From: Nitrospirota bacterium
Lineage (GTDB): Bacteria > Nitrospirota > Thermodesulfovibrionia > Thermodesulfovibrionales > UBA9159
Assembly: GCA_021790195.1 (NCBI GenBank)
Contig: JAJYIF010000019.1
Coordinates: 1-63,751 of the forward strand
Reading direction: 5' to 3'
DNA length: 63,751 nucleotides
Part shown: positions 1 to 63,751 of the stretch, in pieces
Layout: each line of letters opens with the position of its first letter
How positions within the stretch are numbered: position 1 is the stretch's first letter
The notes under the pieces: model-generated
Databases searched by the model: none
Told to the model about the DNA's origin: nothing
The model's input: the letters and a program-made list of their open reading frames with translations, nothing else
Program-made: the position numbers and the translations under genes

Positions 1-20
1 ACCTGGGAACCGCTCATCAG

Positions 21-121
21 GTGGGGGAATGACCTGAAAAAGTGGAGGAATGCTCCTGAAAAAGGGTGGGGGAATGGTCTTGAAAAACTATCCCTTCAAA
101 TGGGGGAATGCTCGTGAAAAA
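21..121 (+). repeat. Array of four 21-22 nt direct repeats, IS-end-like
   Basis: Four same-orientation units begin at 21, 42, 66 and 100. Each reads about GTGGGGGAATG, a variable block of 4-5 nt, then TGAAAAA. They are spaced 0, 2 and 12 nt apart. Multiple short like-oriented repeats are typical of the ends of IS21-type elements, so the transposase genes may lie left of the window. The frame of the next gene opens immediately after the last unit, which marks 121 as a probable insertion boundary. The element family is inferred. Confidence 0.55.
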
Positions 122-375
122 TCACAAAATCAACAACTTTAGAACGGTTAACCAGATTTCTTGAAGTGTTGAACTTTTTTGGCGACAAATGTGGCCTTTT
201 TACAGAGGGAACAAAGATTAAACTTACTGACGTCAATAAGAGAACTATAGAAGACAAAATATTGAGTGAGTTTATAAAGGCGCAATCGCTCGAATCAGAA
301 CAACGTTTAATCGAACCCATATTTATCATGGAGATTAAAGTCCTTCTTGAAATTTTGAGAAATGAATTGAGGTAA
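118..375 (+). pseudogene. 3' remnant of a gene cut by the repeat array
   Basis: The frame is open from codon 118 right after an in-frame TGA inside the last IS-like repeat, and ends at TAA 373-375, seven nt before the Hsp70 gene. A GTG at 166 could start a 69-residue product, but the residues encoded before it (KSTTLERLTRF...) look like ordinary coding sequence. That suggests the 5' part of the gene was lost to insertion. The product is charged and probably helical. No family is recognised. It presumably belonged to the same operon as the Hsp70 gene. Confidence 0.45.
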
Positions 376-382
376 TGCCGTT

Positions 383-1945
383 ATGCATATCGGTATTGAT
401 CTCGGTACTACATTTTGTTGTGTCGCCTATATTGACGATAATGGAACTGCGAAAGTCATTTCAAATGCTGACGGCTCTGATACAACGCCGTCAGTGATAT
501 GGTTTGACGGTAAGAATGCATATGTCGGCAAGAAAGCGAATGATAGGAAGGAAACCTCACCTCCTCAATTCATCCAGGAGTTTATCAAAAGAGATATGGG
601 TAAACCGGTTGCAATACCACCGAATATTTATATTGAAGATGACAATCAGGCACTCGACCCAGCGCCTTATGAAGTCGGCGGATTCAAATATGGGGCCGAT
701 GGTATGTCGGCTATTATTCTTCGAAAATTAAAAAAAGACGCCATAAGGTTTTTTAAGAAGATTAAGAAATTCGATGAGAACGTAGAAGAAAGAGATGTCA
801 CACTCGACGCAGTGATCACTGTGCCTGCCTATTTCGGTCATAGAGAAATTCAGATGACGTGGGCAGCTGGGTATGCTGCCGGGTTGAATGTCATCGGTAT
901 CGTAAAAGAGCCTACAGCCGCGGCTTTGACTTATGGTTTTTCAAAATCTAAAAACATGCGGCTCATGGTATTCGATCTGGGCGGCGGCACATTCGATGTC
1001 ACTATCCTTATGGTGAATCCTGAAGGTTGCGAGGTTATTACCTCTGACGGCTCTAAAACGCTTGGCGGCAAAGATTGGGATGAAGTGATACAGCAATATA
1101 TATACGCCGAGTTTGAAAAAAGGAATAAGAGAGAAATACAAAGCGAGAAGAGTTTTGATATCCAACAAAGGGCTCTCCTTGCAAAAGTTGATTTAAGTGA
1201 AAATGAGGAATCCGTGGTGACTATAAGCGATGAAAAGGGAGACACAGACATAATACTCTATCGCACAGCACCAGCAGGTGAGAATTTTGAGATAGAGGAA
1301 AACAGGCCGTTTTATTTTGATGAGCGATGCTCAAGTCTTCTTTCCCAATGTCGGACTATCTGCAAGCGCATCATTGAGAGTGTAGGGTTGGAATGGGGCG
1401 ATATAGACGAAATTGTTCTGGCGGGCGGTTCGTGCCGTATGCCGATGATACAAAAAATGCTGGAAGATCTGGCTGGCAGAAGGATTAGTCGCCACATTGA
1501 TGGCTTTAGTTATGACACAGCCGTAGCAATTGGCGCAGCGCTGTATGGTCAGCACAAAGGGAAAGTTAGGGATGTTGTTTCTCGGAGCATTGGCGTTAAG
1601 TATGAAAGGGATGGAAGATACTTTATTGACCATCTCATAGAAAAGAATATGCATCTGCCAATTTGCGCAGAGCGAAGGTATATCGGTGGATCAAATTCAG
1701 TGCTTGAAGCATACGAAGGTGAATCTGTGCACCCGGATGAATGTGTTCGCAGAGGACGTATCCCTCTTAATGACATTAACGGATATGTGACGATTAAGAT
1801 GGAACTCGATGAGAATAATTTATTGAAGGTTATCGCTGATTATCCGCCTCACCGCATAGAAAAAAAGTTTGAGGGTGAAGAGATTGACGATCAGAGATTA
1901 AAGGAATTGCGGAGTAAAGTTCAATCTATTGTCATTAATCTATAA
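383..1945 (+). CDS. Short Hsp70/DnaK-like chaperone
   Basis: The 520-residue product has the full actin-fold ATPase signature of Hsp70: phosphate-1 loop IDLGTTFCCVAYI at the N-terminus, VPAYFGHREIQ near 150, the second phosphate loop VFDLGGGTFDVTIL near 195 and the adenosine motif VLAGGSCRMPMI near 350. After residue 390 there is a short beta substrate-binding domain. The helical lid and acidic tail of housekeeping DnaK (about 640 residues) are missing. GAGG at 369-372 serves the ATG at 383. No grpE or canonical dnaJ is next door. Instead it leads an operon of envelope proteins, so it is more likely a dedicated chaperone or scaffold than the main DnaK. Confidence 0.9.
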   Translation: MHIGIDLGTTFCCVAYIDDNGTAKVISNADGSDTTPSVIWFDGKNAYVGKKANDRKETSPPQFIQEFIKRDMGKPVAIPPNIYIEDDNQALDPAPYEVGGFKYGADGMSAIILRKLKKDAIRFFKKIKKFDENVEERDVTLDAVITVPAYFGHREIQMTWAAGYAAGLNVIGIVKEPTAAALTYGFSKSKNMRLMVFDLGGGTFDVTILMVNPEGCEVITSDGSKTLGGKDWDEVIQQYIYAEFEKRNKREIQSEKSFDIQQRALLAKVDLSENEESVVTISDEKGDTDIILYRTAPAGENFEIEENRPFYFDERCSSLLSQCRTICKRIIESVGLEWGDIDEIVLAGGSCRMPMIQKMLEDLAGRRISRHIDGFSYDTAVAIGAALYGQHKGKVRDVVSRSIGVKYERDGRYFIDHLIEKNMHLPICAERRYIGGSNSVLEAYEGESVHPDECVRRGRIPLNDINGYVTIKMELDENNLLKVIADYPPHRIEKKFEGEEIDDQRLKELRSKVQSIVINL

Positions 1946-1964
1946 TCTATAGGAAAGACTATAT

Positions 1965-3887
1965 ATGGATGAGATAAAAAGCTTGCCTTCAGAGGGCTTA
2001 ACCCAGCCAGCCTCAAGTGGCGCAAATGAGAAGTTGCCTGACGGCAGGCCTTCAATCAAAGATATTAGATCTGATAATAGCGGGCCTGATACTATGACGG
2101 AACCCATTCAGGGGGAAACATTAAAGGAGCGCATATCTTCTTCAACAAGAAATAGAGGCCTTAAGGAGAAGGTCCCGGATAATTTCAATTCTAAAGGTGG
2201 AGATTGGAGAGTAATCAAATCAGAGAATCCCTTTGAAGCACTGTATTTAGATCACGAGCAGTACAAAAATATTTCGCCTGAAATGATTAAACAGAATTAT
2301 GAGACTTTGCTAAAGTTTTGGGAGAATAAGATTGATTCTATGAAAGGCGCCACCGAGGCACAGATAGTCGCTAAGTACGGCGGCGAGCATGGAACCAAGA
2401 AAACTATTCAAGATTATCTCATTTTGCTCAAGAAGGCCTATGACAAGTTGAGCAGCGGAGTAGAAAATTGCTTTCTTGAGATGGATGCTAAACGTCAAAA
2501 TGCCGGCAGACAACAGTTGTTGTCAACAATTGTCGGCATTTTAGCCGACGGGATTTATGAGCCAAATGAAAAGAACATAGTTTATGAAGTAGGACGAAAG
2601 GCATGCTTGACAGACGAGGAGATTGAGGAATATTTTGAAAAGAACCTGCTTGAACAGGGGTTCAGCCCTGACCCTGATGCCGATTTTGCGGCAACAGATA
2701 CATTACCTAAGAAGCTTTCAGTCATCTGGCGAACAGTTGACAAGCACAATGAAGTATCTATTCATAAATTTGAACTTTTCTTGGATGGCAAGCTTCACAA
2801 TGGCATTTATAATCCGGATGATTACGCAACAATCACCGAAGCAACAACAGGCATTTTACGACGTGATGCGATCAAGCAAAAAGAAATTCTTGTCAATTAC
2901 CTGAAAGGGAAAGGCTTTAAACCGGCAGGACAGTATCGTCCAGGCAATGAATTGTCTGTGGTATGGAAGACTGATTGGTATAAGGAAGAACCTGGGAAAG
3001 CAGGCGGTGAGAGTGACGAAAAGAAGGAGAAAAAGAAGAAGCGATTATTACTGAAGACATTTGTGACAACGTGCGTGCTTCTGACTGCCCTTGTTATCGC
3101 CAAGAATAGAAATGTTGAATTTCCGGGTTCTGGTCCATTGTATCAATCCTTCGACGACATTCTCAATGCGATAAATGGGGGGAAGGAACAACCCCCGAAT
3201 CCACAAGGAAACCAAAGTCCTGCCCCTGCACCCGCGCCTGCTCCGGCAGCTGGTAGTACCACAGGCAATGGTGATGTTCAGCCTCCTCCGCCTATTATCG
3301 AACCTCAAATAATGGACCTGAAGGCCTCGGTATTGGACACAAATGATCGTCCTATCTCAAGCTTTGTTGCAGGACAGACAATAAAGTTAGCGTCTCAATA
3401 TGAGATATTGACTTCGCCTGACGTAAAGACGATAGAAGTCGAAGAGAACAATTATCTTGTTGCCCCGAACGGAAGTAGAACGCCGGATGCGATCAGAACG
3501 AAACAAGTGGATTCTGCTACAGGCATATTATCATCGCTAAGCGTAACGATACCGGATGGCTTTCCCCCTGGCATTTATGAGCATGTGGCTACTGTTAAGG
3601 TTGGCGATAAAGTCAGTAAAGCGACACAACCCATTACCGTTGCCTCAGTTCAGAAGATGCCAGAATCAGATCAAGTAGTCAAACAACAGGAAATAAGGGA
3701 TTACCTTGCAAAAGGAAAACAATTCTTCGAAATGGGCAAGTACGAACTCTGCATTGAAAAGATGAAGGAGGTTTTGAGGAGAGATAGAAATAACTACGAA
3801 GCGGGACGCTATATCCAGATGGCGAAAAAGAAGCTTGATCAAATTGAAATAGAGTTTGAAAATCCTACTGTCGGGAGGGCAAGATGA
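1965..3887 (+). CDS. Single-span membrane protein with TPR-like C-terminus
   Basis: The 640 residues form a soluble N-terminal half. Around residues 75-165 lies an Asn-Pro-Phe-Glu...Leu segment followed by helices that recalls a J-domain but has no HPD motif. Two related stretches (GIYEPNE... and GIYNPDD...) may be a duplicated domain. A Lys-rich stop-transfer run precedes one membrane span at about 359-377, then an Ala-Pro linker, a beta-rich domain at about 448-560 and a TPR-like helical pair at 585-630. The beta domain closely resembles the C-terminal domain of the next gene (shared NYLV, GDK and GxYxHxAxVxVGDK features). It lies 19 nt after the Hsp70 gene and overlaps the next gene by ATGA. 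Function unknown; perhaps it links the cytosolic Hsp70 to the envelope. Confidence 0.7.
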   Translation: MDEIKSLPSEGLTQPASSGANEKLPDGRPSIKDIRSDNSGPDTMTEPIQGETLKERISSSTRNRGLKEKVPDNFNSKGGDWRVIKSENPFEALYLDHEQYKNISPEMIKQNYETLLKFWENKIDSMKGATEAQIVAKYGGEHGTKKTIQDYLILLKKAYDKLSSGVENCFLEMDAKRQNAGRQQLLSTIVGILADGIYEPNEKNIVYEVGRKACLTDEEIEEYFEKNLLEQGFSPDPDADFAATDTLPKKLSVIWRTVDKHNEVSIHKFELFLDGKLHNGIYNPDDYATITEATTGILRRDAIKQKEILVNYLKGKGFKPAGQYRPGNELSVVWKTDWYKEEPGKAGGESDEKKEKKKKRLLLKTFVTTCVLLTALVIAKNRNVEFPGSGPLYQSFDDILNAINGGKEQPPNPQGNQSPAPAPAPAPAAGSTTGNGDVQPPPPIIEPQIMDLKASVLDTNDRPISSFVAGQTIKLASQYEILTSPDVKTIEVEENNYLVAPNGSRTPDAIRTKQVDSATGILSSLSVTIPDGFPPGIYEHVATVKVGDKVSKATQPITVASVQKMPESDQVVKQQEIRDYLAKGKQFFEMGKYELCIEKMKEVLRRDRNNYEAGRYIQMAKKKLDQIEIEFENPTVGRAR

Positions 3888-4618
3888 AAAAATTTATTTC
3901 GAGTCTCACGGTGCTTGTTTTTTTGGTCTCTATGATAGGCTGTGCAACAACAAATCCTGATGGCTCGCCGAATACTGGAGCATCTACCGGCTTAGGCGCC
4001 GCGCTTGGCGCAGCAGCGGGCGCATTGCTTGGTTATGCGATCACTGGTAAAGCAGGTGGCGCTTTAGCAGGTGCTGCTATTGGTGCAGCCGCTGGTGGGC
4101 TCACTGGGTTTGTTATCGGAAAGTCCAGAGAGAGTAAGTACAAAAGTGCTCAGCAAATATACAAAGAAAACCCCAAGTATGCAGAAGAATCAGCAAAGAA
4201 CGAGCCACCTTTTGTTAAGAATATACAACCATATATATGCGACAGTAGTACAGGCCCATGTGATCAGTACAGCAAGCATCTTCATACGGTCAAGAACGGC
4301 CAATGGGTAGATTTGGCAATGACTTATGACGTTGTAATCCCTGAATATAGTGACAATAGGGAAGTGAAGGTTGAGGAATGTAACTATCTTGTTGATGCAA
4401 AAGGCAATGAGATGAATAGATCAAGACTGACAAGGGAGATGATGAGAGATGCTGGAGGGAATGACGCGGGTATCCGGGTGTACGTCACAAAGGATCTTTC
4501 CATGGGGAAATATACTCACATTGCTGTTGTGAGGGTGGGCGACAAACCATACGTACGAAAGCAACAAGTACAAATTGTTAAATCGGATGGCAAGATAAAG
4601 ATTTACGCTTCAAAATGA
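3884..4618 (+). CDS. Glycine-zipper lipoprotein
   Basis: The 244-residue product starts with a type II signal peptide ending in a lipobox (SMIGC, Cys about 20). A glycine/alanine zipper follows at roughly 33-80, with GxxxG and AxxxG steps like those of outer-membrane glycine-zipper lipoproteins. The rest (about 110-240) is a beta-rich domain matching the C-terminal domain of the preceding membrane protein. The start overlaps the upstream stop (ATGA), indicating translational coupling. It is probably anchored in the outer membrane, with the shared domain facing the inner-membrane partner; that pairing is inference. Confidence 0.75.
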   Translation: MKKFISSLTVLVFLVSMIGCATTNPDGSPNTGASTGLGAALGAAAGALLGYAITGKAGGALAGAAIGAAAGGLTGFVIGKSRESKYKSAQQIYKENPKYAEESAKNEPPFVKNIQPYICDSSTGPCDQYSKHLHTVKNGQWVDLAMTYDVVIPEYSDNREVKVEECNYLVDAKGNEMNRSRLTREMMRDAGGNDAGIRVYVTKDLSMGKYTHIAVVRVGDKPYVRKQQVQIVKSDGKIKIYASK

Positions 4619-4621
4619 GAC

Positions 4622-4690
4622 ATGCTGATGGGCAGAAAGACTAAGAAACAGTATGGACTGATCAGAGCATTTGAGGAATTCAAGAAATGA
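4622..4690 (+). CDS. Possible 22-residue leader ORF
   Basis: ATG 4622 opens a 22-codon frame (MLMGRKTKKQYG...) whose TGA at 4688-4690 overlaps the ATG of the TM2 gene as ATGA. It has no clear ribosome site of its own. It could couple translation of the TM2 gene to the lipoprotein gene upstream, or be chance. Confidence 0.25.
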   Translation: MLMGRKTKKQYGLIRAFEEFKK

Positions 4691-4905
4691 AAAATCCAGG
4701 AGTAGCAGCGGTTCTGTCTTTTTTCTTTTGCGGTCTTGGACAGATTTACAATGGCCAGATATTAAAGGGCATAATAATGCTGGTCTGTTACGCTATTTCA
4801 GCCCTGATGATGTATGTGGTGATAGGGTTCATAACGACTCCTATTCTCTGGATATGGGGAATGTACGACGCTTACCGGACGGCGGAAAAGAAGAATAGAT
4901 TGTAA
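4687..4905 (+). CDS. TM2-domain membrane protein
   Basis: The 72-residue protein has the TM2 signature: N-terminal KNPGVAAVLSFFFCGLGQIY, then NGQ...KG, with two membrane helices (about 5-23 and 31-58) and a charged C-terminal tail ending in Lys/Arg. TM2 proteins are small inner-membrane proteins of poorly known role, often found beside signalling or stress genes. GAGGA at 4672-4676 provides the ribosome site. It belongs to the Hsp70/glycine-zipper operon. Confidence 0.85.
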   Translation: MKNPGVAAVLSFFFCGLGQIYNGQILKGIIMLVCYAISALMMYVVIGFITTPILWIWGMYDAYRTAEKKNRL

Positions 4906-4934
4906 GTTAATGGATAATAAGGAGGGACTATTCT

Positions 4935-5180
4935 ATGGCACTTCTGACGCTTTTGATTTTAGGATTGATCGGTTTCAGCATCTATTTTGTCTTCAAGCAA
5001 ATACAATTTTTTCTTACGGCGACGGACCTCTATAAGCAGATGGTGAGTCGACAAGATTTGATAATCAAACTGCTTTCCGATATCCGCGATGGGGCAAAGC
5101 GATACGATGCACAAAGACCCTCGATAGAATTGCAGAGTGATTTGAAAAGCGGCGCGGAAGACAGATCGGGGACGGCGTAG
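4935..5180 (+). CDS. Small single-span membrane protein
   Basis: The 81-residue product has an N-terminal hydrophobic helix (about 2-21) followed by a hydrophilic helical region and a polar tail, so it is probably an inner-membrane protein with a cytosolic tail. AAGGAGGG at about 4919-4926 is a strong ribosome site for ATG 4935. No family is recognised. It follows the TM2 gene by 29 nt and appears to share the operon. Confidence 0.6.
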   Translation: MALLTLLILGLIGFSIYFVFKQIQFFLTATDLYKQMVSRQDLIIKLLSDIRDGAKRYDAQRPSIELQSDLKSGAEDRSGTA

Positions 5181-5224
5181 TTCATAGGCGATTTTGATTA
5201 CATTGGGAAAGGAGGAGATGAAAA

Positions 5225-5368
5225 ATGGCTGAAAGAAAATGTGATGCGTGCGGTAAAATGAGGCAGGTGAGTGGAGCCAAAATATGTGAGAAAGGACATT
5301 TCATTTGTTCTGTATGTCATGGGTCATGGAGGGACACCTGTCCTTTGTGCAAGAAGAAGTTGAAATAA
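5225..5368 (+). CDS. 47-residue zinc-finger protein
   Basis: AAAGGAGGAG at 5209-5218 precedes ATG 5225; the stop is TAA 5366-5368. The product (MAERKCDACGKM...) has Cys at 6, 9, 21, 28, 31, 39 and 42 and His at 25 and 32. That is enough for two interleaved zinc sites as in a miniature RING or treble-clef fold (CxxC...CxxxH...CxxCH...CxxC). The basic C-terminus (KKKLK) may touch nucleic acid or membrane. It is the last gene of the AT-rich block and faces dciA tail to tail. Function unknown. Confidence 0.75.
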   Translation: MAERKCDACGKMRQVSGAKICEKGHFICSVCHGSWRDTCPLCKKKLK

Positions 5369-5383
5369 AGAGAGACGACGGAG

Positions 5384-5827
5384 CTATTTTACGTTTTTAG
5401 TCGAAAGCGCTCTTTCCATTGTCTTCCGGATGCTCTCTTTCAGCGCGCTGTCCTCTATTCCGGCAGTCGTCTCTTCTATTTGCCGGATAGCTTCAGTGCT
5501 GAGTGAACGCTCCTTTGTCCTGACGGGTTGAATATTTTTCCGCTGTTGGGGCGCGACCCTTCCCAGCATGAACCTGAGTTCCTTTACTTCAAGGTGGGAC
5601 AGCTTTCCGATTATTTGCGTCTTCAGGAATGTGAGTTGTTGCAGCCAAACAGGCGAGTCCACATTGACGAGCAGTTCACCGTTTTTTAGGCGAACAGGGG
5701 ACATGTGAAGGGACAACGGCTCGCCGAAGACATTTCCCCACTCCCTCTTTATCGCTCCCAGCCTGACCGCTTCTTCGATCCCGAATTCCTTGACAAGGGG
5801 CGAGATGAGAGAGCCGACTTTCTTCAC
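5384..5827 (-). CDS. dciA: DciA-type helicase loader (DUF721)
   Basis: The product matches the DUF721/DciA pattern: a helical N-terminus, [20 protein letters not shown], then the beta core with [19 protein letters not shown], and a polar C-terminal tail. DciA helps place the replicative helicase DnaB in bacteria lacking DnaC. The start is uncertain. GTG 5827 overlaps the rpmB stop as GTGA and gives 147 residues starting [12 protein letters not shown], which suits the family. An ATG at 5860 would add 11 residues inside rpmB and has no ribosome site. It is cotranscribed with rpmB. Confidence 0.75.
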
Positions 5828-6012
5828 AAGGCTTTCTTGACCGAACCGGACCTCAGACATCTTGTGCAGACGTATTCGCGCCTCACTCCGTTGTTGATGA
5901 TGATCCGCGTCCTCTGCAGGTTGGGCATTATCTGTCTCTTGGTCTTATTGTTAGCATGACTGACGTTGTTCCCTATCGTCCTTCCCCTTCCGCAAACAAA
6001 ACATGTGGCCAT
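5824..6012 (-). CDS. rpmB: Ribosomal protein bL28
   Basis: This is a 62-residue L28: [20 protein letters not shown] at the N-terminus, a basic core, and [16 protein letters not shown] at the end. It keeps the zinc-binding Cys pairs (CxxC near 4-7 and CxxC near 52-55) of the zinc-type L28. The start at 6012 is fixed by AAGGAGG just upstream on this strand; longer frames reaching further upstream are not supported. It is a structural protein of the 50S subunit, first gene of a two-gene unit with dciA and divergent from infB. Confidence 0.93.
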
Positions 6013-6076
6013 ATTCAAAGTCCTCCTTTTTCTCTGTAGTCCGCAAGCGGAACTTATTTCACGCAGTCTAAAGCTG

Positions 6077-6095
6077 TGATGCATAGCATGCATCA
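6077..6095. promoter_or_regulatory. Perfect 8-bp dyad between rpmB and infB
   Basis: TGATGCAT, a 3-nt centre, then ATGCATCA. The perfect palindrome lies in the divergent spacer, 64 nt upstream of rpmB and 130 nt upstream of infB. There is no T run on either side, so it is unlikely to be a terminator. It could be an operator shared by the two ribosome-related units. Function is inferred. Confidence 0.35.
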
Positions 6096-6096
6096 A

Positions 6097-6126
6097 TTGC
6101 ATAAAAATAGTTTTTTATGATAACAT
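6097..6126 (+). promoter_or_regulatory. Candidate infB promoter
   Basis: TTGCAT at 6097-6102, an 18-nt spacer, and TAACAT at 6121-6126 form a weak sigma70-like pair overlapping the edge of the 6077-6095 dyad. Transcription would leave about 90 nt of leader before infB. Confidence 0.3.
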
Positions 6127-6224
6127 TTTAGTCTAATGGTTACAAGAGACTTGACGAAAACGGGATTCTTGAGGGACTTTGAGACTCTCCCGTTTGCGCC
6201 CTTGAACGGAGGACCAATCACCGG

Positions 6225-8690
6225 ATGTCGAAACTGAGGATTTACGAGCTCGCAAAAAAGATAGGGGTCTCCAACAAAGACGTTATCGCCGAACTTTCGA
6301 AGCTCGGCATTGCCGCAAAGAGCCATGCCTCTACTGTGGAAAGCGACATAGCGGCGAAGATTGAAGGCATATTCAGAAGGAAGCTGAAGCCCGAAGTCCA
6401 CGCCAAACCGAAACCGGTAAAGATCGAAAAGCCGGCTGAAACAAAGACCAGGGGCGAGAGAGTGAAAGCACAGACGGCGCCGGCCGGGAGGCCGGCTCAG
6501 ACTTCAGTGGAGAAGGCGGCCGTGGAGCCTGTCTCTGCCGTCAAGCATGAAGAAGCTGCCCGGCCTTCGGCGTTGCCAGAGGAGACAAAAGTCAGTGCTG
6601 AAGAAACCGAAGAGAAGAAATCGGTTCGGGGGATGGAAGGTGAGATCGAAAAAGAAGTGAAGGAACAGGCCGCTCCTCCCGGGGTAAAAGGAGGAGAAGA
6701 ACCTGCGGCCCTTCCGGAAGAGCCGGAATTCAAGGTGCCGGACAGGTTCAAGAAAGATATAGAAACGGAGAAGGTGGAAAAATTCAAGGCCAAACCTGCA
6801 ATGCAGAGGGCATTCCAGGCGGTGAGGAAGATCGAGCCGAAGAAGTGGCATGAAATAAAGCCGTTCAAGAAGCAGATAAGGGAAAGAGGCGGGCAAAGGA
6901 CCGCAGAAAGGCCGCAGCCCCAGATCACCGCCCCGAGAAAGAAGACACTTAAGATACACGAGGGGACGACTGTAAAAGAGTTTGCGGAATTGATAAGCGT
7001 CAAGTCTTCGGATGTCATAAAGAAGTTTATGGAGCTCGGCTATATGCCTACGATAAATCAACCGGTGGATATGGATGCGGCACTGCTCGTCGCGGAGAGC
7101 TTCGGCGCGAAGCTCGAAGTTACGTCCGTGGAGGAAGAGCCTCTTGTTGAAGAGGTGGTCGAGGACGCTGCCGCGCTTTTTCCGAGGCCACCCGTAGTAA
7201 CGATTATGGGCCATGTCGACCACGGGAAGACCTCACTTCTTGACGCAATAAGAGAAACCAAGGTTACCGAGACGGAGGCCGGTGGCATAACCCAGCACAT
7301 CGGCGCATACAAGGTTGTGCTGAAGGGAAAGGAGATTGTCTTTCTCGACACCCCGGGCCATGAGGCCTTCACTTCTTTAAGGGCAAGGGGAGCAAAGGTC
7401 ACAGACATCGTTGTGCTCGTCGTCGCAGCGGACGACGGGGTTATGCCTCAGACAGTGGAAGCGATCGATCATGCCAAGGCGGCAAACGTGCCCATTGTTG
7501 TGGCGGTCAACAAGATAGACAAACCCGAAGCAAACATTACGAAGGTCAGGAACGAACTGTCTACGCGGGGCATTGTCTCCGAGGAATGGGGCGGACAGAA
7601 CATTTTTGTCGAGGTCTCCGCGAAGAAACGGCTCGGCATAGAGCATCTCCTGGAGATGATACTTTTGCAGGCAGAGGTCATGGAGCTCAAGGCAAACCCG
7701 GTCAAGCCGGCAAAAGGAACGATAATCGAAGCGAGGCTGGACAGGGGAAGGGGACCTGTCGCCACTGTGCTTGTTCAGGACGGGGTCCTTAAGGTAGGGG
7801 ATGTCTTCCTTTCCGGCACCAACGTCGGCAAGGTGAGGGCGCTGATAGACGACACCGGGAAGCGCATCTTTGAGGCCGGGCCGTCCACTCCGGTGGAGGT
7901 CATCGGTTTTTCGGAAGTCCCTACGGCAGGCGATCTCTTCGGTGTTGCAGAAGACGAGAAGAAGGCGAGACAGATAGCCATGGCGAGGCAGCAGAAACAG
8001 AGACTCGCCGAGATGGCCAGGGCCAAGAAACTGACCCTCGATGACCTCTATGCCAAGATAAAGGAAGGCGAGATAAAGGAGCTCAACATCATCATAAAAG
8101 GAGACGTCCAGGGTTCTGTCGAGGCCCTGAGAGAGGCCTTTGAACAGATAGCGCATCCGCAGGTCAAGGTAAAGGTCATCCATACTTCCGTAGGAGGCAT
8201 AAACGAGTCGGATGTTATGCTTGCCGCTGCATCGAATGCCATTATCATAGGGTTCAATGTCAGACCCGAGTCAAAGGCCCAGCAGCTGGCTGAGAGGGAA
8301 GGCGTCGACATTAGGCACTATAACATCATCTACGTGGCCATAGAAGACATCCGCAAGGCGCTCGAGGGACTGCTTGAGCCTACGCTGAAGGAGAAGGTCC
8401 TCGGAAGGGCTGAGGTCAGACAGACTTTCCAGGTGTCGAGACTCGGCACGATAGCAGGCTGTTACGTGCTGGATGGAATGATAAGCCGCGCGAGCGACGG
8501 AGTCAGGATTATCCGTGACAACATAGTCGTTTACGAGGGAAAACTCTCATCTCTGAAGAGGTTCAAGGAGGACGCGCGAGAGGTCTCGTCGGGATATGAG
8601 TGCGGTATCATGATCGAGAACTATAACGACCTCAAGGTCGGCGACGTTATCGAAAACTACGTCATAGAAAAAATAGCCGCCAAACTCTAA
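6225..8690 (+). CDS. infB: Translation initiation factor IF-2
   Basis: The 821-residue IF-2 begins with the IF2_N domain ([20 protein letters not shown]), followed by a long Lys/Glu/Pro/Ala-rich linker (about 55-240) and a second IF2_N-like segment near 245-300. The GTPase domain has G1 GHVDHGKT at 329-336, G3 DTPGHEAF and G4 NKID. Two beta-barrel domains and the C-terminal fMet-tRNA-binding region ending in VIEKIAAKL complete it. GGAGG at about 6208-6212 positions ATG 6225. It heads the conserved infB-rbfA-nrnA-truB order; nusA is absent upstream, replaced by the divergent rpmB-dciA pair. Confidence 0.97.
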
Positions 8691-8693
8691 AAC

Positions 8694-8772
8694 CGTGACA
8701 CGTTATCCGCAACGCGTGACGGCTTTAGAAGACTTTATCCTTTAACGCTTTACGCGTTACGCATCACGAATA
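8694..8772. repeat. Short-period inverted repeat in infB-rbfA gap
   Basis: The 85-nt spacer holds a GTGACACGTT...GCAACGCGTGACGG arm and an inverted arm AACGCTTTACGCGTTACGC followed by ATCACG. The arms are built from 6-8 nt units of the ACGC/GTGACG type. Similar elements occur at 10063-10120 and 25043-25124. It leaves rbfA without a recognisable ribosome site. It is probably a dispersed palindromic repeat. Confidence 0.45.
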
Positions 8773-8775
8773 GAA

Positions 8776-9123
8776 ATGCTTCCTTATAAACGCTCACAAA
8801 GGGTCGGAGATCTTCTCAGGCAGGAGATTGCCGACATAATAATGCGAAGGGTGAAAGACCCCCGTATCGGCTTTGTTACTGTAACGGGAGTCGATATCAC
8901 CGACGACCTTAAGATAGCAAAGGTATTTATCAGCTGCCTGAAGGACGAAGAGAAGGACGCCACGCTTGAGATATTGAACGCTGCGAAGAGCTTTATACGC
9001 AGCGAGGTGGCAAAGAGGATCAGGATAAAGGTGATACCGACGTTGGAGTTCAGGGTTGACGAATCCATGGGATACGGCGACAGGATAGACAAACTGCTGA
9101 GAGAAATAAAAGGAAACACCTGA
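8776..9123 (+). CDS. rbfA: Ribosome-binding factor A
   Basis: The 115-residue protein has the KH-like RbfA fold markers: YKRSQRVGDLLRQEIADII at the N-terminus, RVKDPRIGFVTVTGVDIT, then IRSEVAKRIRIKVIPTLEFR with a terminal GDRIDKLLREI. RbfA matures the 30S subunit at the 5' end of 16S rRNA. It sits between infB and nrnA as in many bacteria, and its stop lies 1 nt before the nrnA TTG. The length is normal. Confidence 0.93.
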   Translation: MLPYKRSQRVGDLLRQEIADIIMRRVKDPRIGFVTVTGVDITDDLKIAKVFISCLKDEEKDATLEILNAAKSFIRSEVAKRIRIKVIPTLEFRVDESMGYGDRIDKLLREIKGNT

Positions 9124-9124
9124 T

Positions 9125-10066
9125 TTGAAGGTCTCTTCTGATCTAATAGAATTTTTCAAGAATGAGCGTAAGTTCTTTGTTGCGACCCACATAAATCCGG
9201 AGGGTGACGCCCTGGGGTCGTGTCTCGCCCTTTCGGAGGCGCTTGAGTCCATGGGCAAGGCGACCGTTTTGTATAACCGCGATCCGGTGCCTGATTTTTA
9301 TAGGTTTCTGCCGGGCCATGAAAAGTTCAAGAACTCCTTCGAATTATTGAAGAGTGAGGAACTGCCCCTTGTTCTGCTCGACTGCAATGAACCTGAAAGG
9401 GCGGGTCTCGTCAAAGCCCCGGTGAGGCGCGCTGTTGTGATAGACCATCACGAAACCAGAAAGGACTTCGGCGATATCAGATGGATCGAGCCTTACGCCG
9501 CAGCTACCGGCGTTATGGTATATCATCTGCTGAAGGCGATGGATGCGAAGATAACAGGGGACATGGCTACAAACCTTTATACCGCGATTGCGATCGACAC
9601 CGGCACCTTCAGGTATAACAACACAACGGCAGAGGCGTTGAGGATTGCGGCGGAGTTGACCGACAGCGGGGCCCGCCCCGCAGCTGTTTCGGAAGCGCTC
9701 TATGAATCATGGTCCGGCGGGAGGTTCAGACTGCTGGTCGATGTCCTCAACACGCTTGAGGTTGTCGGAGAGATTGCGATAACCACGGCCTCCAGGGAGA
9801 TGTTCCGGGATACGGGGACTACGGGAGCCGACACCGAGAACTTTCCGAATTTCCCGAAGAAGATAAAACAGATAAAGGTCTCGGCGTTTTTCCGGGAAAT
9901 CGAGGACGGCTGGAAGGTAAGTCTCCGTTCGAGGGGAGACATTAATGTGGCCGAAGTGGCTTCCCTTTTCCAGGGAGGCGGGCACAAGAATGCAGCAGGA
10001 TATACGGTCAGGGGAGATCTGAAAAAGGCGAAAGAGGAATTGATAAGAGCATTAAGAAGCGTGTAG
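9125..10066 (+). CDS. nrnA: DHH-family nanoRNase / pAp phosphatase
   Basis: The 313-residue DHH/DHHA1 phosphoesterase shows THINPEGDALGS (metal site 1), VLLDCNEPERAG, VVIDHHET (the DHH motif) and the C-terminal GGGHKNAAG substrate motif. The family degrades nanoRNA and 3'-phosphoadenosine 5'-phosphate. Translation probably begins at TTG 9125, 1 nt after the rbfA stop, because no ATG or GTG precedes the conserved THINPEGDA segment. It is in the infB-truB operon. The stop codon lies inside the inverted repeat at 10063. Confidence 0.9.
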   Translation: MKVSSDLIEFFKNERKFFVATHINPEGDALGSCLALSEALESMGKATVLYNRDPVPDFYRFLPGHEKFKNSFELLKSEELPLVLLDCNEPERAGLVKAPVRRAVVIDHHETRKDFGDIRWIEPYAAATGVMVYHLLKAMDAKITGDMATNLYTAIAIDTGTFRYNNTTAEALRIAAELTDSGARPAAVSEALYESWSGGRFRLLVDVLNTLEVVGEIAITTASREMFRDTGTTGADTENFPNFPKKIKQIKVSAFFREIEDGWKVSLRSRGDINVAEVASLFQGGGHKNAAGYTVRGDLKKAKEELIRALRSV

Positions 10067-10120
10067 CGTATAGCGTGTGGAAGGCTGCACGTACGCCCTT
10101 ATTTCAACGCTATACGCTAC
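10063..10120. repeat. Inverted repeat, 14-nt perfect arms
   Basis: GTAGCGTATAGCGT (10063-10076) and its exact complement ACGCTATACGCTAC (10107-10120) flank a 30-nt spacer. The left arm contains the nrnA stop codon and the right arm ends 11 nt before truB. There is no T run, so it is not a standard terminator. The unit AGCGTGTAGCGTATAGCGT recurs at 25043-25124, pointing to a dispersed repeat family. Confidence 0.75.
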
Positions 10121-10131
10121 GAGTCACTTTT

Positions 10132-11007
10132 ATGAACATTGTCATTAATCTCGATAAACCAAAGGGCATATCATCGCAGCAGGCTGTTTCCCGGATCAAG
10201 AGGATATTCGGCCTGAAAAAGGCCGGACACGCCGGCACACTGGACCCCATCGCCACAGGCATCCTTCTGGTCTGCACGGGAGAGGCGACGAAGATCACGA
10301 GGTTTCTCTCGGACCTTGACAAGGAGTATCTGGCGGTGATGAAACTCGGGGAAAAGACGGATACATACGACGCCGAGGGAATTGTAACCGAGCGGATCGA
10401 GGGCTTTTCGCTTCAAAAGGACGAAGTCGAAAAGGCCGCAAGGATGTTCACAGGGGCTATCGAGCAATCCCCTCCAATGTTTTCAGCGGTCAAGATCAAG
10501 GGCAGGCCGTTATATAAACTTGCGAGAAAAGGGATAACGGTCGAAAGGGCCAAAAGATTGGTCAATGTCCACAGCATCGAGATAACTGCTTTCGATCTGC
10601 CGTTTGTCGAACTGAGGATTTCGTGTTCCAAGGGCACATATGTGCGGTCCCTTTGTCATGACATAGGGGAAGTTCTCGGCGTCGGTGCGCATGTGGTCGA
10701 CCTCAGGAGGACGCGGACCGGCGACTTTTCAGCAGGCGATTCCGTCACGATAGATGCGCTGGGCGCGGCCGTCCCAAAATGTATTCCGAAGTCTCGCAGC
10801 GTTTCCGAAGCCTTGAATCATCTCGGTGAGATCGTACTGACGCATGCGGACTTCGTAAGGGCCAGACAGGGACTTCCGTTCAGATTTCGAGGAGCAAATA
10901 TTTTATCGGGAGACTTTGTGCGGGTCAAAGATCCTACCGGTGCTCTCTTCGCTATCGGCAAAGCCGTTGATTCCTTAATAAGAATAGAAAGAATGCTTCA
11001 TATATAG
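10132..11007 (+). CDS. truB: tRNA pseudouridine-55 synthase
   Basis: The 291-residue TruB begins MNIVINLDKPKGISS and carries the catalytic block KKAGHAGTLDPIATGILL (Asp of GTLDP is the nucleophile), then DKEYLAVMKLGEKTDTYDAEG, SAVKIKGRPLYKLAR and the C-terminal PUA-like region. It makes psi55 in the T loop of tRNAs. The frame could be opened further upstream (10075), but that extension is the palindromic repeat and has no family similarity, so ATG 10132 is chosen. No good ribosome site is visible. It is the last gene of the infB operon. Confidence 0.94.
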   Translation: MNIVINLDKPKGISSQQAVSRIKRIFGLKKAGHAGTLDPIATGILLVCTGEATKITRFLSDLDKEYLAVMKLGEKTDTYDAEGIVTERIEGFSLQKDEVEKAARMFTGAIEQSPPMFSAVKIKGRPLYKLARKGITVERAKRLVNVHSIEITAFDLPFVELRISCSKGTYVRSLCHDIGEVLGVGAHVVDLRRTRTGDFSAGDSVTIDALGAAVPKCIPKSRSVSEALNHLGEIVLTHADFVRARQGLPFRFRGANILSGDFVRVKDPTGALFAIGKAVDSLIRIERMLHI

Positions 11008-11202
11008 GGCAAGAAGCTCTTTAAGTTTGTTGTTCAAGCTGTCCCTCCTGTGTGTTCCGGCAATGAAGGAATCGGGCATGAAACCTGCTAGATACTCATT
11101 TCTGTGTGTCGAGTCGAAGCAAAAAGGCGCCTTTTAGGAGATTATTTAAAGCAGTATTTTAAGGATTAATTTGAAACTTCTTATTTTTAATGAAAAAAAG
11201 AC

Positions 11203-11231
11203 TTGACAAGTTTGATTATTTCTGGTATTCA
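11203..11231 (+). promoter_or_regulatory. pilM promoter, probably leaderless
   Basis: TTGACA (11203-11208), a 17-nt spacer and TATTCA (11226-11231). Only 8 nt separate the -10 box from ATG 11240, so the transcript should start at or within 1-2 nt of the start codon. No ribosome site exists before the ATG. The rest of the 232-nt gap after truB contains a 14-nt perfect palindrome at 11122-11135 and no gene. Confidence 0.7.
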
Positions 11232-11239
11232 TAGATCTA

Positions 11240-12289
11240 ATGTTTGGTTCAAAGGGCATAGTCGGCCTTGATATAGGCTCAAGCTATATCAAGGCGGTGC
11301 AACTCAAGGAAACCCGTTCCGGCTACGAACTGGAGCTTTTTGATTCGCTGCCGATTTCTCCGGAGCTTATAGTCGAGGGCTCGATAATCGATGCGATAAG
11401 GGTTACGGAATCCCTGAGGGAACTTGTGAGGAAGGCCAAGATCAAGTCGAAGGATGCCGTGATCGCCATATCAGGCCATTCGTCGGTGATCATAAAGAGG
11501 ATTTCACTTCCCGAGATGTCGGAAGAAGAGCTTAGCGAGTCCATAAAATTTGAGGCAGAGCAGTACGTTCCCTTTGACATAGAAGACGTCAATCTCGATT
11601 TTCAGATACTGGGGCCCAAGGAAGAGCCCGGTCAGATGGACGTGATCCTTGTCGCGGTGAAAAAGGAAGTGATCAACGACTACGTGTCAGTGGTCAAGGA
11701 GGCCGGTCTCAATACCGCGATCGTGGACGTCGACGCTTTTGCTCTCGAAAATATGTACGGCATCAATTATGAGATAGAGGCGGGGAAGAACGTTGCCCTT
11801 GTCAATATCGGTGCAAGTACAATAAACATGAACATTCTCAAGGGCGGCGTTTCGGTCTTCACAAGAGACAGCTCCGTGGGGAGCAATGTTCATACAGATG
11901 CCCTCCAGAAGGAGTTCAGCATATCGTATGAAGAGGCGGAACGCTTGAAGAGGGGCGAACCGGTGGAAAAGGTGCGGCCGGAGGACGCTTATTCCCTGAT
12001 TATGAACTCGTCGAGCGATATATTCGGCGAAGTGACGCGTTCCGTGGACTATTTCAGGAGCTCGACGCTCCAGGCCGAAGTCGCAGAGGTGATACTAAGC
12101 GGCGGATGCGCTCTCATCAAAGGTTTCCCGGATGCGCTTTCAGAGAAGATAGGCATACCTGTCAGACCTGCGGAGCCCTTCAGGAACATAACGATCCCCA
12201 AGAAATTCGATCTCTCAAATATCGAAGAAAGCGCTCCCATAGCGGCGATAGCCGTCGGTCTCGCAACGAGAAGGCTGGGAGACAGATGA
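11240..12289 (+). CDS. pilM: Type IV pilus assembly ATPase-fold protein PilM
   Basis: The 349-residue PilM has an actin/FtsA fold: GLDIGSSYIKAVQLKET (phosphate 1), ISGHSSVIIKRI, the typical SIKFEAEQYVPFDIEDVNLD, VNIGASTINM (phosphate 2) and ILSGGCALIKGF. PilM sits on the cytoplasmic face and binds the N-terminal tail of PilN to form the inner-membrane alignment complex. It is first in pilMNOPQ; its stop overlaps pilN as ATGA. The start coincides with the expected transcript 5' end. Confidence 0.95.
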   Translation: MFGSKGIVGLDIGSSYIKAVQLKETRSGYELELFDSLPISPELIVEGSIIDAIRVTESLRELVRKAKIKSKDAVIAISGHSSVIIKRISLPEMSEEELSESIKFEAEQYVPFDIEDVNLDFQILGPKEEPGQMDVILVAVKKEVINDYVSVVKEAGLNTAIVDVDAFALENMYGINYEIEAGKNVALVNIGASTINMNILKGGVSVFTRDSSVGSNVHTDALQKEFSISYEEAERLKRGEPVEKVRPEDAYSLIMNSSSDIFGEVTRSVDYFRSSTLQAEVAEVILSGGCALIKGFPDALSEKIGIPVRPAEPFRNITIPKKFDLSNIEESAPIAAIAVGLATRRLGDR

Positions 12290-12825
12290 TAAGGATCAAC
12301 CTTTTACCGGTCAAACGCAAGAAAAAGGCCAAGCCTCTTCCCACCTTTGTAGTCTCGACCACTCTGATAACCGTAGTGGCGGTTTGCGCCCTTGCGTATC
12401 TTTTTTATTATTACAACTCGAATCTACGGTCAGCAAAGGACCACTTCGACTCCAATAGACAGAAAATAGACGAACTTAAGGGCAGGATAAAGGAAGTGGA
12501 GGACTTTGAGAAACTTAACAATACTATCGAGGAAAGGACAAAGATCATAGAGCAGCTGAGGAAGAACCAGAATGTCCCTGTTATGATCCTCGACGAGCTG
12601 AGCAAGGACCTTCCGAAGGGCGTGTGGCTGAGGTCTTTGGCGGTCTCAGACAACAACGGGAGCATAGAAGGCTATGGCTTTACGAACTCGGACGTAGTGG
12701 CTTACGTGGACAATCTAAAGGGCTCGAAGCTCCTGACGGATATTTACTTGCAGGAATCGAGGGAGGTAACGATGGAGAAGATCCCCCTCTACCAGTTCAA
12801 ATTGACTTTCAAGGTGGCGGCATAG
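12286..12825 (+). CDS. pilN: Type IV pilus inner-membrane protein PilN
   Basis: The 179-residue PilN starts MIRINLLPVKRKKK, the conserved INLLP tail that docks on PilM. One membrane span follows at about 22-42, then a coiled coil (about 45-90) and a ferredoxin-like periplasmic domain. The ATG overlaps the pilM stop. A longer frame begins inside pilM, but its extra 60 residues are unrelated to the family. PilN pairs with PilO. Confidence 0.93.
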   Translation: MIRINLLPVKRKKKAKPLPTFVVSTTLITVVAVCALAYLFYYYNSNLRSAKDHFDSNRQKIDELKGRIKEVEDFEKLNNTIEERTKIIEQLRKNQNVPVMILDELSKDLPKGVWLRSLAVSDNNGSIEGYGFTNSDVVAYVDNLKGSKLLTDIYLQESREVTMEKIPLYQFKLTFKVAA

Positions 12826-12826
12826 G

Positions 12827-13441
12827 ATGGCGCTGAACCTTAAATTCGATGTCAACACGGCTCCAGCTGGAGTGAAGGCGCTCGTTTCGGTCCTCCCGGC
12901 TATAGTTATCTCGGCCGTTGTAGTTATCCTCCTGATATTGCCCAGATACAAAGAGATCAAGAGGCTCAACGGGGAGATAACCAAGCAGGACAACGAGATC
13001 GCGGTGGACCAGGTGAAGGCAGCAAAACTTTCTACACTGAAAGTGGAGAATGAGAAAAAGAAAAAGAAGCTGGACGAACTGAAACTTCAGCTTCCGGAGG
13101 AGAAAGAGGTGTCCGGTCTGCTCAAGCAGGTCTCGGACCTGAGCATAAGGGCGGGCCTCAAGATAATGTCGTGGAAACCCGAGCAGAGGCGCGACCACCA
13201 AAGCGGGATAATATATGAAATACCCGTTTCGGTGGAGTTGTCGGGAAGTTATAACAATCTGGGCATATTCTTCAGCAGCCTCACGAAGCTTAACAGAATT
13301 GTGAACATATCGGATATCAAGATAGGTGATCCTCATCCTCAGAAGAACGAGGCTGTAGACAGGATCACATTTAAGGCCACGACCTTCTCGGCCGTGCCCG
13401 AAAAAGAGATGGAAAAGAAAGCAAAAGGCAAGAAGAAATGA
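12827..13441 (+). CDS. pilO: Type IV pilus inner-membrane protein PilO
   Basis: The 204-residue PilO has a single span at about 19-40, a Lys-rich coiled coil at 45-95 and a periplasmic ferredoxin-like domain with VSDLSIRAGLKIMSWKPE and the PVSVELSGSYNNLGIFFSSL segment typical of PilO. It forms heterodimers with PilN and contacts PilP. The start lies 1 nt after the pilN stop; the end overlaps pilP (ATGA). Confidence 0.92.
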   Translation: MALNLKFDVNTAPAGVKALVSVLPAIVISAVVVILLILPRYKEIKRLNGEITKQDNEIAVDQVKAAKLSTLKVENEKKKKKLDELKLQLPEEKEVSGLLKQVSDLSIRAGLKIMSWKPEQRRDHQSGIIYEIPVSVELSGSYNNLGIFFSSLTKLNRIVNISDIKIGDPHPQKNEAVDRITFKATTFSAVPEKEMEKKAKGKKK

Positions 13442-14031
13442 AGAAGGTCAACGACAGGTCAAGGCCAAGGTCAAGGTTGAGGTCGAGAAAGAAGCAGGCA
13501 TTCTTGGCCTTGGCCTTGGCCTTGACCTTGGCCTTAGTCCTGATAGCCGCATGCAAGAAGGAAACGCCGAAGCCGGCAGTTCAGGCGCAGGCCCGGAAGG
13601 CGCAGGGCGCTAAGCAGGCTGCTACCCCGCCGGCACAGGCGGCGCAGGAGGAAAAAGGCGCTGGGACCGAGACTTATACATACAACCCAAAGGGCAGAAG
13701 AGATCCTTTTCTTTCCATCATAGAGGCGTCCAGGATCGAGCGGGAAGCTGAAAAGAAAAAGATAGGCACCAAACCCTCAGAGTCATATGACGTGTCGGAA
13801 GTGAAGGTGATAGCCATTGCGCGTGAAAAGAACAAATATTATGCAATGGTCGAGTTGCCCGACAAGAAATACTTCACAGTAAAAGCGGGCATGACCCTCG
13901 GCACGCGAGGCGGCAAGGTCATCAAGATCGATGAGGGGGGAGTTGTGGTGAGAGAGTATGTCAGAGATTATAAGGGTGAGATTCATACTAAGGACACGAT
14001 ACTTAGACTCCGCAAGGAGGAGGGAGAATGA
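13438..14031 (+). CDS. pilP: Type IV pilus lipoprotein PilP
   Basis: The 197-residue lipoprotein has a lipobox at about residues 36-39 (IAAC) and an Ala/Gln/Pro linker. The core YNPKGRRDPFLSI followed by VSEVKVIAIAREKNKYYAMV and the TVKAGMTLGTRGGKVIKID beta domain is typical of PilP, which links PilNO to PilQ. Its signal peptide is unusual: the basic region (RSRPRSRLRSR) and the hydrophobic core (LALALALTLALVL) are encoded by the two arms of an inverted hexamer repeat. It overlaps pilO and pilQ by 4 nt each. Confidence 0.9.
   Translation: MKKVNDRSRPRSRLRSRKKQAFLALALALTLALVLIAACKKETPKPAVQAQARKAQGAKQAATPPAQAAQEEKGAGTETYTYNPKGRRDPFLSIIEASRIEREAEKKKIGTKPSESYDVSEVKVIAIAREKNKYYAMVELPDKKYFTVKAGMTLGTRGGKVIKIDEGGVVVREYVRDYKGEIHTKDTILRLRKEEGE
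13456..13528 (+). repeat. Inverted hexamer repeat inside the pilP signal sequence
   Basis: The left arm at 13456-13476 is made of AGGTCA/AGGCCA units. The right arm at 13508-13528 is its complement at 20 of 21 positions, and further CCTTGG units run on to 13535. The loop is 31 nt. The arms encode the Arg/Ser n-region and the Leu/Ala h-region of the PilP signal peptide, so a palindromic repeat has become functional coding sequence. Confidence 0.8.
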
Positions 14032-16175
14032 AAAAGGATAAAACTAGAGTCATCTTATCAATTGTGGTCCTGTCCGTTCTGCTTGTATTTTGTTCCGCGC
14101 ACAATGGTCAGGCAAAGGAAGAGTCTCCTGCGGCGGCTTCTGTCGTTATTACCGGAATAAACATGACCGACAGCGGCCTTGAGATAAAGGCCGACAGACC
14201 TTTCATATACACAATTTATAAGCCGGCCGACCCTTACAGGGTCGTTGTAGAGATACCCGACGCCGATATCAGCGCGTTCAAAGGAGTTATAAAGGCGGGC
14301 AGCGCCGGTATCACCGAGGTAACTCCCTCCCGACTCGAATCGGCCAGACCGGGGGCAAAGATCGAGATCCTTCTCCAGTCTCCGTCCGGTATGGATTCAA
14401 ACTATCACAATAACGTTCTGCTGCTGACCGTGAAGAAGGACGAAGCGGAAAAGGCGCCTGCAGCGGCGAAGATGGAGCCCGTGAAAGTCGTTGATCCGGC
14501 GCCCGCTCAGGAAACCGGGGACAAAGGCCCGCAGGCTGCCACGGAGATAACAGGCATAAGTTTTGAGAGGGCAGAAGGAGTTGTGAAGGTCCTTATTAAG
14601 GGTAACGGCTCCATGAGCCCGAGTGTGTTCACCTTGAGAAACAAGATAGTCATAGATATTCCGGATGTGGCTGTAAAGGCAGAGGTCCCGACGGAAATGA
14701 TGTCTCCCGTAAAAGCGGTGAGGATCGGAAAACACAACGACAAGACGCGGCTGGTAATAGACCTTGATCAGCCGAAAGATTTTGATGTCATGTCTGTCCG
14801 GGATACGGTGGTTGTTGCCTTAAAGACCGCGGATGAGGCATTGGCTCCTGTCAGGAAGGAAGCGCCTGTGGAGACGCAAAAAGCCCAGGAAGAAGCGCCT
14901 GAGACGAAGGAGCCGGAGACATTTGCTGAAGGGAAGTATGTGGGACGTAAGATATCTCTCGATTTTCAGGACTCGGACATCGTGCCGATATTCAGGCTTC
15001 TTGCGGACATAAGCGGATATAACATGGTGGTGGACCCGAACGTAAAGGGCAGACTTACGATGAAGCTGATCAATGTCCCGTGGGACCAGGCCCTGGACAT
15101 TATACTAAAGACCTTCTCTCTCGGAAAGAGCGTAGAAGGCAATATAATTAGGATTGCGCCCCTTTCGGTGCTTGCAAGAGAAAATGAGGAGAAGATCAGG
15201 GCCAAGGAGGCCGAAGTCAAGGCGGAGCCGCTGCAAACAAAGATCTTCCCGATAAGCTACGCGGATGTTTCAGAGGTCGAAAAGGCGATCAAGGATTCGA
15301 AGATACTCAGCGCCAGGGGAAGCATCAGCGTTGACAGGAGGACCAGCACCATGACCATAAAGGATATTTCCTCGGTCCTTACGCAGGTCGAGAACCTCCT
15401 GGTGACCCTCGACAAGCAGACACCGCAGGTCATGATAGAGGCCAGGATCGTCGAGGTGAATACAACGGATGAAAAAGACCTTGGCATTCAGTGGGGCCTG
15501 AAGGCGAGCGCGGCCAATACGCTCTCACAGTTCGGCGGATTGTCGACACTCGGCAAAGGGACATTTACGGGAAACAACTTCCTGGTTGATGCGCCGTCAG
15601 GGTCGGCCGGCGCAGGGTCCGGATCGGGCTTTACCTTCGGCATACTCAGTCCCGACCGCACATTCGGACTGGACCTCCAGCTTTCGGCCCTTCAAAAGAT
15701 AGGAAGGACCAAGATAATATCCAATCCCAAGGTCGTGACGATCGACAACAAGCCTGCGACCATAATGCAGGGCACGAGCGAGCCTTTCCCCAAGCTGACG
15801 ACGGAGGGGACGATATCGACAGACTTCAAAGACGTTGTCCTCAGCACCGAGGTGACCCCTCACATAACTCCGGCGGGATCTATAAGCATGAATATCGACA
15901 TAAAGAAGGAAGACATCCTCGGCACAGTTAATATCGGCGGCTCTCAGGTCCCAAGGACTTCAAAGATAGAAGGGAAGACGAACGTGCTTATACAAAACGG
16001 CGAGACGATAGTGATCGGCGGGGTGTATAAAAAGACGGAGAATTATTCATCGTCAGGGGTTCCCTGGCTCATGAAGGTCCCTGTTCTCGGATGGCTTTTC
16101 AAGAATGAGCATCCGACCGAAGCGGTGACCGAGCTCTTGATATTCCTTACGCCGCGCATTGTGCAGGAACAATGA
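14028..16175 (+). CDS. pilQ: Type IV pilus secretin PilQ
   Basis: The 715-residue secretin has a signal peptide, two AMIN-like domains (about 35-125 and 165-260), an STN/N0 domain beginning near 305 (ISLDFQDSDIVPIFRLLADI), a secretin N1 domain (PLQTKIFPISYADVSEVEKAI) and the C-terminal secretin core with VMIEARIVEVNTTDEKDLGIQ. It ends with the usual VPVLGWLFKNE...ELLIFLTPRIV. It forms the outer-membrane pore for the pilus. The start overlaps pilP by ATGA. Confidence 0.95.
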   Translation: MKKDKTRVILSIVVLSVLLVFCSAHNGQAKEESPAAASVVITGINMTDSGLEIKADRPFIYTIYKPADPYRVVVEIPDADISAFKGVIKAGSAGITEVTPSRLESARPGAKIEILLQSPSGMDSNYHNNVLLLTVKKDEAEKAPAAAKMEPVKVVDPAPAQETGDKGPQAATEITGISFERAEGVVKVLIKGNGSMSPSVFTLRNKIVIDIPDVAVKAEVPTEMMSPVKAVRIGKHNDKTRLVIDLDQPKDFDVMSVRDTVVVALKTADEALAPVRKEAPVETQKAQEEAPETKEPETFAEGKYVGRKISLDFQDSDIVPIFRLLADISGYNMVVDPNVKGRLTMKLINVPWDQALDIILKTFSLGKSVEGNIIRIAPLSVLARENEEKIRAKEAEVKAEPLQTKIFPISYADVSEVEKAIKDSKILSARGSISVDRRTSTMTIKDISSVLTQVENLLVTLDKQTPQVMIEARIVEVNTTDEKDLGIQWGLKASAANTLSQFGGLSTLGKGTFTGNNFLVDAPSGSAGAGSGSGFTFGILSPDRTFGLDLQLSALQKIGRTKIISNPKVVTIDNKPATIMQGTSEPFPKLTTEGTISTDFKDVVLSTEVTPHITPAGSISMNIDIKKEDILGTVNIGGSQVPRTSKIEGKTNVLIQNGETIVIGGVYKKTENYSSSGVPWLMKVPVLGWLFKNEHPTEAVTELLIFLTPRIVQEQ

Positions 16176-16209
16176 TAAATATGATTCAAAAAATATATCT
16201 GGAGGAGAA

Positions 16210-16830
16210 ATGAAAAGATTCTTTTGGATTATTAGCACATCGGCGTTTTGTTTGGCTTTGTTGAGCTGTGGGGGCGGTCCGGGCGCGCCGGGTTCATCAG
16301 GGAGTGCGGATACCGGCATCGAGATCCAATCGGTCAGTATCGTGCCAAATGCGACTTCTGGTGGTGACAAAGGGCCTGATCTCGACGTAAATGTACGTAC
16401 ATGCCCTAATGGAAAGCCGGAAACTGGTGAAACGGGCCTTTACCGGGTCGATGCGACGATGACTATTACCGCATCAAAGCTTAATCCGAATAGCGATTTC
16501 GACCCTTTCCCTGCAACAGTTACGCAGTGCACCATAACATACAAACAGCCGGCCGATGAGTATGGAGCTCCGGTCATCGAGGCCTGGACTATCTACCCCG
16601 ACTGTACCTTAACCGAAGGCAGCAATACATGTGTGGCGAACTTGATAGATATAGCGAGAAAGATGGACTATTGGAATAACGTCATAAATATAATCAATGA
16701 TCCCCAAAAATATCCGACACGATATACAGCTTCGTACGATTGCACATATATGAACAATTTCGGCAAATCCGGTCATCTTGGAGTAGATTTGGATATATTC
16801 CTGGCTGATTTTGGCTCATGTAGCTCATAG
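16210..16830 (+). CDS. Lipoprotein of unknown function in pil operon
   Basis: The 206-residue product begins MKRFFWIISTSAF and has lipobox LLSC near residue 20 followed by a Gly/Pro-rich spacer. The mature part contains five further Cys residues and no recognised domain. GGAGGAGA at 16201-16208 fixes ATG 16210 and rules out a longer frame. It lies 34 nt after pilQ and 11 nt before the next lipoprotein gene, so it is probably cotranscribed with the pilus genes. It may be a pilus- or surface-associated factor; this is inferred only from position. Confidence 0.7.
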   Translation: MKRFFWIISTSAFCLALLSCGGGPGAPGSSGSADTGIEIQSVSIVPNATSGGDKGPDLDVNVRTCPNGKPETGETGLYRVDATMTITASKLNPNSDFDPFPATVTQCTITYKQPADEYGAPVIEAWTIYPDCTLTEGSNTCVANLIDIARKMDYWNNVINIINDPQKYPTRYTASYDCTYMNNFGKSGHLGVDLDIFLADFGSCSS

Positions 16831-16841
16831 GAGGGATTGAA

Positions 16842-19709
16842 ATGAGGAATCGATATATTCTGTGCTTAGTTCTTCTTGTCAGCGTTTTGTCGCTTTCAGC
16901 GTGCGGGGGCGGCAGCGCAGGTCCCGCGGGTTCGCCTTCCGGCGACACTACAAGCGCTTCCTATAGCGTAACATTAATACCGAATCAGAATATCGCGCAG
17001 ATAAATTCCTCAATTGTCCTCCGCGCAAAGGTGCTTGATGGAAACGGCGTTCCTAAGGAAGGCGTACAGGTCACGTTTACGAACCTGTCGGAGCCTTCTG
17101 TTGGCTATATCAAGAGTGTCCTCCGGACTTTGGGTCTTGTCAAGCGAAAAGTTTCCATTAACCCCGATACAACTGTGAATACTGACAAAAACGGCATAGC
17201 GACCGTTTATATTTCGGCGACGAGTTACGGATTTGCCACAATTCAGGCTGAAGTAAATAGTGGTGTGGGAACTGTGAGCGATAAGAAGACAGTGCTTTTT
17301 TCCGATACCGGGTATCCGACGACAAGTACATCCCCTACGCTTACGCTTCATGTCAGCAGTGATGGTGACAACTTTGATGGATCTCAAGATTTTATTCTTT
17401 TTAAGTCGCAGGGAGACAACCAGCGCGTGATAAGGGCTGACGTCCAGGATGCAACCGGCAATCCGCTCTCCAATGTAGTGGTCGCTTTCGGCTCTGACAG
17501 CACACAGATTACCTTCCCCAATGCAACAACGAATTCAAGTAAACAGCCAATTGCTACAACGAATGAAAATGGTCAGGCGTTTGTGACCCTGCAAGCCGAC
17601 CCTTCTATACTCAGCAATATTGCAAAAATCGTGAACATTACTGCCTCTGGAACGGTAGATAGTCAAACCGTGGCCAATGTTCTTACGCTTTTTCTTGAGC
17701 CGGTAGTTGTGAGTCCGACATTGTCTTCGCTGACCGCAATTCCGACAAGTGTAAATACAGGTCAAACGTCCACTATTAACGCAGGTGTCATGTTGAGTAC
17801 GGGAGCGCCTGTACCTGACGGCACCTCTGTCAATTTCAGTACAACGTGCGGCTCCGTGTCTCCTTTCGGACAAACGACCAAGGGGCTTGCAACGGCTACA
17901 TTTACAGCACCCCAGACTGCGCCTGCCAGTGGCATTTGCACGGTGACCGGAATGGTTGCAGGAGTCACAATAGGGATCACCGATATAAATATAACATCGC
18001 CGCCCGTGCCGCTGTCGGTTCAGCCGGGCACCCAGACCATCAGCGGTGCTACCGGTGGAACGGCCACCTTTACGATCTTTGGCGGGACTCCGGGATATAC
18101 GGTAACTTCGAATAATCCCGCTGTAGCCTTCAACACAACGCCCGGCAATGGTATATGGGATGTTTCTTCAAACGGCGATCCCTTCATTGTGACGATCCCT
18201 TCAGCTACGGCGGCGACTTCGGTTGCCCTGACAGTCAGGGACAGCGCGGGTACAACTGCAGCGGTTACGCTTACTATAACGGGGCCAAATCCTCTGGTGA
18301 TAACACCGAAGACATCAACCGTAGTCAGTTCGGGAAGCGCTCAGACGTTCAACTTCACGATAACCGGCGGAACGGGAGGGTACATTACGACTTCAAGCGA
18401 CCCGTCACAAGCCTTTAATACAACGGCCGGAGATGGCGTCTGGAGCGGTTCGTCCGTAACGGTTACCTTCCCGGCGAATGTGACGGCCGGCACGATTACC
18501 CTTAACGTGTTTGATTCATCTGGATCCACGACAACGGCGACTATTACGATCCTTGCGCCGACGCCGGGTGCTCTGTTGATATCACCGAACATCGTGAGCG
18601 TGGTGAGTAGCGCGAGTTCTCAGCAGCTTGTGTTTAATATAACCGGCGGAACATCTTCGTATGTTACCACATCGAGCGATCCGTCGAAGGCCTTTAATAC
18701 AACGGCCGGAAACGATGTATGGAACGGCACACCCATAACGGTCACGTTCCCGGCAAATGTGACAGCCGGTACCGTTACATTGAACGTGCTCGATTCCGTG
18801 GGCGGCAAAACCACCGCCACCATAACGATTCTTGCCCCCGGGGCATCGAGCGTCCTATCTGTGACGCCTGCAACCGTCTCTGTCACAGGTGTGAACACTG
18901 CGGCGGATCAGGTGACGTTTACCATATCAGGAGGTGTGACACCCTATCAGTCTACTGCACTTTCGAGTGACACAGCAGTGGTGGACAATGCATCTGTGTC
19001 AGGAAATTCCTTTACAATCGATCCGAAGCCTGTTTTTACCTCGACACCCGTTACGATGACTGTTCTTGATCACACAGGAGCTCCGGCGACAGCGACTGTC
19101 ACCGTTACGCCTGCAACATCGTCTCTCGGCATAAACCCCGGCAGCATAGCGGTGACTACCGGGACCAGTATTGCTTTCAACATCATAGGGGGAACTTCTC
19201 CTTACAAAGTCTACTCGAGCAATACCGGTATAGTCGCGCTGGGCGGAAATCCATATTTGGTTCCACCGGGGACTAATCCGTTCATCGCAACGACGCCGGG
19301 AACAGGAACGGCTATAATAACTGTCGTTGACGCCGATGCCAAGACAGTGACGGCAAGCGTTACGGTAAATGCAGTGGCTACACCTCCGACGGCTGACTTC
19401 TTGATCGGGTGTGATGCTTCAGTGACCGTACCAACAGGAGCAACTCGAACATTCTTGTGTACCTTGACCTCTCAGAACGGCTTTAGTGCGCCTGTAACGC
19501 TCAGTTGTCCCGGCTTGCCGTCGGGCACGACTTGTAGCGGCTTTAACCCGGTATCGCCTGTGACACCAGCGGCAAATCTTACGACTTCTGTTATCGTTAC
19601 TATAAACAATGCCAGTACTGCTACGGGCTCCTATCCTTTCCATGTTCTTGGGATAAGCGGTACCTTGTCTCATACGTCGACGTCGTCGATAGCGCTTACA
19701 GTGCCTTAA
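16842..19709 (+). CDS. Large Ig-like-repeat lipoprotein
   Basis: The 955-residue protein begins with a lipoprotein signal (LSLSAC, Cys 21). It carries Big_1/invasin-type Ig domains: residues about 45-150 (LRAKVLDGNGVPKEGVQVTF ... DKNGIATVYISATSYG) and further ones to about 390. A run of related 90-95-residue Ig-like repeats follows (about 390-880), each with FNTT, VTFPANVTAGT and a D-S-x-G turn. No pore or enzyme motif is present. It is likely displayed on the surface as a stalk or adhesin. It shares the pilMNOPQ transcript and ends at the terminator 19736-19763. Confidence 0.8.
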   Translation: MRNRYILCLVLLVSVLSLSACGGGSAGPAGSPSGDTTSASYSVTLIPNQNIAQINSSIVLRAKVLDGNGVPKEGVQVTFTNLSEPSVGYIKSVLRTLGLVKRKVSINPDTTVNTDKNGIATVYISATSYGFATIQAEVNSGVGTVSDKKTVLFSDTGYPTTSTSPTLTLHVSSDGDNFDGSQDFILFKSQGDNQRVIRADVQDATGNPLSNVVVAFGSDSTQITFPNATTNSSKQPIATTNENGQAFVTLQADPSILSNIAKIVNITASGTVDSQTVANVLTLFLEPVVVSPTLSSLTAIPTSVNTGQTSTINAGVMLSTGAPVPDGTSVNFSTTCGSVSPFGQTTKGLATATFTAPQTAPASGICTVTGMVAGVTIGITDINITSPPVPLSVQPGTQTISGATGGTATFTIFGGTPGYTVTSNNPAVAFNTTPGNGIWDVSSNGDPFIVTIPSATAATSVALTVRDSAGTTAAVTLTITGPNPLVITPKTSTVVSSGSAQTFNFTITGGTGGYITTSSDPSQAFNTTAGDGVWSGSSVTVTFPANVTAGTITLNVFDSSGSTTTATITILAPTPGALLISPNIVSVVSSASSQQLVFNITGGTSSYVTTSSDPSKAFNTTAGNDVWNGTPITVTFPANVTAGTVTLNVLDSVGGKTTATITILAPGASSVLSVTPATVSVTGVNTAADQVTFTISGGVTPYQSTALSSDTAVVDNASVSGNSFTIDPKPVFTSTPVTMTVLDHTGAPATATVTVTPATSSLGINPGSIAVTTGTSIAFNIIGGTSPYKVYSSNTGIVALGGNPYLVPPGTNPFIATTPGTGTAIITVVDADAKTVTASVTVNAVATPPTADFLIGCDASVTVPTGATRTFLCTLTSQNGFSAPVTLSCPGLPSGTTCSGFNPVSPVTPAANLTTSVIVTINNASTATGSYPFHVLGISGTLSHTSTSSIALTVP
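18290..18844 (+). repeat. 93-codon direct repeats in the Ig-like lipoprotein
   Basis: Two adjacent 279-nt copies (boundary near 18569) keep long identical stretches, for example around AATACAACGGCCGGA and GTGACAGCCGG. They encode nearly the same Ig-like domain. More diverged copies flank them (from about 18010 and after 18845), showing growth by tandem duplication. Confidence 0.7.
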
Positions 19710-19735
19710 AGGCTGAAGGACTTCGGCAAAAAAAA

Positions 19736-19763
19736 GGGCGGGCGAAAGCCCGCCCTTTTTTTT
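19736..19763 (+). terminator. Strong rho-independent terminator
   Basis: GGGCGGGC, tetraloop GAAA, GCCCGCCC, then eight T; eight A precede the stem, so it may work on both strands. It closes the pilMNOPQ-lipoprotein unit. Confidence 0.95.
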
Positions 19764-19822
19764 GTGTGCGGTTCTTTCTTCACTGAACACGCATCAAGCA
19801 ATTCCTTACTGATAAGATATGA

Positions 19823-19828
19823 TATAAT
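19823..19828 (+). promoter_or_regulatory. hicBA -10 box
   Basis: A perfect TATAAT 20 nt before ATG 19849, with GGAGGT at 19835-19840 as ribosome site. The -35 region is poor, as is common for autoregulated toxin-antitoxin promoters. Confidence 0.5.
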
Positions 19829-19848
19829 GATTTCGGAGGTGCTACGGT

Positions 19849-20112
19849 ATGAACTTAACCGTGAGAATTGAGGTGTTTAAAGAAGGTGACGTCTATGTGG
19901 CATTGTCACCCGAACTAAACGTCTCCAGTTTCGGTGATACAGTACTGGAAGCAAAGAAGTCCGTTAAAGAGGCTATAGAAGCCTTTGTTGAGGAATGCGA
20001 TAGAATGGGGACGTTGGAAGAAGTTTTAGAAGAAGCAGGCTTTACAAAAGTTGATGACTCATGGAAATCGAGAAGACCCGTAGCAGAAGAAGATCTCGCC
20101 CTCGCCCTGTAA
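19849..20112 (+). CDS. hicB: HicB-type antitoxin
   Basis: The 87-residue protein has the degenerate RNase H-like HicB fold: NLTVRIEVFKEGDVYVALSPEL, then SFGDTVLEAKKSVKEAIEAF, the usual pattern of an antitoxin that covers HicA. A DNA-binding C-terminal domain is not obvious, so autoregulation could be limited. It lies 5 nt before hicA with its own TATAAT box. The antitoxin-first order is less common than hicA-hicB but known. Confidence 0.85.
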   Translation: MNLTVRIEVFKEGDVYVALSPELNVSSFGDTVLEAKKSVKEAIEAFVEECDRMGTLEEVLEEAGFTKVDDSWKSRRPVAEEDLALAL

Positions 20113-20117
20113 ATTGA

Positions 20118-20357
20118 ATGCACGAGAAAAAACTAACTCCTCTTCATTACGAATTATTGGTGAAAATATTTGAACTTGATGGTTTTGCGGTCCGGAGGAA
20201 AAGAGGAGATCACATTGTAATGACGAAGGCTGGTATTAAAAGGCCGGTTGTAATAAAGACCAGCCCTAAGCTTGTTCCCGTAACTCATGTCCGCACTAAT
20301 ATGACGACTGTCGCTATGTCAAGAGAGCGATATTTTGAACTCTTAGAGAAAGTTTGA
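20118..20357 (+). CDS. hicA: HicA-type mRNA interferase toxin
   Basis: The 79-residue protein has the double-stranded-RNA-binding-like HicA pattern: YELLVKIFELDGFAVRRKRG, then DHIVM with the catalytic His in the position of the usual GSH motif, and a VTHVRTN segment. HicA cleaves mRNA independently of active translation in many systems. It follows hicB by 5 nt; its stop lies 2 nt before the hisH ATG. The family call is good; activity is unproven because the usual Ser of GSH is Asp here. Confidence 0.8.
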   Translation: MHEKKLTPLHYELLVKIFELDGFAVRRKRGDHIVMTKAGIKRPVVIKTSPKLVPVTHVRTNMTTVAMSRERYFELLEKV

Positions 20358-20359
20358 TA

Positions 20360-20971
20360 ATGATCGCAATTGTAGATTACGGGATGGGAAATCTGAGGAG
20401 TGTCGAGAAGGCGTTCCTGAAGGTCGGTGTGGATGCGAGAATAGTCCCGGACCCTAAATCGGTTGATGACTCCTCCGGTGTCGTGCTGCCGGGTGTCGGC
20501 GCTTTCAGAGATTGCGTGAGGAACCTTACCGACGCGAACCTTACGGGTGCGATTGTCCGTGCCATTGAGAAGGGCAAGCCTTTCCTGGGCATCTGTCTCG
20601 GCTTGCAGGTCCTATTCAGCGAGTCCGAGGAGTTCGGGGTCTGCAAAGGCCTCGATGTGTTCAGGGGGAAAGTGGTGCGTTTCCCGGAGGGGGAACTAAA
20701 GGTGCCTCACATGGGTTGGAATAACGCGAAGATAAGGAACCGTCCTCCCATTCTTGACGGCGTTCCTGATGAGAGCTTTTTCTATTTCGTGCACTCGTTT
20801 TACGTGGTTCCGGATGACGGCGATATTGTGGCGACGACTACCGAATACGGCCTTGAATTTACATCCATGATCTGGAAGGACAATGTATTCGCCACTCAAT
20901 TCCACCCTGAGAAGAGCCAGGACCTGGGACTGCGAATACTCAAAGGTTTTGGGGATTTTGTGAGGAAATGA
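20360..20971 (+). CDS. hisH: Imidazole glycerol phosphate synthase, glutaminase subunit
   Basis: The 203-residue class I amidotransferase has the oxyanion strand VLPGVGAF, nucleophile motif GICLGLQ (Cys near 80) and the C-terminal FHPEKS with catalytic His and Glu. The MGWN and YFVHSFY segments are typical of HisH. It supplies ammonia to HisF in histidine synthesis. No other his gene is in the window; the gene directly follows hicBA and may depend on its promoter. ATG 20360 is preferred over TTG 20354. Confidence 0.93.
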   Translation: MIAIVDYGMGNLRSVEKAFLKVGVDARIVPDPKSVDDSSGVVLPGVGAFRDCVRNLTDANLTGAIVRAIEKGKPFLGICLGLQVLFSESEEFGVCKGLDVFRGKVVRFPEGELKVPHMGWNNAKIRNRPPILDGVPDESFFYFVHSFYVVPDDGDIVATTTEYGLEFTSMIWKDNVFATQFHPEKSQDLGLRILKGFGDFVRK

Positions 20972-20981
20972 TGGTTTTTGG

Positions 20982-21037
20982 AATGAGAAGGCAGGCCGCT
21001 TCAAAAGCTTTATCATCAACCTGCCTCCTCATTTTTT
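20982..21037. terminator. Convergent terminator between hisH and folK
   Basis: AATGAGAAGGCAGG (20982-20995) pairs with CCTGCCTCCTCATT (21020-21033) with one mismatch, leaving a 24-nt loop and followed by T residues. It suits transcript ends from hisH; the loop is large, so efficiency is uncertain. Confidence 0.55.
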
Positions 21038-21042
21038 GCACG

Positions 21043-21504
21043 CTAAATCATTTGAGTTTCGGTAAGCAGTTCTCTTATTGTTTTCTTCAATACGGGATGT
21101 ACTTTATCGGGCGCAATCTCCGCAAGGGGTCTGAGGACGAATTCTCTTTCATGCATGTGGGGGTGCGGTATCTGTAATCCCTGCTCGTCGGTAACAAGAT
21201 CGTCATAGAACAGTATATCGAGGTCAATTACGCGCGGTCCCCACTTAGCGGTTTCGGCTCTACCGAGTCCCTTTTCAATATCTTTCAGGGAACGGAGCAG
21301 TTCTAATGGGGTCTTGTCTGTGGCTATTTCTATTGCCATATTTACAAATCTCGGCTGGTCTTTCACGCCCCATGGTTCCGTTTCATACATCGAAGATTGC
21401 TTGCGAACAGTTATCCCCCTGTCCGACAAAAGACGTATCGCATTCAGGCAGCTTTCCTCCCTGGGGCCGAGGTTCGAGCCTATACCGATATGCGCTGTAT
21501 GCAT
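21043..21504 (-). CDS. folK: Hydroxymethyl-dihydropterin pyrophosphokinase
   Basis: The 153-residue HPPK has IGIGSNLGPRE at the N-terminus, MYETEPWGVKDQPRFVNMA, then WGPRVIDLDILFYDD (the two Asp bind Mg-ATP) and IPHPHMHEREFVLRPLAEIAP. It transfers pyrophosphate from ATP to 6-hydroxymethyl-dihydropterin in folate synthesis. It is a lone gene, convergent with hisH. A TGTAAT box lies only 9 nt before ATG 21504, hinting at a very short leader. The 203-nt gap behind it, before the dapL end, holds a 12-nt palindrome AAGCTTAAGCTT near 21611 and nothing else recognised. Confidence 0.95.
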   Translation of the reverse strand: MHTAHIGIGSNLGPREESCLNAIRLLSDRGITVRKQSSMYETEPWGVKDQPRFVNMAIEIATDKTPLELLRSLKDIEKGLGRAETAKWGPRVIDLDILFYDDLVTDEQGLQIPHPHMHEREFVLRPLAEIAPDKVHPVLKKTIRELLTETQMI

Positions 21505-21707
21505 GAAGGTGAGATTACACGCAGAGTTTGAGAAAAGGGAAATCGGCTTGACGAAGAAGCTTTACCAGCGATACCTCTAATAATATTTGAAAGCATGTGT
21601 GACCCCCGGAAGCTTAAGCTTAGAAACCGATATGATAACTTATCAAAGAATCTTCATCGTTTGTAAAGGTTCTGAGGCAAGACTATTTCCATCAATCGGA
21701 ATATGCG

Positions 21708-22871
21708 CTACAGTACCTTTCCCATCCTCTCCACAGCCTCTCTTATCCTCTTGACCGGCACCGTGAGGGCGAATCTTACATAGCCTTCTCCGGGCTTTCC
21801 AAAGCCGTTTCCGGGCGTCCCCAGAACGCCCGCCTTTTCGAGCATATGGGCCGCAAACGCCGATGAAGTGAAGCCCTGCGGCACCTTCGTCCAGAGATAA
21901 AATGTCGCCTGCGGCTTTATCGCGTGAAGGCCGAGCTTCCTGAGCCCTTCGTAAAGCGAGTCCCGTCTCTCCTGGTAGGTGTCTCTTATCTTAGAAAGCG
22001 TAGCTTCATCCGTTTGGAGGGCCGTTATCGACGCTTCCTGAATCGCCTGAAACACGCCTGAATCGAGATTGGTCTTGATCTTGCCGAGTCCGGCGATGAC
22101 GTCCCTGTTGCCGACAGCAAACCCGATCCTCCAGCCCGTCATGTTATAGGTCTTTGAGAGAGAGTGAAATTCGATGCCGACTTCTTTAGCACCTTCGACC
22201 TGCATAAAGCTGAGCGGCCTTCTTCCGTCATAATAGATCTCCGAATAAGCAGCGTCGTGACAGACAATGACATTATATCTTTCGGCGATGTTTATGACTT
22301 CCTTGAAAAAATCCCTGCCGGCCACGGCCGATGTGGGGTTATTAGGATAGTTGATGAACAACAGTTTTGCCCTCTTGAGCACGCCTTTTGGTACAGCCGA
22401 AAAGTCAGGAAGAAACCTGTTTCCTTCCAAAAGCGGCATCAGGTAACTCTCTCCTCCCGCGAACAGAGTTCCTACCGGATATACAGGGTAACCGGGCGAA
22501 GGCACGAGGACCACTTCCCCCGGATTCACAAAAGCCAGCGGGATATGACCTATGCCTTCCTTCGACCCTATCAAGGACAGGACCTCAGATCGCGGATCGA
22601 GAGACACGCGGAACCTCTTCCTGTACCACGCTGCCACAGCCGACCTGAAAGAAAGCATCCCTTCATAAGACGGATAACGGTGGTTAGACGGTCTTCCCAC
22701 AGCGCGCTTCATAGCGGCCACTATGTGCCTCGGAGTAGGGACGTCCGGATCGCCGATGCTAAGATCTATCACGTCCACTCCTCTTGCGAGCGCCTCCTGC
22801 TTCATCTTGTCTATGGCAGCGAACAGATAGGGCGGCAGGCTCCTTACCCTTTCGGCGAGTCTTATTGACAT
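21708..22871 (-). CDS. dapL: LL-diaminopimelate aminotransferase-type enzyme
   Basis: The 387-residue class I/II PLP aminotransferase has LSIGDPDVPTP, YPSYEGMLSFR, the NYPNNPTSA segment with the conserved Asn, and FHSLSKTYNMTGWRIGFAVG, whose Lys forms the Schiff base. Wording and length match the DapL group that turns tetrahydrodipicolinate into LL-diaminopimelate. A broader alanine/aspartate aminotransferase role cannot be excluded. AAGGAGAT lies just before two ATG codons; the second (22871) has the better spacing. Confidence 0.82.
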   Translation of the reverse strand: MSIRLAERVRSLPPYLFAAIDKMKQEALARGVDVIDLSIGDPDVPTPRHIVAAMKRAVGRPSNHRYPSYEGMLSFRSAVAAWYRKRFRVSLDPRSEVLSLIGSKEGIGHIPLAFVNPGEVVLVPSPGYPVYPVGTLFAGGESYLMPLLEGNRFLPDFSAVPKGVLKRAKLLFINYPNNPTSAVAGRDFFKEVINIAERYNVIVCHDAAYSEIYYDGRRPLSFMQVEGAKEVGIEFHSLSKTYNMTGWRIGFAVGNRDVIAGLGKIKTNLDSGVFQAIQEASITALQTDEATLSKIRDTYQERRDSLYEGLRKLGLHAIKPQATFYLWTKVPQGFTSSAFAAHMLEKAGVLGTPGNGFGKPGEGYVRFALTVPVKRIREAVERMGKVL

Positions 22872-23000
22872 CATATCTCCTTCCCGCATCAGTTTTCAGA
22901 TATTATAAACAAAAAAGATCCGTTTGTTTCGCTGTGATCAATACGGAAGTCTCCCGTCTGAAGATCCGAAATTTCGTCTTGCCAGGAAAGCGCCTCTCAA

Positions 23001-23033
23001 AAAAAAGGGGCACTATTGTTTAGTGCCCCTTTT
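23001..23033 (-). terminator. Terminator of the small periplasmic protein gene
   Basis: Read on the minus strand: AGGGGCACTA, 5-nt loop, TAGTGCCCCT, then a run of T (A run at 22999-23005 on plus). It is a perfect 10-bp stem ending the gene at 23055-23486. Confidence 0.92.
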
Positions 23034-23054
23034 ACGGATAAATAACAGCGAGGA

Positions 23055-23486
23055 TTAATAGCCTCCTGTCTTCTTCTGGGCCGGCGCGGGCGCCGGGGCT
23101 GCCGCCGGTTTAGCCGGGGCCTCCTTCTTCATTTCCTTCTTTATTACCTTCTTCACTTTCTTGGCGGGAATGGCTCTGAACATTACGCTCTTGGCGATGT
23201 TCTTGCCGTCTTCCTCAACATACTTCACTGTCGCCTTGTCTCCGACCTTCACTTCTGCAAGGCTCTTTCCCTTGGCGAACTTGGTCTTTTCGTCAGTGGT
23301 TACCGCGACTTCACCCTTTTTTCCCTTAACGGTAAGGGTCATTGCCTTTGCATCAACTGCCAGGACTTCGCCTGTGACCGCAAGGATCTTCACCTTCTTT
23401 GCCGGCGCCTTTTTGGCCGCAAAGGCGACTCCTGCCAGTGAGAGCACAAAGAGGACTGATACTATGATGGCTGTTGCCTTCTTCAT
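23055..23486 (-). CDS. Small exported OB-fold-like protein, Lys/Pro/Ala-rich
   Basis: The 143-residue product has a signal peptide cleaved at about AFA/AKK, then a beta-rich core at about 35-105 (VTGEVLAVDAKAMTLTVKGK ... VKVGDKATVKYVEEDGK) resembling the DUF5666-type small OB-like domain. The C-terminal tail is Lys/Ala/Pro-rich and ends KKTGGY. AAAGGAGGTGA gives an excellent ribosome site for ATG 23486. The single-gene unit has its own terminator. The role is unknown; the cationic tail could bind an anionic partner in the envelope. Confidence 0.7.
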   Translation of the reverse strand: MKKATAIIVSVLFVLSLAGVAFAAKKAPAKKVKILAVTGEVLAVDAKAMTLTVKGKKGEVAVTTDEKTKFAKGKSLAEVKVGDKATVKYVEEDGKNIAKSVMFRAIPAKKVKKVIKKEMKKEAPAKPAAAPAPAPAQKKTGGY

Positions 23487-23635
23487 GAAAATCACCTCCT
23501 TTCATTTAAGAATTATCCGTGCAGGCTTTATACAAGATTTATGCCAAAACAAAATCAAAAGAATGGACTTAGAAAACAGATAGTTATGAGACCGCGCCGT
23601 TACGGGAAGCTATTCCGGAGTTTTTTTGTGCCCTT

Positions 23636-25018
23636 TTAAGGATTGTCTTCCCTTTTTGGGGAGGAGTCGTCGAGCCCGAATTTCTCCCACCTGTACCAAA
23701 AAGTCTTGTAACTCATACCGAGAAGCCTTGCAGCCTTTGCAGCAACATTGTTCGCTTTCCTCATGGCCTTCTTCAGGATCTCCTTTTCGAGCTCCTCAAA
23801 GACGATGCCCTCATCCGGTACATCCACATCGAAAAGGCCCTGTTGATGCGGCAGCCTCAGCTCGCTCTTGATGTCGTTCAGCCCTATGGTGTCGGACTCG
23901 CACATGAGCACGGCCCTTTCTATGACGGATTCCAGTTGTCTGACATTACCGGGCCAATAATATTCACCGAGCGCCCTGACGGACTCCTCATCGGCCCCCT
24001 TTATCCTCTTGCCGAATTCCCTGCTGTATCTCTCGATGAAGTAATTGGACAGTTCCCGGATGTCCTCGCGACGCTCCCGGAGAGGCGGGAGCTCTATCGT
24101 TACAACCCGCAGCCTGTAATAGAGGTCTTCCCTGAAAGTGCTGTTCTTCATCTCCTTCTCGAGGTCTTTGTTTGTTGCGGCGATTATTCGTACATCGACC
24201 TTTATCGCCTCTCTTCCTCCTATCCTTCTTACCTCCTTTTCCTGGAGGACCCTCAGGATCTTGGATTGGGTTATTGCAGGAAGATCGCCAACCTCGTCGA
24301 GAAACATGGTGCCCCCGCTGGTCGCCTCGAAAAGTCCTATCTTCCTCGTCGTGGCGCCCGTGAAGGCGCCGGGCTCGTACCCGAACAACTCGCTTTCGAG
24401 AAGGCTCTCCGGTATGGCGGCGCAGTTTATCGCAGTGAAGGGCTTCGAGTTCCTTTGGCTGTTGTAATGAATTGCCCTTGCCACAAGCTCCTTGCCCGTG
24501 CCGCTTTCACCAAGGATGAGAATTGTGACGGGACTCGGTGAAACCTTCTTGATCACACTGATTACATCCTCCATAACCCCGGACTGCCCTATGATTCCCT
24601 CGATACTGAACCTGTCGTACAGCGCCTGCCGGAGCTCCCGGTTCTTCTTCAGAAGTTCTTTCTTTTCGAGGGCGAGTTTTACCGTTGCAAGTACTTTGTT
24701 CTTGTCGAGAGGTTTTTCGAGATAGTGATATGCGCCCTTCTTCATTGCCTCCACCGCAGTGCTGACCGTTCCGAAGGCGGTCATGAGGACGACTTCGGGC
24801 GCATCGTCTTCGGCCCTGATTTTTTCCATGAGATCGATGCCGTCCATGCCTTCCATTTTCAGGTCTGTCAGGACGACCTCAGGATTATAGGTCTTCACGA
24901 CCTTCAGCGCCTCCTCACCGGATGAGGCGGTAAGGGTTTCATACCCCGCCTCGGAAAGGATGGTCTTGAGGATGTTCCTCTGGAGCGGCTCATCATCTAC
25001 AACAAGGACAGAGGGCAT
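23636..25018 (-). CDS. Sigma54-dependent NtrC-type response regulator
   Basis: The 460 residues comprise a receiver domain (1-120; phospho-Asp 52 in VVLTDLKM), an AAA+ domain with Walker A GESGTGKE at 170-177, the sigma54-contact loop GAFTGA at 217-222 and Walker B GTMFLDEV, and a C-terminal Fis-type helix-turn-helix (NVAAKAARLLGMSYKTFWYRW). It activates sigma54 promoters on phosphorylation, most likely by the kinase encoded upstream (25114-26547). Placed divergently from gspC, it may control the secretion or pilus genes. Confidence 0.93.
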   Translation of the reverse strand: MPSVLVVDDEPLQRNILKTILSEAGYETLTASSGEEALKVVKTYNPEVVLTDLKMEGMDGIDLMEKIRAEDDAPEVVLMTAFGTVSTAVEAMKKGAYHYLEKPLDKNKVLATVKLALEKKELLKKNRELRQALYDRFSIEGIIGQSGVMEDVISVIKKVSPSPVTILILGESGTGKELVARAIHYNSQRNSKPFTAINCAAIPESLLESELFGYEPGAFTGATTRKIGLFEATSGGTMFLDEVGDLPAITQSKILRVLQEKEVRRIGGREAIKVDVRIIAATNKDLEKEMKNSTFREDLYYRLRVVTIELPPLRERREDIRELSNYFIERYSREFGKRIKGADEESVRALGEYYWPGNVRQLESVIERAVLMCESDTIGLNDIKSELRLPHQQGLFDVDVPDEGIVFEELEKEILKKAMRKANNVAAKAARLLGMSYKTFWYRWEKFGLDDSSPKREDNP

Positions 25019-25042
25019 ATATCAGTTTCTCCTTAGGTAGTT

Positions 25043-25124
25043 CAGCGTATAGCGTCCAGCGTGTAACGCATAGGGGAAATGGCGCAGGAACAATGCACGC
25101 CGCCCGCTAAACGCTACACGCTTG
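25043..25124. repeat. Inverted AGCGT/ACGCT repeat between kinase and regulator
   Basis: AGCGTATAGCGTCCAGCGTG on the left and ACGCTACACGCTTG on the right, built of the same units as 10063-10120. The right arm covers the last codons of the kinase gene (stop at 25114), so the repeat overlaps coding sequence. Confidence 0.6.
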
Positions 25125-26547
25125 TATTCATCAGCGGCAGACTCATGATCACCTTGCTCCCGGCGCCGTCTCCGCTCTGGAAAGATATCTTTCCCCCGTG
25201 TTCTTCGACAATCCTCTTGGTAGTAGCAAGTCCAAGTCCGAGGCCGTCGTTCTTGGTGGTAAAAAAAGGCTCAAAGACCTTCGAGAGGTTTTCCTTCGAG
25301 ACCCCTTTGCCGGTGTCGCTCACCGAAACCAGGAGATTCCCTTCATTTTTTTCGGTGCTGATCGTGAGGGTGCCGCCTTCCGGCATCGCCTGAAAGGAGT
25401 TTGTCACCACGTTGAGGATGCATGTCTTCATGAGCTCCGGATCCAGCATGACAGTCGGAGCGAAATCACGCTTCTCTATAATGTCCACCCTCTCGGACTT
25501 GGCCTTTGCCCTGATTATCTCGATGACCTCGTTAAGCAGCTCGCCCGTGCTGCAGCGCTGAAGGTTCAGCTTGAGCGGTCTTCCGTAATCGAGGAAATCG
25601 CTTACGAGCCTGTTCAGTCTGCGGATTTCCTGCTTTATGCTCGAAACGAGTGTCTCGAAGTTCTTGGCCTCCTCTGCGGGGGCGGGCAGGTATTTTTCGC
25701 CGATGTGATCTATGCTGAGACTTATAAAGTTGAGAGGGTTCCTTATCTCATGGGCGATGGTCCTCGACAGCTGTCCCACTGCAGAAAGATGCTCTGCCTG
25801 GCGCAGCCTTTCCTCAAGGCGCTTGTTTTCCCTGAGCCGCTGTGTCATGAAATTGAAGCCCGCGGTCAGTTCGCCGATCTCGTCTTTTCTGTCGACGGGC
25901 AGGGTCTGGTCGAAGTCCCCTGCCGCCACTTTCTTTGCAGCGTTGACGACGCTGTGTATCGGTTCAGTGTATCTTATCGAGAGGAATATCGCGATGCCTA
26001 TGCCAAGCCCGAAGACAAGGAGCGCCGCGAGGATTCTCTTTACCATGTTGTGCTTCAGCATGAGCGAAACATCGTCGGAATTGATCTTCAGGTGGATGTA
26101 GCCGTAATGGGCCTCGCCGGCAATGACGGGAACGATAACGTTATAAGTCATCCCTTCCTTCGAGACGGGTTCGCCGAGTTCCGCCTTGATAATGAGTTCC
26201 TTCTTCTTGGGGCTGACCGCGGCCCCGATTTTGGTGGGATTTGTGCTTGCAATAATCTCGTCGGTATTGCTGATGATCGATATCTCATTTATCCCTTTTG
26301 AGTTGAGCTTCTTCAGATACTGTGCCAGCCGGGATTCATCGGAAGAGCCGCTTCCCGTGACCTCCTCCACGCCGACCTGGATCGCCTTCGAAAGTTCCGC
26401 AGTCTGCTTGCCGAGCTCATTCAAGAGCGCCCTTTCCGATTGCCAGTAAAGGAACCAGAGGATAAAAAGCAGTATGAAGCTCAGGAAGAGCATCATGAGA
26501 ACCAGTTTTTTGTTTAATGAAAGGTTCAGAAAAAAGGTCTTAAGCAT
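25114..26547 (-). CDS. Membrane sensor histidine kinase
   Basis: The 477-residue kinase has two membrane spans (about 15-34 and 171-191) flanking a periplasmic sensor, then HAMP (192-245), HisKA with phospho-acceptor His 266 (TIAHEIRNPLNF) and an HATPase domain with N box, DTGKGVSKENL and GLGLGLATTKRIV. It is the natural partner of the NtrC-type regulator 95 nt downstream. A TATAAT box lies at 26578-26573 on this strand. The periplasmic domain gives no ligand clue. Confidence 0.92.
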   Translation of the reverse strand: MLKTFFLNLSLNKKLVLMMLFLSFILLFILWFLYWQSERALLNELGKQTAELSKAIQVGVEEVTGSGSSDESRLAQYLKKLNSKGINEISIISNTDEIIASTNPTKIGAAVSPKKKELIIKAELGEPVSKEGMTYNVIVPVIAGEAHYGYIHLKINSDDVSLMLKHNMVKRILAALLVFGLGIGIAIFLSIRYTEPIHSVVNAAKKVAAGDFDQTLPVDRKDEIGELTAGFNFMTQRLRENKRLEERLRQAEHLSAVGQLSRTIAHEIRNPLNFISLSIDHIGEKYLPAPAEEAKNFETLVSSIKQEIRRLNRLVSDFLDYGRPLKLNLQRCSTGELLNEVIEIIRAKAKSERVDIIEKRDFAPTVMLDPELMKTCILNVVTNSFQAMPEGGTLTISTEKNEGNLLVSVSDTGKGVSKENLSKVFEPFFTTKNDGLGLGLATTKRIVEEHGGKISFQSGDGAGSKVIMSLPLMNTSV

Positions 26548-26572
26548 ATATCTCTCACAATAGTTTCAATTA

Positions 26573-26578
26573 ATTATA
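26573..26578 (-). promoter_or_regulatory. -10 box of the sensor kinase gene
   Basis: A perfect TATAAT on the minus strand, 25 nt before ATG 26547, with GAGAGAT as a weak ribosome site. The -35 region is poor. Confidence 0.5.
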
Positions 26579-26654
26579 CCCCAAAAGTGCCGGAATAAGG
26601 GAAGGTTTCTGCCTTCGAAAGCGCCGGCCAGCATGCAGGATCACCCGTCTTTTG

Positions 26655-26684
26655 TTGTAAAAATGGCGTTTGTTTGTTTATAAT
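26655..26684 (+). promoter_or_regulatory. gspC promoter
   Basis: TTGTAA (26655-26660), 18-nt spacer, TATAAT (26679-26684). ATG 26699 follows the box by 14 nt, giving a leader of only about 8 nt. It drives the first part of the gsp locus. Confidence 0.65.
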
Positions 26685-26698
26685 CCTTAAGGTTCGAC

Positions 26699-27568
26699 AT
26701 GTATGGGACTGACTTTCTATTAAGATATCCGAAGTTGCCGACATTGCTAAACGTGTTCTTGTCGCTTTTCCTGTTTGTGCTCGCTCTCGTCTTTGCCAGG
26801 GACCTCCTTACGCGGACTTACGAAAAGGCCGGGCGTCTTCAGTCTCCCGCCCCTCCCTCGGCTCAGAAGATGAGAAAAGGACTTTTGGATTATTCGGGGA
26901 TACTGGCCGACAACCCTTTTGGGTTTCCGGCGGGCCAGTTAAGGCCCCTTTCTGCATCGAAAGAAGGATCTGCCTCGCACTCGGACATCATCCTCCTGGG
27001 GACGGTCGCAGGACCGCCTTCAGACAGTTATGCCATATTCACCGACAAGAGCGGTAAACAGGAGGTTTTCAGGGTAGGGGAGAATGTCTTTAATGTGGGA
27101 AAACTGAAGAGGATTTACAGTGATAAGGTGTTCATTTCTGAGGGTGGCGCAGAGGTGAAGATCCCGATGGCCGAATTGCTCGCAATAAAGGAGGTCAACC
27201 CTCCCGGGGGTGTCGCTTCCTCGTCCGATTTTGCGAGGAGCACCGGCAGGGGTTCTTTCGTAGTGGACCAGAAGAAGGTTGTCGCTGCGCTGGAAAACCC
27301 GAATCAGCTTATGACGGACGCAAGGCTTCAGCCCAACTTTGAAAACGGCAGGCAGGAGGGCTTTGTACTGCGCGAAGTGAGAAGCGGCGGGATATACCAG
27401 AGTCTCGGCCTTCAGAACGGCGATGTTCTTCTGCGGATCAATGATTATAATATATCGAATCCGGATAATGCCCTCCAGGCGTTTACGGCCCTGAGGGGAA
27501 TGGACAGGGTGCAGGTCGACATCCTTAGAGGAGGAGCGAAAATGACCTTGACGTATCAGATCAGATGA
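26699..27568 (+). CDS. gspC: Type II secretion protein GspC
   Basis: The 289-residue protein has one N-terminal membrane span (about 15-36), a homology region with IILLGTVAGPPSDSYAIFTD and KQEVFRVGENVF, and a C-terminal PDZ domain (EGFVLREVRSGGIYQSLGLQ, GDVLLRINDYNISNPDNALQ). GspC links the inner-membrane platform to the GspD secretin and may select substrates through its PDZ. It overlaps gspD by ATGA. Confidence 0.9.
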   Translation: MYGTDFLLRYPKLPTLLNVFLSLFLFVLALVFARDLLTRTYEKAGRLQSPAPPSAQKMRKGLLDYSGILADNPFGFPAGQLRPLSASKEGSASHSDIILLGTVAGPPSDSYAIFTDKSGKQEVFRVGENVFNVGKLKRIYSDKVFISEGGAEVKIPMAELLAIKEVNPPGGVASSSDFARSTGRGSFVVDQKKVVAALENPNQLMTDARLQPNFENGRQEGFVLREVRSGGIYQSLGLQNGDVLLRINDYNISNPDNALQAFTALRGMDRVQVDILRGGAKMTLTYQIR

Positions 27569-29724
27569 GAAGGAACCTCGTTGCCCTGTTTCTTCTTGCA
27601 GCAGTGCTCGGGTTGCTTGCGCAGCCGGCGACATTCGCCGAGGCCAGGGAGGCCAAAGAGCCTGCAAAGGTGACATTCAACTTTGTCGATGTAGATCTCC
27701 CCGCGATCACAAAATTCATCAGCGACATCACGAAGAAGAACTTTATCTTCGACGACAGGTTGAAAGGAAAGATCACTATTATTGCTCCTTCGAAACTGAG
27801 TGTGGACGAGGCCTTCAACCTCTTTACCTCCGTCCTTGAACTGAAGGGTTTTACGGTTGTGCCTTCGGGAGTCGACGCCTACAAAATCATTCCGTCCTCC
27901 GAGGCAAAACAGAGGGGCATCGAGATAGCGACAGACAGGCAGCCGGTCAACGAAAGCTATATCGCGCGGCTTATCCCTCTCAAGAACATCTCTTCCGATG
28001 ACGCCCTCAAATTCCTGCAGCCCATTGTTTCGAGGGACGGCTACGCATCGGCCTTCGGACCCGGGAACCTGCTGCTTGTGATAGATTCGGGACTGAACAT
28101 GGAGAAGATACTTTCCATTGTGAGCAGCATTGATCAGCCCGCTGTGACGGAAGGCCCGGAGATCGTTTTCCTCAAGTTCGCGAGCGCCGACACTATTGCC
28201 AAGATACTCAACGAGGGCATGGGCCGGAAATTGAGGATAGGCCCCCAGCCAGTGACGGGTGAAGAGGCAAAGGCAGTCGCCGATCAGAGGCTGAATGCAG
28301 TCGTCCTTTTCGGCGACAAAGGGGCGCGCGAGTCCATGAAGTCCCTTATCGGGCTTCTTGATGTCCCCTCTGCGGAGGCACAGGGAAGGATCAATGTATA
28401 TTTTCTCGAAAATGCGGATGCCACAGAACTCGCGAAGGTAATCGAAGGGATGATAAAAGGCATCAGACCTCAGCAACAGCAGATTGCCGGGGCCGCGCCC
28501 GTAACGCCTTTCGAGGCCCCCGGCGGGATAACGATCACGCCGGATAAGGCGTCGAACTCTCTCATTATCGTTGCGTCGCCTTCGGACCAGAAGAGCCTCC
28601 TGCAGGTTATCAAACAACTCGACGTAAGGAGGAGACAGGTTTATGTCGAGGCGATGATTGTTGAGGCGACTATGGACAAGTTGAGGAACCTCGGGTTGAA
28701 ATGGAGGGCAGCGGCCAAATCGAGCAGCGGAGCGCCGATTGCCATAGGGGGCTTCGGGACCATAACCCAGACCGATTTTCAGAGCATATTGCAAGGGCTT
28801 GAAGGCGCATCCATCGGCGGCCTGGGCAACTTTCTCAATGTCCCTTTCACCTCTACAGGCTCCGACGGACAGTCTGTCACATCGGTCCTCACCGTTCCGG
28901 GCTACGCGGCCCTTTTCAATCTCGAAGAGTTCAAGGATGCCATAAATGTTCTTTCGACCCCCCAGATACTCACCTCCGACAATAAGGAAGCCGAGATCCT
29001 AGTCGGCGAGAACGTCCCTTTTGTGTCCCAATCACAGACCGGGGTTGCCACGAGCACTTCGATACTCAACTCGATAGTCCGCCAGGATATCGGCATCATC
29101 CTGAGGATTACGCCCCAGATAACCGAGGGAGACCATGTAAAGCTCGATATATACCAGGAGATCTCTTCCGTTAAGGGGGGGCAGTCCGATCAGGTCACCA
29201 TATCAGTCGGTCCTACTATAACAAAGCGCTCTACCAAGACTTCCGTCGTGGTGAGGGACTCACAGACAGTAGTTATCGGGGGCCTCATGCAAGAGCAGGA
29301 CGAGGAGACGGTCACAAAGATGCCGATACTGGGGGACATCCCCGTACTGGGCTGGCTCTTTACACAGAAGAATGTGACAAGGAACAAGACAAACCTTCTC
29401 GTGTTCCTCACGCCGATCGTAGTGAAGGAGCCCGGGCGTCTTGCCGAAATAACAAGGGACAAGCAGAAGGAGTTCGGAGTGGCCGAAAAACGCTATGCCG
29501 CCGGAGAGCTTATTGTGAAGTTTAAGGAGGGTGTGGGCGATGAGACCGCACGCGAGATCATCTCAAAAGAGGGCGCGTCCGTCATCAACTATTTGAGCGG
29601 GATAAAGGCGTATCAGATTCGACTGCGGAAAGATCAGGATGTGGAGGAAGCGGTGACGGAGTTTTCGAAGAAGCCGGAGGTCGAGTACGCCGAGCCGAAC
29701 TACATAGTGAAGATCCAGAAGTGA
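27565..29724 (+). CDS. gspD: Type II secretin GspD with subtilase-prodomain-like tail
   Basis: The 719 residues start with a signal peptide. N0 domain (VTFNFVDVDLPAITKFISDI) and N1-N3 follow, then the secretin core from about 375 (VYVEAMIVEATMDKLRNLGL) ending with PVLGWLFTQKN...NLLVFLTPIVV near 632. Normal GspD stops or has an S-domain soon after. Here residues about 645-717 form an extra module (GELIVKFKEGVGDETAREII ... VEYAEPNYIVK) closely resembling the N-terminal propeptide of subtilisin-like proteases. No protease follows. The start overlaps gspC. Confidence 0.92.
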   Translation: MRRNLVALFLLAAVLGLLAQPATFAEAREAKEPAKVTFNFVDVDLPAITKFISDITKKNFIFDDRLKGKITIIAPSKLSVDEAFNLFTSVLELKGFTVVPSGVDAYKIIPSSEAKQRGIEIATDRQPVNESYIARLIPLKNISSDDALKFLQPIVSRDGYASAFGPGNLLLVIDSGLNMEKILSIVSSIDQPAVTEGPEIVFLKFASADTIAKILNEGMGRKLRIGPQPVTGEEAKAVADQRLNAVVLFGDKGARESMKSLIGLLDVPSAEAQGRINVYFLENADATELAKVIEGMIKGIRPQQQQIAGAAPVTPFEAPGGITITPDKASNSLIIVASPSDQKSLLQVIKQLDVRRRQVYVEAMIVEATMDKLRNLGLKWRAAAKSSSGAPIAIGGFGTITQTDFQSILQGLEGASIGGLGNFLNVPFTSTGSDGQSVTSVLTVPGYAALFNLEEFKDAINVLSTPQILTSDNKEAEILVGENVPFVSQSQTGVATSTSILNSIVRQDIGIILRITPQITEGDHVKLDIYQEISSVKGGQSDQVTISVGPTITKRSTKTSVVVRDSQTVVIGGLMQEQDEETVTKMPILGDIPVLGWLFTQKNVTRNKTNLLVFLTPIVVKEPGRLAEITRDKQKEFGVAEKRYAAGELIVKFKEGVGDETAREIISKEGASVINYLSGIKAYQIRLRKDQDVEEAVTEFSKKPEVEYAEPNYIVKIQK

Positions 29725-29852
29725 CGGGCGTGACGAGCCATAGTATTATTTCGCGCCGTCTTCAATGAAACGTCCGGTCTTTCGCCGGCCCTGCGAAAGA
29801 TTATACGTAAGCGGTCTTTTTTGACAAAGATTTTTGGTAACAGTTGAGTGGT

Positions 29853-31391
29853 ATGTCTCTCGAGCCGATGGAAACCATTGATGTTATAAAAGATGAAGAC
29901 GTCGATGTCTCTCTCGTGAAAGAAGTTCCCCTCTCCTTTGCAAAGAATAATCTCGTAATGCCGCTTAGGAGAGAGAATGGGTTTCTCAGGGTTGCGATGG
30001 CGGACGAGGGGGGTATCCTTGCGGCCCTCGATCTTGCGAAGAGGTACGGATTGACGCCGCATCCGCTGAAGGCGGATGCGGGGGTGGTCATCGAAGCGAT
30101 CAACAGGTTCTATGGCCAGGTGGGAACGGCCCGCGAAGTCATGGACGGTATAACAGGGGAAGATTTTTCCGCTGTGGCCACGGAGTTCGAGTCCCCTAAA
30201 GACCTCCTGGAGCTCACGGAAGAGGCTCCCATCATACGCCTTCTGAATGCCCTGTTCCTCCAGGCCGTCAAGGAGAAGGCCAGCGATATCCATATAGAGC
30301 CTTACGAAAAGGAACTCGACGTCCGCATGAGGATAGACGGGATCCTTCGCAGTGTGCTCACGCCTCCGAAGATCATCCAGGACGCCCTCATAAGCAGGGT
30401 GAAGATTATGGCAAACCTCGATATAGCTGAAAAGCGTCTTCCTCAGGACGGGCGCATGAGACTTATAATAGGCGCCAGGGACATCGATATAAGGGTCTCT
30501 ATTGTACCCACATCTTTCGGGGAAAGGGCGGTACTCAGGCTCCTGGACAGGAGGCAGGGTCTCATCAGTCTCCACGAAGTGGGGCTCGACGAGGAAGACA
30601 CCGGACGTTTTGAAGACCTGCTTTCGAGGTCGAACGGGATCATACTTGTTACGGGTCCGACCGGCAGCGGAAAGACAACAACGCTGTATGCCGCATTGAA
30701 CAGGATACACACCGAGGAAAAGAACATAATAACGGTCGAAGACCCCGTGGAGTATCAGCTTAGGGGCGTAGGACAGATACAGGTGAACCCAAAGATAGGT
30801 TTGACCTTTGCATCAGGCCTGCGGTCGATCCTGAGACAGGACCCGGACGTGATCATGGTGGGTGAAATAAGAGATTATGAGACAGCGGAGATCGCTATTC
30901 AGGCGTCGCTTACAGGCCATCTTGTCCTCAGTACGCTGCACACGAACGACTCTGCATCGGCGCTAACACGGCTTATGGATATGGGCGTCGAGCCGTTCCT
31001 GATCGCTTCATCTCTGGTGGCGGTCCTTGCGCAACGGCTTGTCAGGACCATATGTCCTTACTGCAAGGAGTCATATAAGCCTGCGGAGACCGAAATCTCG
31101 TTTTTTGAAGATGAAGACCTGAGACCTCAAGTGTTATACAGAGGCGCCGGGTGCGACAACTGCAGGGGAAGCGGGTATCTCGGAAGGACAGGCATATTTG
31201 AACTTCTGAACGTTACAGGGGCCGTCAGACAGATGATTGCGGTTAGGAAAGACGCCAAGTTCATCAAGGAGGCTGCTGTCTCCGGGGGTATGAGGACGCT
31301 TTATAGGGACGGACTGGGCAAGATACTGAAGGGTCATACGACCCTCCAGGAGGTCCTGAGGGTCACTCAAAAAGACGCCGTAGAAGTTTAA
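29853..31391 (+). CDS. gspE: Type II secretion ATPase GspE
   Basis: The 512-residue ATPase has an N-terminal T2SSE_N domain, PIIRLLNALFLQAVKEKASD, Asp box, Walker A VTGPTGSGKTTTLYA, Walker B PDVIMVGEIRD, the His box (TGHLVLSTLHTND) and the tetracysteine zinc finger (CPYCKES ... CDNCRGSG). It powers pseudopilus growth. ATG 29853 is preferred; TTG 29844 would add three residues. The 119 nt before it hold GTGACGGGCGTGACGAG at 29723-29739, a unit similar to the palindromic repeats. Confidence 0.95.
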   Translation: MSLEPMETIDVIKDEDVDVSLVKEVPLSFAKNNLVMPLRRENGFLRVAMADEGGILAALDLAKRYGLTPHPLKADAGVVIEAINRFYGQVGTAREVMDGITGEDFSAVATEFESPKDLLELTEEAPIIRLLNALFLQAVKEKASDIHIEPYEKELDVRMRIDGILRSVLTPPKIIQDALISRVKIMANLDIAEKRLPQDGRMRLIIGARDIDIRVSIVPTSFGERAVLRLLDRRQGLISLHEVGLDEEDTGRFEDLLSRSNGIILVTGPTGSGKTTTLYAALNRIHTEEKNIITVEDPVEYQLRGVGQIQVNPKIGLTFASGLRSILRQDPDVIMVGEIRDYETAEIAIQASLTGHLVLSTLHTNDSASALTRLMDMGVEPFLIASSLVAVLAQRLVRTICPYCKESYKPAETEISFFEDEDLRPQVLYRGAGCDNCRGSGYLGRTGIFELLNVTGAVRQMIAVRKDAKFIKEAAVSGGMRTLYRDGLGKILKGHTTLQEVLRVTQKDAVEV

Positions 31392-31561
31392 CTCAGATTA
31401 TTTACGAACTTTGTTGTATGGCGGGCAGACACGATTCAAAACTTTCTTGAAATCGACAAGATATCAAGATCGGGAAGCCGGGATTAATGAAGATAGACTG
31501 TGGTAGCATGTGGCAAAGCGCTTATTGGAAATCTACATTAAGGTGTCGAAACAAAAAAGTT

Positions 31562-31590
31562 TTGAGTCGCACCTGCCCATATTTTATTAG
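31562..31590 (+). promoter_or_regulatory. Candidate gspF promoter with very short leader
   Basis: TTGAGT (31562-31567), 17-nt spacer, TATTAG (31585-31590); ATG 31602 is 11 nt further and lacks a ribosome site. The 210-nt gap after gspE otherwise holds nothing recognised. Confidence 0.45.
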
Positions 31591-31601
31591 CATCAGTTAA
31601 C

Positions 31602-32777
31602 ATGCCGATATTCAAATACAGAGGATACACGAGCGGCGGCGATGACGTGGCAGGAAGCGTGGAGGCGTCCGGCTATAATGACGCCGTGGGCAGGGTCCGG
31701 GCCGAAGGCATTTTCCCCGTCACTGTGGCGGAGTCAGGCGTCTCGGTCAGGAAGGGGCTGCTTCGCAGGACCGACGAGTCCTTCCTGCCCTCCATGACGC
31801 GTCAGCTTTCCGTGCTTCTTGCCTCCGGCGTTCCGTTGATAGAGGCCCTCCAGTCCCTTTCATCGGAAAACAAGGGTTTTTACATGGAAATGCTCATCGC
31901 CGTAAGGGAAAAGGTTTCAGGGGGTGCGAGCCTTTCCAAGGCCCTGGAGGACTTCAGCGGCATCTTCCCCGAGTTTTATACCAATATGGTCCATTCGGGA
32001 GAGGAGAGCGGCACTCTTGATAGAGTTCTTTTGAGGCTCGCAGATTTTCTGGAAAAGAAGAGCGCTATGAGGGCCAAAGTGCGCTCGGCGATGATATACC
32101 CTGTTCTTATGATGGGAGTCAGCTTTGTCGTGCTTTCGTTTCTCTTCACTTTTGTGATACCAAAGATCGTCAAGATATTCAGTGACACAAAAGCGGCGCT
32201 GCCGTTCATGACCGTCGTCCTCATATTTGTCAGTAATATTTTTGTGCGCTATTGGTGGCTTATAACAGGGGCTGCAATTGCCGCCGCAACAGGCGTCAGG
32301 AGGTTTGTCGCGAAGAACAGGGAGTTTGCGGACAGCCTTGTTCTGAGGCTTCCGGGAAGCGTGGTCCAGACCCTCTATTATTCCAGGTTCGCAAGGACTC
32401 TGGGATTCCTCCTCGAGGGAGGACTTCCCATGTTGAAGTCCCTGAGCCTTTCGGCAGGGGCTATGGGCAACAAGGCGTTAGAGGCTGCTGTCGGTCGGGC
32501 CGAGCAAAAGGTTGCGGAAGGACAGAGGCTGTCTTCGGCGCTTGAAGGCTTTCCTCCCATATTTGTCCAGCTCGTTGCGACCGGAGAAAAGAGCGGCAGG
32601 CTTCCCGAGATATTGGGGAGGGCCGCGGAGTCTTACGAAGAGGAGTTTAACAGGAAAGTGAACAAGGCTGTCTCCCTTTTTGAGCCTGCCATGATATTGA
32701 CGATGGGCCTCGTGGTGCTTTTTATTGTCCTTGCGGTGTTGCTTCCGATGTTCCAGCTGAACCAGTTAGTAAAATAA
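31602..32777 (+). CDS. gspF: Type II secretion inner-membrane platform GspF
   Basis: The 391-residue GspF has two T2SSF domains (about 55-180 and 260-385) with the paired motifs TRQLSVLLASGVPLIEALQS and ARTLGFLLEGGLPMLKSLSL and three membrane spans (near 160-185, 205-228 and 360-385). It anchors GspE and GspL in the inner membrane. It is the last gsp gene before the signalling module at 33047. The 269-nt downstream gap holds AT-rich sequence with a TATAGA box at 33025-33030 but no gene. Confidence 0.94.
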   Translation: MPIFKYRGYTSGGDDVAGSVEASGYNDAVGRVRAEGIFPVTVAESGVSVRKGLLRRTDESFLPSMTRQLSVLLASGVPLIEALQSLSSENKGFYMEMLIAVREKVSGGASLSKALEDFSGIFPEFYTNMVHSGEESGTLDRVLLRLADFLEKKSAMRAKVRSAMIYPVLMMGVSFVVLSFLFTFVIPKIVKIFSDTKAALPFMTVVLIFVSNIFVRYWWLITGAAIAAATGVRRFVAKNREFADSLVLRLPGSVVQTLYYSRFARTLGFLLEGGLPMLKSLSLSAGAMGNKALEAAVGRAEQKVAEGQRLSSALEGFPPIFVQLVATGEKSGRLPEILGRAAESYEEEFNRKVNKAVSLFEPAMILTMGLVVLFIVLAVLLPMFQLNQLVK

Positions 32778-33046
32778 GGCCCTGTCCTGTTTCCGGACAA
32801 TAGGTTGGGCCATTTGCCGACTTTGCTCCTTTGTGGCTGCTGAACGGGTGGCAGTCTGGTCGTTCAAAGAAACTTATTACCCCCTTTCCAAGCGGAAGAA
32901 TTCATGTCCTGAGCAAGCTTACTCCATGATTTTATTGCTTTATACGATGATTTTGATTTATTGTTAACGGCATTCTAAAGCCAAACTTAATAGAGGGCAT
33001 ATTAATTGCTTATTCATATTTACATATAGAATGAGGATAAATTAGA

Positions 33047-34516
33047 ATGTTTTGGCAAGTGGCACCATCAATAGACAATCAGTCCGGAGAACGGTTGACC
33101 CGGAGACAGAAGAATATCCTTATCGCGGACGATAATGAGACAGTCCTAGCTGCGCTCGAGCATCACCTCCGGGAATCGGATTTTACAATTCATAAGGCGT
33201 ATAATGGCAAGGAGGCGCTGCAATTATCCCTTGATAACCCCATCGACATAATCATTTCAGACATCGGCATGCCGGAAATGGACGGCCTCGAGCTTTGTGA
33301 AAAAGTCAGACAGAACCCGAAGTATTTTGACGTGCCTTTTATCTTTCTTACTGCGCATGGCGGGGAGAAGGACAGGATAAGTGGTTATCGCAGCGGGGCT
33401 GACGAGTATATTGTCAAACCTTTCAAAATGGAAGAACTCGTTACGAGGGTTGAGATATTGTACGACCGGGTTCAGCAAAAGCGCTCGAGTCTCGCTTTTA
33501 CGGGCAACCTTAAAGAGGTCGCTCTTTATGAGGTGCTTCAGCTTTTCGAGCTTACGAGGAAGAGAGGGGTGCTGCATATCTATAACAACCGGGGAACAGG
33601 CGGGATCTCCTTTGCCGACGGTACAATCATGGATGCCTTCTGGAACAAGACATCGGGGGAGGACGCCCTCGTTGAGATGTTCTCCTTCAAGGAAGGCAGT
33701 TTCAGGTTCGAGCCGAAGGACGTTTCTGCGGGCAGTATAATGAAACCGCTGAGTTTCATACTCATGGAGACCGCAAGGCTCATGGACGAGCTCATGAATG
33801 TCGATGAATATATACCGGAGCCTCAGAGCGGTCTTGCGCTCGGTGCGGCGACGGTCGGCGATGAAGACCCGGACGGCAAACTGATAACAGAGTCCGTCAG
33901 GGAAGGGTGTTCCAACCTCAGGGAGATAAAAGATCGTCTTAATGTTTCGGATGCGCGGCTTAAGCTGTCTGTGGCAAGACTGATCAAGAACGGCTGCGTC
34001 ATCGAGACAAGACGGGCGGCAGGCAAGGAGCGCGACGATATGATAGGCGGGAGGCCGAGTGAAAGGCCCCGCAAGGTATTGATCGCCTTCACGGACGAAG
34101 AGATACTCTTGAAATGTCTTGCCCTTCTCTCCGGACACGAATACCCTTCGATGAAGAAGAGCGGATTTTCCGACTTCTGCCGGATCACCATATCGTCGAG
34201 TGTATATAACGTATTCTTTCTGAGGGGCGAAAAGAGGTATTCGTTCATGTGGGAGCCCATTCTTAGGACGTCCGAGGCTTCGCTCTTTGTCCTCAAGACA
34301 GAAAAGGACGGAGAACATGCCGACTTTTTTTCGACCCACGCGGCAGAGTTGAACAAGTCTTTTATGAAGGTCAGCTTCAACGAAGACTGTTGCAGCCCCG
34401 GTGTGAGGATGATTGCCTCGGCTGAAGAAATGGTCGAGGCGATACTGATGTTAAACAAGGCGGCTGATCAGCCGCAAAACAAAATTGGAGGTACGGCATG
34501 GGAAAAGAACCTATAA
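33047..34516 (+). CDS. Receiver-PATAN-HTH-pseudoGTPase response regulator
   Basis: The 489 residues contain a receiver domain (22-140, phospho-Asp 72 in IISDIGMPEMDG) and a PATAN/DUF4388 domain (about 147-250: FTGNLKEVALYEVLQLFELT, ISFADGTIMDAFW). A winged-helix-like segment (about 285-330) follows, and a C-terminal domain (about 345-470) resembling a small GTPase of the COG2229 type that has lost its P-loop (RGEKRYSFMWEPILR where active relatives have GTPGQxRFxFMW). GAGG precedes ATG 33047. It is likely the hub of the module with the roadblock proteins and GTPase downstream. The output is unknown. Confidence 0.8.
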   Translation: MFWQVAPSIDNQSGERLTRRQKNILIADDNETVLAALEHHLRESDFTIHKAYNGKEALQLSLDNPIDIIISDIGMPEMDGLELCEKVRQNPKYFDVPFIFLTAHGGEKDRISGYRSGADEYIVKPFKMEELVTRVEILYDRVQQKRSSLAFTGNLKEVALYEVLQLFELTRKRGVLHIYNNRGTGGISFADGTIMDAFWNKTSGEDALVEMFSFKEGSFRFEPKDVSAGSIMKPLSFILMETARLMDELMNVDEYIPEPQSGLALGAATVGDEDPDGKLITESVREGCSNLREIKDRLNVSDARLKLSVARLIKNGCVIETRRAAGKERDDMIGGRPSERPRKVLIAFTDEEILLKCLALLSGHEYPSMKKSGFSDFCRITISSSVYNVFFLRGEKRYSFMWEPILRTSEASLFVLKTEKDGEHADFFSTHAAELNKSFMKVSFNEDCCSPGVRMIASAEEMVEAILMLNKAADQPQNKIGGTAWEKNL

Positions 34517-35013
34517 AATGCGCGTTATGGGGCATGCTCGTCGGGAATATCGAGAGCATGGGCATTCTGCCTGCTCTTCAGGGAGGAGAGGCCGTTGCCA
34601 GGTGTCTCGATGAGACAGGAGGCGATGTTCTCCAGAAGCTCGCACAGATAGACGGAGAGAACAATTACGAGATCACGGAGAAGAACGGCTTCAAATATGT
34701 TATCCTTAAGCACTGTCCGTTCGCTGCTATCTATAAGGACATCCCTGCATGGGGCGATAAGGCGATGCATCTTGTGGAGGCATATAACAAGAAATCGGAC
34801 GGCGGCGGAGCCCTTCATCCACTTTGCCTCGTTCATAAGGGCATCAGGAACGCCATGAAAGCGGGCATTATCAGCATAGGGTGCAGGAGCGAGAGTTCGG
34901 GCAAGATCGAGACAGCCGAGAATGCCCTTGCGAAGGCCCAGATCAGCCGGGAAGAGGCCCTAGCAATGATCGAAGGCAAGGCTTGTTTGTTTGCTATAAA
35001 AATCGAAGCGTAA
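34498..35013 (+). CDS. Conserved Cys/His protein of unknown function
   Basis: The 171-residue protein overlaps the regulator gene by 19 nt and has a good GGAGG ribosome site. A possible metal-binding set is His72-Cys73, His107, Cys110, His113 and Cys129 (LKHCPFA and LHPLCLVHKG), with a C-terminal helix pair. No membrane span or signal is seen, so it is cytosolic. I do not recognise the family; its fixed place between a response regulator and roadblock genes suggests a redox or metal sensing input. Confidence 0.6.
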   Translation: MGKEPIKCALWGMLVGNIESMGILPALQGGEAVARCLDETGGDVLQKLAQIDGENNYEITEKNGFKYVILKHCPFAAIYKDIPAWGDKAMHLVEAYNKKSDGGGALHPLCLVHKGIRNAMKAGIISIGCRSESSGKIETAENALAKAQISREEALAMIEGKACLFAIKIEA

Positions 35014-35025
35014 GGAGGAAGACCT

Positions 35026-35397
35026 ATGGCTCTCACAAAGCAGGAACAGATTACGCAAGTGTTGAAGAAGCTGCAGACGAGCACGCCGGACATCGAAGGC
35101 GCCGCTGTAATTAGCATGGACGGTCTTGTGATCGCGAGCTCGCTGCCGTCCTCTGTTGAAGAGGACAGGGTCTCGGCTATGTCTGCGGCCCTGTACGGCA
35201 TCGGCGCCAGAACGGCGGAGGAGCTTGAGAGGGGCGGCGTCGAACAGATATACATCAAGGGCGGAAACGGCTATATGATAATAACCCAGGCGGGGGCCGA
35301 AGCGGTGATGGCCGTGATAGCCAACGGCAAGGCAAAATTGGGAATAATCTTTCTCGATATCAAGAGGGTTGCCGAGGAGTTGTCGAAGCTCATATAA
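35026..35397 (+). CDS. Roadblock/LC7 (MglB-like) protein 1
   Basis: The 123 residues form one roadblock/LC7 domain: a helix (KQEQITQVLKKLQTSTPDIE), then GAAVISMDGLVIASSLP, SAMSAALYGIGARTAEELER and GYMIITQAGAEAVMAVIAN. Such proteins dimerise and act as GTPase-activating or scaffolding partners of MglA-like GTPases. AAGGAGG precedes ATG 35026. It is paired with a second roadblock gene 17 nt downstream and a GTPase gene facing it. Confidence 0.88.
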   Translation: MALTKQEQITQVLKKLQTSTPDIEGAAVISMDGLVIASSLPSSVEEDRVSAMSAALYGIGARTAEELERGGVEQIYIKGGNGYMIITQAGAEAVMAVIANGKAKLGIIFLDIKRVAEELSKLI

Positions 35398-35414
35398 CTT
35401 TTGCCGGCGGCGAG

Positions 35415-35792
35415 ATGGACGTCAAGAGAATAAAGGAGATCTTCACCGACATAAAGAAAAGGACGAGGGGGGTGCGTGACGTCCTCCTCGTCACGGAGGA
35501 CGGCTTCCCCATAGTGAGCACTCTCGATTCGGGTGATGAAGAGGCGCGGTCCACGGCCGTAGGCGCTATTATCTGCGAGGCAGGACAGAGGGGAGTCGGG
35601 GAGCTGAATCTCGGCGAGGTCGACCTGAGCGTCACCATCGGGACCGAAGGATATTTTGTCATGAAGCGGCTTTCGGTGGGTGCGATAATGCTGCTCATCG
35701 TTGACCGGGACGAATCCGCCGCGCCTCTCGGGATGGTCCTTATGCGGGTCAGAAACGCCTCTCCCGAGATACTCGGGGCCTATGAAAAATGA
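35415..35792 (+). CDS. Roadblock/LC7 (MglB-like) protein 2
   Basis: The 125-residue second roadblock protein has RGVRDVLLVTEDGFPIVSTL, EARSTAVGAIICEAGQRG, and GTEGYFVMKRLSVGAIMLLI. It differs enough from protein 1 to suggest a heterodimer or two separate roles (GAP and scaffold). Its 3' end overlaps the convergent GTPase gene by 13 nt. Confidence 0.85.
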   Translation: MDVKRIKEIFTDIKKRTRGVRDVLLVTEDGFPIVSTLDSGDEEARSTAVGAIICEAGQRGVGELNLGEVDLSVTIGTEGYFVMKRLSVGAIMLLIVDRDESAAPLGMVLMRVRNASPEILGAYEK

Positions 35793-36247
35793 TTGACCAC
35801 GCTCATGGAGAAGGTGTGGTCCGTGATATTCCCTTCAACTCCGCGAATATACATCGGCGAAATGCGGCAGGCCCGATCCACATCGCCGAGGGTAATAACC
35901 GCTCCAGACGCGGTTTTTCTGTTTAGCACCCCTACGAACGGCACCCGGAGTTCCCCGATCTCCCTGATTATCTGAGCGTCCTCGGTGTCGAGGCGTGTGG
36001 TGCTGTCGAAGATCATGATGGCGCCTGCGGCGTTGGAAGAGATGACCTCCCTTACGGCGCTGAAGCGTCCTTGCCCGGGAGTTCCGAAAAGATGTATCTT
36101 CTTTCCGTTTATTCTTATGTGGCCGTAGTCAAGCGCAACGGTCCTTCCCTTGTGCTCAATATTAACCGCCCCGGGAATGACACATTTTATAAAGGTGCTC
36201 TTCCCCGCTTCACCTTTACCGAAGACCATGACCTTTATTATTTGCAC
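35780..36247 (-). CDS. Small Ras-like GTPase (COG2229/MglA-like)
   Basis: The 155-residue protein has P-loop GKGEAGKST at about 10-18, a switch II motif reading FGTPGQGRF (Gly where Ras-type GTPases have Asp), and a base-recognition segment GVLNRKT instead of NKxD. Such changes are common in the COG2229 group but leave hydrolysis in doubt. It starts at GTG 36247, needed to supply the first beta strand before the P-loop. TATAAT ends 5 nt upstream, so the message is probably leaderless. It faces the two roadblock genes and is divergent from a histidine kinase. Confidence 0.85.
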   Translation of the reverse strand: MQIIKVMVFGKGEAGKSTFIKCVIPGAVNIEHKGRTVALDYGHIRINGKKIHLFGTPGQGRFSAVREVISSNAAGAIMIFDSTTRLDTEDAQIIREIGELRVPFVGVLNRKTASGAVITLGDVDRACRISPMYIRGVEGNITDHTFSMSVVNHFS

Positions 36248-36252
36248 GATAA

Positions 36253-36258
36253 ATTATA
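36253..36258 (-). promoter_or_regulatory. -10 box of the GTPase gene (leaderless)
   Basis: TATAAT read on minus, 5 nt before the GTG start. The same 41-nt spacer carries TATACT at 36257-36262 for the divergent kinase on plus. Confidence 0.6.
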
Positions 36259-36288
36259 TACTATAAAACGCTTCCAAAAAGCAATAAG

Positions 36289-38037
36289 ATGGCTAAGACT
36301 ATCCCTCACAGATTCCTCCTGATCCTTATTTTTGCGTTTGCGGTTTCCTACGGTCTCCTGGGATATTTCGTCATAGAGAGACAGGCCAGGATGGAGCATG
36401 AGCATATGCTCAATTCCGCCGAGCGGACCGCTGATATTGTCTCAAGGATCCTCAAGGAGAGCATGCTCGAAGGGGACCCGAAGTTCACGCGAAGGATCGT
36501 CGAAAGACTCAGGGGGGACGTTGCCCACAACATTTTCGTGCTCGGCCGGAAGAGGTTCGGAGAACCCGATATGCCGATAAGCCGTGAGATACTTGACGTC
36601 ATGTCCAGAAGCGGCAGGCCTTACTCCGAGCTGAAGAACGACAGGTTCTATTATTATATGCCGCTAACGAACGAGCAGAGATGTCTTCAGTGCCATAAGG
36701 AAGAAGGGCTGCTTGGGGTCATTCTTGTCGACCGGTCTGTCGCGTCCGAGAAAGCGGAGCTGAGATCGACGCTCCTGAGGCTGGCCGGTTACGGACTTTT
36801 CCTGATGCTCATAGGCATAGCCGCCCTCTCAAAGATAACCACTTACTACATCATAAATCCACTGAGAATGATAGGCGAGGCCATACAGTCCTATTCGAAG
36901 CAGGATTTCTCGAAACGCATATCGAGCACAAAGCTGAAGGGCGAGTTTTCGGCGATAGCTAACACAGTGAATTCGATGGCTGAGCGCCTGAGCAGCCTCT
37001 ATGGGCTGCTCGAAGAGAAGATACACAAGCAGAACCTCGAACTCAAGGGCCAGCTCGATTTTGTGGAGATGCTCATAAATTCCATCAACAGTGGAATAAT
37101 CTTCGTAGGCGGCAGCGGTATTATCCTCAAGGCGAACCCTTATACGGTGAAAGCCCTTGAGGCCGACGAAAAATCCATTATCGGAAAACATATGGACGAT
37201 TTTGTCGTGGGTTTCTACGACGAGATACTGAAGAGCGATTTCGGCGAGGGGCAGTTCAAACTGAATTCAGGACGGAGCGTATATCTCGGCTACAGCGTTT
37301 CGGAGATAGAAGAGGTTGCCGCCCTTAGGGGGAAGGTGGTTCTCTTCCGGGACCTGACCGAGGTCATGCTCCTCAGATCCCAATTGAGGAGGAAGGAGTA
37401 CTTCTCGACCATAGGCGAGATGGCCTCCTGGATAGCCCACGAGATTAAGAACCCGCTGTTCGGGATGTCGGCCTCCGCGGAGATCCTGCTGAAGACGTCC
37501 GATGAATACTCCGGAAGATTTATCGAGGCTATAATCAAGGAATGCAGGAGACTCGATTGCCTCATCGATGATCTCCTCCAGTATGCCAAGCCGGTGGAAT
37601 TGAAATTGGCCGAGGCGGACCTGCCGGAAATCGTCAGCGAAGTTATGGCGGTTGTCGATTCGGTTGCGACCTCCGGCGGCTGCAGACTGGTCCTGTGCGG
37701 CGACGGCGGGATACCGAAGGTAAGGGCCGACGGGGACAAGGTAAAACAGGTGTTCCTCAACATAATGAAGAATTCTATCGAGGCGAAGGCGACTGAGATA
37801 GACATCGGCTTCTTAAATGAAGGCGATAAGGTGACCGTCCGCATCAAGGACAACGGCACAGGCATAGACACACAGGTAATGGAAAACATCTTCAAGCCTT
37901 TTTACACTACAAAGAAGAAGGGAACCGGGTTGGGCCTTTCGATCTGCAAAAAGATCATAGAGGAGCACGGCGGATCAATGGCCGTTTACGGAAGAGACGG
38001 TGGAGGCACTTCCGTGGACTTAACGTTTAAAATATGA
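36289..38037 (+). CDS. Haem-motif membrane histidine kinase
   Basis: The 582-residue kinase has spans at about 9-27 and 164-183 bounding a periplasmic domain with CLQCH (Cys132, Cys135, His136), a c-type haem attachment site of the DUF3365/Tll0287-like sensor type. HAMP (about 184-240), PAS (255-360), HisKA with His384 (WIAHEIKNPLFG) and HATPase (DNGTGI, GTGLGLSICKKI) follow. It probably senses redox state or a gas at the haem. No receiver gene follows directly; the receiver-PATAN protein at 33047 is the nearest candidate partner. It lies 15 nt before gspG. Confidence 0.9.
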   Translation: MAKTIPHRFLLILIFAFAVSYGLLGYFVIERQARMEHEHMLNSAERTADIVSRILKESMLEGDPKFTRRIVERLRGDVAHNIFVLGRKRFGEPDMPISREILDVMSRSGRPYSELKNDRFYYYMPLTNEQRCLQCHKEEGLLGVILVDRSVASEKAELRSTLLRLAGYGLFLMLIGIAALSKITTYYIINPLRMIGEAIQSYSKQDFSKRISSTKLKGEFSAIANTVNSMAERLSSLYGLLEEKIHKQNLELKGQLDFVEMLINSINSGIIFVGGSGIILKANPYTVKALEADEKSIIGKHMDDFVVGFYDEILKSDFGEGQFKLNSGRSVYLGYSVSEIEEVAALRGKVVLFRDLTEVMLLRSQLRRKEYFSTIGEMASWIAHEIKNPLFGMSASAEILLKTSDEYSGRFIEAIIKECRRLDCLIDDLLQYAKPVELKLAEADLPEIVSEVMAVVDSVATSGGCRLVLCGDGGIPKVRADGDKVKQVFLNIMKNSIEAKATEIDIGFLNEGDKVTVRIKDNGTGIDTQVMENIFKPFYTTKKKGTGLGLSICKKIIEEHGGSMAVYGRDGGGTSVDLTFKI

Positions 38038-38052
38038 AAGGAGCATGTCGAA

Positions 38053-38538
38053 TTGAAGAATCCAAGGTCTGAAATGCAGGATGCGATATCGAAGGTTTCC
38101 GGATATTCCACCGGAGGCTTTACGCTGCTTGAGATTATCGTCGTCGTTTTTATCCTGAGTCTGCTTGCCGCAATAGTGGCGCCGAAGATCATAGGCAGGA
38201 CCGACGATGCCCGTATCGCTCAGGCAAAGGTCCAGATAAGAAATTTCGAGACCGGCCTGAAGCTTTTTAAGATGGACAACGGTTTTTATCCGGACACCCA
38301 GCAGGGGCTGGACGCACTGGTCGAGAAACCTGCTACCGGTCAAATCCCCCAGAAGTACCGCGAGGGGGGCTATCTTGAACAAAAGAAGATACCCCTCGAT
38401 CCCTGGAACAACCCGTATGTCTATGTCTCGCCGGGCCTTCACGGGGACTATGACATCTTAAGCTACGGTGCGGACGGAAAAGAAGGCGGAGACGGCAAGA
38501 ACGCCGACATTACAAACTGGGATATGCAAAGTCAGTAA
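38053..38538 (+). CDS. gspG: Major pseudopilin GspG
   Basis: The 161 residues include a prepilin leader with cleavage at GG/FTLLEIIVVVF (Glu +5), a hydrophobic helix and the GspG C-terminal domain (GFYPDTQQGLDALVEKP, DPWNNPYVYVSPG, SYGADGKEGGDGKNADITNW) with calcium-site residues. It forms the body of the pseudopilus. TTG 38053 is the start, set by AAGGAG 10 nt upstream. The leader, about 22 residues, is longer than usual. Confidence 0.94.
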   Translation: MKNPRSEMQDAISKVSGYSTGGFTLLEIIVVVFILSLLAAIVAPKIIGRTDDARIAQAKVQIRNFETGLKLFKMDNGFYPDTQQGLDALVEKPATGQIPQKYREGGYLEQKKIPLDPWNNPYVYVSPGLHGDYDILSYGADGKEGGDGKNADITNWDMQSQ

Positions 38539-38856
38539 CAAGTAACAATCAACACGTTGACGGATGAAGACAGAATTTACCCTAGCGGTCCCGTTGGGGC
38601 ATGAAGTCCAAAAGAAACCTTTATGGGGACGACAGAATCCATATCTTCAAGATGATAGGAGGAGTTCACATTAAGTGTAGTCCTGAAAAGTACTGCAAGT
38701 TATTCCGTCACCGATATCAAGGTGTCGTCGACAAAGCTTTTTTTTGGCCTCCATGCCCCGACTGTGATGATGTTTATGCAACTGAAAGGGTTAGAAACAA
38801 GAAGGATGACTTCTTTCTGTTACTCGTTACCCGTTACCCGTCATTCGTCACTCGCG
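38532..38856. repeat. Inverted GTTAC/GTAAC repeat spanning the gspG-gspH region
   Basis: AGTAACAAGTAACAATC at 38533-38549 just after gspG. The opposite-sense array GTTACTCGTTACCCGTTACC plus CGTCATTCGTCACTCG at about 38820-38855 is a run of heptamer-like units. The second array is translated as LLLVTRYPSFVTR directly before the GspH cleavage site. Confidence 0.6.
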
Positions 38857-39293
38857 CAGGTTTCACCCTCCTCGAGTTGATGGTGGTCATATTCATTGTG
38901 TCTATCGTGCTTGCCCTTGTCCTGCCCTCCTTCACGAACATCGGGGAAAGCAGAATGGCCTCAGAAGCAAAAAGGCTCGCCTCGATTGTGAGATATCTGA
39001 ACGACAACGCTATCTCTACGAAGGAGAACCAGCAGATGAAGATCAATCTTGGCGACAAGACGGTGAACTACAGCGGACCGGATGGCGAGAAGGCCGAGAG
39101 ATTCGGCAGCATCTCCTCTGTAGAATTGCAGTCAAAGGGGATGATATCGGAAGGTGAAGCGACGATCTTCTTCGGCCCTTCCGGCGGGATCGAAAGTTTC
39201 AATATCAACCTCAAAGACGATAAGTCGGGAATGGAGGTTTCGTTTAATTCCATGAGCGGAAGGGTGCAGATTGAGGCGAGCAAAGAGCAATAA
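38601..39293 (+). CDS. gspH: Minor pseudopilin GspH with very long leader
   Basis: Prepilin cleavage site AG/FTLLELMVVIFIVS, then a helix and a beta-rich pseudopilin domain (SEAKRLASIVRYLNDNAIST, GKINLGDK-like strands, MSGRVQIEASKEQ end). The frame has no ATG, GTG or TTG close to the site: the nearest are ATG 38601 and the in-frame ATG near 38652. The leader is therefore 70-87 residues, partly made of repeat sequence. Either translation starts far upstream, or an unusual codon is used, or the true start was destroyed. Confidence 0.75.
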   Translation: MKSKRNLYGDDRIHIFKMIGGVHIKCSPEKYCKLFRHRYQGVVDKAFFWPPCPDCDDVYATERVRNKKDDFFLLLVTRYPSFVTRAGFTLLELMVVIFIVSIVLALVLPSFTNIGESRMASEAKRLASIVRYLNDNAISTKENQQMKINLGDKTVNYSGPDGEKAERFGSISSVELQSKGMISEGEATIFFGPSGGIESFNINLKDDKSGMEVSFNSMSGRVQIEASKEQ

Positions 39294-39372
39294 GCCTTCG
39301 AGGTGAGAATAGACCTGACCTTGTATTCCATTGGGCATGAAGCCTGCCGGTGGGCCCGAAAGAGCTTTATAA

Positions 39373-39771
39373 ATGACGACGAGATTACATAATCACAATC
39401 TCAAGGCCGGATTTCGCATCCGGCGCTGTCCTGATGCGGTGGGCGGTTTCACTCTTCTTGAGGTGATGATAAGCCTTGCGATCGTGGGCGGGCTCCTCGT
39501 CACTCTTCTGTACACCTTGAATTATCACCTCGGCATTGCGGACAGGCACCTGATCATTACGGTTTCTACCGACCTGGCAAAGGAGAAGATGTACGAGATG
39601 GAGAAGACCCCGGTCATTCAAAAGGGAGCTTTCCCGGAACCTTATTCTAATTATTCCTATGAAACGAGCATCAGGGATTCGCTTATGCCCGGGATGTCCG
39701 AGATATGGGTAGTCGTGAGAAACGGCAAGGAAAAGGTCATGCTGAGCGAATTGATCAGGAAGGTAAAATGA
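39373..39771 (+). CDS. gspI: Minor pseudopilin GspI
   Basis: The 132 residues have a leader ending GG/FTLLEVMISLAIVGG and the short GspI core (YTLNYHLGIADRHLIITVST, LAKEKMYEMEKTP). GspI nucleates the pseudopilus tip with J and K. Leader residues 1-24 include a stretch encoded by a perfect 7-bp hairpin. The stop overlaps gspJ by ATGA. The 79-nt gap before it holds GGGCATGAAGCCTGC at 39333-39347, similar to 11074-11088 and 38597-38608. Confidence 0.88.
   Translation: MTTRLHNHNLKAGFRIRRCPDAVGGFTLLEVMISLAIVGGLLVTLLYTLNYHLGIADRHLIITVSTDLAKEKMYEMEKTPVIQKGAFPEPYSNYSYETSIRDSLMPGMSEIWVVVRNGKEKVMLSELIRKVK
39406..39424 (+). repeat. Hairpin in the gspI leader sequence
   Basis: GCCGGAT, loop TTCGC, ATCCGGC: a perfect 7-bp stem within the leader-peptide codons, resembling common dispersed hairpins. 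Confidence 0.55.
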
Positions 39772-40460
39772 ATAACATGGACTTGTTAGGTAACGACCCC
39801 CACCCCCATCTTAAACTAAGGGGGGACGAGGGGGAGTTATGGAGGCGCCCTATTTTCAATTTCCGGGAATCAGGAGGTTTCACCCTTTTGGAAGTCCTGA
39901 TAGCCTTCGCAATAACCTGCATTATTATGGCTGCTCTTTACAGTACATTTTTCATCTCGCACAAGGCCGTGACCACGGTGGATGATTCTCTCCTCAGGCT
40001 TCAGGAGTGCCGCGCTACTCTGGACGTCATGAAAAGGGAGCTGGAGTCGTGTCTTTATGACAGGAACAAAAACTATACCGTCTTTAAACTCGAGGACAGG
40101 GATTTTTTCGGGAAAGAGACTTCGCAGCTGACCTTCACATCTTTTTCTCCTCTTCTTCCCGGTCTGTCGAAGATAGCCTATACCGTGGAAGAAGATGATA
40201 AGAAGCTTACCCTCAATAAGAGCATGATTTCGGCCTATTCCCAGCCCACGGATAAGCCGATGTCGGTACCCCTTATAGAAGATATACAGTCGTTCACCGT
40301 TGAAGCGTTGTACAACGGTAAATGGGTCAAGACCTGGGACGGAGAACTCTCTAATCTGCCGGAGCAGGTAAGAATAACGGTGAGCATTTGCCCCAAGAAG
40401 GGGGCGGCCCCTCTGACGATGTCGGATATTGCGAGGCCGAGGATCGGCAATGCGCTATAG
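39768..40460 (+). CDS. gspJ: Minor pseudopilin GspJ
   Basis: The 230 residues have a long leader (about 35) ending SGG/FTLLEVLIAFAITC, then a beta-rich GspJ domain with CRATLDVMKRELESCLYD, SQLTFTSFSPL and PEQVRITVSI. ATG 39768 overlaps the gspI stop. The leader codons for NDPHPHLKLRGDEGE come from a C-rich/G-rich inverted repeat at 39797-39834. Its end overlaps gspK. Confidence 0.88.
   Translation: MNNMDLLGNDPHPHLKLRGDEGELWRRPIFNFRESGGFTLLEVLIAFAITCIIMAALYSTFFISHKAVTTVDDSLLRLQECRATLDVMKRELESCLYDRNKNYTVFKLEDRDFFGKETSQLTFTSFSPLLPGLSKIAYTVEEDDKKLTLNKSMISAYSQPTDKPMSVPLIEDIQSFTVEALYNGKWVKTWDGELSNLPEQVRITVSICPKKGAAPLTMSDIARPRIGNAL
39797..39834 (+). repeat. C/G-run inverted repeat in the gspJ leader
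   Basis: CCCCCACCCCC (39797-39807), a short AT-rich centre, then GGGGGGACGAGGGGG (39820-39834). This is a typical dispersed palindrome type, here inside the region coding for the prepilin leader. Confidence 0.65.
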
Positions 40461-41379
40461 ATATTTTCTGAAGACCGGCTCTGAGGAAGGCATAGTCCTG
40501 GTCCTTACGCTCCTGATACTTGCGATCATAACGGCCATGGTTGTCGAGTTCGCCTACGGCGTATACACCACAACTTCGGCTTTATACAACTGGCGGGACT
40601 CCCAGAGACTTTCCTTTGTTGCAAAGTCAGGGACTTCAGTGGCAGTGAATCTGATTTCCAGTTATGCCGGGTATGCCAATGTCCTGGTCGGCAACGATCT
40701 GTATAAATATCTCGGAAGACAGATACCCCTCGAAAATGTATCGGAGGGATTTAAAGGAAGGCTCATTATCGAGGCCGACGATGAAAACTCGAAATTCAAC
40801 CTGAATTCTATTAATAGGATTGAGCTTGATGGCACGCGTCAATCCTATGAGGCATTTAAACGCCTGCTTGGTTTTCTCGGTCTGGACGAGACTATCGCTG
40901 ACAGGATCGCTTATTGGACAGATCCGAGCAAGGAGCCTGGACTGGCTAACACGGAGAATGTCACTAAGAATGGATTTATGGAAAGCGTGGATGAGCTGCT
41001 TCTCATAAAGGGGATTGACCAGAAGACTTATGAAAAGCTATTGCCTTATGTAACTGTTTACAGTTATTCAGGAATAAACAACATGTTGGACCCGAGCGTT
41101 AATGTGAACACCGCCTCAATACCTGTTATAATGTGTCTTGCGAATATTTCAAAGGAGAGCGCCCAGACACTTGTGAACCAAAGAGAGCTAAAGCCGTTCG
41201 GCAGCGTAGGGGAGGCAGCGAATATAGGCATTAATCTATCGCCGGAGTTCTTCACTGCAACTACCCCTAAGAATTTCCGCATAACGTCGATCGGCGAAGA
41301 AAACAAGATAAGAAGAGTGATCGAAAGTGTGATCAGGATAGACGGTGGGAATACGGTATTGTACTGGCAGGAGACGTGA
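40450..41379 (+). CDS. gspK: Minor pseudopilin GspK
   Basis: The 309-residue GspK has the N-terminal helix EEGIVLVLTLLILAIITAMV with a Gly/Ile cleavage site and no Glu +5 of the FTLLE type, as is normal for GspK. The helix-hairpin-helix-rich alpha domain (DDENSKFNLNSIN, DRIAYWTDP, SVDELLLIKGID, VNVNTASIPVIM) follows. It caps the pseudopilus tip. ATG 40450 lies inside the gspJ end and is chosen over upstream GTG codons because it starts MRYRYFLKTG directly before the helix. Confidence 0.9.
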   Translation: MRYRYFLKTGSEEGIVLVLTLLILAIITAMVVEFAYGVYTTTSALYNWRDSQRLSFVAKSGTSVAVNLISSYAGYANVLVGNDLYKYLGRQIPLENVSEGFKGRLIIEADDENSKFNLNSINRIELDGTRQSYEAFKRLLGFLGLDETIADRIAYWTDPSKEPGLANTENVTKNGFMESVDELLLIKGIDQKTYEKLLPYVTVYSYSGINNMLDPSVNVNTASIPVIMCLANISKESAQTLVNQRELKPFGSVGEAANIGINLSPEFFTATTPKNFRITSIGEENKIRRVIESVIRIDGGNTVLYWQET

Positions 41380-41383
41380 TTAA

Positions 41384-42448
41384 TTGAAGAAGATGGGGTT
41401 CATAGATCTCGATTCAAAGATGTCCGGCAATGTTTATGTTTTCAGAGACGTCCGGGGGAAATACGAATTCGAAAACGCTCTTGAATTTGCCGGCGATGCC
41501 GTGTCGTCTCCGCCGGACGTGACCGGGATCTCCGAATTTGTCCTGAGTCTGCCCGTCGCGTTCTTGAATTTCAGATTGCTCAAGCTCCCGTTTTCGGACA
41601 AGGAGAAATTGATGAAGGTTGTGCCGCTTGAGCTTGAGAACCTGATGATGGAGAATCCTGAAGACGTGGTCTTCGATTCTGTTGTGCTGGGAGGCGCGGG
41701 CGACCAATTCGACGTGCTGGTGGCATATGTCCGCAAGGGAACCATGCATGAGATACTTGCGAAGCTTGGGTCGCTCAGGATCGATCCGCACATTGTCACC
41801 TGTCTGGATTTGCAGACTGCCGTCAGGAAGGGCGCGGAAGGCATAGCTTCATGGCTTATGTCGCCTGAAGAGTTCAGCCGGGATGAGAGGGTAGAAGCCG
41901 CGAGAGGAGAGTTGCTCAGGCATACGCTGAATCTCAGGACCGGGTCTTTTGCCTACACGAAAGACACGGAAAAGATAATAAGAAAGCTCAGGACGACCGT
42001 GGTGCTTTTCTTCGTGTTGACGCTGCTGGTCAATTCCTATCTCATATTGAGGATAGCGAACGCCAGAAATGAGGCGGCGGCCATAAGAAGGGACATGAGA
42101 AATATGTATGCTCATCTTTTCCCGGGCGAGAAGAGAATAACCGACGAGCTTTACCAGATGAAGTCACATATGAAGGAGATCGGCGAAAAGGGGAACGCCC
42201 TTATCGGCGTTTATCCGCTCCAGTTTATGCTGGACCTGTCGAGGAGGACCGTGCCGGGCGTAGTGGTTAACGAGATAAGTCTTGAAAGGGACCTTTCGAT
42301 AATAAAGGGGGACGCGTCTTCCATGGCGGATGTGGACAAGATGAAAGCTAAGGTGTCGGAGTTCCTTGCCAACTCTTCTGTGTCCGACATTAAGCAAACC
42401 TCATCCGGCAGACTTTCTTTCACTATTACGGCGAAGGGGCGGAAATGA
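41384..42448 (+). CDS. gspL: Type II secretion protein GspL
   Basis: The 354-residue GspL/PilM-like protein has a cytoplasmic actin-like domain (LPVAFLNFRLLKLPFSDKEK, VVPLELENLMMENPEDVVFD) that binds GspE, one membrane span at about 205-226 and a ferredoxin-like periplasmic domain. A TTG at 41384 or ATG 41393 may start it. It is coupled to gspM by ATGA overlap. Overall it is shorter than proteobacterial GspL, being trimmed in the cytoplasmic domain. Confidence 0.82.
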   Translation: MKKMGFIDLDSKMSGNVYVFRDVRGKYEFENALEFAGDAVSSPPDVTGISEFVLSLPVAFLNFRLLKLPFSDKEKLMKVVPLELENLMMENPEDVVFDSVVLGGAGDQFDVLVAYVRKGTMHEILAKLGSLRIDPHIVTCLDLQTAVRKGAEGIASWLMSPEEFSRDERVEAARGELLRHTLNLRTGSFAYTKDTEKIIRKLRTTVVLFFVLTLLVNSYLILRIANARNEAAAIRRDMRNMYAHLFPGEKRITDELYQMKSHMKEIGEKGNALIGVYPLQFMLDLSRRTVPGVVVNEISLERDLSIIKGDASSMADVDKMKAKVSEFLANSSVSDIKQTSSGRLSFTITAKGRK

Positions 42449-42945
42449 TCAAGGTCTCCCGCAGGACATTTTATTTATCCATTGTCGCGCTTCTTGCTGT
42501 CCTTATGGTCCCGGCCTTCGTTGTTGAGAGGTCGTCGACGGCCGATCTCAACGCGATCAAGTCCAGGCGCGCCGAGTTGTCGGCCCTGGTCTCAGAATAC
42601 GGCTCTCTCAGCAGCCGGGTGGGCGCTATCGAGCAGAAGACCTCGCTCACAAAGGTGAGCGGAGTCGCAAACGCGATGGAGGACATTGCGTCGTCCGTCG
42701 GCCTGAAGGGCAAGATGAAGTCGATCAGGGGACTAGGGACGAGGGAAGTGGCGGGCCGCATGACCGAGGACAGCGCAGAGGTCCAGATCGAAAAAGTCAC
42801 CCTCAACGAAATAGTGAATATACTTTACAGGATAGAGGACGCTCCCATGATTCTCTCTGTGAAGAAGACCGTCATAAAGAAGTCTTTTGAAAACCCGGAG
42901 CTCTTGAACGTAACATTGACTGTGGCGCTGTTCACAAAGAAGTGA
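42445..42945 (+). CDS. gspM: Type II secretion protein GspM-like
   Basis: The 166 residues have a single N-terminal span (about 10-28), a coiled-coil stretch and a small ferredoxin-like domain (VQIEKVTLNEIVNILYRIED). Size and position between gspL and gspN support GspM, the partner of GspL in the inner membrane. Start and stop overlap both neighbours. Confidence 0.75.
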   Translation: MIKVSRRTFYLSIVALLAVLMVPAFVVERSSTADLNAIKSRRAELSALVSEYGSLSSRVGAIEQKTSLTKVSGVANAMEDIASSVGLKGKMKSIRGLGTREVAGRMTEDSAEVQIEKVTLNEIVNILYRIEDAPMILSVKKTVIKKSFENPELLNVTLTVALFTKK

Positions 42946-43745
42946 AAAAGGCCGCAGTTGTTCTCGCCGGTCTCTTTCTTCTTGTCGCGGGCGTTTGGTT
43001 CATCGTTCTTCCGGGGGGCCTGATCAAAGACCTTATAGAACATTCTCTCGGCAGCGACGTTGTTTATCTGAAGGCAGACGGCTTCAGGAAAGGGCTGTTC
43101 TATGATTTTTCCGCACGGAAGATCCTGCTAAGAAAAGCAGGCGCCGGAAAGGATTCCGACGTCACTCTCTTGGAGTTCGATGACGTAAACGGCCGGCTCG
43201 ATCTGCTGTCGGTTGCCGCGTTCAGGCCCAGGCTCAATTTCAGCTGCAAGATCGGCGACGGCGTAGTCACCGGCAGGGTGGGGCTGACGGGGAAAGGGCC
43301 AACCAAGATCGTCGGAGGAGACATTCATCTGGAGGAGGTCCCTTTCCTTGAACCCTTCGGAATCCATGGAGGAGGGACCATGTCGGGAAGCTTTGAGGAA
43401 AGCGGCAATAAGTCGGACCTGGAGCTTTCGCTCATCAACGCGAATTTGAGCAGCACGACGTTCATGGGTGTTTTCCTGCCTCTCGAAATATTTCATGAAG
43501 TGCGGGCCGCAGCCACTATTACCGATGGCGTTGTCGATATACAGTCGTTGGCCCTGTCGGGCGATGGGCTTTATGGAAGGGTCAGGGGGAGCGTGAGGGG
43601 AGGAAATATGGATATGAGTCTTGAGTTGATGACCGATCCTTCTTTCAAGCTGGCTCCGCTTCTGCAGGCGATGGTGGAGCGTTATAGGGTATCTCCGGGA
43701 TATTATGTCTTCCCTCTGAGAGGAGAAGTACCGCATGGTCAATGA
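42942..43745 (+). CDS. gspN: Type II secretion protein GspN-like
   Basis: The 267 residues have an N-terminal span (about 4-22) and a long beta-rich periplasmic part with AsmA-like repeats (YDFSARKILLRKAG, LDLLSVAAFRPRLNFSCKIG, GGTMSGSFEE, GLYGRVRGSVRG), as in the GspN family of unknown detailed role. It starts at GTG 42942 overlapping the gspM stop. Last gene of the gsp locus. Confidence 0.78.
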   Translation: MKKAAVVLAGLFLLVAGVWFIVLPGGLIKDLIEHSLGSDVVYLKADGFRKGLFYDFSARKILLRKAGAGKDSDVTLLEFDDVNGRLDLLSVAAFRPRLNFSCKIGDGVVTGRVGLTGKGPTKIVGGDIHLEEVPFLEPFGIHGGGTMSGSFEESGNKSDLELSLINANLSSTTFMGVFLPLEIFHEVRAAATITDGVVDIQSLALSGDGLYGRVRGSVRGGNMDMSLELMTDPSFKLAPLLQAMVERYRVSPGYYVFPLRGEVPHGQ

Positions 43746-43795
43746 CCTTCTCTGATGGTTGTTGAAAGGTCACTTCTATTGCGGCGGGAAATTTC

Positions 43796-44989
43796 ATGAT
43801 AACCATAAAAGACATCACGGAAGCGTATGAAAGGATAAAGCCTTTTGTGCATGGTACACCGCTGGTATATTCGAGCTCCTTCAGTTCAATGATGGGCGCG
43901 GAGGTCTATCTCAAGACAGAGAACCTGCAGAAGACCGGATCCTTCAAGGTGAGGGGGGCGTTCAACAAGCTGAAGGGCATAAACGACGGAAAGGTGATAG
44001 CGGCCTCCATGGGCAACCATGCCCAGGGCGTTGCATATGCGGCAGGCAGGCTCGGATTGCGCGCAAAGATAGTGATGCCGGTGACGGCGCCGATAGTGAA
44101 AGAAGAAGCGACAAGGGGCTACGGGGCCGAGGTGGTACTTTATGGTGAGACATTCAAGGATGCGCTCGAATATGCCATGTCTCAGAAGGGTTATGTGTTC
44201 ATACACGCTTTTGATGACGACGAGGTGATCGCGGGCCAGGGGACTGTCGGTCTCGAGATATCGGAGGAAATGGAAAACATTGACTTTGTCCTTGTGCCTG
44301 TGGGCGGAGGCGGACTCATTGCCGGCGTCTCGACGGCCGTCAAGGCTTTGTCTCCGAAGACAGAAGTTATCGGCGTCCAGACGGAATCCGCGCCCTCGGC
44401 TTATCTTTCCTTTAAAGAGAAGTCGGTACTTGAGAAGGTCCCTTTGCCTACCCTCGCCGACGGGATCGCGGTCGGGAAAGTAGGAGCGAAGACGATCGAG
44501 ATCATGAACAGATATGTGGACGATGTGGTCCTTGTGAAGGAGGACTCCATAGCGCCTGCCATACTGCTCTTTCTTGAAAGAAAGAAACTAGTTGTCGAGG
44601 GCGCAGGCGCTGCGCCCCTTGCAGCCCTGATGGAAGGCAAAGAGAGGTTTGCCGGAAAGAGAGTGGTCCTTGTGGTAAGCGGAGGCAATATAGACTTCAC
44701 ACTCATAGACAAGATAATCCACAAGGGTCTTGTCTCGGGCGGCAGGATAGGAGTCTTTGAGGTGACGGTAGACGATGTCCCAGGAAGTCTCCACCTTCTG
44801 ACCGGCATGATAGCGTCTGCAAGGGGGAATATATTAAATGTGGCGCATGACAGACTGTCCGCTGATTTGCCGGTCGGGAAGACGCGGGTGATCTTCACTA
44901 TCGAGACGAGAGGCGGAGGCCATCTCGAAGAGATCCTGTCTGTGATTCAGAAGAGAGGCTTTGACGTAAGAAGAAGAACAAAGGGATGA
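43796..44989 (+). CDS. ilvA: Threonine ammonia-lyase with ACT domain
   Basis: The 397-residue PLP enzyme has LKTENLQKTGSFKVRGAFNK (Lys for the cofactor), SMGNHAQGVAYAA, the VPVGGGGLIAGVS phosphate-binding loop, and a C-terminal ACT domain (GRIGVFEVTVDDVPGSLHLL). It deaminates threonine to 2-oxobutanoate, the first step to isoleucine. The length suits the short form with one ACT domain, usually less tightly inhibited than the 500-residue form. It follows gspN by 50 nt. Confidence 0.93.
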   Translation: MITIKDITEAYERIKPFVHGTPLVYSSSFSSMMGAEVYLKTENLQKTGSFKVRGAFNKLKGINDGKVIAASMGNHAQGVAYAAGRLGLRAKIVMPVTAPIVKEEATRGYGAEVVLYGETFKDALEYAMSQKGYVFIHAFDDDEVIAGQGTVGLEISEEMENIDFVLVPVGGGGLIAGVSTAVKALSPKTEVIGVQTESAPSAYLSFKEKSVLEKVPLPTLADGIAVGKVGAKTIEIMNRYVDDVVLVKEDSIAPAILLFLERKKLVVEGAGAAPLAALMEGKERFAGKRVVLVVSGGNIDFTLIDKIIHKGLVSGGRIGVFEVTVDDVPGSLHLLTGMIASARGNILNVAHDRLSADLPVGKTRVIFTIETRGGGHLEEILSVIQKRGFDVRRRTKG

Positions 44990-44997
44990 ACGGGACA

Positions 44998-45067
44998 GAT
45001 TAAGTTAAGGCGAATGTTAAGCATTCGGAACGTCTCTATCTGGCCGGACATCAATCTTATCTTAACC
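44998..45067. repeat. Inverted TTAAG repeat after ilvA
   Basis: GATTAAGTTAAGG at 44998-45010 and CTTATCTTAACC at 45056-45067 are complementary at 10 of 12 positions. Inside is CGAATG-TTAAG-CATTCG. It lies between the convergent ilvA and nuclease genes and may serve as an end signal, although no T run follows. Confidence 0.5.
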
Positions 45068-45083
45068 TCAACCTTTGGTCCTT

Positions 45084-45623
45084 TCAAAAGGGATGCTTCC
45101 GTCTATAGTCCACGGGCATCTCCTTCAATCCGTTAGTTCCCCAGATACCAAGGCGTCTGTCTCTTGCAAATCGCTGCGCCTTCCTTAATTCATCGACATG
45201 TTTTATGTTCGGCGGAAAGGTGAAGAGCACTGCGTACCCGTCCCTTACCATTTCGAGGTTTATGAGTCTTCTGCCGCCTGTCCAGAGATATGCAAGGAGT
45301 CTACCGTATTTGTCTCTTCTGTCTACATCGAATTCCATCGCGACCGTCCGGCCGGCGCTGTTCAGCATCTCCTGGAGCCGCTTCTTCGCCCTTGCGCCCC
45401 ACGGTCTCTGGCCGAGTTCAGGCGCGTCTATTCCTATCAGCCTGACCCTTTCTCTGCTTTTCCCGATGAGGACACTTACAGTATCACCGTCATGCACCCT
45501 GACAACTCTGACGAGAAGGATCTCGTCGCTCTTTTGCGGGGATGCTGATCCCCCGGAGAGAATAAAGAATAAAGTCAGTAGTGCTATCGTTGTTGGAATG
45601 AAGCATGAAGATTTTCGGTTCAC
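45084..45623 (-). CDS. Secreted staphylococcal-nuclease-like protein
   Basis: The 179 residues have a signal peptide (hydrophobic 10-26) and an SNase domain: VVRVHDGDTVSVLI, RVRLIGIDAPELGQRPWG, DVDRRDKYGRLLAYLW and the helix NLEMVRDGYAVLF. The catalytic Arg and Asp set (RLIGIDAPE; DRRDKYGR) is present. It is a likely periplasmic or exported nuclease. It starts at GTG 45623 with TATAAT only 5 nt before it. Confidence 0.9.
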   Translation of the reverse strand: MNRKSSCFIPTTIALLTLFFILSGGSASPQKSDEILLVRVVRVHDGDTVSVLIGKSRERVRLIGIDAPELGQRPWGARAKKRLQEMLNSAGRTVAMEFDVDRRDKYGRLLAYLWTGGRRLINLEMVRDGYAVLFTFPPNIKHVDELRKAQRFARDRRLGIWGTNGLKEMPVDYRRKHPF

Positions 45624-45628
45624 GATCG

Positions 45629-45634
45629 ATTATA
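45629..45634 (-). promoter_or_regulatory. -10 box of the nuclease gene (leaderless)
   Basis: TATAAT on minus, then CGATC, then GTG. The arrangement matches the GTPase gene (TATAAT, TTATC, GTG). The -35 region is weak. Confidence 0.5.
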
Positions 45635-45692
45635 GCTTAAATCAAGCCCAACCTGCGCCTTTACCGGTTTATCTCTACTGTCCCTGGACGTA

Positions 45693-45721
45693 ATGACCCA
45701 GCAGATTGTTTGGTGTATAAT
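45693..45721 (+). promoter_or_regulatory. ald promoter, probably leaderless
   Basis: ATGACC (45693-45698), 17-nt spacer, perfect TATAAT (45716-45721), then 8 nt to ATG 45730. No ribosome site is present. Confidence 0.65.
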
Positions 45722-45729
45722 GGTCTTCG

Positions 45730-46824
45730 ATGATCATCGGCGTGCCGAAAGAGATCAAGAAGGACGAATTCAGGGTCGGCATGACTCCAGCCGGGGCAGA
45801 GGAGCTGAAGCTGGATGGCCACACGGTCCTCATAGAAACCGGTGCTGGTGAGGGCAGCGGCTTCTCCGATGAAGAATACCTGAAGGCGGACGCCGATGTT
45901 ATCGACAGGAGCACACTGTTCAGGAAGGCCGATCTGATTGTCAAGGTCAAGGAGCCCCTTTCATCCGAATACGAGCTCATTAGAGAGGGGCAGGCGATAT
46001 TCACGTTCCTCCATCTTGCGCCGAACCGTGAGCTTACCGAAATGCTCCTTGCGAAAAAAGTCACCGGCCTCGGGTATGAGACTCTTGAAAAAGGCGGAAG
46101 GCTACCTCTTCTTTTCCCGATGAGCGAGATTGCGGGACGGATGGCGCCTTTTATGGGATCGTATTATCTGCAGAGCTTCTGGGGAGGCAAGGGGATCCTT
46201 CCTACCGGCACGATCGGCGTGAACCCTGCCAAGGCCGTCATCCTCGGCGCAGGTGTGGTCGGCGCAAATGCCGCGACGGTCTGTATGGGCCTTCTCATGG
46301 AAACGGTGGTGATCGACAAAAGGATGGAGGCGCTGCAAAAGATAGACGAGATGTTTCTGGGGAGGGTAAAGACGCTGCCCGCAGGCCCGGTGAATGTCCG
46401 CAATGAGATCCGTGACGCCGATATCGTCATAGGCGCCGTCCTTGTGCCTGGCGGAAAGACGCCTCTTCTCATAACGAGGGACATGCTTAAGCTGATGGGC
46501 AAAGGGACGGTCATTGTGGACGTATCTATCGATCAGGGGGGATGCATCGAGACGTCCAGGCCGACAACCCATGACGACCCTGTCTACGAAGTGGACGGCG
46601 TCGTCCATTACACGGTTGCGAACATGCCGGGGGCCTATCCGAGGACCTCTACCCTTGCGCTGACAAACGTGACCCTGCCTTATATAAGGACCCTGGCAGG
46701 CATGGGGATAGAGAAGGCGATTGCCGAAGACAAGGAGATACGATCTTCCCTCAATACATATCGCGGGGAGATTGTCCATCTTGCTTTGGCGGAAGCATTC
46801 GGTGTGCCGGCAAGAGATATTTAG
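45730..46824 (+). CDS. ald: Alanine dehydrogenase
   Basis: The 364-residue enzyme starts MIIGVPKEIKKDEFRVGMTP and has FTFLHLAPNRELTEML, the NAD-binding VILGAGVVGANAATVCMGL with the downstream VIDKR, and DQGGCIETSRPTTHDDPVYE near the active site, all typical of Ald. It interconverts alanine and pyruvate with NAD. It is a single gene with its own promoter, converging on the selenoprotein gene. Confidence 0.95.
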   Translation: MIIGVPKEIKKDEFRVGMTPAGAEELKLDGHTVLIETGAGEGSGFSDEEYLKADADVIDRSTLFRKADLIVKVKEPLSSEYELIREGQAIFTFLHLAPNRELTEMLLAKKVTGLGYETLEKGGRLPLLFPMSEIAGRMAPFMGSYYLQSFWGGKGILPTGTIGVNPAKAVILGAGVVGANAATVCMGLLMETVVIDKRMEALQKIDEMFLGRVKTLPAGPVNVRNEIRDADIVIGAVLVPGGKTPLLITRDMLKLMGKGTVIVDVSIDQGGCIETSRPTTHDDPVYEVDGVVHYTVANMPGAYPRTSTLALTNVTLPYIRTLAGMGIEKAIAEDKEIRSSLNTYRGEIVHLALAEAFGVPARDI

Positions 46825-46862
46825 TAGTCAAGAAACGGTAGACAATAAACAGGAGACGGTAG

Positions 46863-47060
46863 TCACGCGCGGTTACAGGGCCTTGCGGCTATGGCGTTCC
46901 AGGTCTCTTCGTCGATCAAATCTTTATACTCTGAAATCCTGAAATCTTTTCTGCATTCCATGCAGCTCAGATAAACGGACCTTCAGCCGAAGACGAGCCT
47001 CAGTTCTCCGCCGCAGTGTTTGCAGGTCATTTGGGATTTTGTCTTGAATACGTTGAACAT
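46863..47060 (-). CDS. Dual-CxxC small selenoprotein, TGA at codon 26
   Basis: ATG 47060 opens MFNVFKTKSQMTCKHCGGEL; an in-frame TGA (46985-46983) is codon 26, and the same frame runs on through RSVYLSCMECRKDF...DEETW...RPCNRA to TGA 46863. The 65-residue product has Cys13/16 and Cys33/36 as a zinc-ribbon-like pair of CxxC motifs with the TGA residue between them. This pattern recalls the known dual-CxxC small (seleno)protein family. A SECIS-like hairpin begins 17 nt after the TGA. A promoter lies 10 nt upstream of the ATG. The alternative, a nonsense mutation, is less likely because frame and motifs continue intact. Confidence 0.72.
46951..46965 (-). promoter_or_regulatory. Bacterial SECIS-like hairpin
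   Basis: On the minus strand CTGCAT, loop GGA, ATGCAG: a perfect 6-bp stem with G first in the apical loop. The loop starts 23 nt after the TGA, within the 16-37 nt range described for bacterial SECIS. A further AUCU/AGAU helix lies below an internal loop. Confidence 0.65.
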
Positions 47061-47070
47061 CCTGAACCTT

Positions 47071-47099
47071 ATTCTAAGCGCTTGTGACCATTTATTCAA
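47071..47099 (-). promoter_or_regulatory. Promoter of the selenoprotein gene
   Basis: On minus: TTGAAT (47099-47094), 17-nt spacer, TAGAAT (47076-47071), then AAGGTTCAGG and ATG. The leader would be about 3 nt. Confidence 0.6.
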
Positions 47100-47181
47100 G
47101 CATTGAAAAGGTCCTGTAAGATATTAAATTTGCAGTAATAAGGTTGACTGCTAAATGGCTTCCATGGCTGTGAAAAATACC

Positions 47182-47210
47182 TTGACAAAGAAATCTTCGT
47201 ATGGATAAAT
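47182..47210 (+). promoter_or_regulatory. Promoter of module copy A
   Basis: TTGACA (47182-47187), 17-nt spacer, ATAAAT (47205-47210). It is preceded by TGTGAAAAATACC, shared with the 62733-62750 promoter. Transcription would start near 47217. Confidence 0.55.
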
Positions 47211-47235
47211 AGACAACATGAGGGAGAACAAGATA

Positions 47236-48525
47236 ATGAGGCATCTGCTTAGTGTTTTTTTGGTACTTATCTTTGCAGTATCTGCATCCGCTCAGGGCGC
47301 TTATGATCAAGATATGTCGAGAGGTATGTCTGCCCTTGGCAAGAAGGACTACAGTTCGGCGGAAGATGCCTTCAGGGGGGCCTTAAAGGAATCGCCTGAC
47401 GACTACAAGGCAAATCTCTATCTCGGCATCGTCCTCAACAAGAAGGGAGAGAAGGAGGCCCAGAGCTATCTGAAGAAGGCCCTGCTTGTCAATCCCGAGG
47501 ACCCGAATACGAACCTGCAGCTGGGTATTTATTATTTCAACAGGTCGGTATATCCTGAGGCCAAGGATTATTTCGAAAACACCATAGATCTATCACCTGG
47601 GTCTGAGTATTCAACGGAGGCGAGGACGTATATTGAGAAGATGACAGGGCCGAAGGCAGCCAAGAGGTGGAGAGTGGACGCGGCCCTTGGGATGCAGTAT
47701 GACAGCAATGTCATCGTGGGGCCCGGTAATCAGCCCCCTCCGAAGGGGATATCCGGGAAGTCGGACTGGAGCGGAGTGCTCTACTTGAAAGGTCAATATG
47801 ATCTCATTACCTCGGACCGCTTCGTGGGGAGCGTGAGCTATTCCGCTTATCAAAGTCTGCACACGCGGTTGACCGATTTCAACATAACCCAGCAGGTCGG
47901 AGGATTGGACGCCGCCTATGCGCTGACTAACGGAGTGACTCTAAGAGGCTCATATGCATTTGAGTATGTCCTTGTGGGCGGGGATGAATATGATTATGCC
48001 CACACCCTTACGCCGGCTGTAATATTTACATACGGCAATGGTTTTTCGACGGTGCTCAATTACGCTTACAGCAAGGTCCATTTCTCAAACAGCGGCCTTT
48101 TTCCGACCAACTCGGACAGGAGCGGTTTTAACCACAGCGGCTCGATCGTACAGTATCTACCGTTGTTTGGCGGTGATTTTTTGACGGCGAGGTTGGGCTA
48201 TTCCGCCGACAAGGACGTGACGAGGGAAGAGTTTTGGGCCTATACCGGGAACAAGGGCTTCGGAGGTCTGACCTTCAAGATCCTGCCGACGCTCTCGGCT
48301 GATGTGTATGGAGAGTATTACAACAGGAGATACAAAGGGAAATATCCGCTGGACGGTCCCAGGAGGAATGACAATATTCAGACCTATGCATTGACGGTGA
48401 GCAAGAAGCTTTCAGATATATTCAGCGTAGTAGTAGGGGAGACCTATATCTGGAACAACTCGAACATAAATGTGTTTGAGTACAAGAGGTCCATAACAAG
48501 CGCGTTTGTAACAGCGAGGTTTTAG
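47236..48525 (+). CDS. Outer-membrane TPR/beta-barrel protein, Slam-like (copy A)
   Basis: The 429-residue protein has a clean signal peptide (cleaved near SASA/QG), about three TPRs at residues 17-125 (RGMSALGKKDYSSAEDAFRG, ANLYLGIVLNKKGEKEAQSY, NLQLGIYYFNRSVYPEAKDY) and a C-terminal region of alternating strands (about 140-429) ending in aromatic Phe (VTARF), as outer-membrane barrels do. TPR plus barrel is the layout of Slam/DUF560 translocators that move lipoproteins to the surface; the assignment is by architecture only. AGGGAG at 47221-47226 favours ATG 47236 over 47218. FecR and lipoprotein genes follow directly. Confidence 0.75.
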   Translation: MRHLLSVFLVLIFAVSASAQGAYDQDMSRGMSALGKKDYSSAEDAFRGALKESPDDYKANLYLGIVLNKKGEKEAQSYLKKALLVNPEDPNTNLQLGIYYFNRSVYPEAKDYFENTIDLSPGSEYSTEARTYIEKMTGPKAAKRWRVDAALGMQYDSNVIVGPGNQPPPKGISGKSDWSGVLYLKGQYDLITSDRFVGSVSYSAYQSLHTRLTDFNITQQVGGLDAAYALTNGVTLRGSYAFEYVLVGGDEYDYAHTLTPAVIFTYGNGFSTVLNYAYSKVHFSNSGLFPTNSDRSGFNHSGSIVQYLPLFGGDFLTARLGYSADKDVTREEFWAYTGNKGFGGLTFKILPTLSADVYGEYYNRRYKGKYPLDGPRRNDNIQTYALTVSKKLSDIFSVVVGETYIWNNSNINVFEYKRSITSAFVTARF

Positions 48526-49341
48526 ATGAAAAGAAATACGGTAATTTTCGTCCTTGTATTTTTGTTAATGTCCATGATGGTGCTTGGAGTTTCAGATGTT
48601 TTTGCAGTGCAGGACATAGGGGCAGTGGTAGCCCTGAGGGGGAGCGCTGTAATCGACAGGGACGCCAAGAAGATCGAGGCCAGGGTCAAGGAGGGCATTC
48701 AGTTGAAGGACATTGTCCAGACGGGGCAAAGGTCGAGGACGAAGATGCTTTTTATCGATGACAGTGTTTTGACCATGGGGGAGAACTCCAGGATGGTGAT
48801 AAAGGAATTCGTATACAGCAAGGACAAGCGGACCAGATCGATATTTAATCTTATGGACGGCAAGATGAGGTCGGTTGTAGGGAGGGCGGAGTTTGAGGTG
48901 CAGACCCCTACGGCTGTTGCAGCCGCCAGAGGTACAGTGTTTGATTGTGAGACAGGAGAGATGGCAGGGAAGGCATACACCACCTGCACATCGTATGAAG
49001 GCATAGTGGACATCCGGAGCACGGATCCTACAATTACGGGGAGGGTGAGTCTGAGACCGGGCATGACGGTTACTGTTATGAGCGGGCAGCCGATTCCAAC
49101 TCCGACACCCGCTGCATCGGCAGTCATTCAGTCCGGCCAGGCTGTCCAGCAGGGAACCGGAGCGGCCGGACCGGGAGGAGGAGTTCTTCCGATAATAGTA
49201 CCTCCACAGACTAATCCTCAGCCTCCGAATGTTACGCCGACGCTGCCGACAACGCCGGTGAATGTGGGGATAAACTTCCCGGGGACGACGCCGACACCGA
49301 CACCGACGCCTAACACGGGTTCAATACATGCAGGATGGTAG
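48526..49341 (+). CDS. Secreted FecR-domain protein (copy A)
   Basis: The 271 residues have a signal peptide (to about 27), then a FecR domain (about 30-170) with VVALRGSAVIDRDAK, DIVQTGQRSRTKMLFIDDSV and FEVQTPTAVAAARGTVFD. A Pro/Thr/Ala-rich tail with a PTPTPTP run follows and it ends GSIHAGW. No anti-sigma membrane part is present, so it is more like the exported, surface-linked FecR proteins than the iron regulator. Its ATG directly follows the barrel gene stop; the lipoprotein ATG comes 7 nt after its own stop. The C-terminal GSIHxGW recurs in the next protein. Confidence 0.8.
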   Translation: MKRNTVIFVLVFLLMSMMVLGVSDVFAVQDIGAVVALRGSAVIDRDAKKIEARVKEGIQLKDIVQTGQRSRTKMLFIDDSVLTMGENSRMVIKEFVYSKDKRTRSIFNLMDGKMRSVVGRAEFEVQTPTAVAAARGTVFDCETGEMAGKAYTTCTSYEGIVDIRSTDPTITGRVSLRPGMTVTVMSGQPIPTPTPAASAVIQSGQAVQQGTGAAGPGGGVLPIIVPPQTNPQPPNVTPTLPTTPVNVGINFPGTTPTPTPTPNTGSIHAGW

Positions 49342-49348
49342 GAAAACA

Positions 49349-50926
49349 ATGAAGATGAAAAGGACAGGCAAGGCAATAGCGATAGTTCTGGCGAGTTTTT
49401 TAACGGCATTTATATCCGGTTGCGGCGGGGGCGGGTCCGCATCGAATTCAGGCACGACTTCAGGCACGACAAAGGTAACCGTCAGCATAGACGAGTCCAA
49501 AGTTATGAGTTCTGAAGCTGGCCGGTCCTCTTCGGCGGTCCCTCAGAGTGTAGCCACGATAGTTGTTACGGTTTCGGGTTCGGGCATGCAGACACAACAG
49601 CAAACAGTCAATGTTTCTGGGCAGTCGGACATCACCATAACATTCGATGGTAATGATGCTATTCCAAACGGACCGAACAGGGACTTTTTTGCCGTTGCAA
49701 AGGATTCAAGCGGCGCGACCCTTTTCCAGGGTGACGCTAAGGCCGACCTCGACGGAACACCAATAAATGTTCCCATCAATATGAACTTCGTTGTCGAAGG
49801 CGAGTGGACTCTAACTACAACAGGCCAGGATGGACAGGCGAAAATCGCTTTTATTACAGTTACTCAGACGGGCAATTCTCTAACATTCTCGGGCACTGAC
49901 CCCGAAGGAGGCAACTTTACAGGGAGCGGCACACTGAATGGAAGTACTGTGCAACTAACGGTCACCGGCACCGATTGTGGAAATGCTTTTAACGCATCCG
50001 TAACCGGAACGCTTTCTGCTGATGGAAGAGCCATTAATGGTAACTTCACGCAAACCGGAGGCTGCGGCAGCGATTCGGGTTCGGTCGGAGGGGTAAGAGG
50101 TCATGTCAGTCCTGCGGCAACCCTGACCTCCGTAGCTGTTACGCCGACGAATCCGAGCATATCGGCAGGCACTACCCAGCAGTTTACGGCTACAGGCTCG
50201 TATTCCGACGGATCGACTCAGGATATAACCGCGCAGGTTGTCTGGAGTTCGTCTGACGCATCGGTAGCGACCATTAGCAATGCCGGTCTTGCCACAGGCG
50301 TTGCGGCAGGTAATGCAACCATTACCGCCGCATCCGGCAGTATTTCGGGGAGTGCGACTCTTACTGTGACATCTTCACAGAATCAGGGCGTGGTTTCGGG
50401 CACGGTCACATTGAATTCACCTACCGGACCGGCGATACCGGGGGTAACGGTAACGCTTTCCCAGCAAGGGACTGCGAAAGCTACAACAACAACTGACTCC
50501 AACGGCAAATACAGCATCACCGTGGCTGCCGGCAACTATACAATATCTTTTGCCAAGCCCGGTTTTACTACAACTCCAGCCGATATAACTATTGTTGCAG
50601 GACTTACACTGATTACCAATGCAACGGCGGTGTCGACGTCCCCCGTTCTGATTTCTATATCGGTCACGCCGACAAATCCGAGCATAGCCGTAGGCGCTAC
50701 CCAGCAGTTTACGGCCACGGGCTCGTATTCCGACGGATCGACTCAGGATATGACCGCGCAGGTTGCCTGGAGTTCGTCGAATACGTCGGTAGCGACCATT
50801 AGCAACGCCGGTCTTGCCACAGGCGTTGCGGCCGGCACCGCAACCATTACCGCCACATCCGGCGGTGTTTCAGGGACCGCTACCTTGACCGTGACTAACA
50901 ATGGATCTATACATGTTGGATGGTAG
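49349..50926 (+). CDS. Surface lipoprotein with Ig-like and CnaB-like domains
   Basis: The 525-residue lipoprotein has lipobox ISGC near 22, then GGGG and a Ser/Thr spacer. The family N-domain (to about 150: VTVSIDESKVMSSEAGRSSS, TVSGSGMQTQQQTVNV) is shared with 55272-57172 and loosely with 51003-53006. A beta domain with TLSADGRAINGNFTQTGGCG follows, then Big_2 Ig domain 1 (about 265-345), a carboxypeptidase-regulatory/CnaB-like domain (VVSGTVTLNSPTGPAIPGVT), Big_2 domain 2 and terminal GSIHVGW. Start at ATG 49349, set by TAGGAAA. Confidence 0.82.
   Translation: MKMKRTGKAIAIVLASFLTAFISGCGGGGSASNSGTTSGTTKVTVSIDESKVMSSEAGRSSSAVPQSVATIVVTVSGSGMQTQQQTVNVSGQSDITITFDGNDAIPNGPNRDFFAVAKDSSGATLFQGDAKADLDGTPINVPINMNFVVEGEWTLTTTGQDGQAKIAFITVTQTGNSLTFSGTDPEGGNFTGSGTLNGSTVQLTVTGTDCGNAFNASVTGTLSADGRAINGNFTQTGGCGSDSGSVGGVRGHVSPAATLTSVAVTPTNPSISAGTTQQFTATGSYSDGSTQDITAQVVWSSSDASVATISNAGLATGVAAGNATITAASGSISGSATLTVTSSQNQGVVSGTVTLNSPTGPAIPGVTVTLSQQGTAKATTTTDSNGKYSITVAAGNYTISFAKPGFTTTPADITIVAGLTLITNATAVSTSPVLISISVTPTNPSIAVGATQQFTATGSYSDGSTQDMTAQVAWSSSNTSVATISNAGLATGVAAGTATITATSGGVSGTATLTVTNNGSIHVGW
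50141..50370 (+). repeat. Big_2 domain DNA repeat, unit 1
   Basis: This stretch and 50666-50895 (offset 525) are highly similar, with long identical runs such as TATTCCGACGGATCGACTCA. They encode the two Big_2 domains either side of the CnaB-like domain and could recombine to delete it. Confidence 0.75.
50666..50895 (+). repeat. Big_2 domain DNA repeat, unit 2
   Basis: Second copy of the unit at 50141-50370, immediately before the terminal GSIHVGW codons. Confidence 0.75.
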
Positions 50927-51002
50927 TTGGCATACAGACCTGCACCCGCAGTGTTGATGCGAATGTACATTATATGAGCATAAACAGGGAGGCATGAAAG
51001 AA

Positions 51003-53006
51003 ATGAAGAAATCGATCCTTGGTAAGGTATGTTTTATTTTATTGTCGGTTGCCTTGACGGCATGCGGCTCCAACAGCAGCTCTACTAATGCCGGGATCGG
51101 GTCAATATCGGCTCAGCTGGATTGGAGCAGGGTGGTCGTCAGCTCGTCGAGCAAACTTGCTGCTACAGCTCCTACCGGCGTTGCGACGGTCAGGATCATT
51201 GTCTCAGGATCGGGCATGTCCGATATACAGAAGGATTTTGACGCGTCTCTCGGACAAGGAGTCATTGACGGTGTTCCGGCCGGCAGCAATAGGACAGTAA
51301 CTGCGCAGGGACTGGATTCGACCGGTGTCTTGATGTATCAGGGATCGGTAAGCAACATGACCGTCACGGCCGGACATACAACGGACGTGGGGACGATTAC
51401 GATGCTGCCTCTGAGCGGAGGTTCGTCAGTTACGCTGATTCCGGGCACTGCGGCGCAGGCTACCCTGAATACAGGTGGCAATACCGTTAATTTCAATTTT
51501 GCGGCCAACGCCGTCAACCAACAGACAGTGGCTACACTCACCGAGGTGACCAGCGGCGGACTTCCTGTTGGTATTTCCAGCAAGAAGGCCGGCTTCACGC
51601 TCAGCCCCGACAATGTCTTTGTCCTCGGGTTTACGCTTACCACCAACCCCGGCATTACGGCCTTCAACGTCCCCGTCTCAATGAGCGGCACACTGTCTTC
51701 AACGTCCGGCATCACTTCCGGAACTACGCTAAACCTGGCGATGCTGCAGAACAATACATGGGTGGATGTTGCGACGATCGCGGTGGGGAACAATGGTTCG
51801 TTTACTGAAAATTTTCTTTCAACTACCCTGGTGGGTATCCTGACTCCTGGAACCTATGTGCTTTATAAGCCGGCCCCTGGCGGCAGCACCACTGTCTCGA
51901 ATCTGGGAATCGCTCTTGTTGCGGATGACGGAAACGGGTCGGGAAACTCTTCGAGCGCCTTGCAGGTTATCAATCTGTATGATTCAAACGGGAACCCGTT
52001 GGCCACTCCGACTATAAAGTATTTGCATTACGACGGCGCATACGACATTGACGGGCAGGCCCTTACGCCGGACGGCTCGCAGGGTATTCTGGTTGACGGC
52101 GGCAATACCATCAGGTTCTTCTCCAACGTGCAAACCGGAGTGCCCCTAGCATCAACCACTACGCTTGACGTTTCGGCTTATGGTGGAGACGGCGACTCCG
52201 TAGCCATCATGCCGAACGGCGATGAAGCAGTGGTTTCGGCTGACAGCTCCACCGAGCTTCTCCTTGTTTCCGGCATTGTCTCAGGAAATCCTAAAGAAGC
52301 GACTACTATCCCGATTCCCGGCAACCGCGATGGCGTAGTTATCTCCAATGACGGCGCTGTTCTTTTGGCTCGCGGTAATGGTGGGCTCACGGTTTTCAGT
52401 ATTGCCCCAGTGACTCCGGCTCCGGGTACGCTCGGAGGTATGGTTTCTCATAGCTTTACGCAGACCGCGGATATTACAACTCTGGGATCAATTTCGGAGG
52501 ATGGGCGAAACGGTATCGCTATAAGTCCTAAAGATTCCAGCAGGGCGGTGATAGTGGGCTCCTCTAGTAATACTAGCTTGGCAATTGCAACACTGGTCAC
52601 AGGAGTGCCTGGTTCCCCGACAGTGGGAACGTCTGTCACTATCTCAGGCGCACTCATGGTTCTTTCAGTGGCTATTACTCCGGACGGCAAGACCGCTATC
52701 GTGGGGACCGACGCCGGCATTGCGATGCTTTCGGGCGTTGATACCGGCACATTGACGCAGGTCGGGGGATTGTATGCTCCTACGTATGCGGGCAGCGGAG
52801 GAAGTGTGACGATGGGATATGTGCCGACACTCGGCGTGACCCTTGACGGAAAGTTCGTTGTCGTTTGCGATGCTGGCCCCTTCTCCTCTTCGGTAAGTTC
52901 AGGCTCTTTGCTTGTCATTCCGATAAATGCGACTGGGTTTGGGGCTCCTGTGGGGATCTTAAACGGTATTGCAGTTCCGTACAACGATCAGATGGTCATT
53001 CACTGA
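51003..53006 (+). CDS. Lipoprotein with beta-propeller-like C-terminal half
   Basis: The 667-residue lipoprotein has lipobox LTAC near residue 20. The N-domain (about 30-135: SISAQLDWSRVVVSSSSKLA, VRIIVSGSGMSDIQKDFDAS, GLDSTGVLMYQG) parallels the N-domain of the neighbouring lipoproteins. A middle beta domain follows, then from about 300 a series of propeller-like blades (DGQALTPDGSQGILVDGG, DSVAIMPNGDEAVVSAD, SVAITPDGKTAIVGTD, GVTLDGKFVVVCDAG). GGGAGG at about 50986-50991 favours ATG 51003 over 50994. It is in the copy A unit, closed by the terminator at 53035. Confidence 0.8.
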   Translation: MKKSILGKVCFILLSVALTACGSNSSSTNAGIGSISAQLDWSRVVVSSSSKLAATAPTGVATVRIIVSGSGMSDIQKDFDASLGQGVIDGVPAGSNRTVTAQGLDSTGVLMYQGSVSNMTVTAGHTTDVGTITMLPLSGGSSVTLIPGTAAQATLNTGGNTVNFNFAANAVNQQTVATLTEVTSGGLPVGISSKKAGFTLSPDNVFVLGFTLTTNPGITAFNVPVSMSGTLSSTSGITSGTTLNLAMLQNNTWVDVATIAVGNNGSFTENFLSTTLVGILTPGTYVLYKPAPGGSTTVSNLGIALVADDGNGSGNSSSALQVINLYDSNGNPLATPTIKYLHYDGAYDIDGQALTPDGSQGILVDGGNTIRFFSNVQTGVPLASTTTLDVSAYGGDGDSVAIMPNGDEAVVSADSSTELLLVSGIVSGNPKEATTIPIPGNRDGVVISNDGAVLLARGNGGLTVFSIAPVTPAPGTLGGMVSHSFTQTADITTLGSISEDGRNGIAISPKDSSRAVIVGSSSNTSLAIATLVTGVPGSPTVGTSVTISGALMVLSVAITPDGKTAIVGTDAGIAMLSGVDTGTLTQVGGLYAPTYAGSGGSVTMGYVPTLGVTLDGKFVVVCDAGPFSSSVSSGSLLVIPINATGFGAPVGILNGIAVPYNDQMVIH

Positions 53007-53034
53007 GATGATCTTTAATTGATATATCGATGAT

Positions 53035-53062
53035 AACGAGGGGCTTCGGCCCCTCGTTTTTT
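53035..53062 (+). terminator. Rho-independent terminator between module copies
   Basis: AACGAGGGGC, loop TTCG, GCCCCTCGTT, then T residues: a perfect 10-bp stem. It separates the two modules into independent transcripts. Confidence 0.95.
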
Positions 53063-53104
53063 ATTGTGGTGAATAGTGGCCTCATTCGGGAAGGTAGAAG
53101 TGAC

Positions 53105-53133
53105 TTGACAAGGGAATCTTCGTATAGATAAAT
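53105..53133 (+). promoter_or_regulatory. Promoter of module copy B
   Basis: TTGACA (53105-53110), 17-nt spacer, ATAAAT (53128-53133). It is similar to the copy A promoter from the -35 box on, but the sequence upstream is unrelated, so the two copies may be regulated differently. Confidence 0.55.
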
Positions 53134-53158
53134 AGACAACATGAGGGAGAACAAGATA

Positions 53159-54448
53159 ATGAGGCATCTGCTTAGTGTTTTTTTGGTACTTATCTTTGCA
53201 GTATCTGCATCCGCTCAGGGCGCTTATGATCAAGATATGTCGAGAGGTATGTCTGCCCTTGGCAAGAAGGACTACAGTTCGGCGGAAGATGCCTTCAGGG
53301 GGGCCTTAAAGGAATCGCCTGACGACTACAAGGCAAATCTCTATCTCGGCATCGTCCTCAACAAGAAGGGAGAGAAGGAGGCCCAGAGCTATCTGAAGAA
53401 GGCCCTGCTTGTCAATCCCGAGGACCCGAATACGAACCTGCAGCTGGGTATTTATTATTTCAACAGGTCGGTATATCCTGAGGCCAAGGATTATTTCGAA
53501 AACACCATAGATCTATCACCTGGGTCTGAGTATTCAACGGAGGCGAGGACGTATATTGAGAAGATGACAGGGCCGAAGGCAGCCAAGAGGTGGAGAGTGG
53601 ACGCGGCCCTTGGGATGCAGTATGACAGCAATGTCATCGTGGGGCCCGGTAATCAGCCCCCTCCGAAGGGGATATCCGGGAAGTCGGACTGGAGCGGAGT
53701 GCTCTACTTGAAAGGTCAATATGATCTCATTACCTCGGACCGCTTCGTGGGGAGCGTGAGCTATTCCGCTTATCAAAGTCTGCACACGCGGTTGACCGAT
53801 TTCAACATAACCCAGCAGGTCGGAGGATTGGACGCCGCCTATGCGCTGACTAACGGAGTGACTCTAAGAGGCTCATATGCATTTGAGTATGTCCTTGTGG
53901 GCGGGGATGAATATGATTATGCCCACACCCTTACGCCGGCTGTAATATTTACATACGGCAATGGTTTTTCGACGGTGCTCAATTACGCTTACAGCAAGGT
54001 CCATTTCTCAAACAGCGGCCTTTTTCCGACCAACTCGGACAGGAGCGGTTTTAACCACAGCGGCTCGATCGTACAGTATCTACCGTTGTTTGGCGGTGAT
54101 TTTTTGACGGCGAGGTTGGGCTATTCCGCCGACAAGGACGTGACGAGGGAAGAGTTTTGGGCCTATACCGGGAACAAGGGCTTCGGAGGTCTGACCTTCA
54201 AGATCCTGCCGACGCTCTCGGCTGATGTGTATGGAGAGTATTACAACAGGAGATACAAAGGGAAATATCCGCTGGACGGTCCCAGGAGGAATGACAATAT
54301 TCAGACCTATGCATTGACGGTGAGCAAGAAGCTTTCAGATATATTCAGCGTAGTAGTAGGGGAGACCTATATCTGGAACAACTCGAACATAAATGTGTTT
54401 GAGTACAAGAGGTCCATAACAAGCGCGTTTGTAACAGCGAGGTTTTAG
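53159..54448 (+). CDS. Outer-membrane TPR/beta-barrel protein, Slam-like (copy B)
   Basis: Identical in sequence to the copy A product at 47236-48525 over all 429 residues: signal peptide, three TPRs, C-terminal barrel ending VTARF. AGGGAG again precedes the chosen ATG. Full identity of two long paralogues implies very recent duplication or ongoing gene conversion, or a dosage need. It is followed directly by the FecR gene copy. Confidence 0.75.
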   Translation: MRHLLSVFLVLIFAVSASAQGAYDQDMSRGMSALGKKDYSSAEDAFRGALKESPDDYKANLYLGIVLNKKGEKEAQSYLKKALLVNPEDPNTNLQLGIYYFNRSVYPEAKDYFENTIDLSPGSEYSTEARTYIEKMTGPKAAKRWRVDAALGMQYDSNVIVGPGNQPPPKGISGKSDWSGVLYLKGQYDLITSDRFVGSVSYSAYQSLHTRLTDFNITQQVGGLDAAYALTNGVTLRGSYAFEYVLVGGDEYDYAHTLTPAVIFTYGNGFSTVLNYAYSKVHFSNSGLFPTNSDRSGFNHSGSIVQYLPLFGGDFLTARLGYSADKDVTREEFWAYTGNKGFGGLTFKILPTLSADVYGEYYNRRYKGKYPLDGPRRNDNIQTYALTVSKKLSDIFSVVVGETYIWNNSNINVFEYKRSITSAFVTARF

Positions 54449-55264
54449 ATGAAAAGAAATACGGTAATTTTCGTCCTTGTATTTTTGTTAATGTCCATGA
54501 TGGTGCTTGGAGTTTCAGATGTTTTTGCAGTGCAGGACATAGGGGCAGTGGTAGCCCTGAGGGGGAGCGCTGTAATCGACAGGGACGCCAAGAAGATCGA
54601 GGCCAGGGTCAAGGAGGGCATTCAGTTGAAGGACATTGTCCAGACGGGGCAAAGGTCGAGGACGAAGATGCTTTTTATCGATGACAGTGTTTTGACCATG
54701 GGGGAGAACTCCAGGATGGTGATAAAGGAATTCGTATACAGCAAGGACAAGCGGACCAGATCGATATTTAATCTTATGGACGGCAAGATGAGGTCGGTTG
54801 TAGGGAGGGCGGAGTTTGAGGTGCAGACCCCTACGGCTGTTGCAGCCGCCAGAGGTACAGTGTTTGATTGTGAGACAGGAGAGATGGCAGGGAAGGCATA
54901 CACCACCTGCACATCGTATGAAGGCATAGTGGACATCCGGAGCACGGATCCTACAATTACGGGGAGGGTGAGTCTGAGACCGGGCATGACGGTTACTGTT
55001 ATGAGCGGGCAGCCGATTCCAACTCCGACACCCGCTGCATCGGCAGTCATTCAGTCCGGCCAGGCTGTCCAGCAGGGAACCGGAGCGGCCGGACCGGGAG
55101 GAGGAGTTCTTCCGATAATAGTACCTCCACAGACTAATCCTCAGCCTCCGAATGTTACGCCGACGCTGCCGACAACGCCGGTGAATGTGGGGATAAACTT
55201 CCCGGGGACGACGCCGACACCGACACCGACGCCTAACACGGGTTCAATACATGCAGGATGGTAG
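54449..55264 (+). CDS. Secreted FecR-domain protein (copy B)
   Basis: Identical to 48526-49341: signal peptide, FecR domain, Pro/Thr-rich tail, terminal GSIHAGW. It abuts the barrel gene (copy B) and is followed 7 nt later by the out-of-frame lipoprotein gene, as in copy A. Confidence 0.8.
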   Translation: MKRNTVIFVLVFLLMSMMVLGVSDVFAVQDIGAVVALRGSAVIDRDAKKIEARVKEGIQLKDIVQTGQRSRTKMLFIDDSVLTMGENSRMVIKEFVYSKDKRTRSIFNLMDGKMRSVVGRAEFEVQTPTAVAAARGTVFDCETGEMAGKAYTTCTSYEGIVDIRSTDPTITGRVSLRPGMTVTVMSGQPIPTPTPAASAVIQSGQAVQQGTGAAGPGGGVLPIIVPPQTNPQPPNVTPTLPTTPVNVGINFPGTTPTPTPTPNTGSIHAGW

Positions 55265-55271
55265 GAAAACA

Positions 55272-57172
55272 ATGAAGATGAAAAGGACAGGCAAGGCAAT
55301 AGCGATAGTTCTGGCGAGTTTTTTAACGGCATTTATATCCGGTTGCGGCGGGGGGGAGTATCTGCATCGAATACCGGGACAACTAAGGTAACGGTCAGCA
55401 TAGACGAGTCCAAAGTTATGAGTTCTGAAGCTGGCCGGTCCTCTTCGGCGGTCCCTCAGAGTGTAGCCACGATAGTTGTTACGGTTTCGGGTTCGGGCAT
55501 GCAGACCCAGCAGCAAACAGTCAATGTTTCTGGGCAGTCGGACATCACCATAACATTCGATGGTAATGATGCTATTCCAAACGGACCGAACAGGGACTTT
55601 TTTGCCGTTGCAAAGGATTCAAGCGGCGCGACTGTTTTCCAGGGAGACGCTAAGGCCGACCTCGACGGAACACCCGCAAATGTTACTATACATATGGGTT
55701 TTATACTTTCAGGCGCGTGGTCTCTCATGCACACTCCTCAGGGGCAGACCGAGAAAGGCCCCCAGTTTTTCAATATGACCCAGACGGGTAACACTTTGTC
55801 GTTTACATTTTTTGATAGCGATGGGACCTCTCACACAGGCAGCGGCAGCGTCAACGGCGGCGACGTTCAGATGACTATCCCGGACAACACGGACAGCTGC
55901 AACAATCCGGCTCCGGTTACACTTACGGGGACTATTGCGTCCTATGGAATTACAATGACCGGCACATACACGACCCCCGGGACTTCCGGAAACTGCGCTA
56001 ACGGAGAAACAGGGACATGGACGGCTACAAGGGCCCAGTCTACTTCATTTGATATATCTGGCGGCTGGTCAGGGTTCCTGACGCCCCAAAGCGGCTCGGA
56101 GCAGGGCCCGTCCTGCATGACATTTACACAGAGCGGCAGCTATTTTACCTTTACGGGTGATTCCACCGGCAGCGGCACCCTGAGCGGCAACAATATTATG
56201 TTCCAATTCTCTCAGTCAGCGGGCGGCAACACCGGCTGCATTATAGATAATTATCTCACCGGCACGGTAGCCGCCGACGGCAATTCCGCGAGCGGTACAT
56301 TCACCACCGCTAATGATTGCGGCATCCCGCCCGTGTCAGGAACGTGGAGGGCGGTCAAGGGTGCATGTTCGACCCCGCCGCCAGCCACCCAGGGCACGCT
56401 GTCCGGCACAGTTACGGACGCTCTTACAGGATTGGCGCTTTCGGGCGCAATTGTCACCGTTACCCAGCAGGGGACGACGATTGCGAGCGCGACTACTGCG
56501 ACGGATGGCACGTATTCATTGAGTATGGCATCGGGCACATACACCGCCGCGTTCTCGACCTCCGGTTATATAATATCGACCATCGATAATGTCAGCATAG
56601 GAGCAAGTTCAACCACAACTCTTAATGCGGTTCTGAGTCCTGTTCCCACTGCGGGCCAGGTGAGGATTGTTCTTACCTGGGACTATTCGAAAGGGAACCT
56701 CGATCTGGATTCGTATCTGCAGGGGCCGCGAGCTCCCGGTGACACGACCGCCGGACCGTTTCAGACGTGGTATGGGTATGGGAGCAAGGTCTATAGTTTC
56801 AATGGCATTGTATACGCGCAGCTTGATCATGACTGGACAGACCCCGCCGCCGACGGGCCTGTACCGCAGGAGACGACAACGATCGAGCAGCAGGTAGCGG
56901 GGACTTACAATTTCTATGTCCACGATTTTACCGACACCGGCTCCGCGAACAGTGTTGCCTTGTCTAATTCGACTGCACAGGTAAAAGTGTATGTCGGCAA
57001 CACACTTGCCGCGACTTATAACGTTCCCACAAATCAGACGGGCACTGTTTGGACGGTGTTCCAATTAAGCGGAAGCAATCCTACCCCCGTCAATACGCTG
57101 TCCTCGGATGAAACGGTCCTTCAGAGCGCCTCGCGTGCTGGCTCGTCTCTGAAGAAAAGCAAGAAGAGGTAA
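55272..57172 (+). pseudogene. Surface lipoprotein gene out of frame at a G tract
   Basis: ATG 55272 starts the same signal peptide and lipobox as copy A, but a run of seven G (55350-55356) throws the frame into a stop after 39 codons. One more G would restore a 633-residue lipoprotein whose codons continue as VSASNTGTTKVTV. The downstream frame is fully open: family N-domain, two beta domains with a CG/GCI pattern, a CnaB-like domain (GTLSGTVTDALTGLALSGAI) and a YfaP/DUF2135-like C-terminal domain (VRIVLTWDYSKGNLDLDSYL). This suggests phase variation; sequencing error is the other option. Confidence 0.75.
55350..55356 (+). repeat. Seven-G tract, candidate phase-variation site
   Basis: An uninterrupted G7 directly after the lipobox Cys codons. 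In copy A the same place reads GGGGGCGGG, broken by C. Slippage by one base would switch the lipoprotein on or off. Confidence 0.7.
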
Positions 57173-57203
57173 TCGGTAGGCCTCTTGAAGTTTGTGTCGA
57201 GTT

Positions 57204-57244
57204 GTCATTTCCGCTTGCCCTGCAGGTAGGCAGGCCGTAATGAC
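57204..57244. repeat. Palindromic repeat overlapping the next start codon
   Basis: GTCATT at 57204-57209 and AATGAC at 57239-57244 bound an imperfect palindrome with CTTGCC...GGCAGG arms, a common dispersed type. The right arm supplies the ATG of the following gene. Confidence 0.6.
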
Positions 57245-57683
57245 AGATGTCAAAGACAACAGCCTTTTGCGTGACCTCGCTCGTCAGTTGAAGCTCGCCC
57301 TGGACGCGTGCAGCCCTTATATCCAGCAGATGACCTCAGAGGTCTGTCCAGCGTGCGAAAAGGTCTGCTGCATTAACAGGCACGGATACTATGACGACAA
57401 CGATTTGATTTATGTCCGCGCCCTCGGTCTGGAGACTCCTTATTATAGAGAAGGAATCAACGACACCGATCCGTGTCAATTCCTTTCACCTTACGGCTGC
57501 ACCCGCGAGAGGTCTGTCAGGCCTTTCAGGTGCAACTGGTATTTCTGTAACGCACTGATCGAACACATGGAAGAAGGGCCCGCCAGACCCTATCGTGAAT
57601 TCATAAGCGGTCTTCAACGGGTCGTTGAGTTGAGGGACAAGATGCTGAAGGAGTTTTACGGGGAGAAACTTCCATCCCTGTAG
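57240..57683 (+). CDS. Cys-cluster protein, YkgJ-like
   Basis: The 147-residue cytosolic protein has nine Cys: 24, 36, 39, 43, 44, 79, 87, 98 and 103. CPACEKVCC near the start and the RPFRCNWYFC block match the zinc/iron-chelating YkgJ-type pattern. The ligand and function are unknown. The ATG falls in the palindromic repeat, with AGGTAGG as a possible ribosome site. Its end overlaps the convergent methyltransferase gene by 28 nt. Confidence 0.7.
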   Translation: MTDVKDNSLLRDLARQLKLALDACSPYIQQMTSEVCPACEKVCCINRHGYYDDNDLIYVRALGLETPYYREGINDTDPCQFLSPYGCTRERSVRPFRCNWYFCNALIEHMEEGPARPYREFISGLQRVVELRDKMLKEFYGEKLPSL

Positions 57684-58276
57684 ACGAACATCGTAAAATC
57701 GTAAGGTATCCTGTCGTGCCTCATGGCAATAAAGGGTGAAAGCTCTTTTGTCGCAAAGCCGAATATCTCTTCCGGTGAGACATAATGAAGTTCGAAGTCC
57801 TTCCTCGGCTCATGTGCGGAAAGGGCGTTGAAGGCGAGGCCGACCCTGGAATGATTAAAGAGCTTCCGGAGGGTGTATGCAATCAGCTCTTCGATTCCAC
57901 GGACCTTCAGATTGAACACACCGCAGAGAAAGATATAATCGAAGTCTTCTTCGAGGTCTTCTTTCTCAATGTCGAATACCCCGAATACGGATTCCGGATG
58001 CTTCTCACGGCCGATCTCAATCAATTTTTCATTAATGTCAAGGCCGGTGTAGCTGATCTGAATGTTTCTATCTTTAAGGAACCCGCAAAGATCGCCCTTG
58101 CCGCACCCGAAGTCGAGTATTTTACTGCCGTCGATACAGGCCGCGATATCAAGCAAGGCCTTATAGCGTGCAATTTGTCCGGCGGAAGTCCAGTGGAGGG
58201 ATTCAGGCCTGTCTCCGAACATGCCGAGAGATTTCTCGTAGAACGAGATCAAATACTCCCTGTCAAGATCGTCCAC
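57656..58276 (-). CDS. Class I SAM-dependent methyltransferase
   Basis: The 206 residues have motif I ILDFGCGKGDLCGFL, motif II with the acidic YTGLDIN, and FDYIFLCGVFNLK (motif IV region); the C-terminal half is beta-rich. The substrate is unknown. GTG 58276 is chosen: it gives DDLDREYLISFYEKSLG at the N-terminus, and a TATAAT box ends 7 nt before it, again leaderless. A longer frame from 58330 would run through the promoter. Confidence 0.82.
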   Translation of the reverse strand: MDDLDREYLISFYEKSLGMFGDRPESLHWTSAGQIARYKALLDIAACIDGSKILDFGCGKGDLCGFLKDRNIQISYTGLDINEKLIEIGREKHPESVFGVFDIEKEDLEEDFDYIFLCGVFNLKVRGIEELIAYTLRKLFNHSRVGLAFNALSAHEPRKDFELHYVSPEEIFGFATKELSPFIAMRHDRIPYDFTMFVYRDGSFSP

Positions 58277-58283
58277 GAAGATT

Positions 58284-58289
58284 ATTATA
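58284..58289 (-). promoter_or_regulatory. -10 box of the methyltransferase gene (leaderless)
   Basis: TATAAT on minus, then AATCTTC and GTG 58276. The spacer resembles that of ald (GGTCTTCG). Confidence 0.55.
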
Positions 58290-58392
58290 GCACCGAAAGA
58301 CGTGCAGGGCACTTTACCCTTGAAATGCACCCGGGTTTTCTATTATCCTTATTATTAAAGAAATTTAATTAGCGCAGGATGAAACGGAATTA

Positions 58393-58896
58393 ATGATTAG
58401 AAAGGCGACCATTCTCCTCTGCGCCGCGTGCTTTGCCTTCGGCTGTTTGTGGTTCGGCAACGGAAGCGCAAGGGCGGCCCTGCCGAAGGCGGACAAGGTG
58501 GTTGTTATCAAATGCAGGAGGCTGATGATGCTCCTGAGAGACGGGGAGATCTTCAAGACATATAGGATTTCTCTGGGCAGACAACCGAACGGCCCTAAGA
58601 CCATGGCGGGTGACAGCAAGACGCCGGAGGGCAGCTACGTGTTGGATTCAAGGAACCCGAAGAGCAAGTATCATCTCGCGCTCCACATCTCTTATCCCAA
58701 CGAGACCGATATCCTTAATGCCCATAAGCTCGGCGTGTCGCCGGGCGGCGGAATCATGATCCACGGCCTGCCACAGGGCAGGATAGCGCCCGTCTTTTCG
58801 GACTGGACCAACGGATGCATCGCGGTGTCCAATAAGGAGATTGAAGAGATCTGGCAGTTCGTTCGGGACGGCACCCCTATAGAAATCAGACCGTAG
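58393..58896 (+). CDS. L,D-transpeptidase (YkuD family)
   Basis: The 167 residues have a signal peptide (to about 28) and a YkuD domain: VVVIKCRRLMMLLRDGEIFK, TPEGSYVLDSRNPKSKY, GGGIMIHGLP with the conserved His and SDWTNGCIAVSNKEI with catalytic Cys. It makes 3-3 cross-links in peptidoglycan or attaches proteins to it. It is short, with no LysM domain. Tail-to-tail with the HtrA-like gene. Confidence 0.93.
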   Translation: MIRKATILLCAACFAFGCLWFGNGSARAALPKADKVVVIKCRRLMMLLRDGEIFKTYRISLGRQPNGPKTMAGDSKTPEGSYVLDSRNPKSKYHLALHISYPNETDILNAHKLGVSPGGGIMIHGLPQGRIAPVFSDWTNGCIAVSNKEIEEIWQFVRDGTPIEIRP

Positions 58897-58909
58897 GAAA
58901 GACTTTTCC

Positions 58910-60121
58910 TCAGTAGATCAGGTCAAGCAGCTTGTCCGCTCGGTCCTTGTCCAGTTCTCTGAGGATCGTATATTCGTTAATCGCACCGTCCTTGTCACCT
59001 GAAATTATGCAGGCCACACCGAGGTTGAAGTGCGTCTCCGGATTATTGGGGTCGGTCTTCAGTGACTCCTTGAACATCTTGATCGCAAGAGGATATTCAC
59101 CAAGCAGGATGTAGGTCGCCGCAAGCTTGGCGTACGCTGCATGATCTTTAGGGTTTATCTTTAGGGCGTTCCTGTAAGCATCGACCGCATCGGAATATCT
59201 TCCGAGCCTATAATAATCCAGGCCGAGGTTCAAGTAGGCATCCACGTAATCGGGCTTGAGCTTCAAGGCCTGCTTGTAAGCCTCTGCCGCTTCCTTGTAC
59301 ATGCTCGATTTCTCAAGTGAGGCGGCTTTCGAGAATTCCAGCTCAGCGCTATCTCGAAGGACGGACTTCGCGGTCTCTTTGTTCTTTACAGGCGCGACGG
59401 ACTTCGGCGGTGGAGGCACAATAGGGGCGGCGACGCCTTCCACGGGTGGCAGCTCCTTTACCAGGACCCTGCATTTGGTTAGTTCTTTAAGGATATTCCT
59501 TGCGGGAACAGCAATATGCCGGCTTTCTCTTCGCGGGAATGTCAAGATGCCGACGACCTCTCCCTTATGATTGAACACAGGGCTTCCGTCCTGCCGGCGA
59601 TTGATATTAAGGTCCAATTGAAAAATCTCGCTCTTCTCTCTGACACTCTTTATTACACCGTTGGAAACCACGGTCCTGGCATCCGGGGTCATCGAGATGA
59701 CCGAAATCCTGTCCCCGGTCCTAGGTTTATATCCAGCCGCAATCCTGGCGGCAGGAAGTCCCCTGGCACTTATGTTGATGATGGCGAGGTTGTTGTTGCA
59801 GTTGTCCGAGACCACGTGCTCCATGGGGTAAACCGCTCCGGTAGCGAGTTCGACCGAGACCGAATACTCTATTTTTTCGAGCCATCTTGTCAGGAGGCGG
59901 CAGCTGGTTGCAATCATCCCTCCCTCATCGACGACAAAACCGTTTCCCGCCGCGACATGCGCGCCGGTCTTGTCGTCGATAAAGACGGTCACGGCAGAGC
60001 TCTTTCCTGTCGGAAGGCTGCCTCTGCTCTCAGCGTTCGCCGTAGTAGCGGCCGCCAGCAAAGACAGAAACAAGGAGAGACAAATCCGTTTTAAGGTCCT
60101 ATTTCCCAATCCGATGCCCAC
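58910..60121 (-). CDS. Exported inactive HtrA-like protein with TPRs
   Basis: The 403 residues have a signal peptide (to about 30) and a trypsin-like domain (about 40-210) that keeps the scaffold GNGFVVDEGGMIATS but has lost all three catalytic positions: Cys74-Arg75 replace the His region, Asn111 the Asp, and the Ser loop reads RQDGSP with Asp178 where Ser is expected. Four TPRs (about 255-400) follow, with KLKPDYVDAYLNLGLDYYRL. It is probably a periplasmic binding or scaffold protein. The start is GTG 60121, with TATAAT at 60142-60137 on this strand. Confidence 0.78.
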   Translation of the reverse strand: MGIGLGNRTLKRICLSLFLSLLAAATTANAESRGSLPTGKSSAVTVFIDDKTGAHVAAGNGFVVDEGGMIATSCRLLTRWLEKIEYSVSVELATGAVYPMEHVVSDNCNNNLAIINISARGLPAARIAAGYKPRTGDRISVISMTPDARTVVSNGVIKSVREKSEIFQLDLNINRRQDGSPVFNHKGEVVGILTFPRRESRHIAVPARNILKELTKCRVLVKELPPVEGVAAPIVPPPPKSVAPVKNKETAKSVLRDSAELEFSKAASLEKSSMYKEAAEAYKQALKLKPDYVDAYLNLGLDYYRLGRYSDAVDAYRNALKINPKDHAAYAKLAATYILLGEYPLAIKMFKESLKTDPNNPETHFNLGVACIISGDKDGAINEYTILRELDKDRADKLLDLIY

Positions 60122-60335
60122 AGCAATAAACGTACTATTATACTAAGTACCCTGCAACTAATGCCAGATGCGCAAGAATCTGGTAGAATAGAAAAACGCT
60201 GAAGTGGCGATTCGGTACAAACATAAGGGGGCATGAGATTTTTTTGGTGGAGTCACCTTTTTCGTGGCGTTATCCGCGGTTTCCGCGAATAACGGAGTAA
60301 GCACAAAACTTTTTGTGAAAGAAGAGATGAAGAAG

Positions 60336-60821
60336 ATGGCTGAGACAAGGGTTGTTATAGAAACAAAGTTCGGGAACATAGAGCTGAAATTCCTTACGGA
60401 GGTCGCTCCGAACCATGTGAACAATTTTATAGAGCTTGCGAAGAAGGGATTTTACGACGGGACCACTTTTCATCGTGTCATCCCCGGATTCATGATCCAG
60501 GGAGGCGATCCCAATTCAAAGGACCCCGACAAGTCGACGCACGGCATGGGCGGACCTGGATATACCCTCAAAGCGGAATTCAACGACAGGCCTCACAAAA
60601 GGGGCACGCTTTCCATGGCGAGGGCCGCAAGTCCCGACAGCGCTGGGTCCCAGTTTTTCATCTGCGTTGCTGATGCGCCCTTTCTCAATAAGCAATACAC
60701 GGTGTTCGGCGAGGCCGTATCGGGAATGGAGGTTGCCGACAAGATAGTGAGCCAACCGAGGGACCGGAGGGACAATCCCGATGAGAGGATAGAGATGAAG
60801 GTCAAGATCCTGGAGAAATAG
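60336..60821 (+). CDS. Cyclophilin-type peptidyl-prolyl isomerase
   Basis: The 161-residue cyclophilin has FHRVIPGFMIQGGDP, RGTLSMARAASPDSAGSQFFI and LNKQYTVFGEAVSGMEVADK with the catalytic Arg and the Phe/Gln pocket. There is no signal peptide with this start, so it is probably cytosolic. A longer frame (from 60264, with a weakly signal-like N-terminus) is possible but less typical. ATG 60327 is a second choice. It lies 1 nt before the CRP-type gene. Confidence 0.93.
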   Translation: MAETRVVIETKFGNIELKFLTEVAPNHVNNFIELAKKGFYDGTTFHRVIPGFMIQGGDPNSKDPDKSTHGMGGPGYTLKAEFNDRPHKRGTLSMARAASPDSAGSQFFICVADAPFLNKQYTVFGEAVSGMEVADKIVSQPRDRRDNPDERIEMKVKILEK

Positions 60822-60822
60822 G

Positions 60823-61491
60823 ATGTTTTACGAAGATTTGAAACCTGTCTCTTTCTTTTCATATCTGACAAAGGAGAACCTCCATCTCATCAAGTCCCAT
60901 TGCAAAGAGCTGTCGTTCCCTCCGGGTTCCGTAATACTGCAGCAGGAGGAGCAGAGCTTCGATCTCTATATAATAGTCGACGGGAGAGTGAGGGTCTCCC
61001 TGATGAACCCCGAAGGCCGTGAGGTGGTCGTGGACATTCTCGAAAAGGGGGATTTTTTCGGAGAGCTGAGCTTTCTCGACAACCGGTCGCGCTCGGCGAT
61101 GGTTACGGCGTTGGCCGAAGTGAAGATAATGTTCATCGAAAGGGACGCCTTTCGCAGGATAGTGAGAGAGAATTCGGATATCGCGATCAATCTCCTTTCC
61201 GTTATGGCAAGCCGGCTGAGGAAGGCCAACGAGATGATCGAGACCCTCACTTTCTTGGATGTGGCCGGCCGCGTGGCAAAGACGCTGACGGAACTCGCGA
61301 GACAAAATGGAGAGGTAATGCCGAATGGTTTTATCAGAGTGCAATGTCCTACCCATCAGACCATAGCGAACCAGATCGGCGCTTCCCGGGAGGCTGTGAC
61401 GAAGGCGATGAAGTCGTTTGTCTCCAACAGGCTGATTGCGTTGGACGGCAAAGATATCATCATTTCTCCAAAACAATTAGAGATCATATAA
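60823..61491 (+). CDS. CRP/FNR-family transcription regulator
   Basis: The 222 residues have a cNMP-binding domain (about 14-130: GSVILQQEEQSFDLYIIVDG, GDFFGELSFLDNRSRSAMV), a dimer helix and a C-terminal winged helix (PTHQTIANQIGASREAVTKA). The Glu and Arg/Ser positions of the phosphate-binding cassette (GELSFLDNRSRSA) fit a nucleotide-binding CRP type. No N-terminal FNR-type Cys cluster is present. It is cotranscribed with the cyclophilin and the cNMP-rhodanese gene. Confidence 0.92.
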   Translation: MFYEDLKPVSFFSYLTKENLHLIKSHCKELSFPPGSVILQQEEQSFDLYIIVDGRVRVSLMNPEGREVVVDILEKGDFFGELSFLDNRSRSAMVTALAEVKIMFIERDAFRRIVRENSDIAINLLSVMASRLRKANEMIETLTFLDVAGRVAKTLTELARQNGEVMPNGFIRVQCPTHQTIANQIGASREAVTKAMKSFVSNRLIALDGKDIIISPKQLEII

Positions 61492-61559
61492 GAGGCGCTA
61501 TCCGGCCGGACCGCAACGGACGGTCGCAGCGCACGGGAGAATTTCAGGAGGAGGAGCAT

Positions 61560-62639
61560 ATGGCGCTACAGACAGCAGAGTTGAGGAAGTACAATTTCTT
61601 TTCTATCCTTTCCGACAGCTCGATAGAGTCGCTTTTGCAGAAGCTGGAGGTCGTCAGTTTCCCGGCAGGGGAAGTCATATTCGAAGAGGGCGACGAGGCC
61701 GACGCCCTTTATTTCGTGAAGCAGGGCAGGCTGGACGTGACGAAGCATACCCCGTTCGGGAAGGAGGCAAGACTGTCAGTGCTCGTAAGCGGCCTGGGGT
61801 ATGGCGAGATAGCGCTTCTGACCGGGGCACATAGATGCTGTACAGTCCGGGCTACGACTGCCGTTGTTCTCTATCGGCTGATGAAGCCGGATTTCGACGA
61901 ACTCGTAAAACGCGAGTCCGCTTTCAAGAACATGCTCCTCAGGAGGGCCGCGGAATCCGCCCATTTCAACAAGATCAAGACCCTTCAGCCTTTTGCCCTC
62001 CTGGAGCCCGACAAAATGTATGCCCTTATGGCAAGAATGCAGGAAAGGACATACAACCTGGGCGAAGACATTATAGTCCAGGGGGAAAGGGGAGATTTCT
62101 ATTACATAATAAAGTCGGGCTGCGTAGCCGTGCTTCAAAAGAAGAAGGGTGCGACCGAGACAAAGCAAGTGGCTATACTGCGTGAAGGAGACGGGTTCGG
62201 GGAAGAGGCGCTGATCCGGGGCGATCCGCGCAACGCGACCTGCAGGGCAGTGGAAGAGACCGTTGTGTATATGCTCGACAAAGTGGATTTCAACGAGATA
62301 CTTAAATCTTCGTTCCTCGACAGTATATTTACGGAGGACATTGATGTCGCTGCCTACAGGGAGAAGTACGTGATAATCGATGCGCGCGTTCCGGATGAAT
62401 ACAGGCAGGAGCACATCGAGGGGGCGTTGAGCATCCCCATGGAGATCATCCGAAGGAAATTGGGCGAGCTGGATATAAAGAAATCATATATCACATATTG
62501 CATGAACGACGCGCGTGGTCTGACAGCGGCGTTCATTCTTAAGAACCATGGGTTTACCGCAAAGTGTCTGAGGGGCGGCATCAGCAGCTGGGAGGGCCCC
62601 ACAACAACGGGCGAGGGTGATGAGAAGATAGATAAATGA
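61560..62639 (+). CDS. Two cNMP-binding domains fused to rhodanese
   Basis: The 359 residues have cNMP domain 1 (about 8-125: GEVIFEEGDEADALYFVKQG, GYGEIALLTGAHRCCTVRAT), cNMP domain 2 (about 135-255: GEDIIVQGERGDFYYIIKSG, GDGFGEEALIRGDPRNATCR) and a rhodanese domain (260-352) with the loop YCMNDARG (Cys314). The rhodanese should handle persulfide sulfur under cyclic-nucleotide control. GGAGGAGG before ATG 61560 fixes the start. Longer frames reaching back into the CRP gene are not supported. Confidence 0.88.
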   Translation: MALQTAELRKYNFFSILSDSSIESLLQKLEVVSFPAGEVIFEEGDEADALYFVKQGRLDVTKHTPFGKEARLSVLVSGLGYGEIALLTGAHRCCTVRATTAVVLYRLMKPDFDELVKRESAFKNMLLRRAAESAHFNKIKTLQPFALLEPDKMYALMARMQERTYNLGEDIIVQGERGDFYYIIKSGCVAVLQKKKGATETKQVAILREGDGFGEEALIRGDPRNATCRAVEETVVYMLDKVDFNEILKSSFLDSIFTEDIDVAAYREKYVIIDARVPDEYRQEHIEGALSIPMEIIRRKLGELDIKKSYITYCMNDARGLTAAFILKNHGFTAKCLRGGISSWEGPTTTGEGDEKIDK

Positions 62640-62732
62640 ACCTGGGACGTTACCCGTTGAGTGAGGCAATTGCTCTGATAAATGCTTGTCTTACTTTGCG
62701 AGAGACCGCTTCTTACGGGATGAAATGCCAGT

Positions 62733-62775
62733 TGTGAAAAATACCTTGACTGTTTTTATCCGATCATAATATTAT
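62733..62775 (+). promoter_or_regulatory. Promoter sharing an 18-nt box with module copy A
   Basis: TGTGAAAAATACCTTGAC (62733-62750) is identical to 47169-47186. -35 TTGACT (62746-62751), 18-nt spacer, TATTAT (62770-62775). The 236-nt gap after the rhodanese gene otherwise shows no gene. Confidence 0.6.
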
Positions 62776-62875
62776 TGTCGCATTACGGTAGCGGGAAACT
62801 TCGCCGCAGTTCGTGAGGCGCGAACGCTTGCTGGCGCAGGAATTGACCTGGAGGGTCTTTTTGGGGGGGCGTAAC

Positions 62876-63082
62876 TTGAATAAGAGATATCCCAATAGAA
62901 TATCCGTAGTCATTCCATTAATCGCTTTCTTTATCTTTGTAGTTGGTTCTTATGCTTCAGCGACTTGGCAGATTGCCACTGTGGACCCGTCGGCCTCCCA
63001 ATACCCTTCTATCGCTGTATACGGCCCGAACCATGACTACACCCGGGGGAATGCCCTGAAGAATGACAAATTCGCTGATTGA
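62876..63082 (+). pseudogene. Truncated exported protein
   Basis: TTG 62876, after a GGGGGGG ribosome-like run, starts MNKRYPNRISVVIPLIAFFI, a signal peptide cleaved near SYASA, then TWQIATVDPSASQYPSIAVY, which resembles the first blade of exported beta-propeller proteins. The frame stops after 68 codons. The downstream sequence does not continue the propeller, so the gene is truncated. Confidence 0.45.
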
Positions 63083-63145
63083 CGTATCTCAGTAACGTAA
63101 GAGAGTTAGGAATCATGTCGCCGGCTACAGTTTTCAAAGCAGCTC

Positions 63146-63751
63146 ATGAATATAAATAACGTACCAATAAACAAGATAACACGGCCGACCGCAAAGGGGG
63201 TCCTCCGTCGGAGGAGGTTATTCAACCGCCTCGACCATGCGCGAAATCGTCCCCTCACCTGGATCACCGGTCCGGCAGGCTCGGGCAAGACAACACTAGT
63301 TGCAAGCTGGATCGAGGCCCGGAAGTCTTCGTGTCTTTGGTATCAGATCGACCGTGGAGACACCGACGTCGCAGCTTTCTTCTATTACCTGGGTCTCGCG
63401 GCAAGGAATGCAGCGCCCCGCTATTGAAAGCCCCTGCCGCTTTTGACTCCCGAATATATGCCTGGCCTTCCGGTTTTCGTCCGCCGCTACTTCGAAGAAC
63501 TCTATAGCAGACTATGCCCGTCGTCGAAAAAAGATCGAGACAAGCCCCATCATAGTATTCGACAACTATCAGGATGTGCCGCCCGATGCTGGAATACACG
63601 AAATCATGCGCGAAGGCCTGAATGTCATTTCGGAAGGCATGCGCGTAGTGGTACTTACTAAGGAGGTCATAAGTAAAGCCCCGTAATTAGGCCGCATACC
63701 TGAGATTGGGCTCACGGAAGAACCCGCATATTTTTTCCGGATCACGTTGGA
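63146..63751 (+). pseudogene. Decayed MalT-like NTPase regulator, runs off window
   Basis: ATG 63146 encodes a MalT/LuxR-type NTPase N-terminus: TRPTAKGVLRRRRLFNRLD, Walker A GPAGSGKTTL and SCLWYQIDRGDTDVAAFFYY. A TGA at 63425-63427 interrupts it; the frame continues as KPLPLLTPEYMPGLP, then a shift near 63515 moves VFDNYQDVPPDAG into another frame, and a further TAA comes at 63684-63686. Three lesions make it a pseudogene. The C-terminal part lies beyond the window. Confidence 0.75.

Follow-up and report, generated by a model that had tools for sequence, protein, structure and literature searches.

The established mechanism of selenocysteine (Sec) decoding in bacteria is the route formed by SelB, Sec-tRNA and the SECIS hairpin. 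The catalogued selenoprotein family closest to the locus described here is NCBIfam NF041197, the "dual CXXC motif small (seleno)protein", whose history is drawn here from three papers (PMC13188914, PMC9312934, PMC12013277). A 2026 review lists NF041197 as a selenoprotein family and equates it with the hypothetical protein OS_HP3, which it credits to a 2007 study of a symbiont of Olavius algarvensis (PMC13188914). The same review lists NF041197 a second time, as hypothetical protein DW, a name that stems from the deep-Sep paper (PMC12013277). The two entries, OS_HP3 and DW, carry differing motifs (RxU and GxU); one family may have been counted twice, or one of the accessions may be wrong.

The locus under study lies on the minus strand of the window, by which we mean the whole stretch of 63,751 nucleotides that was analysed. 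In a profile search, its product matched NF041197 with 61.0 bits (cut-off 40), residues 13-64 aligning to profile positions 1-52 of 53; this was the sole match in the whole genome, and 14 control genomes gave 0 matches. An earlier sequence-only reading of this DNA had pointed to a dual-CxxC small (seleno)protein family and proposed a database search, and the profile match bears it out. As in NF041197/OS_HP3, the match is full-length, Sec or Cys occupies the same column, this residue stands between two CxxC motifs (C13, C16, U26, C33 and C36), and a candidate SECIS follows the TGA. Unlike NF041197/OS_HP3, the window gene has 10 extra N-terminal residues, if translation begins at the ATG at 47060, and, after the second CxxC, AGA (Arg) in place of GGC (Gly), a change that keeps the stem via a T-A pair; none of these differences is essential. 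The locus is a further member of a catalogued bacterial selenoprotein family whose Sec form was already catalogued, and not a new family.

Other searches were negative. Phage records contained no match, and Pfam gave none above the cut-off for the product; the best-scoring entry, RIG-I_C-RD (17.4 bits, cut-off 25.6), was taken as chance matching of cysteines. Rfam, searched with both the window and the gene, returned nothing above threshold, which says little because, to our knowledge, no family for bacterial SECIS elements in general exists in Rfam.

The locus and its reading frame

When TGA is read as U, translation of 46863-47060 on the minus strand gives a 65-residue product, MFNVFKTKSQMTCKHCGGELRLVFGURSVYLSCMECRKDFRISEYKDLIDEETWNAIAARPCNRA, followed by a terminal TGA stop. 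The features discussed below are the following:

46863..47060, minus strand: predicted selenoprotein gene of family NF041197 (61 bits against a cut-off of 40; 66-gene alignment)
47013..47024, minus strand: first CxxC, CKHC, residues 13-16 (Cys columns invariant)
46983..46985, minus strand: in-frame TGA, codon 26, predicted to be read as Sec (homologue codons; sel genes in the genome)
46953..46964, minus strand: second CxxC, CMEC, residues 33-36, whose TGC codons make the putative SECIS stem (Cys columns invariant; TGC 118/120 in TGA forms)
46951..46965, minus strand: candidate apical SECIS hairpin CTGCAT-GGA-ATGCAG, loop 46957-46959 (fold energy; family-level synonymous constraint)
46944..46972, minus strand: the same hairpin with a lower helix, 46969-46972 with 46944-46947 (minimum free energy fold of this sequence only)

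Translation thus reproduces the frame that had been proposed from the letters, with its two CxxC pairs on either side of the TGA. It had also been said that gene callers would stop at the TGA and miss the gene, and indeed an ordinary caller would do so, because under the standard code no conventional minus-strand open reading frame of at least 40 amino acids covers 46863-47060. The true start is uncertain: it may be the ATG at 47060 (65 amino acids; 65 codons plus stop) or that at 47030 (55 amino acids), the latter lying near the start position of most relatives. The -35/-10 pair that had been noted upstream does exist (TTGAAT-17-TAGAAT, 47099-47071, a 9/12 match), but it provides no evidence of a promoter, because a 451-nt stretch holds two promoter-like sites against 0.7 (sd 1.0) expected, a count near chance.

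Codon 26 and the hairpin among relatives

The bare pattern CxxC..TGA..CxxC occurs at two further sites in the window and the stem of the window gene is within chance (see below), so that homology, not the pattern, carries the case. Codon 26 was read in 66 distinct homologous genes and is TGA in 60/66 and TGT or TGC in 6/66; the closest relative found, a gene from a Nitrospirae MAG, also has TGA at this codon. Full-length sequences among the matches listed are either open or interrupted by exactly one TGA, with no internal TAA or TAG. C13, C16, C/U26, C33, C36 and R64 are invariant in the 66-gene alignment, and a C-terminal Cys, corresponding to Cys62 in the window product, is found in 56 of the 66 genes. 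Homologues with Cys or Sec aligned at position 26 had been named in advance as support for the Sec assignment, and this is the outcome: the 60 TGA genes and the 6 Cys genes all read on past the codon.

The hairpin itself is as the sequence-only reading had described it, with a 6-bp stem and a GGA loop beginning 23 nt downstream of the TGA. The predicted folding energy is -17.8 kcal/mol for the 55 nt that begin with the TGA (46931-46985; z -3.25 relative to dinucleotide shuffles) and -8.3 kcal/mol for 46938-46970. Checked by hand, the element fits the published bSECIS limits quoted in PMC13188914. Synonymous recodings of the window gene give an equally long stem 70% of the time and an equally low energy 21% of the time; a long stem so often persists because the second CxxC is encoded with two TGC codons that base-pair. 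Taken singly, the window gene thus has a stem that its Cys codons are enough to explain, and that is not significant.

The likeness to a SECIS that had been claimed for this hairpin does not, then, go beyond a codon-forced stem in the single gene, but it stands at the level of the family. In the 60 TGA forms, a stretch of 40 nt downstream of the TGA folds more stably than its synonymous recodings (mean z -1.74), against a mean z of -0.21 in the 6 Cys forms (Mann-Whitney P = 0.003), and the cysteines of the second CxxC are encoded by TGC in 118/120 cases in TGA forms, compared with 83/120 in the first CxxC and 33/54 towards the C terminus (P about 1e-10), and with 6/12 at the second CxxC of Cys forms (P about 4e-6), all these P values being optimistic because the sequences are related. 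Four base pairs at the centre of the stem (nt 19-22 with nt 28-31, downstream of the TGA) are found in 59 or 60 of the 60 TGA forms, one pair being made via T-G or T-A, and the pair next to them in 58/60; the lower helix of the window fold is not conserved among relatives. Judged from these alignments, the hairpin is at family level a real SECIS, under RNA-level constraint beyond coding.

Selenocysteine machinery and the decoding of codon 26

The sequence-only reading had further proposed looking for selA, selB, selC and selD in the same genome, and all four are present. SelA (529 bits) and SelB (377 bits) are encoded on one contig, SelD scores 349 bits, and a tRNA-Sec with anticodon TCA scores 72.9 bits; a second tRNA-Sec-like Rfam match (C36, 64 bits) was discarded as a tRNA-Cys by ARAGORN. 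The selD gene (genome G000, C40:63237-64154, L091) is itself a selenoprotein gene, with its TGA in SSCAGUASK, where SelD proteins usually carry Sec. By its gene content, the genome can be expected both to make selenocysteine and to insert it.

The NF041197 family is present in 152 of the 396 genomes of the phylum. In a tally over these genomes made by hand from match tables, with SelB counted when over the cut-off, family and SelB occur together in 140 genomes, the family only in 12, SelB only in 32 and neither in 212, which corresponds to an odds ratio of 77 and a P of about 1e-59, the latter overstated since related genomes are not independent. Two of the six Cys-form genomes, G188 and G242, are without SelA, and neither SelB nor tRNA-Sec is over the cut-off in them; in the remaining G338, G236 and G166, SelA and SelB are present. 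The sixth, G244 (contigs C105 and C97), has kept tRNA-Sec, but its selA is reduced to short, decayed stretches, one of them interrupted by a TAA, and its selB to fragments, as if this lineage were in the course of losing Sec. Cys-form and Sec-form genomes without the machinery were also compared by a Fisher test, which used approximate totals and is not relied on.

TGA-form genomes below the SelB cut-off number nine. SelA is present in four of them (G172, G205, G308 and G073); four others (G142, G215, G390 and G041) are without SelA and have tRNA-Sec over the cut-off, which we read as assembly gaps or recent loss. The last, G350 (91% complete; match at C6:30642-30797), has no SelA, SelB or tRNA-Sec over the cut-off; it counts against the Sec reading, and may reflect either missing contigs or a dead gene. 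Two full-length SelB genes over the cut-off were seen in G166 (C20:13633-15489 and C27:25933-27783) and also in G180, G282, G284 and G356, and may be either paralogues or a sign of mixed MAGs.

Homologue codons, sel genes and the family-level SECIS agree with the proposal, first made from the letters, that the TGA between the two CxxC pairs encodes Sec, and on this comparative evidence the locus is almost certainly an NF041197 selenoprotein gene in which UGA26 is decoded as Sec. In this gene the ribosome would reach UGA26, SelB with Sec-tRNA would bind the hairpin loop, and Sec would be inserted. It is highly improbable that this TGA simply ends translation, or that the gene is a decayed relic, with only a 25-residue peptide made and the downstream frame left as the remnant of a Cys form. 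Such a reading would fit a window-gene hairpin that alone does not exceed what the codons force, but the frame, its TGA and every later Cys column are preserved in 60 genes, TAA or TAG never stands at this site among the matches listed, the synonymous constraint is confined to TGA forms, and the family is tied to SelB. That the TGA is read as another residue, for example tryptophan under a changed code, is scarcely credible at all, given that stop-free relatives always have Cys at codon 26 with no Trp seen, that the genome has a tRNA-Sec with anticodon TCA together with the Sec machinery, and that TGA also serves as the terminal stop in 28/60 relatives.

Gene neighbourhood, predicted fold and possible role

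The window gene stands alone, with a convergent alanine dehydrogenase gene on one side and a divergent TPR protein gene on the other, neither of which suggests an operon; alanine dehydrogenase is also beside the gene in two near relatives (L005 and L052). No single conserved partner gene was found over about 57 related loci and the window. Neighbours at the related loci include a CxxCxxCC (PF03692) gene in 11, NYN/YacP in 11, and ribosomal proteins in others. The PF03692 gene, for a putative zinc/iron-chelating protein, lies just downstream on the same strand at its 11 loci, which come from four families of the order (L053, L054, L058, L061, L062, L063, L094, L096, L098, L107 and L108). We also would like to mention a near-perfect direct repeat of ~2.2 kb in the window (47180-49438 and 53103-55361, 5.9 kb apart), 100% identical save for one mismatch region at its very edge, each copy of which holds a TPR protein gene and a FecR-like gene, followed by a related but diverged Ig-like/lipoprotein gene; it may reflect either a recent duplication or an assembly effect.

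An AlphaFold2 model built from the 66 sequences (pLDDT 73, pTM 0.51; modest confidence) has strands at 19-24, 29-33 and 39-41 and a C-terminal helix; Sec26 falls in the turn that links strands one and two. A Foldseek search with the model gave nothing significant (E above 0.1 throughout), and VIA-align reached a Z of 4.3 at most, which is not significant, zinc ribbons being frequent among its rows. The model can be likened, with modest confidence, to a zinc ribbon whose hairpin turn holds Sec. Like small zinc-ribbon proteins (the RNA polymerase Zn ribbons, ribosomal S27e, the HypA zinc domain), the product is small and has two CxxC knuckles with short strands between them; unlike them, it has an invariant Sec/Cys in the inter-strand turn and no significant sequence or fold match, and its metal binding is a prediction.

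The position of Sec in the turn of the model, together with the frequent zinc-ribbon rows, leads us to favour, tentatively, a small redox or metal-handling role. In such a role, a metal site akin to that of a zinc ribbon would be made up of the two CxxC pairs, and the turn residue Sec26 would act as the reactive group of a small thiol/selenol protein; that Sec26 pairs with the semi-conserved C-terminal Cys62 is a guess. Somewhat unlikely, in our view, is a zinc ribbon with a structural or regulatory task, binding nucleic acid or a protein partner, in which Sec would serve as a metal ligand or a redox switch and the protein would not be a redox or metal-transfer catalyst. Zinc ribbons make up many of the weak fold matches, including those of RNA polymerase subunits, topoisomerase I, NrdR and the ATCase regulatory chain, and weak profile matches to S27e, HypA and zinc fingers point the same way, solved structures giving only weak zinc-finger fragments; but none of these matches is significant, and when a Sec/Cys that lies apart from the CxxC pairs never varies, it is more typically a reactive residue. 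Distinctly improbable is a protein of a new type for the handling of metal or selenium, in which a carrier resembling a zinc ribbon, its selenol placed in the hairpin turn, would work with the PF03692 CxxCxxCC protein that is its neighbour in several related families.

This case confirms that a selenoprotein gene cut short by ordinary gene callers can be recovered by reading the raw sequence. The window gene adds no new family; NF041197 is widespread in the phylum (152/396 sampled genomes), and the comparison across the phylum shows an exchange of Sec for Cys in this family, with the Sec machinery lost or decayed in three of the six Cys-form genomes.

Follow-up and report, generated by a model that had tools for sequence, protein, structure and literature searches.

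A tandem barrel, FecR and lipoprotein module of Nitrospirota that may link lipoprotein display to trans-envelope cAMP signalling

In a 63,751-nt stretch of a Nitrospirota bacterium (contig JAJYIF010000019.1, hereafter the window), two tandem gene units each combine a predicted outer-membrane barrel protein bearing TPR helices, an exported FecR-domain protein and downstream frames that pair a constant lipoprotein domain with a changeable tail. These units and their relatives are best read as a module for lipoprotein display that, in many relatives, is tied to cAMP signalling across the envelope. Beyond exporting surface proteins, the gene set probably also displays and senses them, because related bacteria often carry a gene for a cAMP-making sensor enzyme behind the same set.

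Results

Two tandem units with an identical tract

Both units lie on the forward strand as tandem copies, offset by 5923 nt, with the gene order barrel, FecR, lipoprotein. Unit 1 begins with a promoter-like element (47181–47217, TTGACA at its 5′ end), followed by a 435-aa TPR plus 14-strand barrel protein (47218–48525), in which translation from an internal ATG (47236) would yield the 429-aa form annotated initially, and by a FecR-domain protein of 271 aa (48526–49341). Two lipoproteins complete the unit, each with a lipobox and the constant N-terminal domain: lipoprotein 1 (49349–50926; alternative ORF start 49328) ends in a Big_2 and CarbopepD_reg_2 tail, and lipoprotein 2 (50994–53006, 670 aa; constant domain E 1.3e-15) in a long tail lacking a Pfam match. 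A strong intrinsic terminator-like hairpin with a 10-pair stem and a T tail (53035–53058) lies between the units, and unit 2 follows with its own promoter-like element (53104–53140) and with barrel (53141–54448) and FecR (54449–55264) copies identical to those of unit 1.

A within-window comparison found 47204–49431 identical to 53127–55354 over 2228 nt, matching the initial annotation, which had put the identity at about the first 2.2 kb; judged from the sequence, such an identity cannot be a chance event. As had likewise been described, the upstream regions and the lipoprotein C-termini differ: past the identical tract, the stretch encoding the lipoprotein constant domain carries 30 differences in 360 aligned nt and a 12-nt indel, after which likeness stops, and on the 5′ side the units share the 37-nt promoter-like element (34/37 nt, 3 mismatches), farther upstream of which they are unrelated. 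A separate promoter for each unit, also annotated, agrees with this shared element, but the promoter match is visual only; the TTGACA element is absent from the list of a consensus scan whose 11 matches, compared with 8.2 in shuffled sequence (sd 2.7), are near expectation.

The pair would be the outcome of a tandem duplication; the first 2.2 kb common to both units either represents a very recent copy or was homogenised through gene conversion, the passenger tails meanwhile diverging. That the identical second copy is in part an assembly artefact is very unlikely: although 2228 identical nt adjoin a homopolymer frame break, each copy has unique flanks on both sides, the lipoprotein tails differ, and independent tandem copies are present at loci L087, L131 and L141.

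Lipobox lipoproteins had been annotated in both units, which holds for unit 1 and fails in unit 2, where a frame break had been overlooked; the original observations are thus confirmed in part. The lipobox signal-peptide frame of unit 2 (55272–55391) closes after 39 codons, and the passenger ORF (55343–57172), which has the constant N-terminal domain (E 4.7e-31) but differs in its tail (CarboxypepD_reg), runs in another frame without a signal peptide. Because signal peptide and passenger are in different frames, unit 2 as assembled encodes no lipobox lipoprotein. The break sits at a run of seven G (55350–55356) behind the lipobox, and an assembly or homopolymer error may lie behind it; since the identical tract ends inside that run, a consensus error and a gene-conversion junction explain it equally well. 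Phase variation through this G tract was also considered for the unit 2 lipoprotein and is a weak candidate, as among the 48 relatives' rows listed a G run of at least seven behind the lipobox occurs only in L086, the remaining rows having interrupted or few glycine codons there.

Distant homology of the barrel to DUF560/SlipAM proteins

Structure prediction, the check originally suggested for the 429-residue protein, returned a 14-strand barrel with a TPR, so that the annotation withstood its own refuting condition of an unrelated fold: in the AlphaFold model (pLDDT 93.2), TPR helices, also recognised by Pfam, reach up to residue 142 and are followed by 14 strands. This predicted layout matches that of the DUF560/SlipAM proteins (Slam1, NilB and HrpB; type XI secretion), which join a periplasmic TPR domain (~140 aa in NilB) to an outer-membrane barrel; as in that family, a lipoprotein gene adjoins and barrel homology is detectable. 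The window barrel falls below the PF04575 (SlipAM) cut-off (17.6 bits versus 22), and a PF04575 search over the organism's whole genome gave no match; distant members of the same barrel family (G045, G049 and G054) do pass. In hhalign comparisons, a barrel-only profile aligned with SlipAM-passing Nitrospirota proteins over 281 columns (probability 100, E 2.9e-47) and with canonical SlipAM proteins (probability 87.7, E 3.4e-6); in the controls, with profiles reversed or with an outer-membrane protein of no relation, the values were 0.2–0.6. These alignments indicate that the window barrel is a distant relative of the DUF560/SlipAM barrels. The fold matches listed include no Slam structure, which carries no weight either way.

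Two barrel sets were assembled, one of 31 (L061 and L063 left out) and a larger one of 57 rows including the window, drawn from 76 barrels plus the window. Conservation is higher at the extracellular barrel rim than at the periplasmic one (p 2e-5 in a broad set and 0.004 in a close set, phylogeny ignored).

Constant lipoprotein domains, variable tails and the FecR C-terminus

The annotated pattern of a constant part with exchangeable passengers was borne out in a pairwise comparison of 23 lipoproteins, in which constant domains were alike in 251/253 pairs and tails in 59/253. Tail families are of adhesin and carbohydrate-binding types (fn3, Big, beta-helix and Laminin_G in Pfam), and the L136 and L143 lipoproteins are the constant domain alone. 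Asp is absent from the lipobox +2 position in 43/43 lipoprotein rows (three loci with an unclear lipobox were skipped). The constant part here is N-terminal and Ig-like, whereas known Slam substrates carry a C-terminal eight-strand barrel; by sequence, no such barrel appears among the 25 of 28 Pfam families listed for 31 lipoproteins (unit 2 passenger left out), the window lipoproteins have no Pfam match to one, and those of L136 and L143 are too short for one. In fold, the constant domain weakly resembles Bacteroidetes fimbrillin-type lipoproteins (Mfa2, BT2657 and FimA) and the ExsB pilotin (Z 7.8–9.6); most of these Z values are of the size that common arrangements give, and no sequence similarity was shown.

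The FecR-domain protein shares PF04773 with the FecR anti-sigma regulators (FecARI), passing the profile at 47.9 bits (cut-off 24; E 1.8e-12), FecR being its sole recognised domain, and its N-terminus reads as a signal peptide. A FecR C-terminal strand motif occurs at 22/31 loci with the lipoprotein and 0/8 without it (motif set post hoc, phylogeny ignored). GSIH(A/V)GW closes both FecR copies and lipoprotein 1, with three sites genome-wide and none in the control; as a general C-terminal tag it was rejected, being merely scattered among relatives (23/101 genomes, the organism's own included) and hence local.

Gene neighbourhoods in relatives

The barrel module is widespread in Nitrospirota and found in some Desulfobacterota. 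The three-gene order, for which a genome survey had been proposed, recurs: FecR lies downstream of the barrel in 45/70 related loci, and a lipoprotein with constant N-terminal domain and variable tail in 32/56. Furthermore, a CHASE2 adenylate/guanylate cyclase is encoded downstream in 23 of the 39 related loci with enough sequence. These counts were made in six reading frames (by gene caller and with other thresholds: FecR 49/66, lipoprotein 29/53, cyclase 23/39); an upstream control of 471 kb held two FecR and three cyclase segments. Gene sets vary among the 39 loci with room, six combining barrel, FecR and cyclase with no such lipoprotein and eight combining FecR and lipoprotein with no cyclase. 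Barrel, FecR and cyclase operons also occur in the records of named Geobacterales strains, of Geomonas and Geomesophilobacter (loci L104 and L102). No CHASE2 cyclase was found beside the window units at their locus.

FecR–TPR fusions adjoin CHASE2 cyclases elsewhere in the window organism's genome and in rhizobia. From size and neighbour, we infer the rhizobial fusions to be NsrA, which with CyaK forms a genetically demonstrated receptor/cyclase pair. Like the relatives of the window module, NsrA with CyaK/CyaD1 (Sinorhizobium) brings together an outer-membrane barrel protein and a CHASE2 cyclase, and in the rhizobial pairs found here FecR and TPR sit within a protein of NsrA's size. In the NsrA system, by contrast, a single protein of 1200 aa takes the place of separate genes, there is no lipoprotein, and a barrel relation is undetectable when tested on the fusions; as a barrel-only HMM matched none of four FecR–TPR fusions, the module is tied to NsrA by its parts list and not by barrel homology. 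The S. meliloti FecR gene smc02177 is dispensable for signal perception. Burkholderia BiofilmReg, an operon of FecR/LysM and a CHASE2 histidine kinase, similarly encodes an exported FecR with a CHASE2 sensor and differs in its histidine kinase and in having neither barrel nor variable lipoprotein.

Discussion

We tentatively favour, at a little short of an even chance, a module for surface display that also serves as the outer portion of a trans-envelope sensor. The barrel would be embedded in the outer membrane, its TPR facing the periplasm, and the lipoprotein constant domain would dock on the barrel, which may thread or hold the lipoprotein at the surface in the DUF560 manner. The FecR C-terminal strand would touch the lipoprotein or the TPR and report lipoprotein state or ligand binding, altering cAMP wherever a cyclase is present. 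Because the window locus has no cyclase gene, its units would serve display only or would depend for signalling on a cyclase from another locus.

We counted for this display-and-sensing reading the 14-strand barrel with TPR, the SlipAM homology, the downstream FecR, lipoprotein and cyclase counts, the constant/variable lipoprotein pattern, the missing +2 Asp, rim conservation, the FecR motif, the FecR–TPR fusions beside CHASE2 cyclases and the NsrA–CyaK precedent. Counted against it were the window locus without cyclase, the window barrel below the SlipAM cut-off, the NsrA link without barrel homology, the dispensable smc02177 and the incomplete gene sets at six and eight of the 39 loci with room. 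A fuller version, rather unlikely in all its parts, is a surface receptor system of four components. A DUF560-like barrel would display a lipoprotein whose tail can change, while the FecR C-terminal strand would engage the constant domain and inform a CHASE2 cyclase of bound ligand or display success, giving exchangeable ectodomains a cAMP output within a duplicated unit shuffled by gene conversion.

The initial annotation had seen a Slam-type translocator within a lipoprotein export and display system, an interpretation that our results support in part. Layout, distant homology and the constant part with variable lipoprotein tails speak for it; the sub-threshold PF04575 score, the genome without PF04575, the cargo barrel absent from the families listed and the constant-domain-only lipoproteins of L136 and L143 speak against it as first worded. 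It also lacked the unit 2 frame break and the CHASE2 cyclase of relatives, the latter out of reach for an annotation of the window alone. The module is further set apart from DUF560/SlipAM systems by its FecR partner and, in relatives, by that cyclase, whose presence downstream in 23/39 loci puts signalling roughly level with plain export in likelihood. Export alone, in which the barrel translocates lipoproteins to the surface, FecR is a periplasmic accessory and neighbouring cyclases regulate expression only, fits the NilB-like layout, the barrel homology, the adjoining lipoprotein genes and the cyclase-free window locus; it sits poorly with cargo lacking the eight-strand barrel, with lipoproteins reduced to the constant domain and with the six loci that pair barrel, FecR and cyclase without a lipoprotein, and we consider it fairly improbable.

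Signalling alone is likewise unlikely. Here the genes would form a split NsrA-type receptor whose barrel senses an outside signal that FecR relays and the cyclase answers, the lipoproteins being unexported, periplasm-facing modulators. The frequent downstream cyclase and FecR genes, the FecR–TPR fusions next to CHASE2 cyclases and the NsrA–CyaK precedent agree with such a receptor, but adhesin and carbohydrate-binding tails would be odd in a periplasmic modulator, the barrel's extracellular loops are short in the model, and the window locus has no cyclase. We consider it highly improbable that the barrel is a BcsC/PgaA/PelB-like porin for polysaccharide export to which the lipoproteins are bound: BBP2_2 matches 19/31 barrel family members, and BcsC and PelB are among the fold matches, but the model has 14 strands and a short TPR where BcsC and PgaA have 16 strands and synthase genes nearby at their locus, the closest structures among the fold matches listed are CymA (Z 23) and OmpG (Z 21), and the neighbours, read as ORF lists, include no obvious polysaccharide synthase.

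If the display-and-sensing reading is true, it would join DUF560-type lipoprotein display with CHASE2/FecR cAMP signalling, two subjects not brought together in the literature searched. CHASE2 domains, for which few signals are known, would gain a concrete input from the outer membrane whose ligand-binding parts can be swapped, and the range of DUF560-like barrels would come to include Nitrospirota, with another kind of substrate signal.

Duplicated units and a frame break in unit 2

The window is the whole of contig C50 in a 3.3 Mb genome. Unit 1 encodes the TPR-plus-barrel protein (hereafter barrel; 47218-48525), an exported FecR-domain protein (48526-49341) and two lipoproteins (49349-50926 and 50994-53006); past a strong terminator-like hairpin, unit 2 repeats the barrel (53141-54448) and FecR (54449-55264) genes, followed by a passenger ORF (55343-57172). 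The identical start of about 2.2 kb reported by the initial annotation proved to be 2228 nt without any difference (47204-49431 and 53127-55354). A TTGACA-containing element overlaps the 5′ start of this tract, with 34 of its 37 nt common to both units; 3′ of the tract, the lipoprotein constant domain differs at 30/360 nt plus an indel, and no alignable sequence was found between the units beyond that domain. A perfect tract between diverged homologous flanks points to gene conversion or very recent re-duplication as its probable origin.

In unit 1, the constant domain lies in frame behind the lipobox cysteine. In unit 2, the same start reads through only 39 codons before a stop, and the constant domain resumes in another frame, the break sitting at a run of seven Gs where the identical tract stops. 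Because the lipobox start is closed by a stop and the constant domain is out of frame, unit 2 as assembled is predicted to encode no lipoprotein. The break may stem from an error, from slippage or from a conversion junction. The earlier description of duplicated units thus stands for the most part, except for the unit 2 lipoprotein, which is broken in the assembly. Tandem modules also occur at three other loci (L087, L131 and L141), with barrels much less alike than those of the window (identity 247/427 in L087 and 169/432 in L141).

Just upstream of unit 1, on the minus strand, is a small dual-CxxC ORF (46863-47060) with an in-frame TGA. It belongs to a known family (NCBIfam dual CXXC motif small (seleno)protein, at 60.9 bits against a cut-off of 40) and is present in 52 of 61 genomes, with the TGA in nearly all. 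Separately, the seven residues GSIH(A/V)GW end both FecR copies (49324-49341, 55247-55264) and lipoprotein 1 (50909-50926), encoded by synonymously differing nucleotides, with no further site elsewhere in the same genome; a general C-terminal tag was rejected, as the motif is not general in relatives.

A barrel distantly related to those of DUF560 proteins

The barrel model, built from alignment A2 (57 rows), has a mean pLDDT of 93.2 and shows TPR helices up to residue 142 and then 14 strands, counting a kinked strand at 256-272 once; the C-terminal residue is F. Its nearest solved folds are CymA (Z 23.1, rmsd 3.2 over 272 aligned residues) and OmpG (Z 21.4), both 14-stranded barrels. In Pfam, the protein matches TPRs, with SlipAM (DUF560) at 17.6 bits, below the cut-off of 22; among 31 relatives at E 0.01, SlipAM was found in 5 and BBP2_2 in 19, and three distant family members (G045, G049 and G054) exceed the SlipAM cut-off. 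With TPRs stripped, the close-family profile (26 rows) matched nine SlipAM-passing Nitrospirota proteins over 281 columns (probability 100, E 2.9e-47), a comparison not fully independent since two of the nine (L176, L177) belong to loci that the barrel family had already contributed. The match to five canonical SlipAM proteins was weaker (149 columns, probability 87.7, E 3.4e-6), and controls (reversed profiles, an unrelated outer-membrane protein) scored only 0.2-0.6. Judged by these matches and the sub-cut-off Pfam score, the barrel is distantly related to those of DUF560 proteins and, by the Pfam test, not a family member. The proposal of a Slam translocator is half right: it survives in layout, strand number and distant homology, but not in family membership or the known cargo signal.

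Assuming that the TPR side is periplasmic, the extracellular rim is more conserved than the periplasmic one (p 2e-5 for the broad set and 0.004 for the close one; columns are not independent), which would be unusual in a surface porin and would fit a fixed partner outside.

A constant lipoprotein domain carries variable tails

An HMM built without window sequences recovered one constant N-terminal domain in all three window passengers (E 1.5e-34, 4.7e-31 and 1.3e-15). It is predicted to form a seven-strand sandwich (pLDDT 83.3), weakly resembling a type III secretin pilotin (Z 9.6) and Bacteroides adhesin/fimbrial proteins (Z 7-9). Across 253 pairs between loci, the constant domain was alike in 251 and the tail in 59 (over more than half its length in 33); tail domains include fn3, Big, beta-helix, carboxypeptidase-regulatory-like and lectin-type. 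At L136 and L143 the lipoprotein is the constant domain alone, and at L144:10087-17262 one of at least 2392 aa with the same domain runs off the locus. Asp at +2 was absent in 43/43 lipoprotein rows; under the E. coli rule, by which this absence denotes outer-membrane sorting, these proteins would go to the outer membrane.

Conserved neighbours and a possible link to cyclase signalling

Relatives retrieved via the barrel were mainly Nitrospirota MAGs; a few records came from Geobacterales and other Desulfobacterota. Six-frame scoring of 79 loci (denominators are loci with room) placed FecR downstream of the barrel in 45/70, the lipoprotein constant domain within 3 kb in 32/56 and a CHASE2 cyclase, made up of CHASE2 + Guanylate_cyc, within 7 kb in 23/39. 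The upstream control (471 kb) held 2 FecR, 3 cyclase and 13 constant-domain segments, several of the last from distant loci where the lipoprotein precedes the barrel. A FecR C-terminal strand motif occurred in 22/31 loci with the lipoprotein versus 0/8 without (p 0.0004, uncorrected for kinship, with the motif picked after viewing the data); this hints that FecR contacts the lipoprotein.

In the source genome, no cyclase was found at the window locus. On its contig C33 (L198:4400-10110), a 1142-aa FecR + TPR protein, whose C-terminus ends like that of a barrel protein, adjoins a CHASE2 cyclase, a pair that resembles NsrA-CyaK, the rhizobial receptor and cyclase. A further FecR gene, with DUF6600, lies beside a cyclase-like gene on contig C39 (L199:2749-6636), so that FecR-cyclase pairs recur in this genome. 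The best plasmid matches of the C33 protein were Sinorhizobium, Ensifer and Rhizobium megaplasmids (24/26 records), and in Rhizobium sp. BG4 a CHASE2 cyclase directly follows a 1213-aa FecR-TPR protein. Passages of two reports describe NsrA as an outer-membrane barrel receptor of ~1200 aa that CyaK and CyaD1/D2 need for cAMP production (PMC7529298, PMC13001267), and part of another describes the FecR gene smc02177 near cyaD1 as dispensable for perception (PMC5498481). The rhizobial FecR-TPR fusions are probably NsrA; the barrel-only HMM did not match the fusions. At L203:6253-10570, a gene annotated as a Pycsar system effector adjoins the rhizobial FecR-TPR/cyclase pair on the opposite strand.

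No description of the module's gene set was found in the open-licence literature searched, which covered DUF560 or CHASE2 together with FecR, Slam in Nitrospirota or Geobacter, and FecR domains with adenylate cyclase. Because the cyclase recurs in relatives, the best single reading, held tentatively and at slightly under an even chance, is that the module may serve as a display-plus-sensing system.
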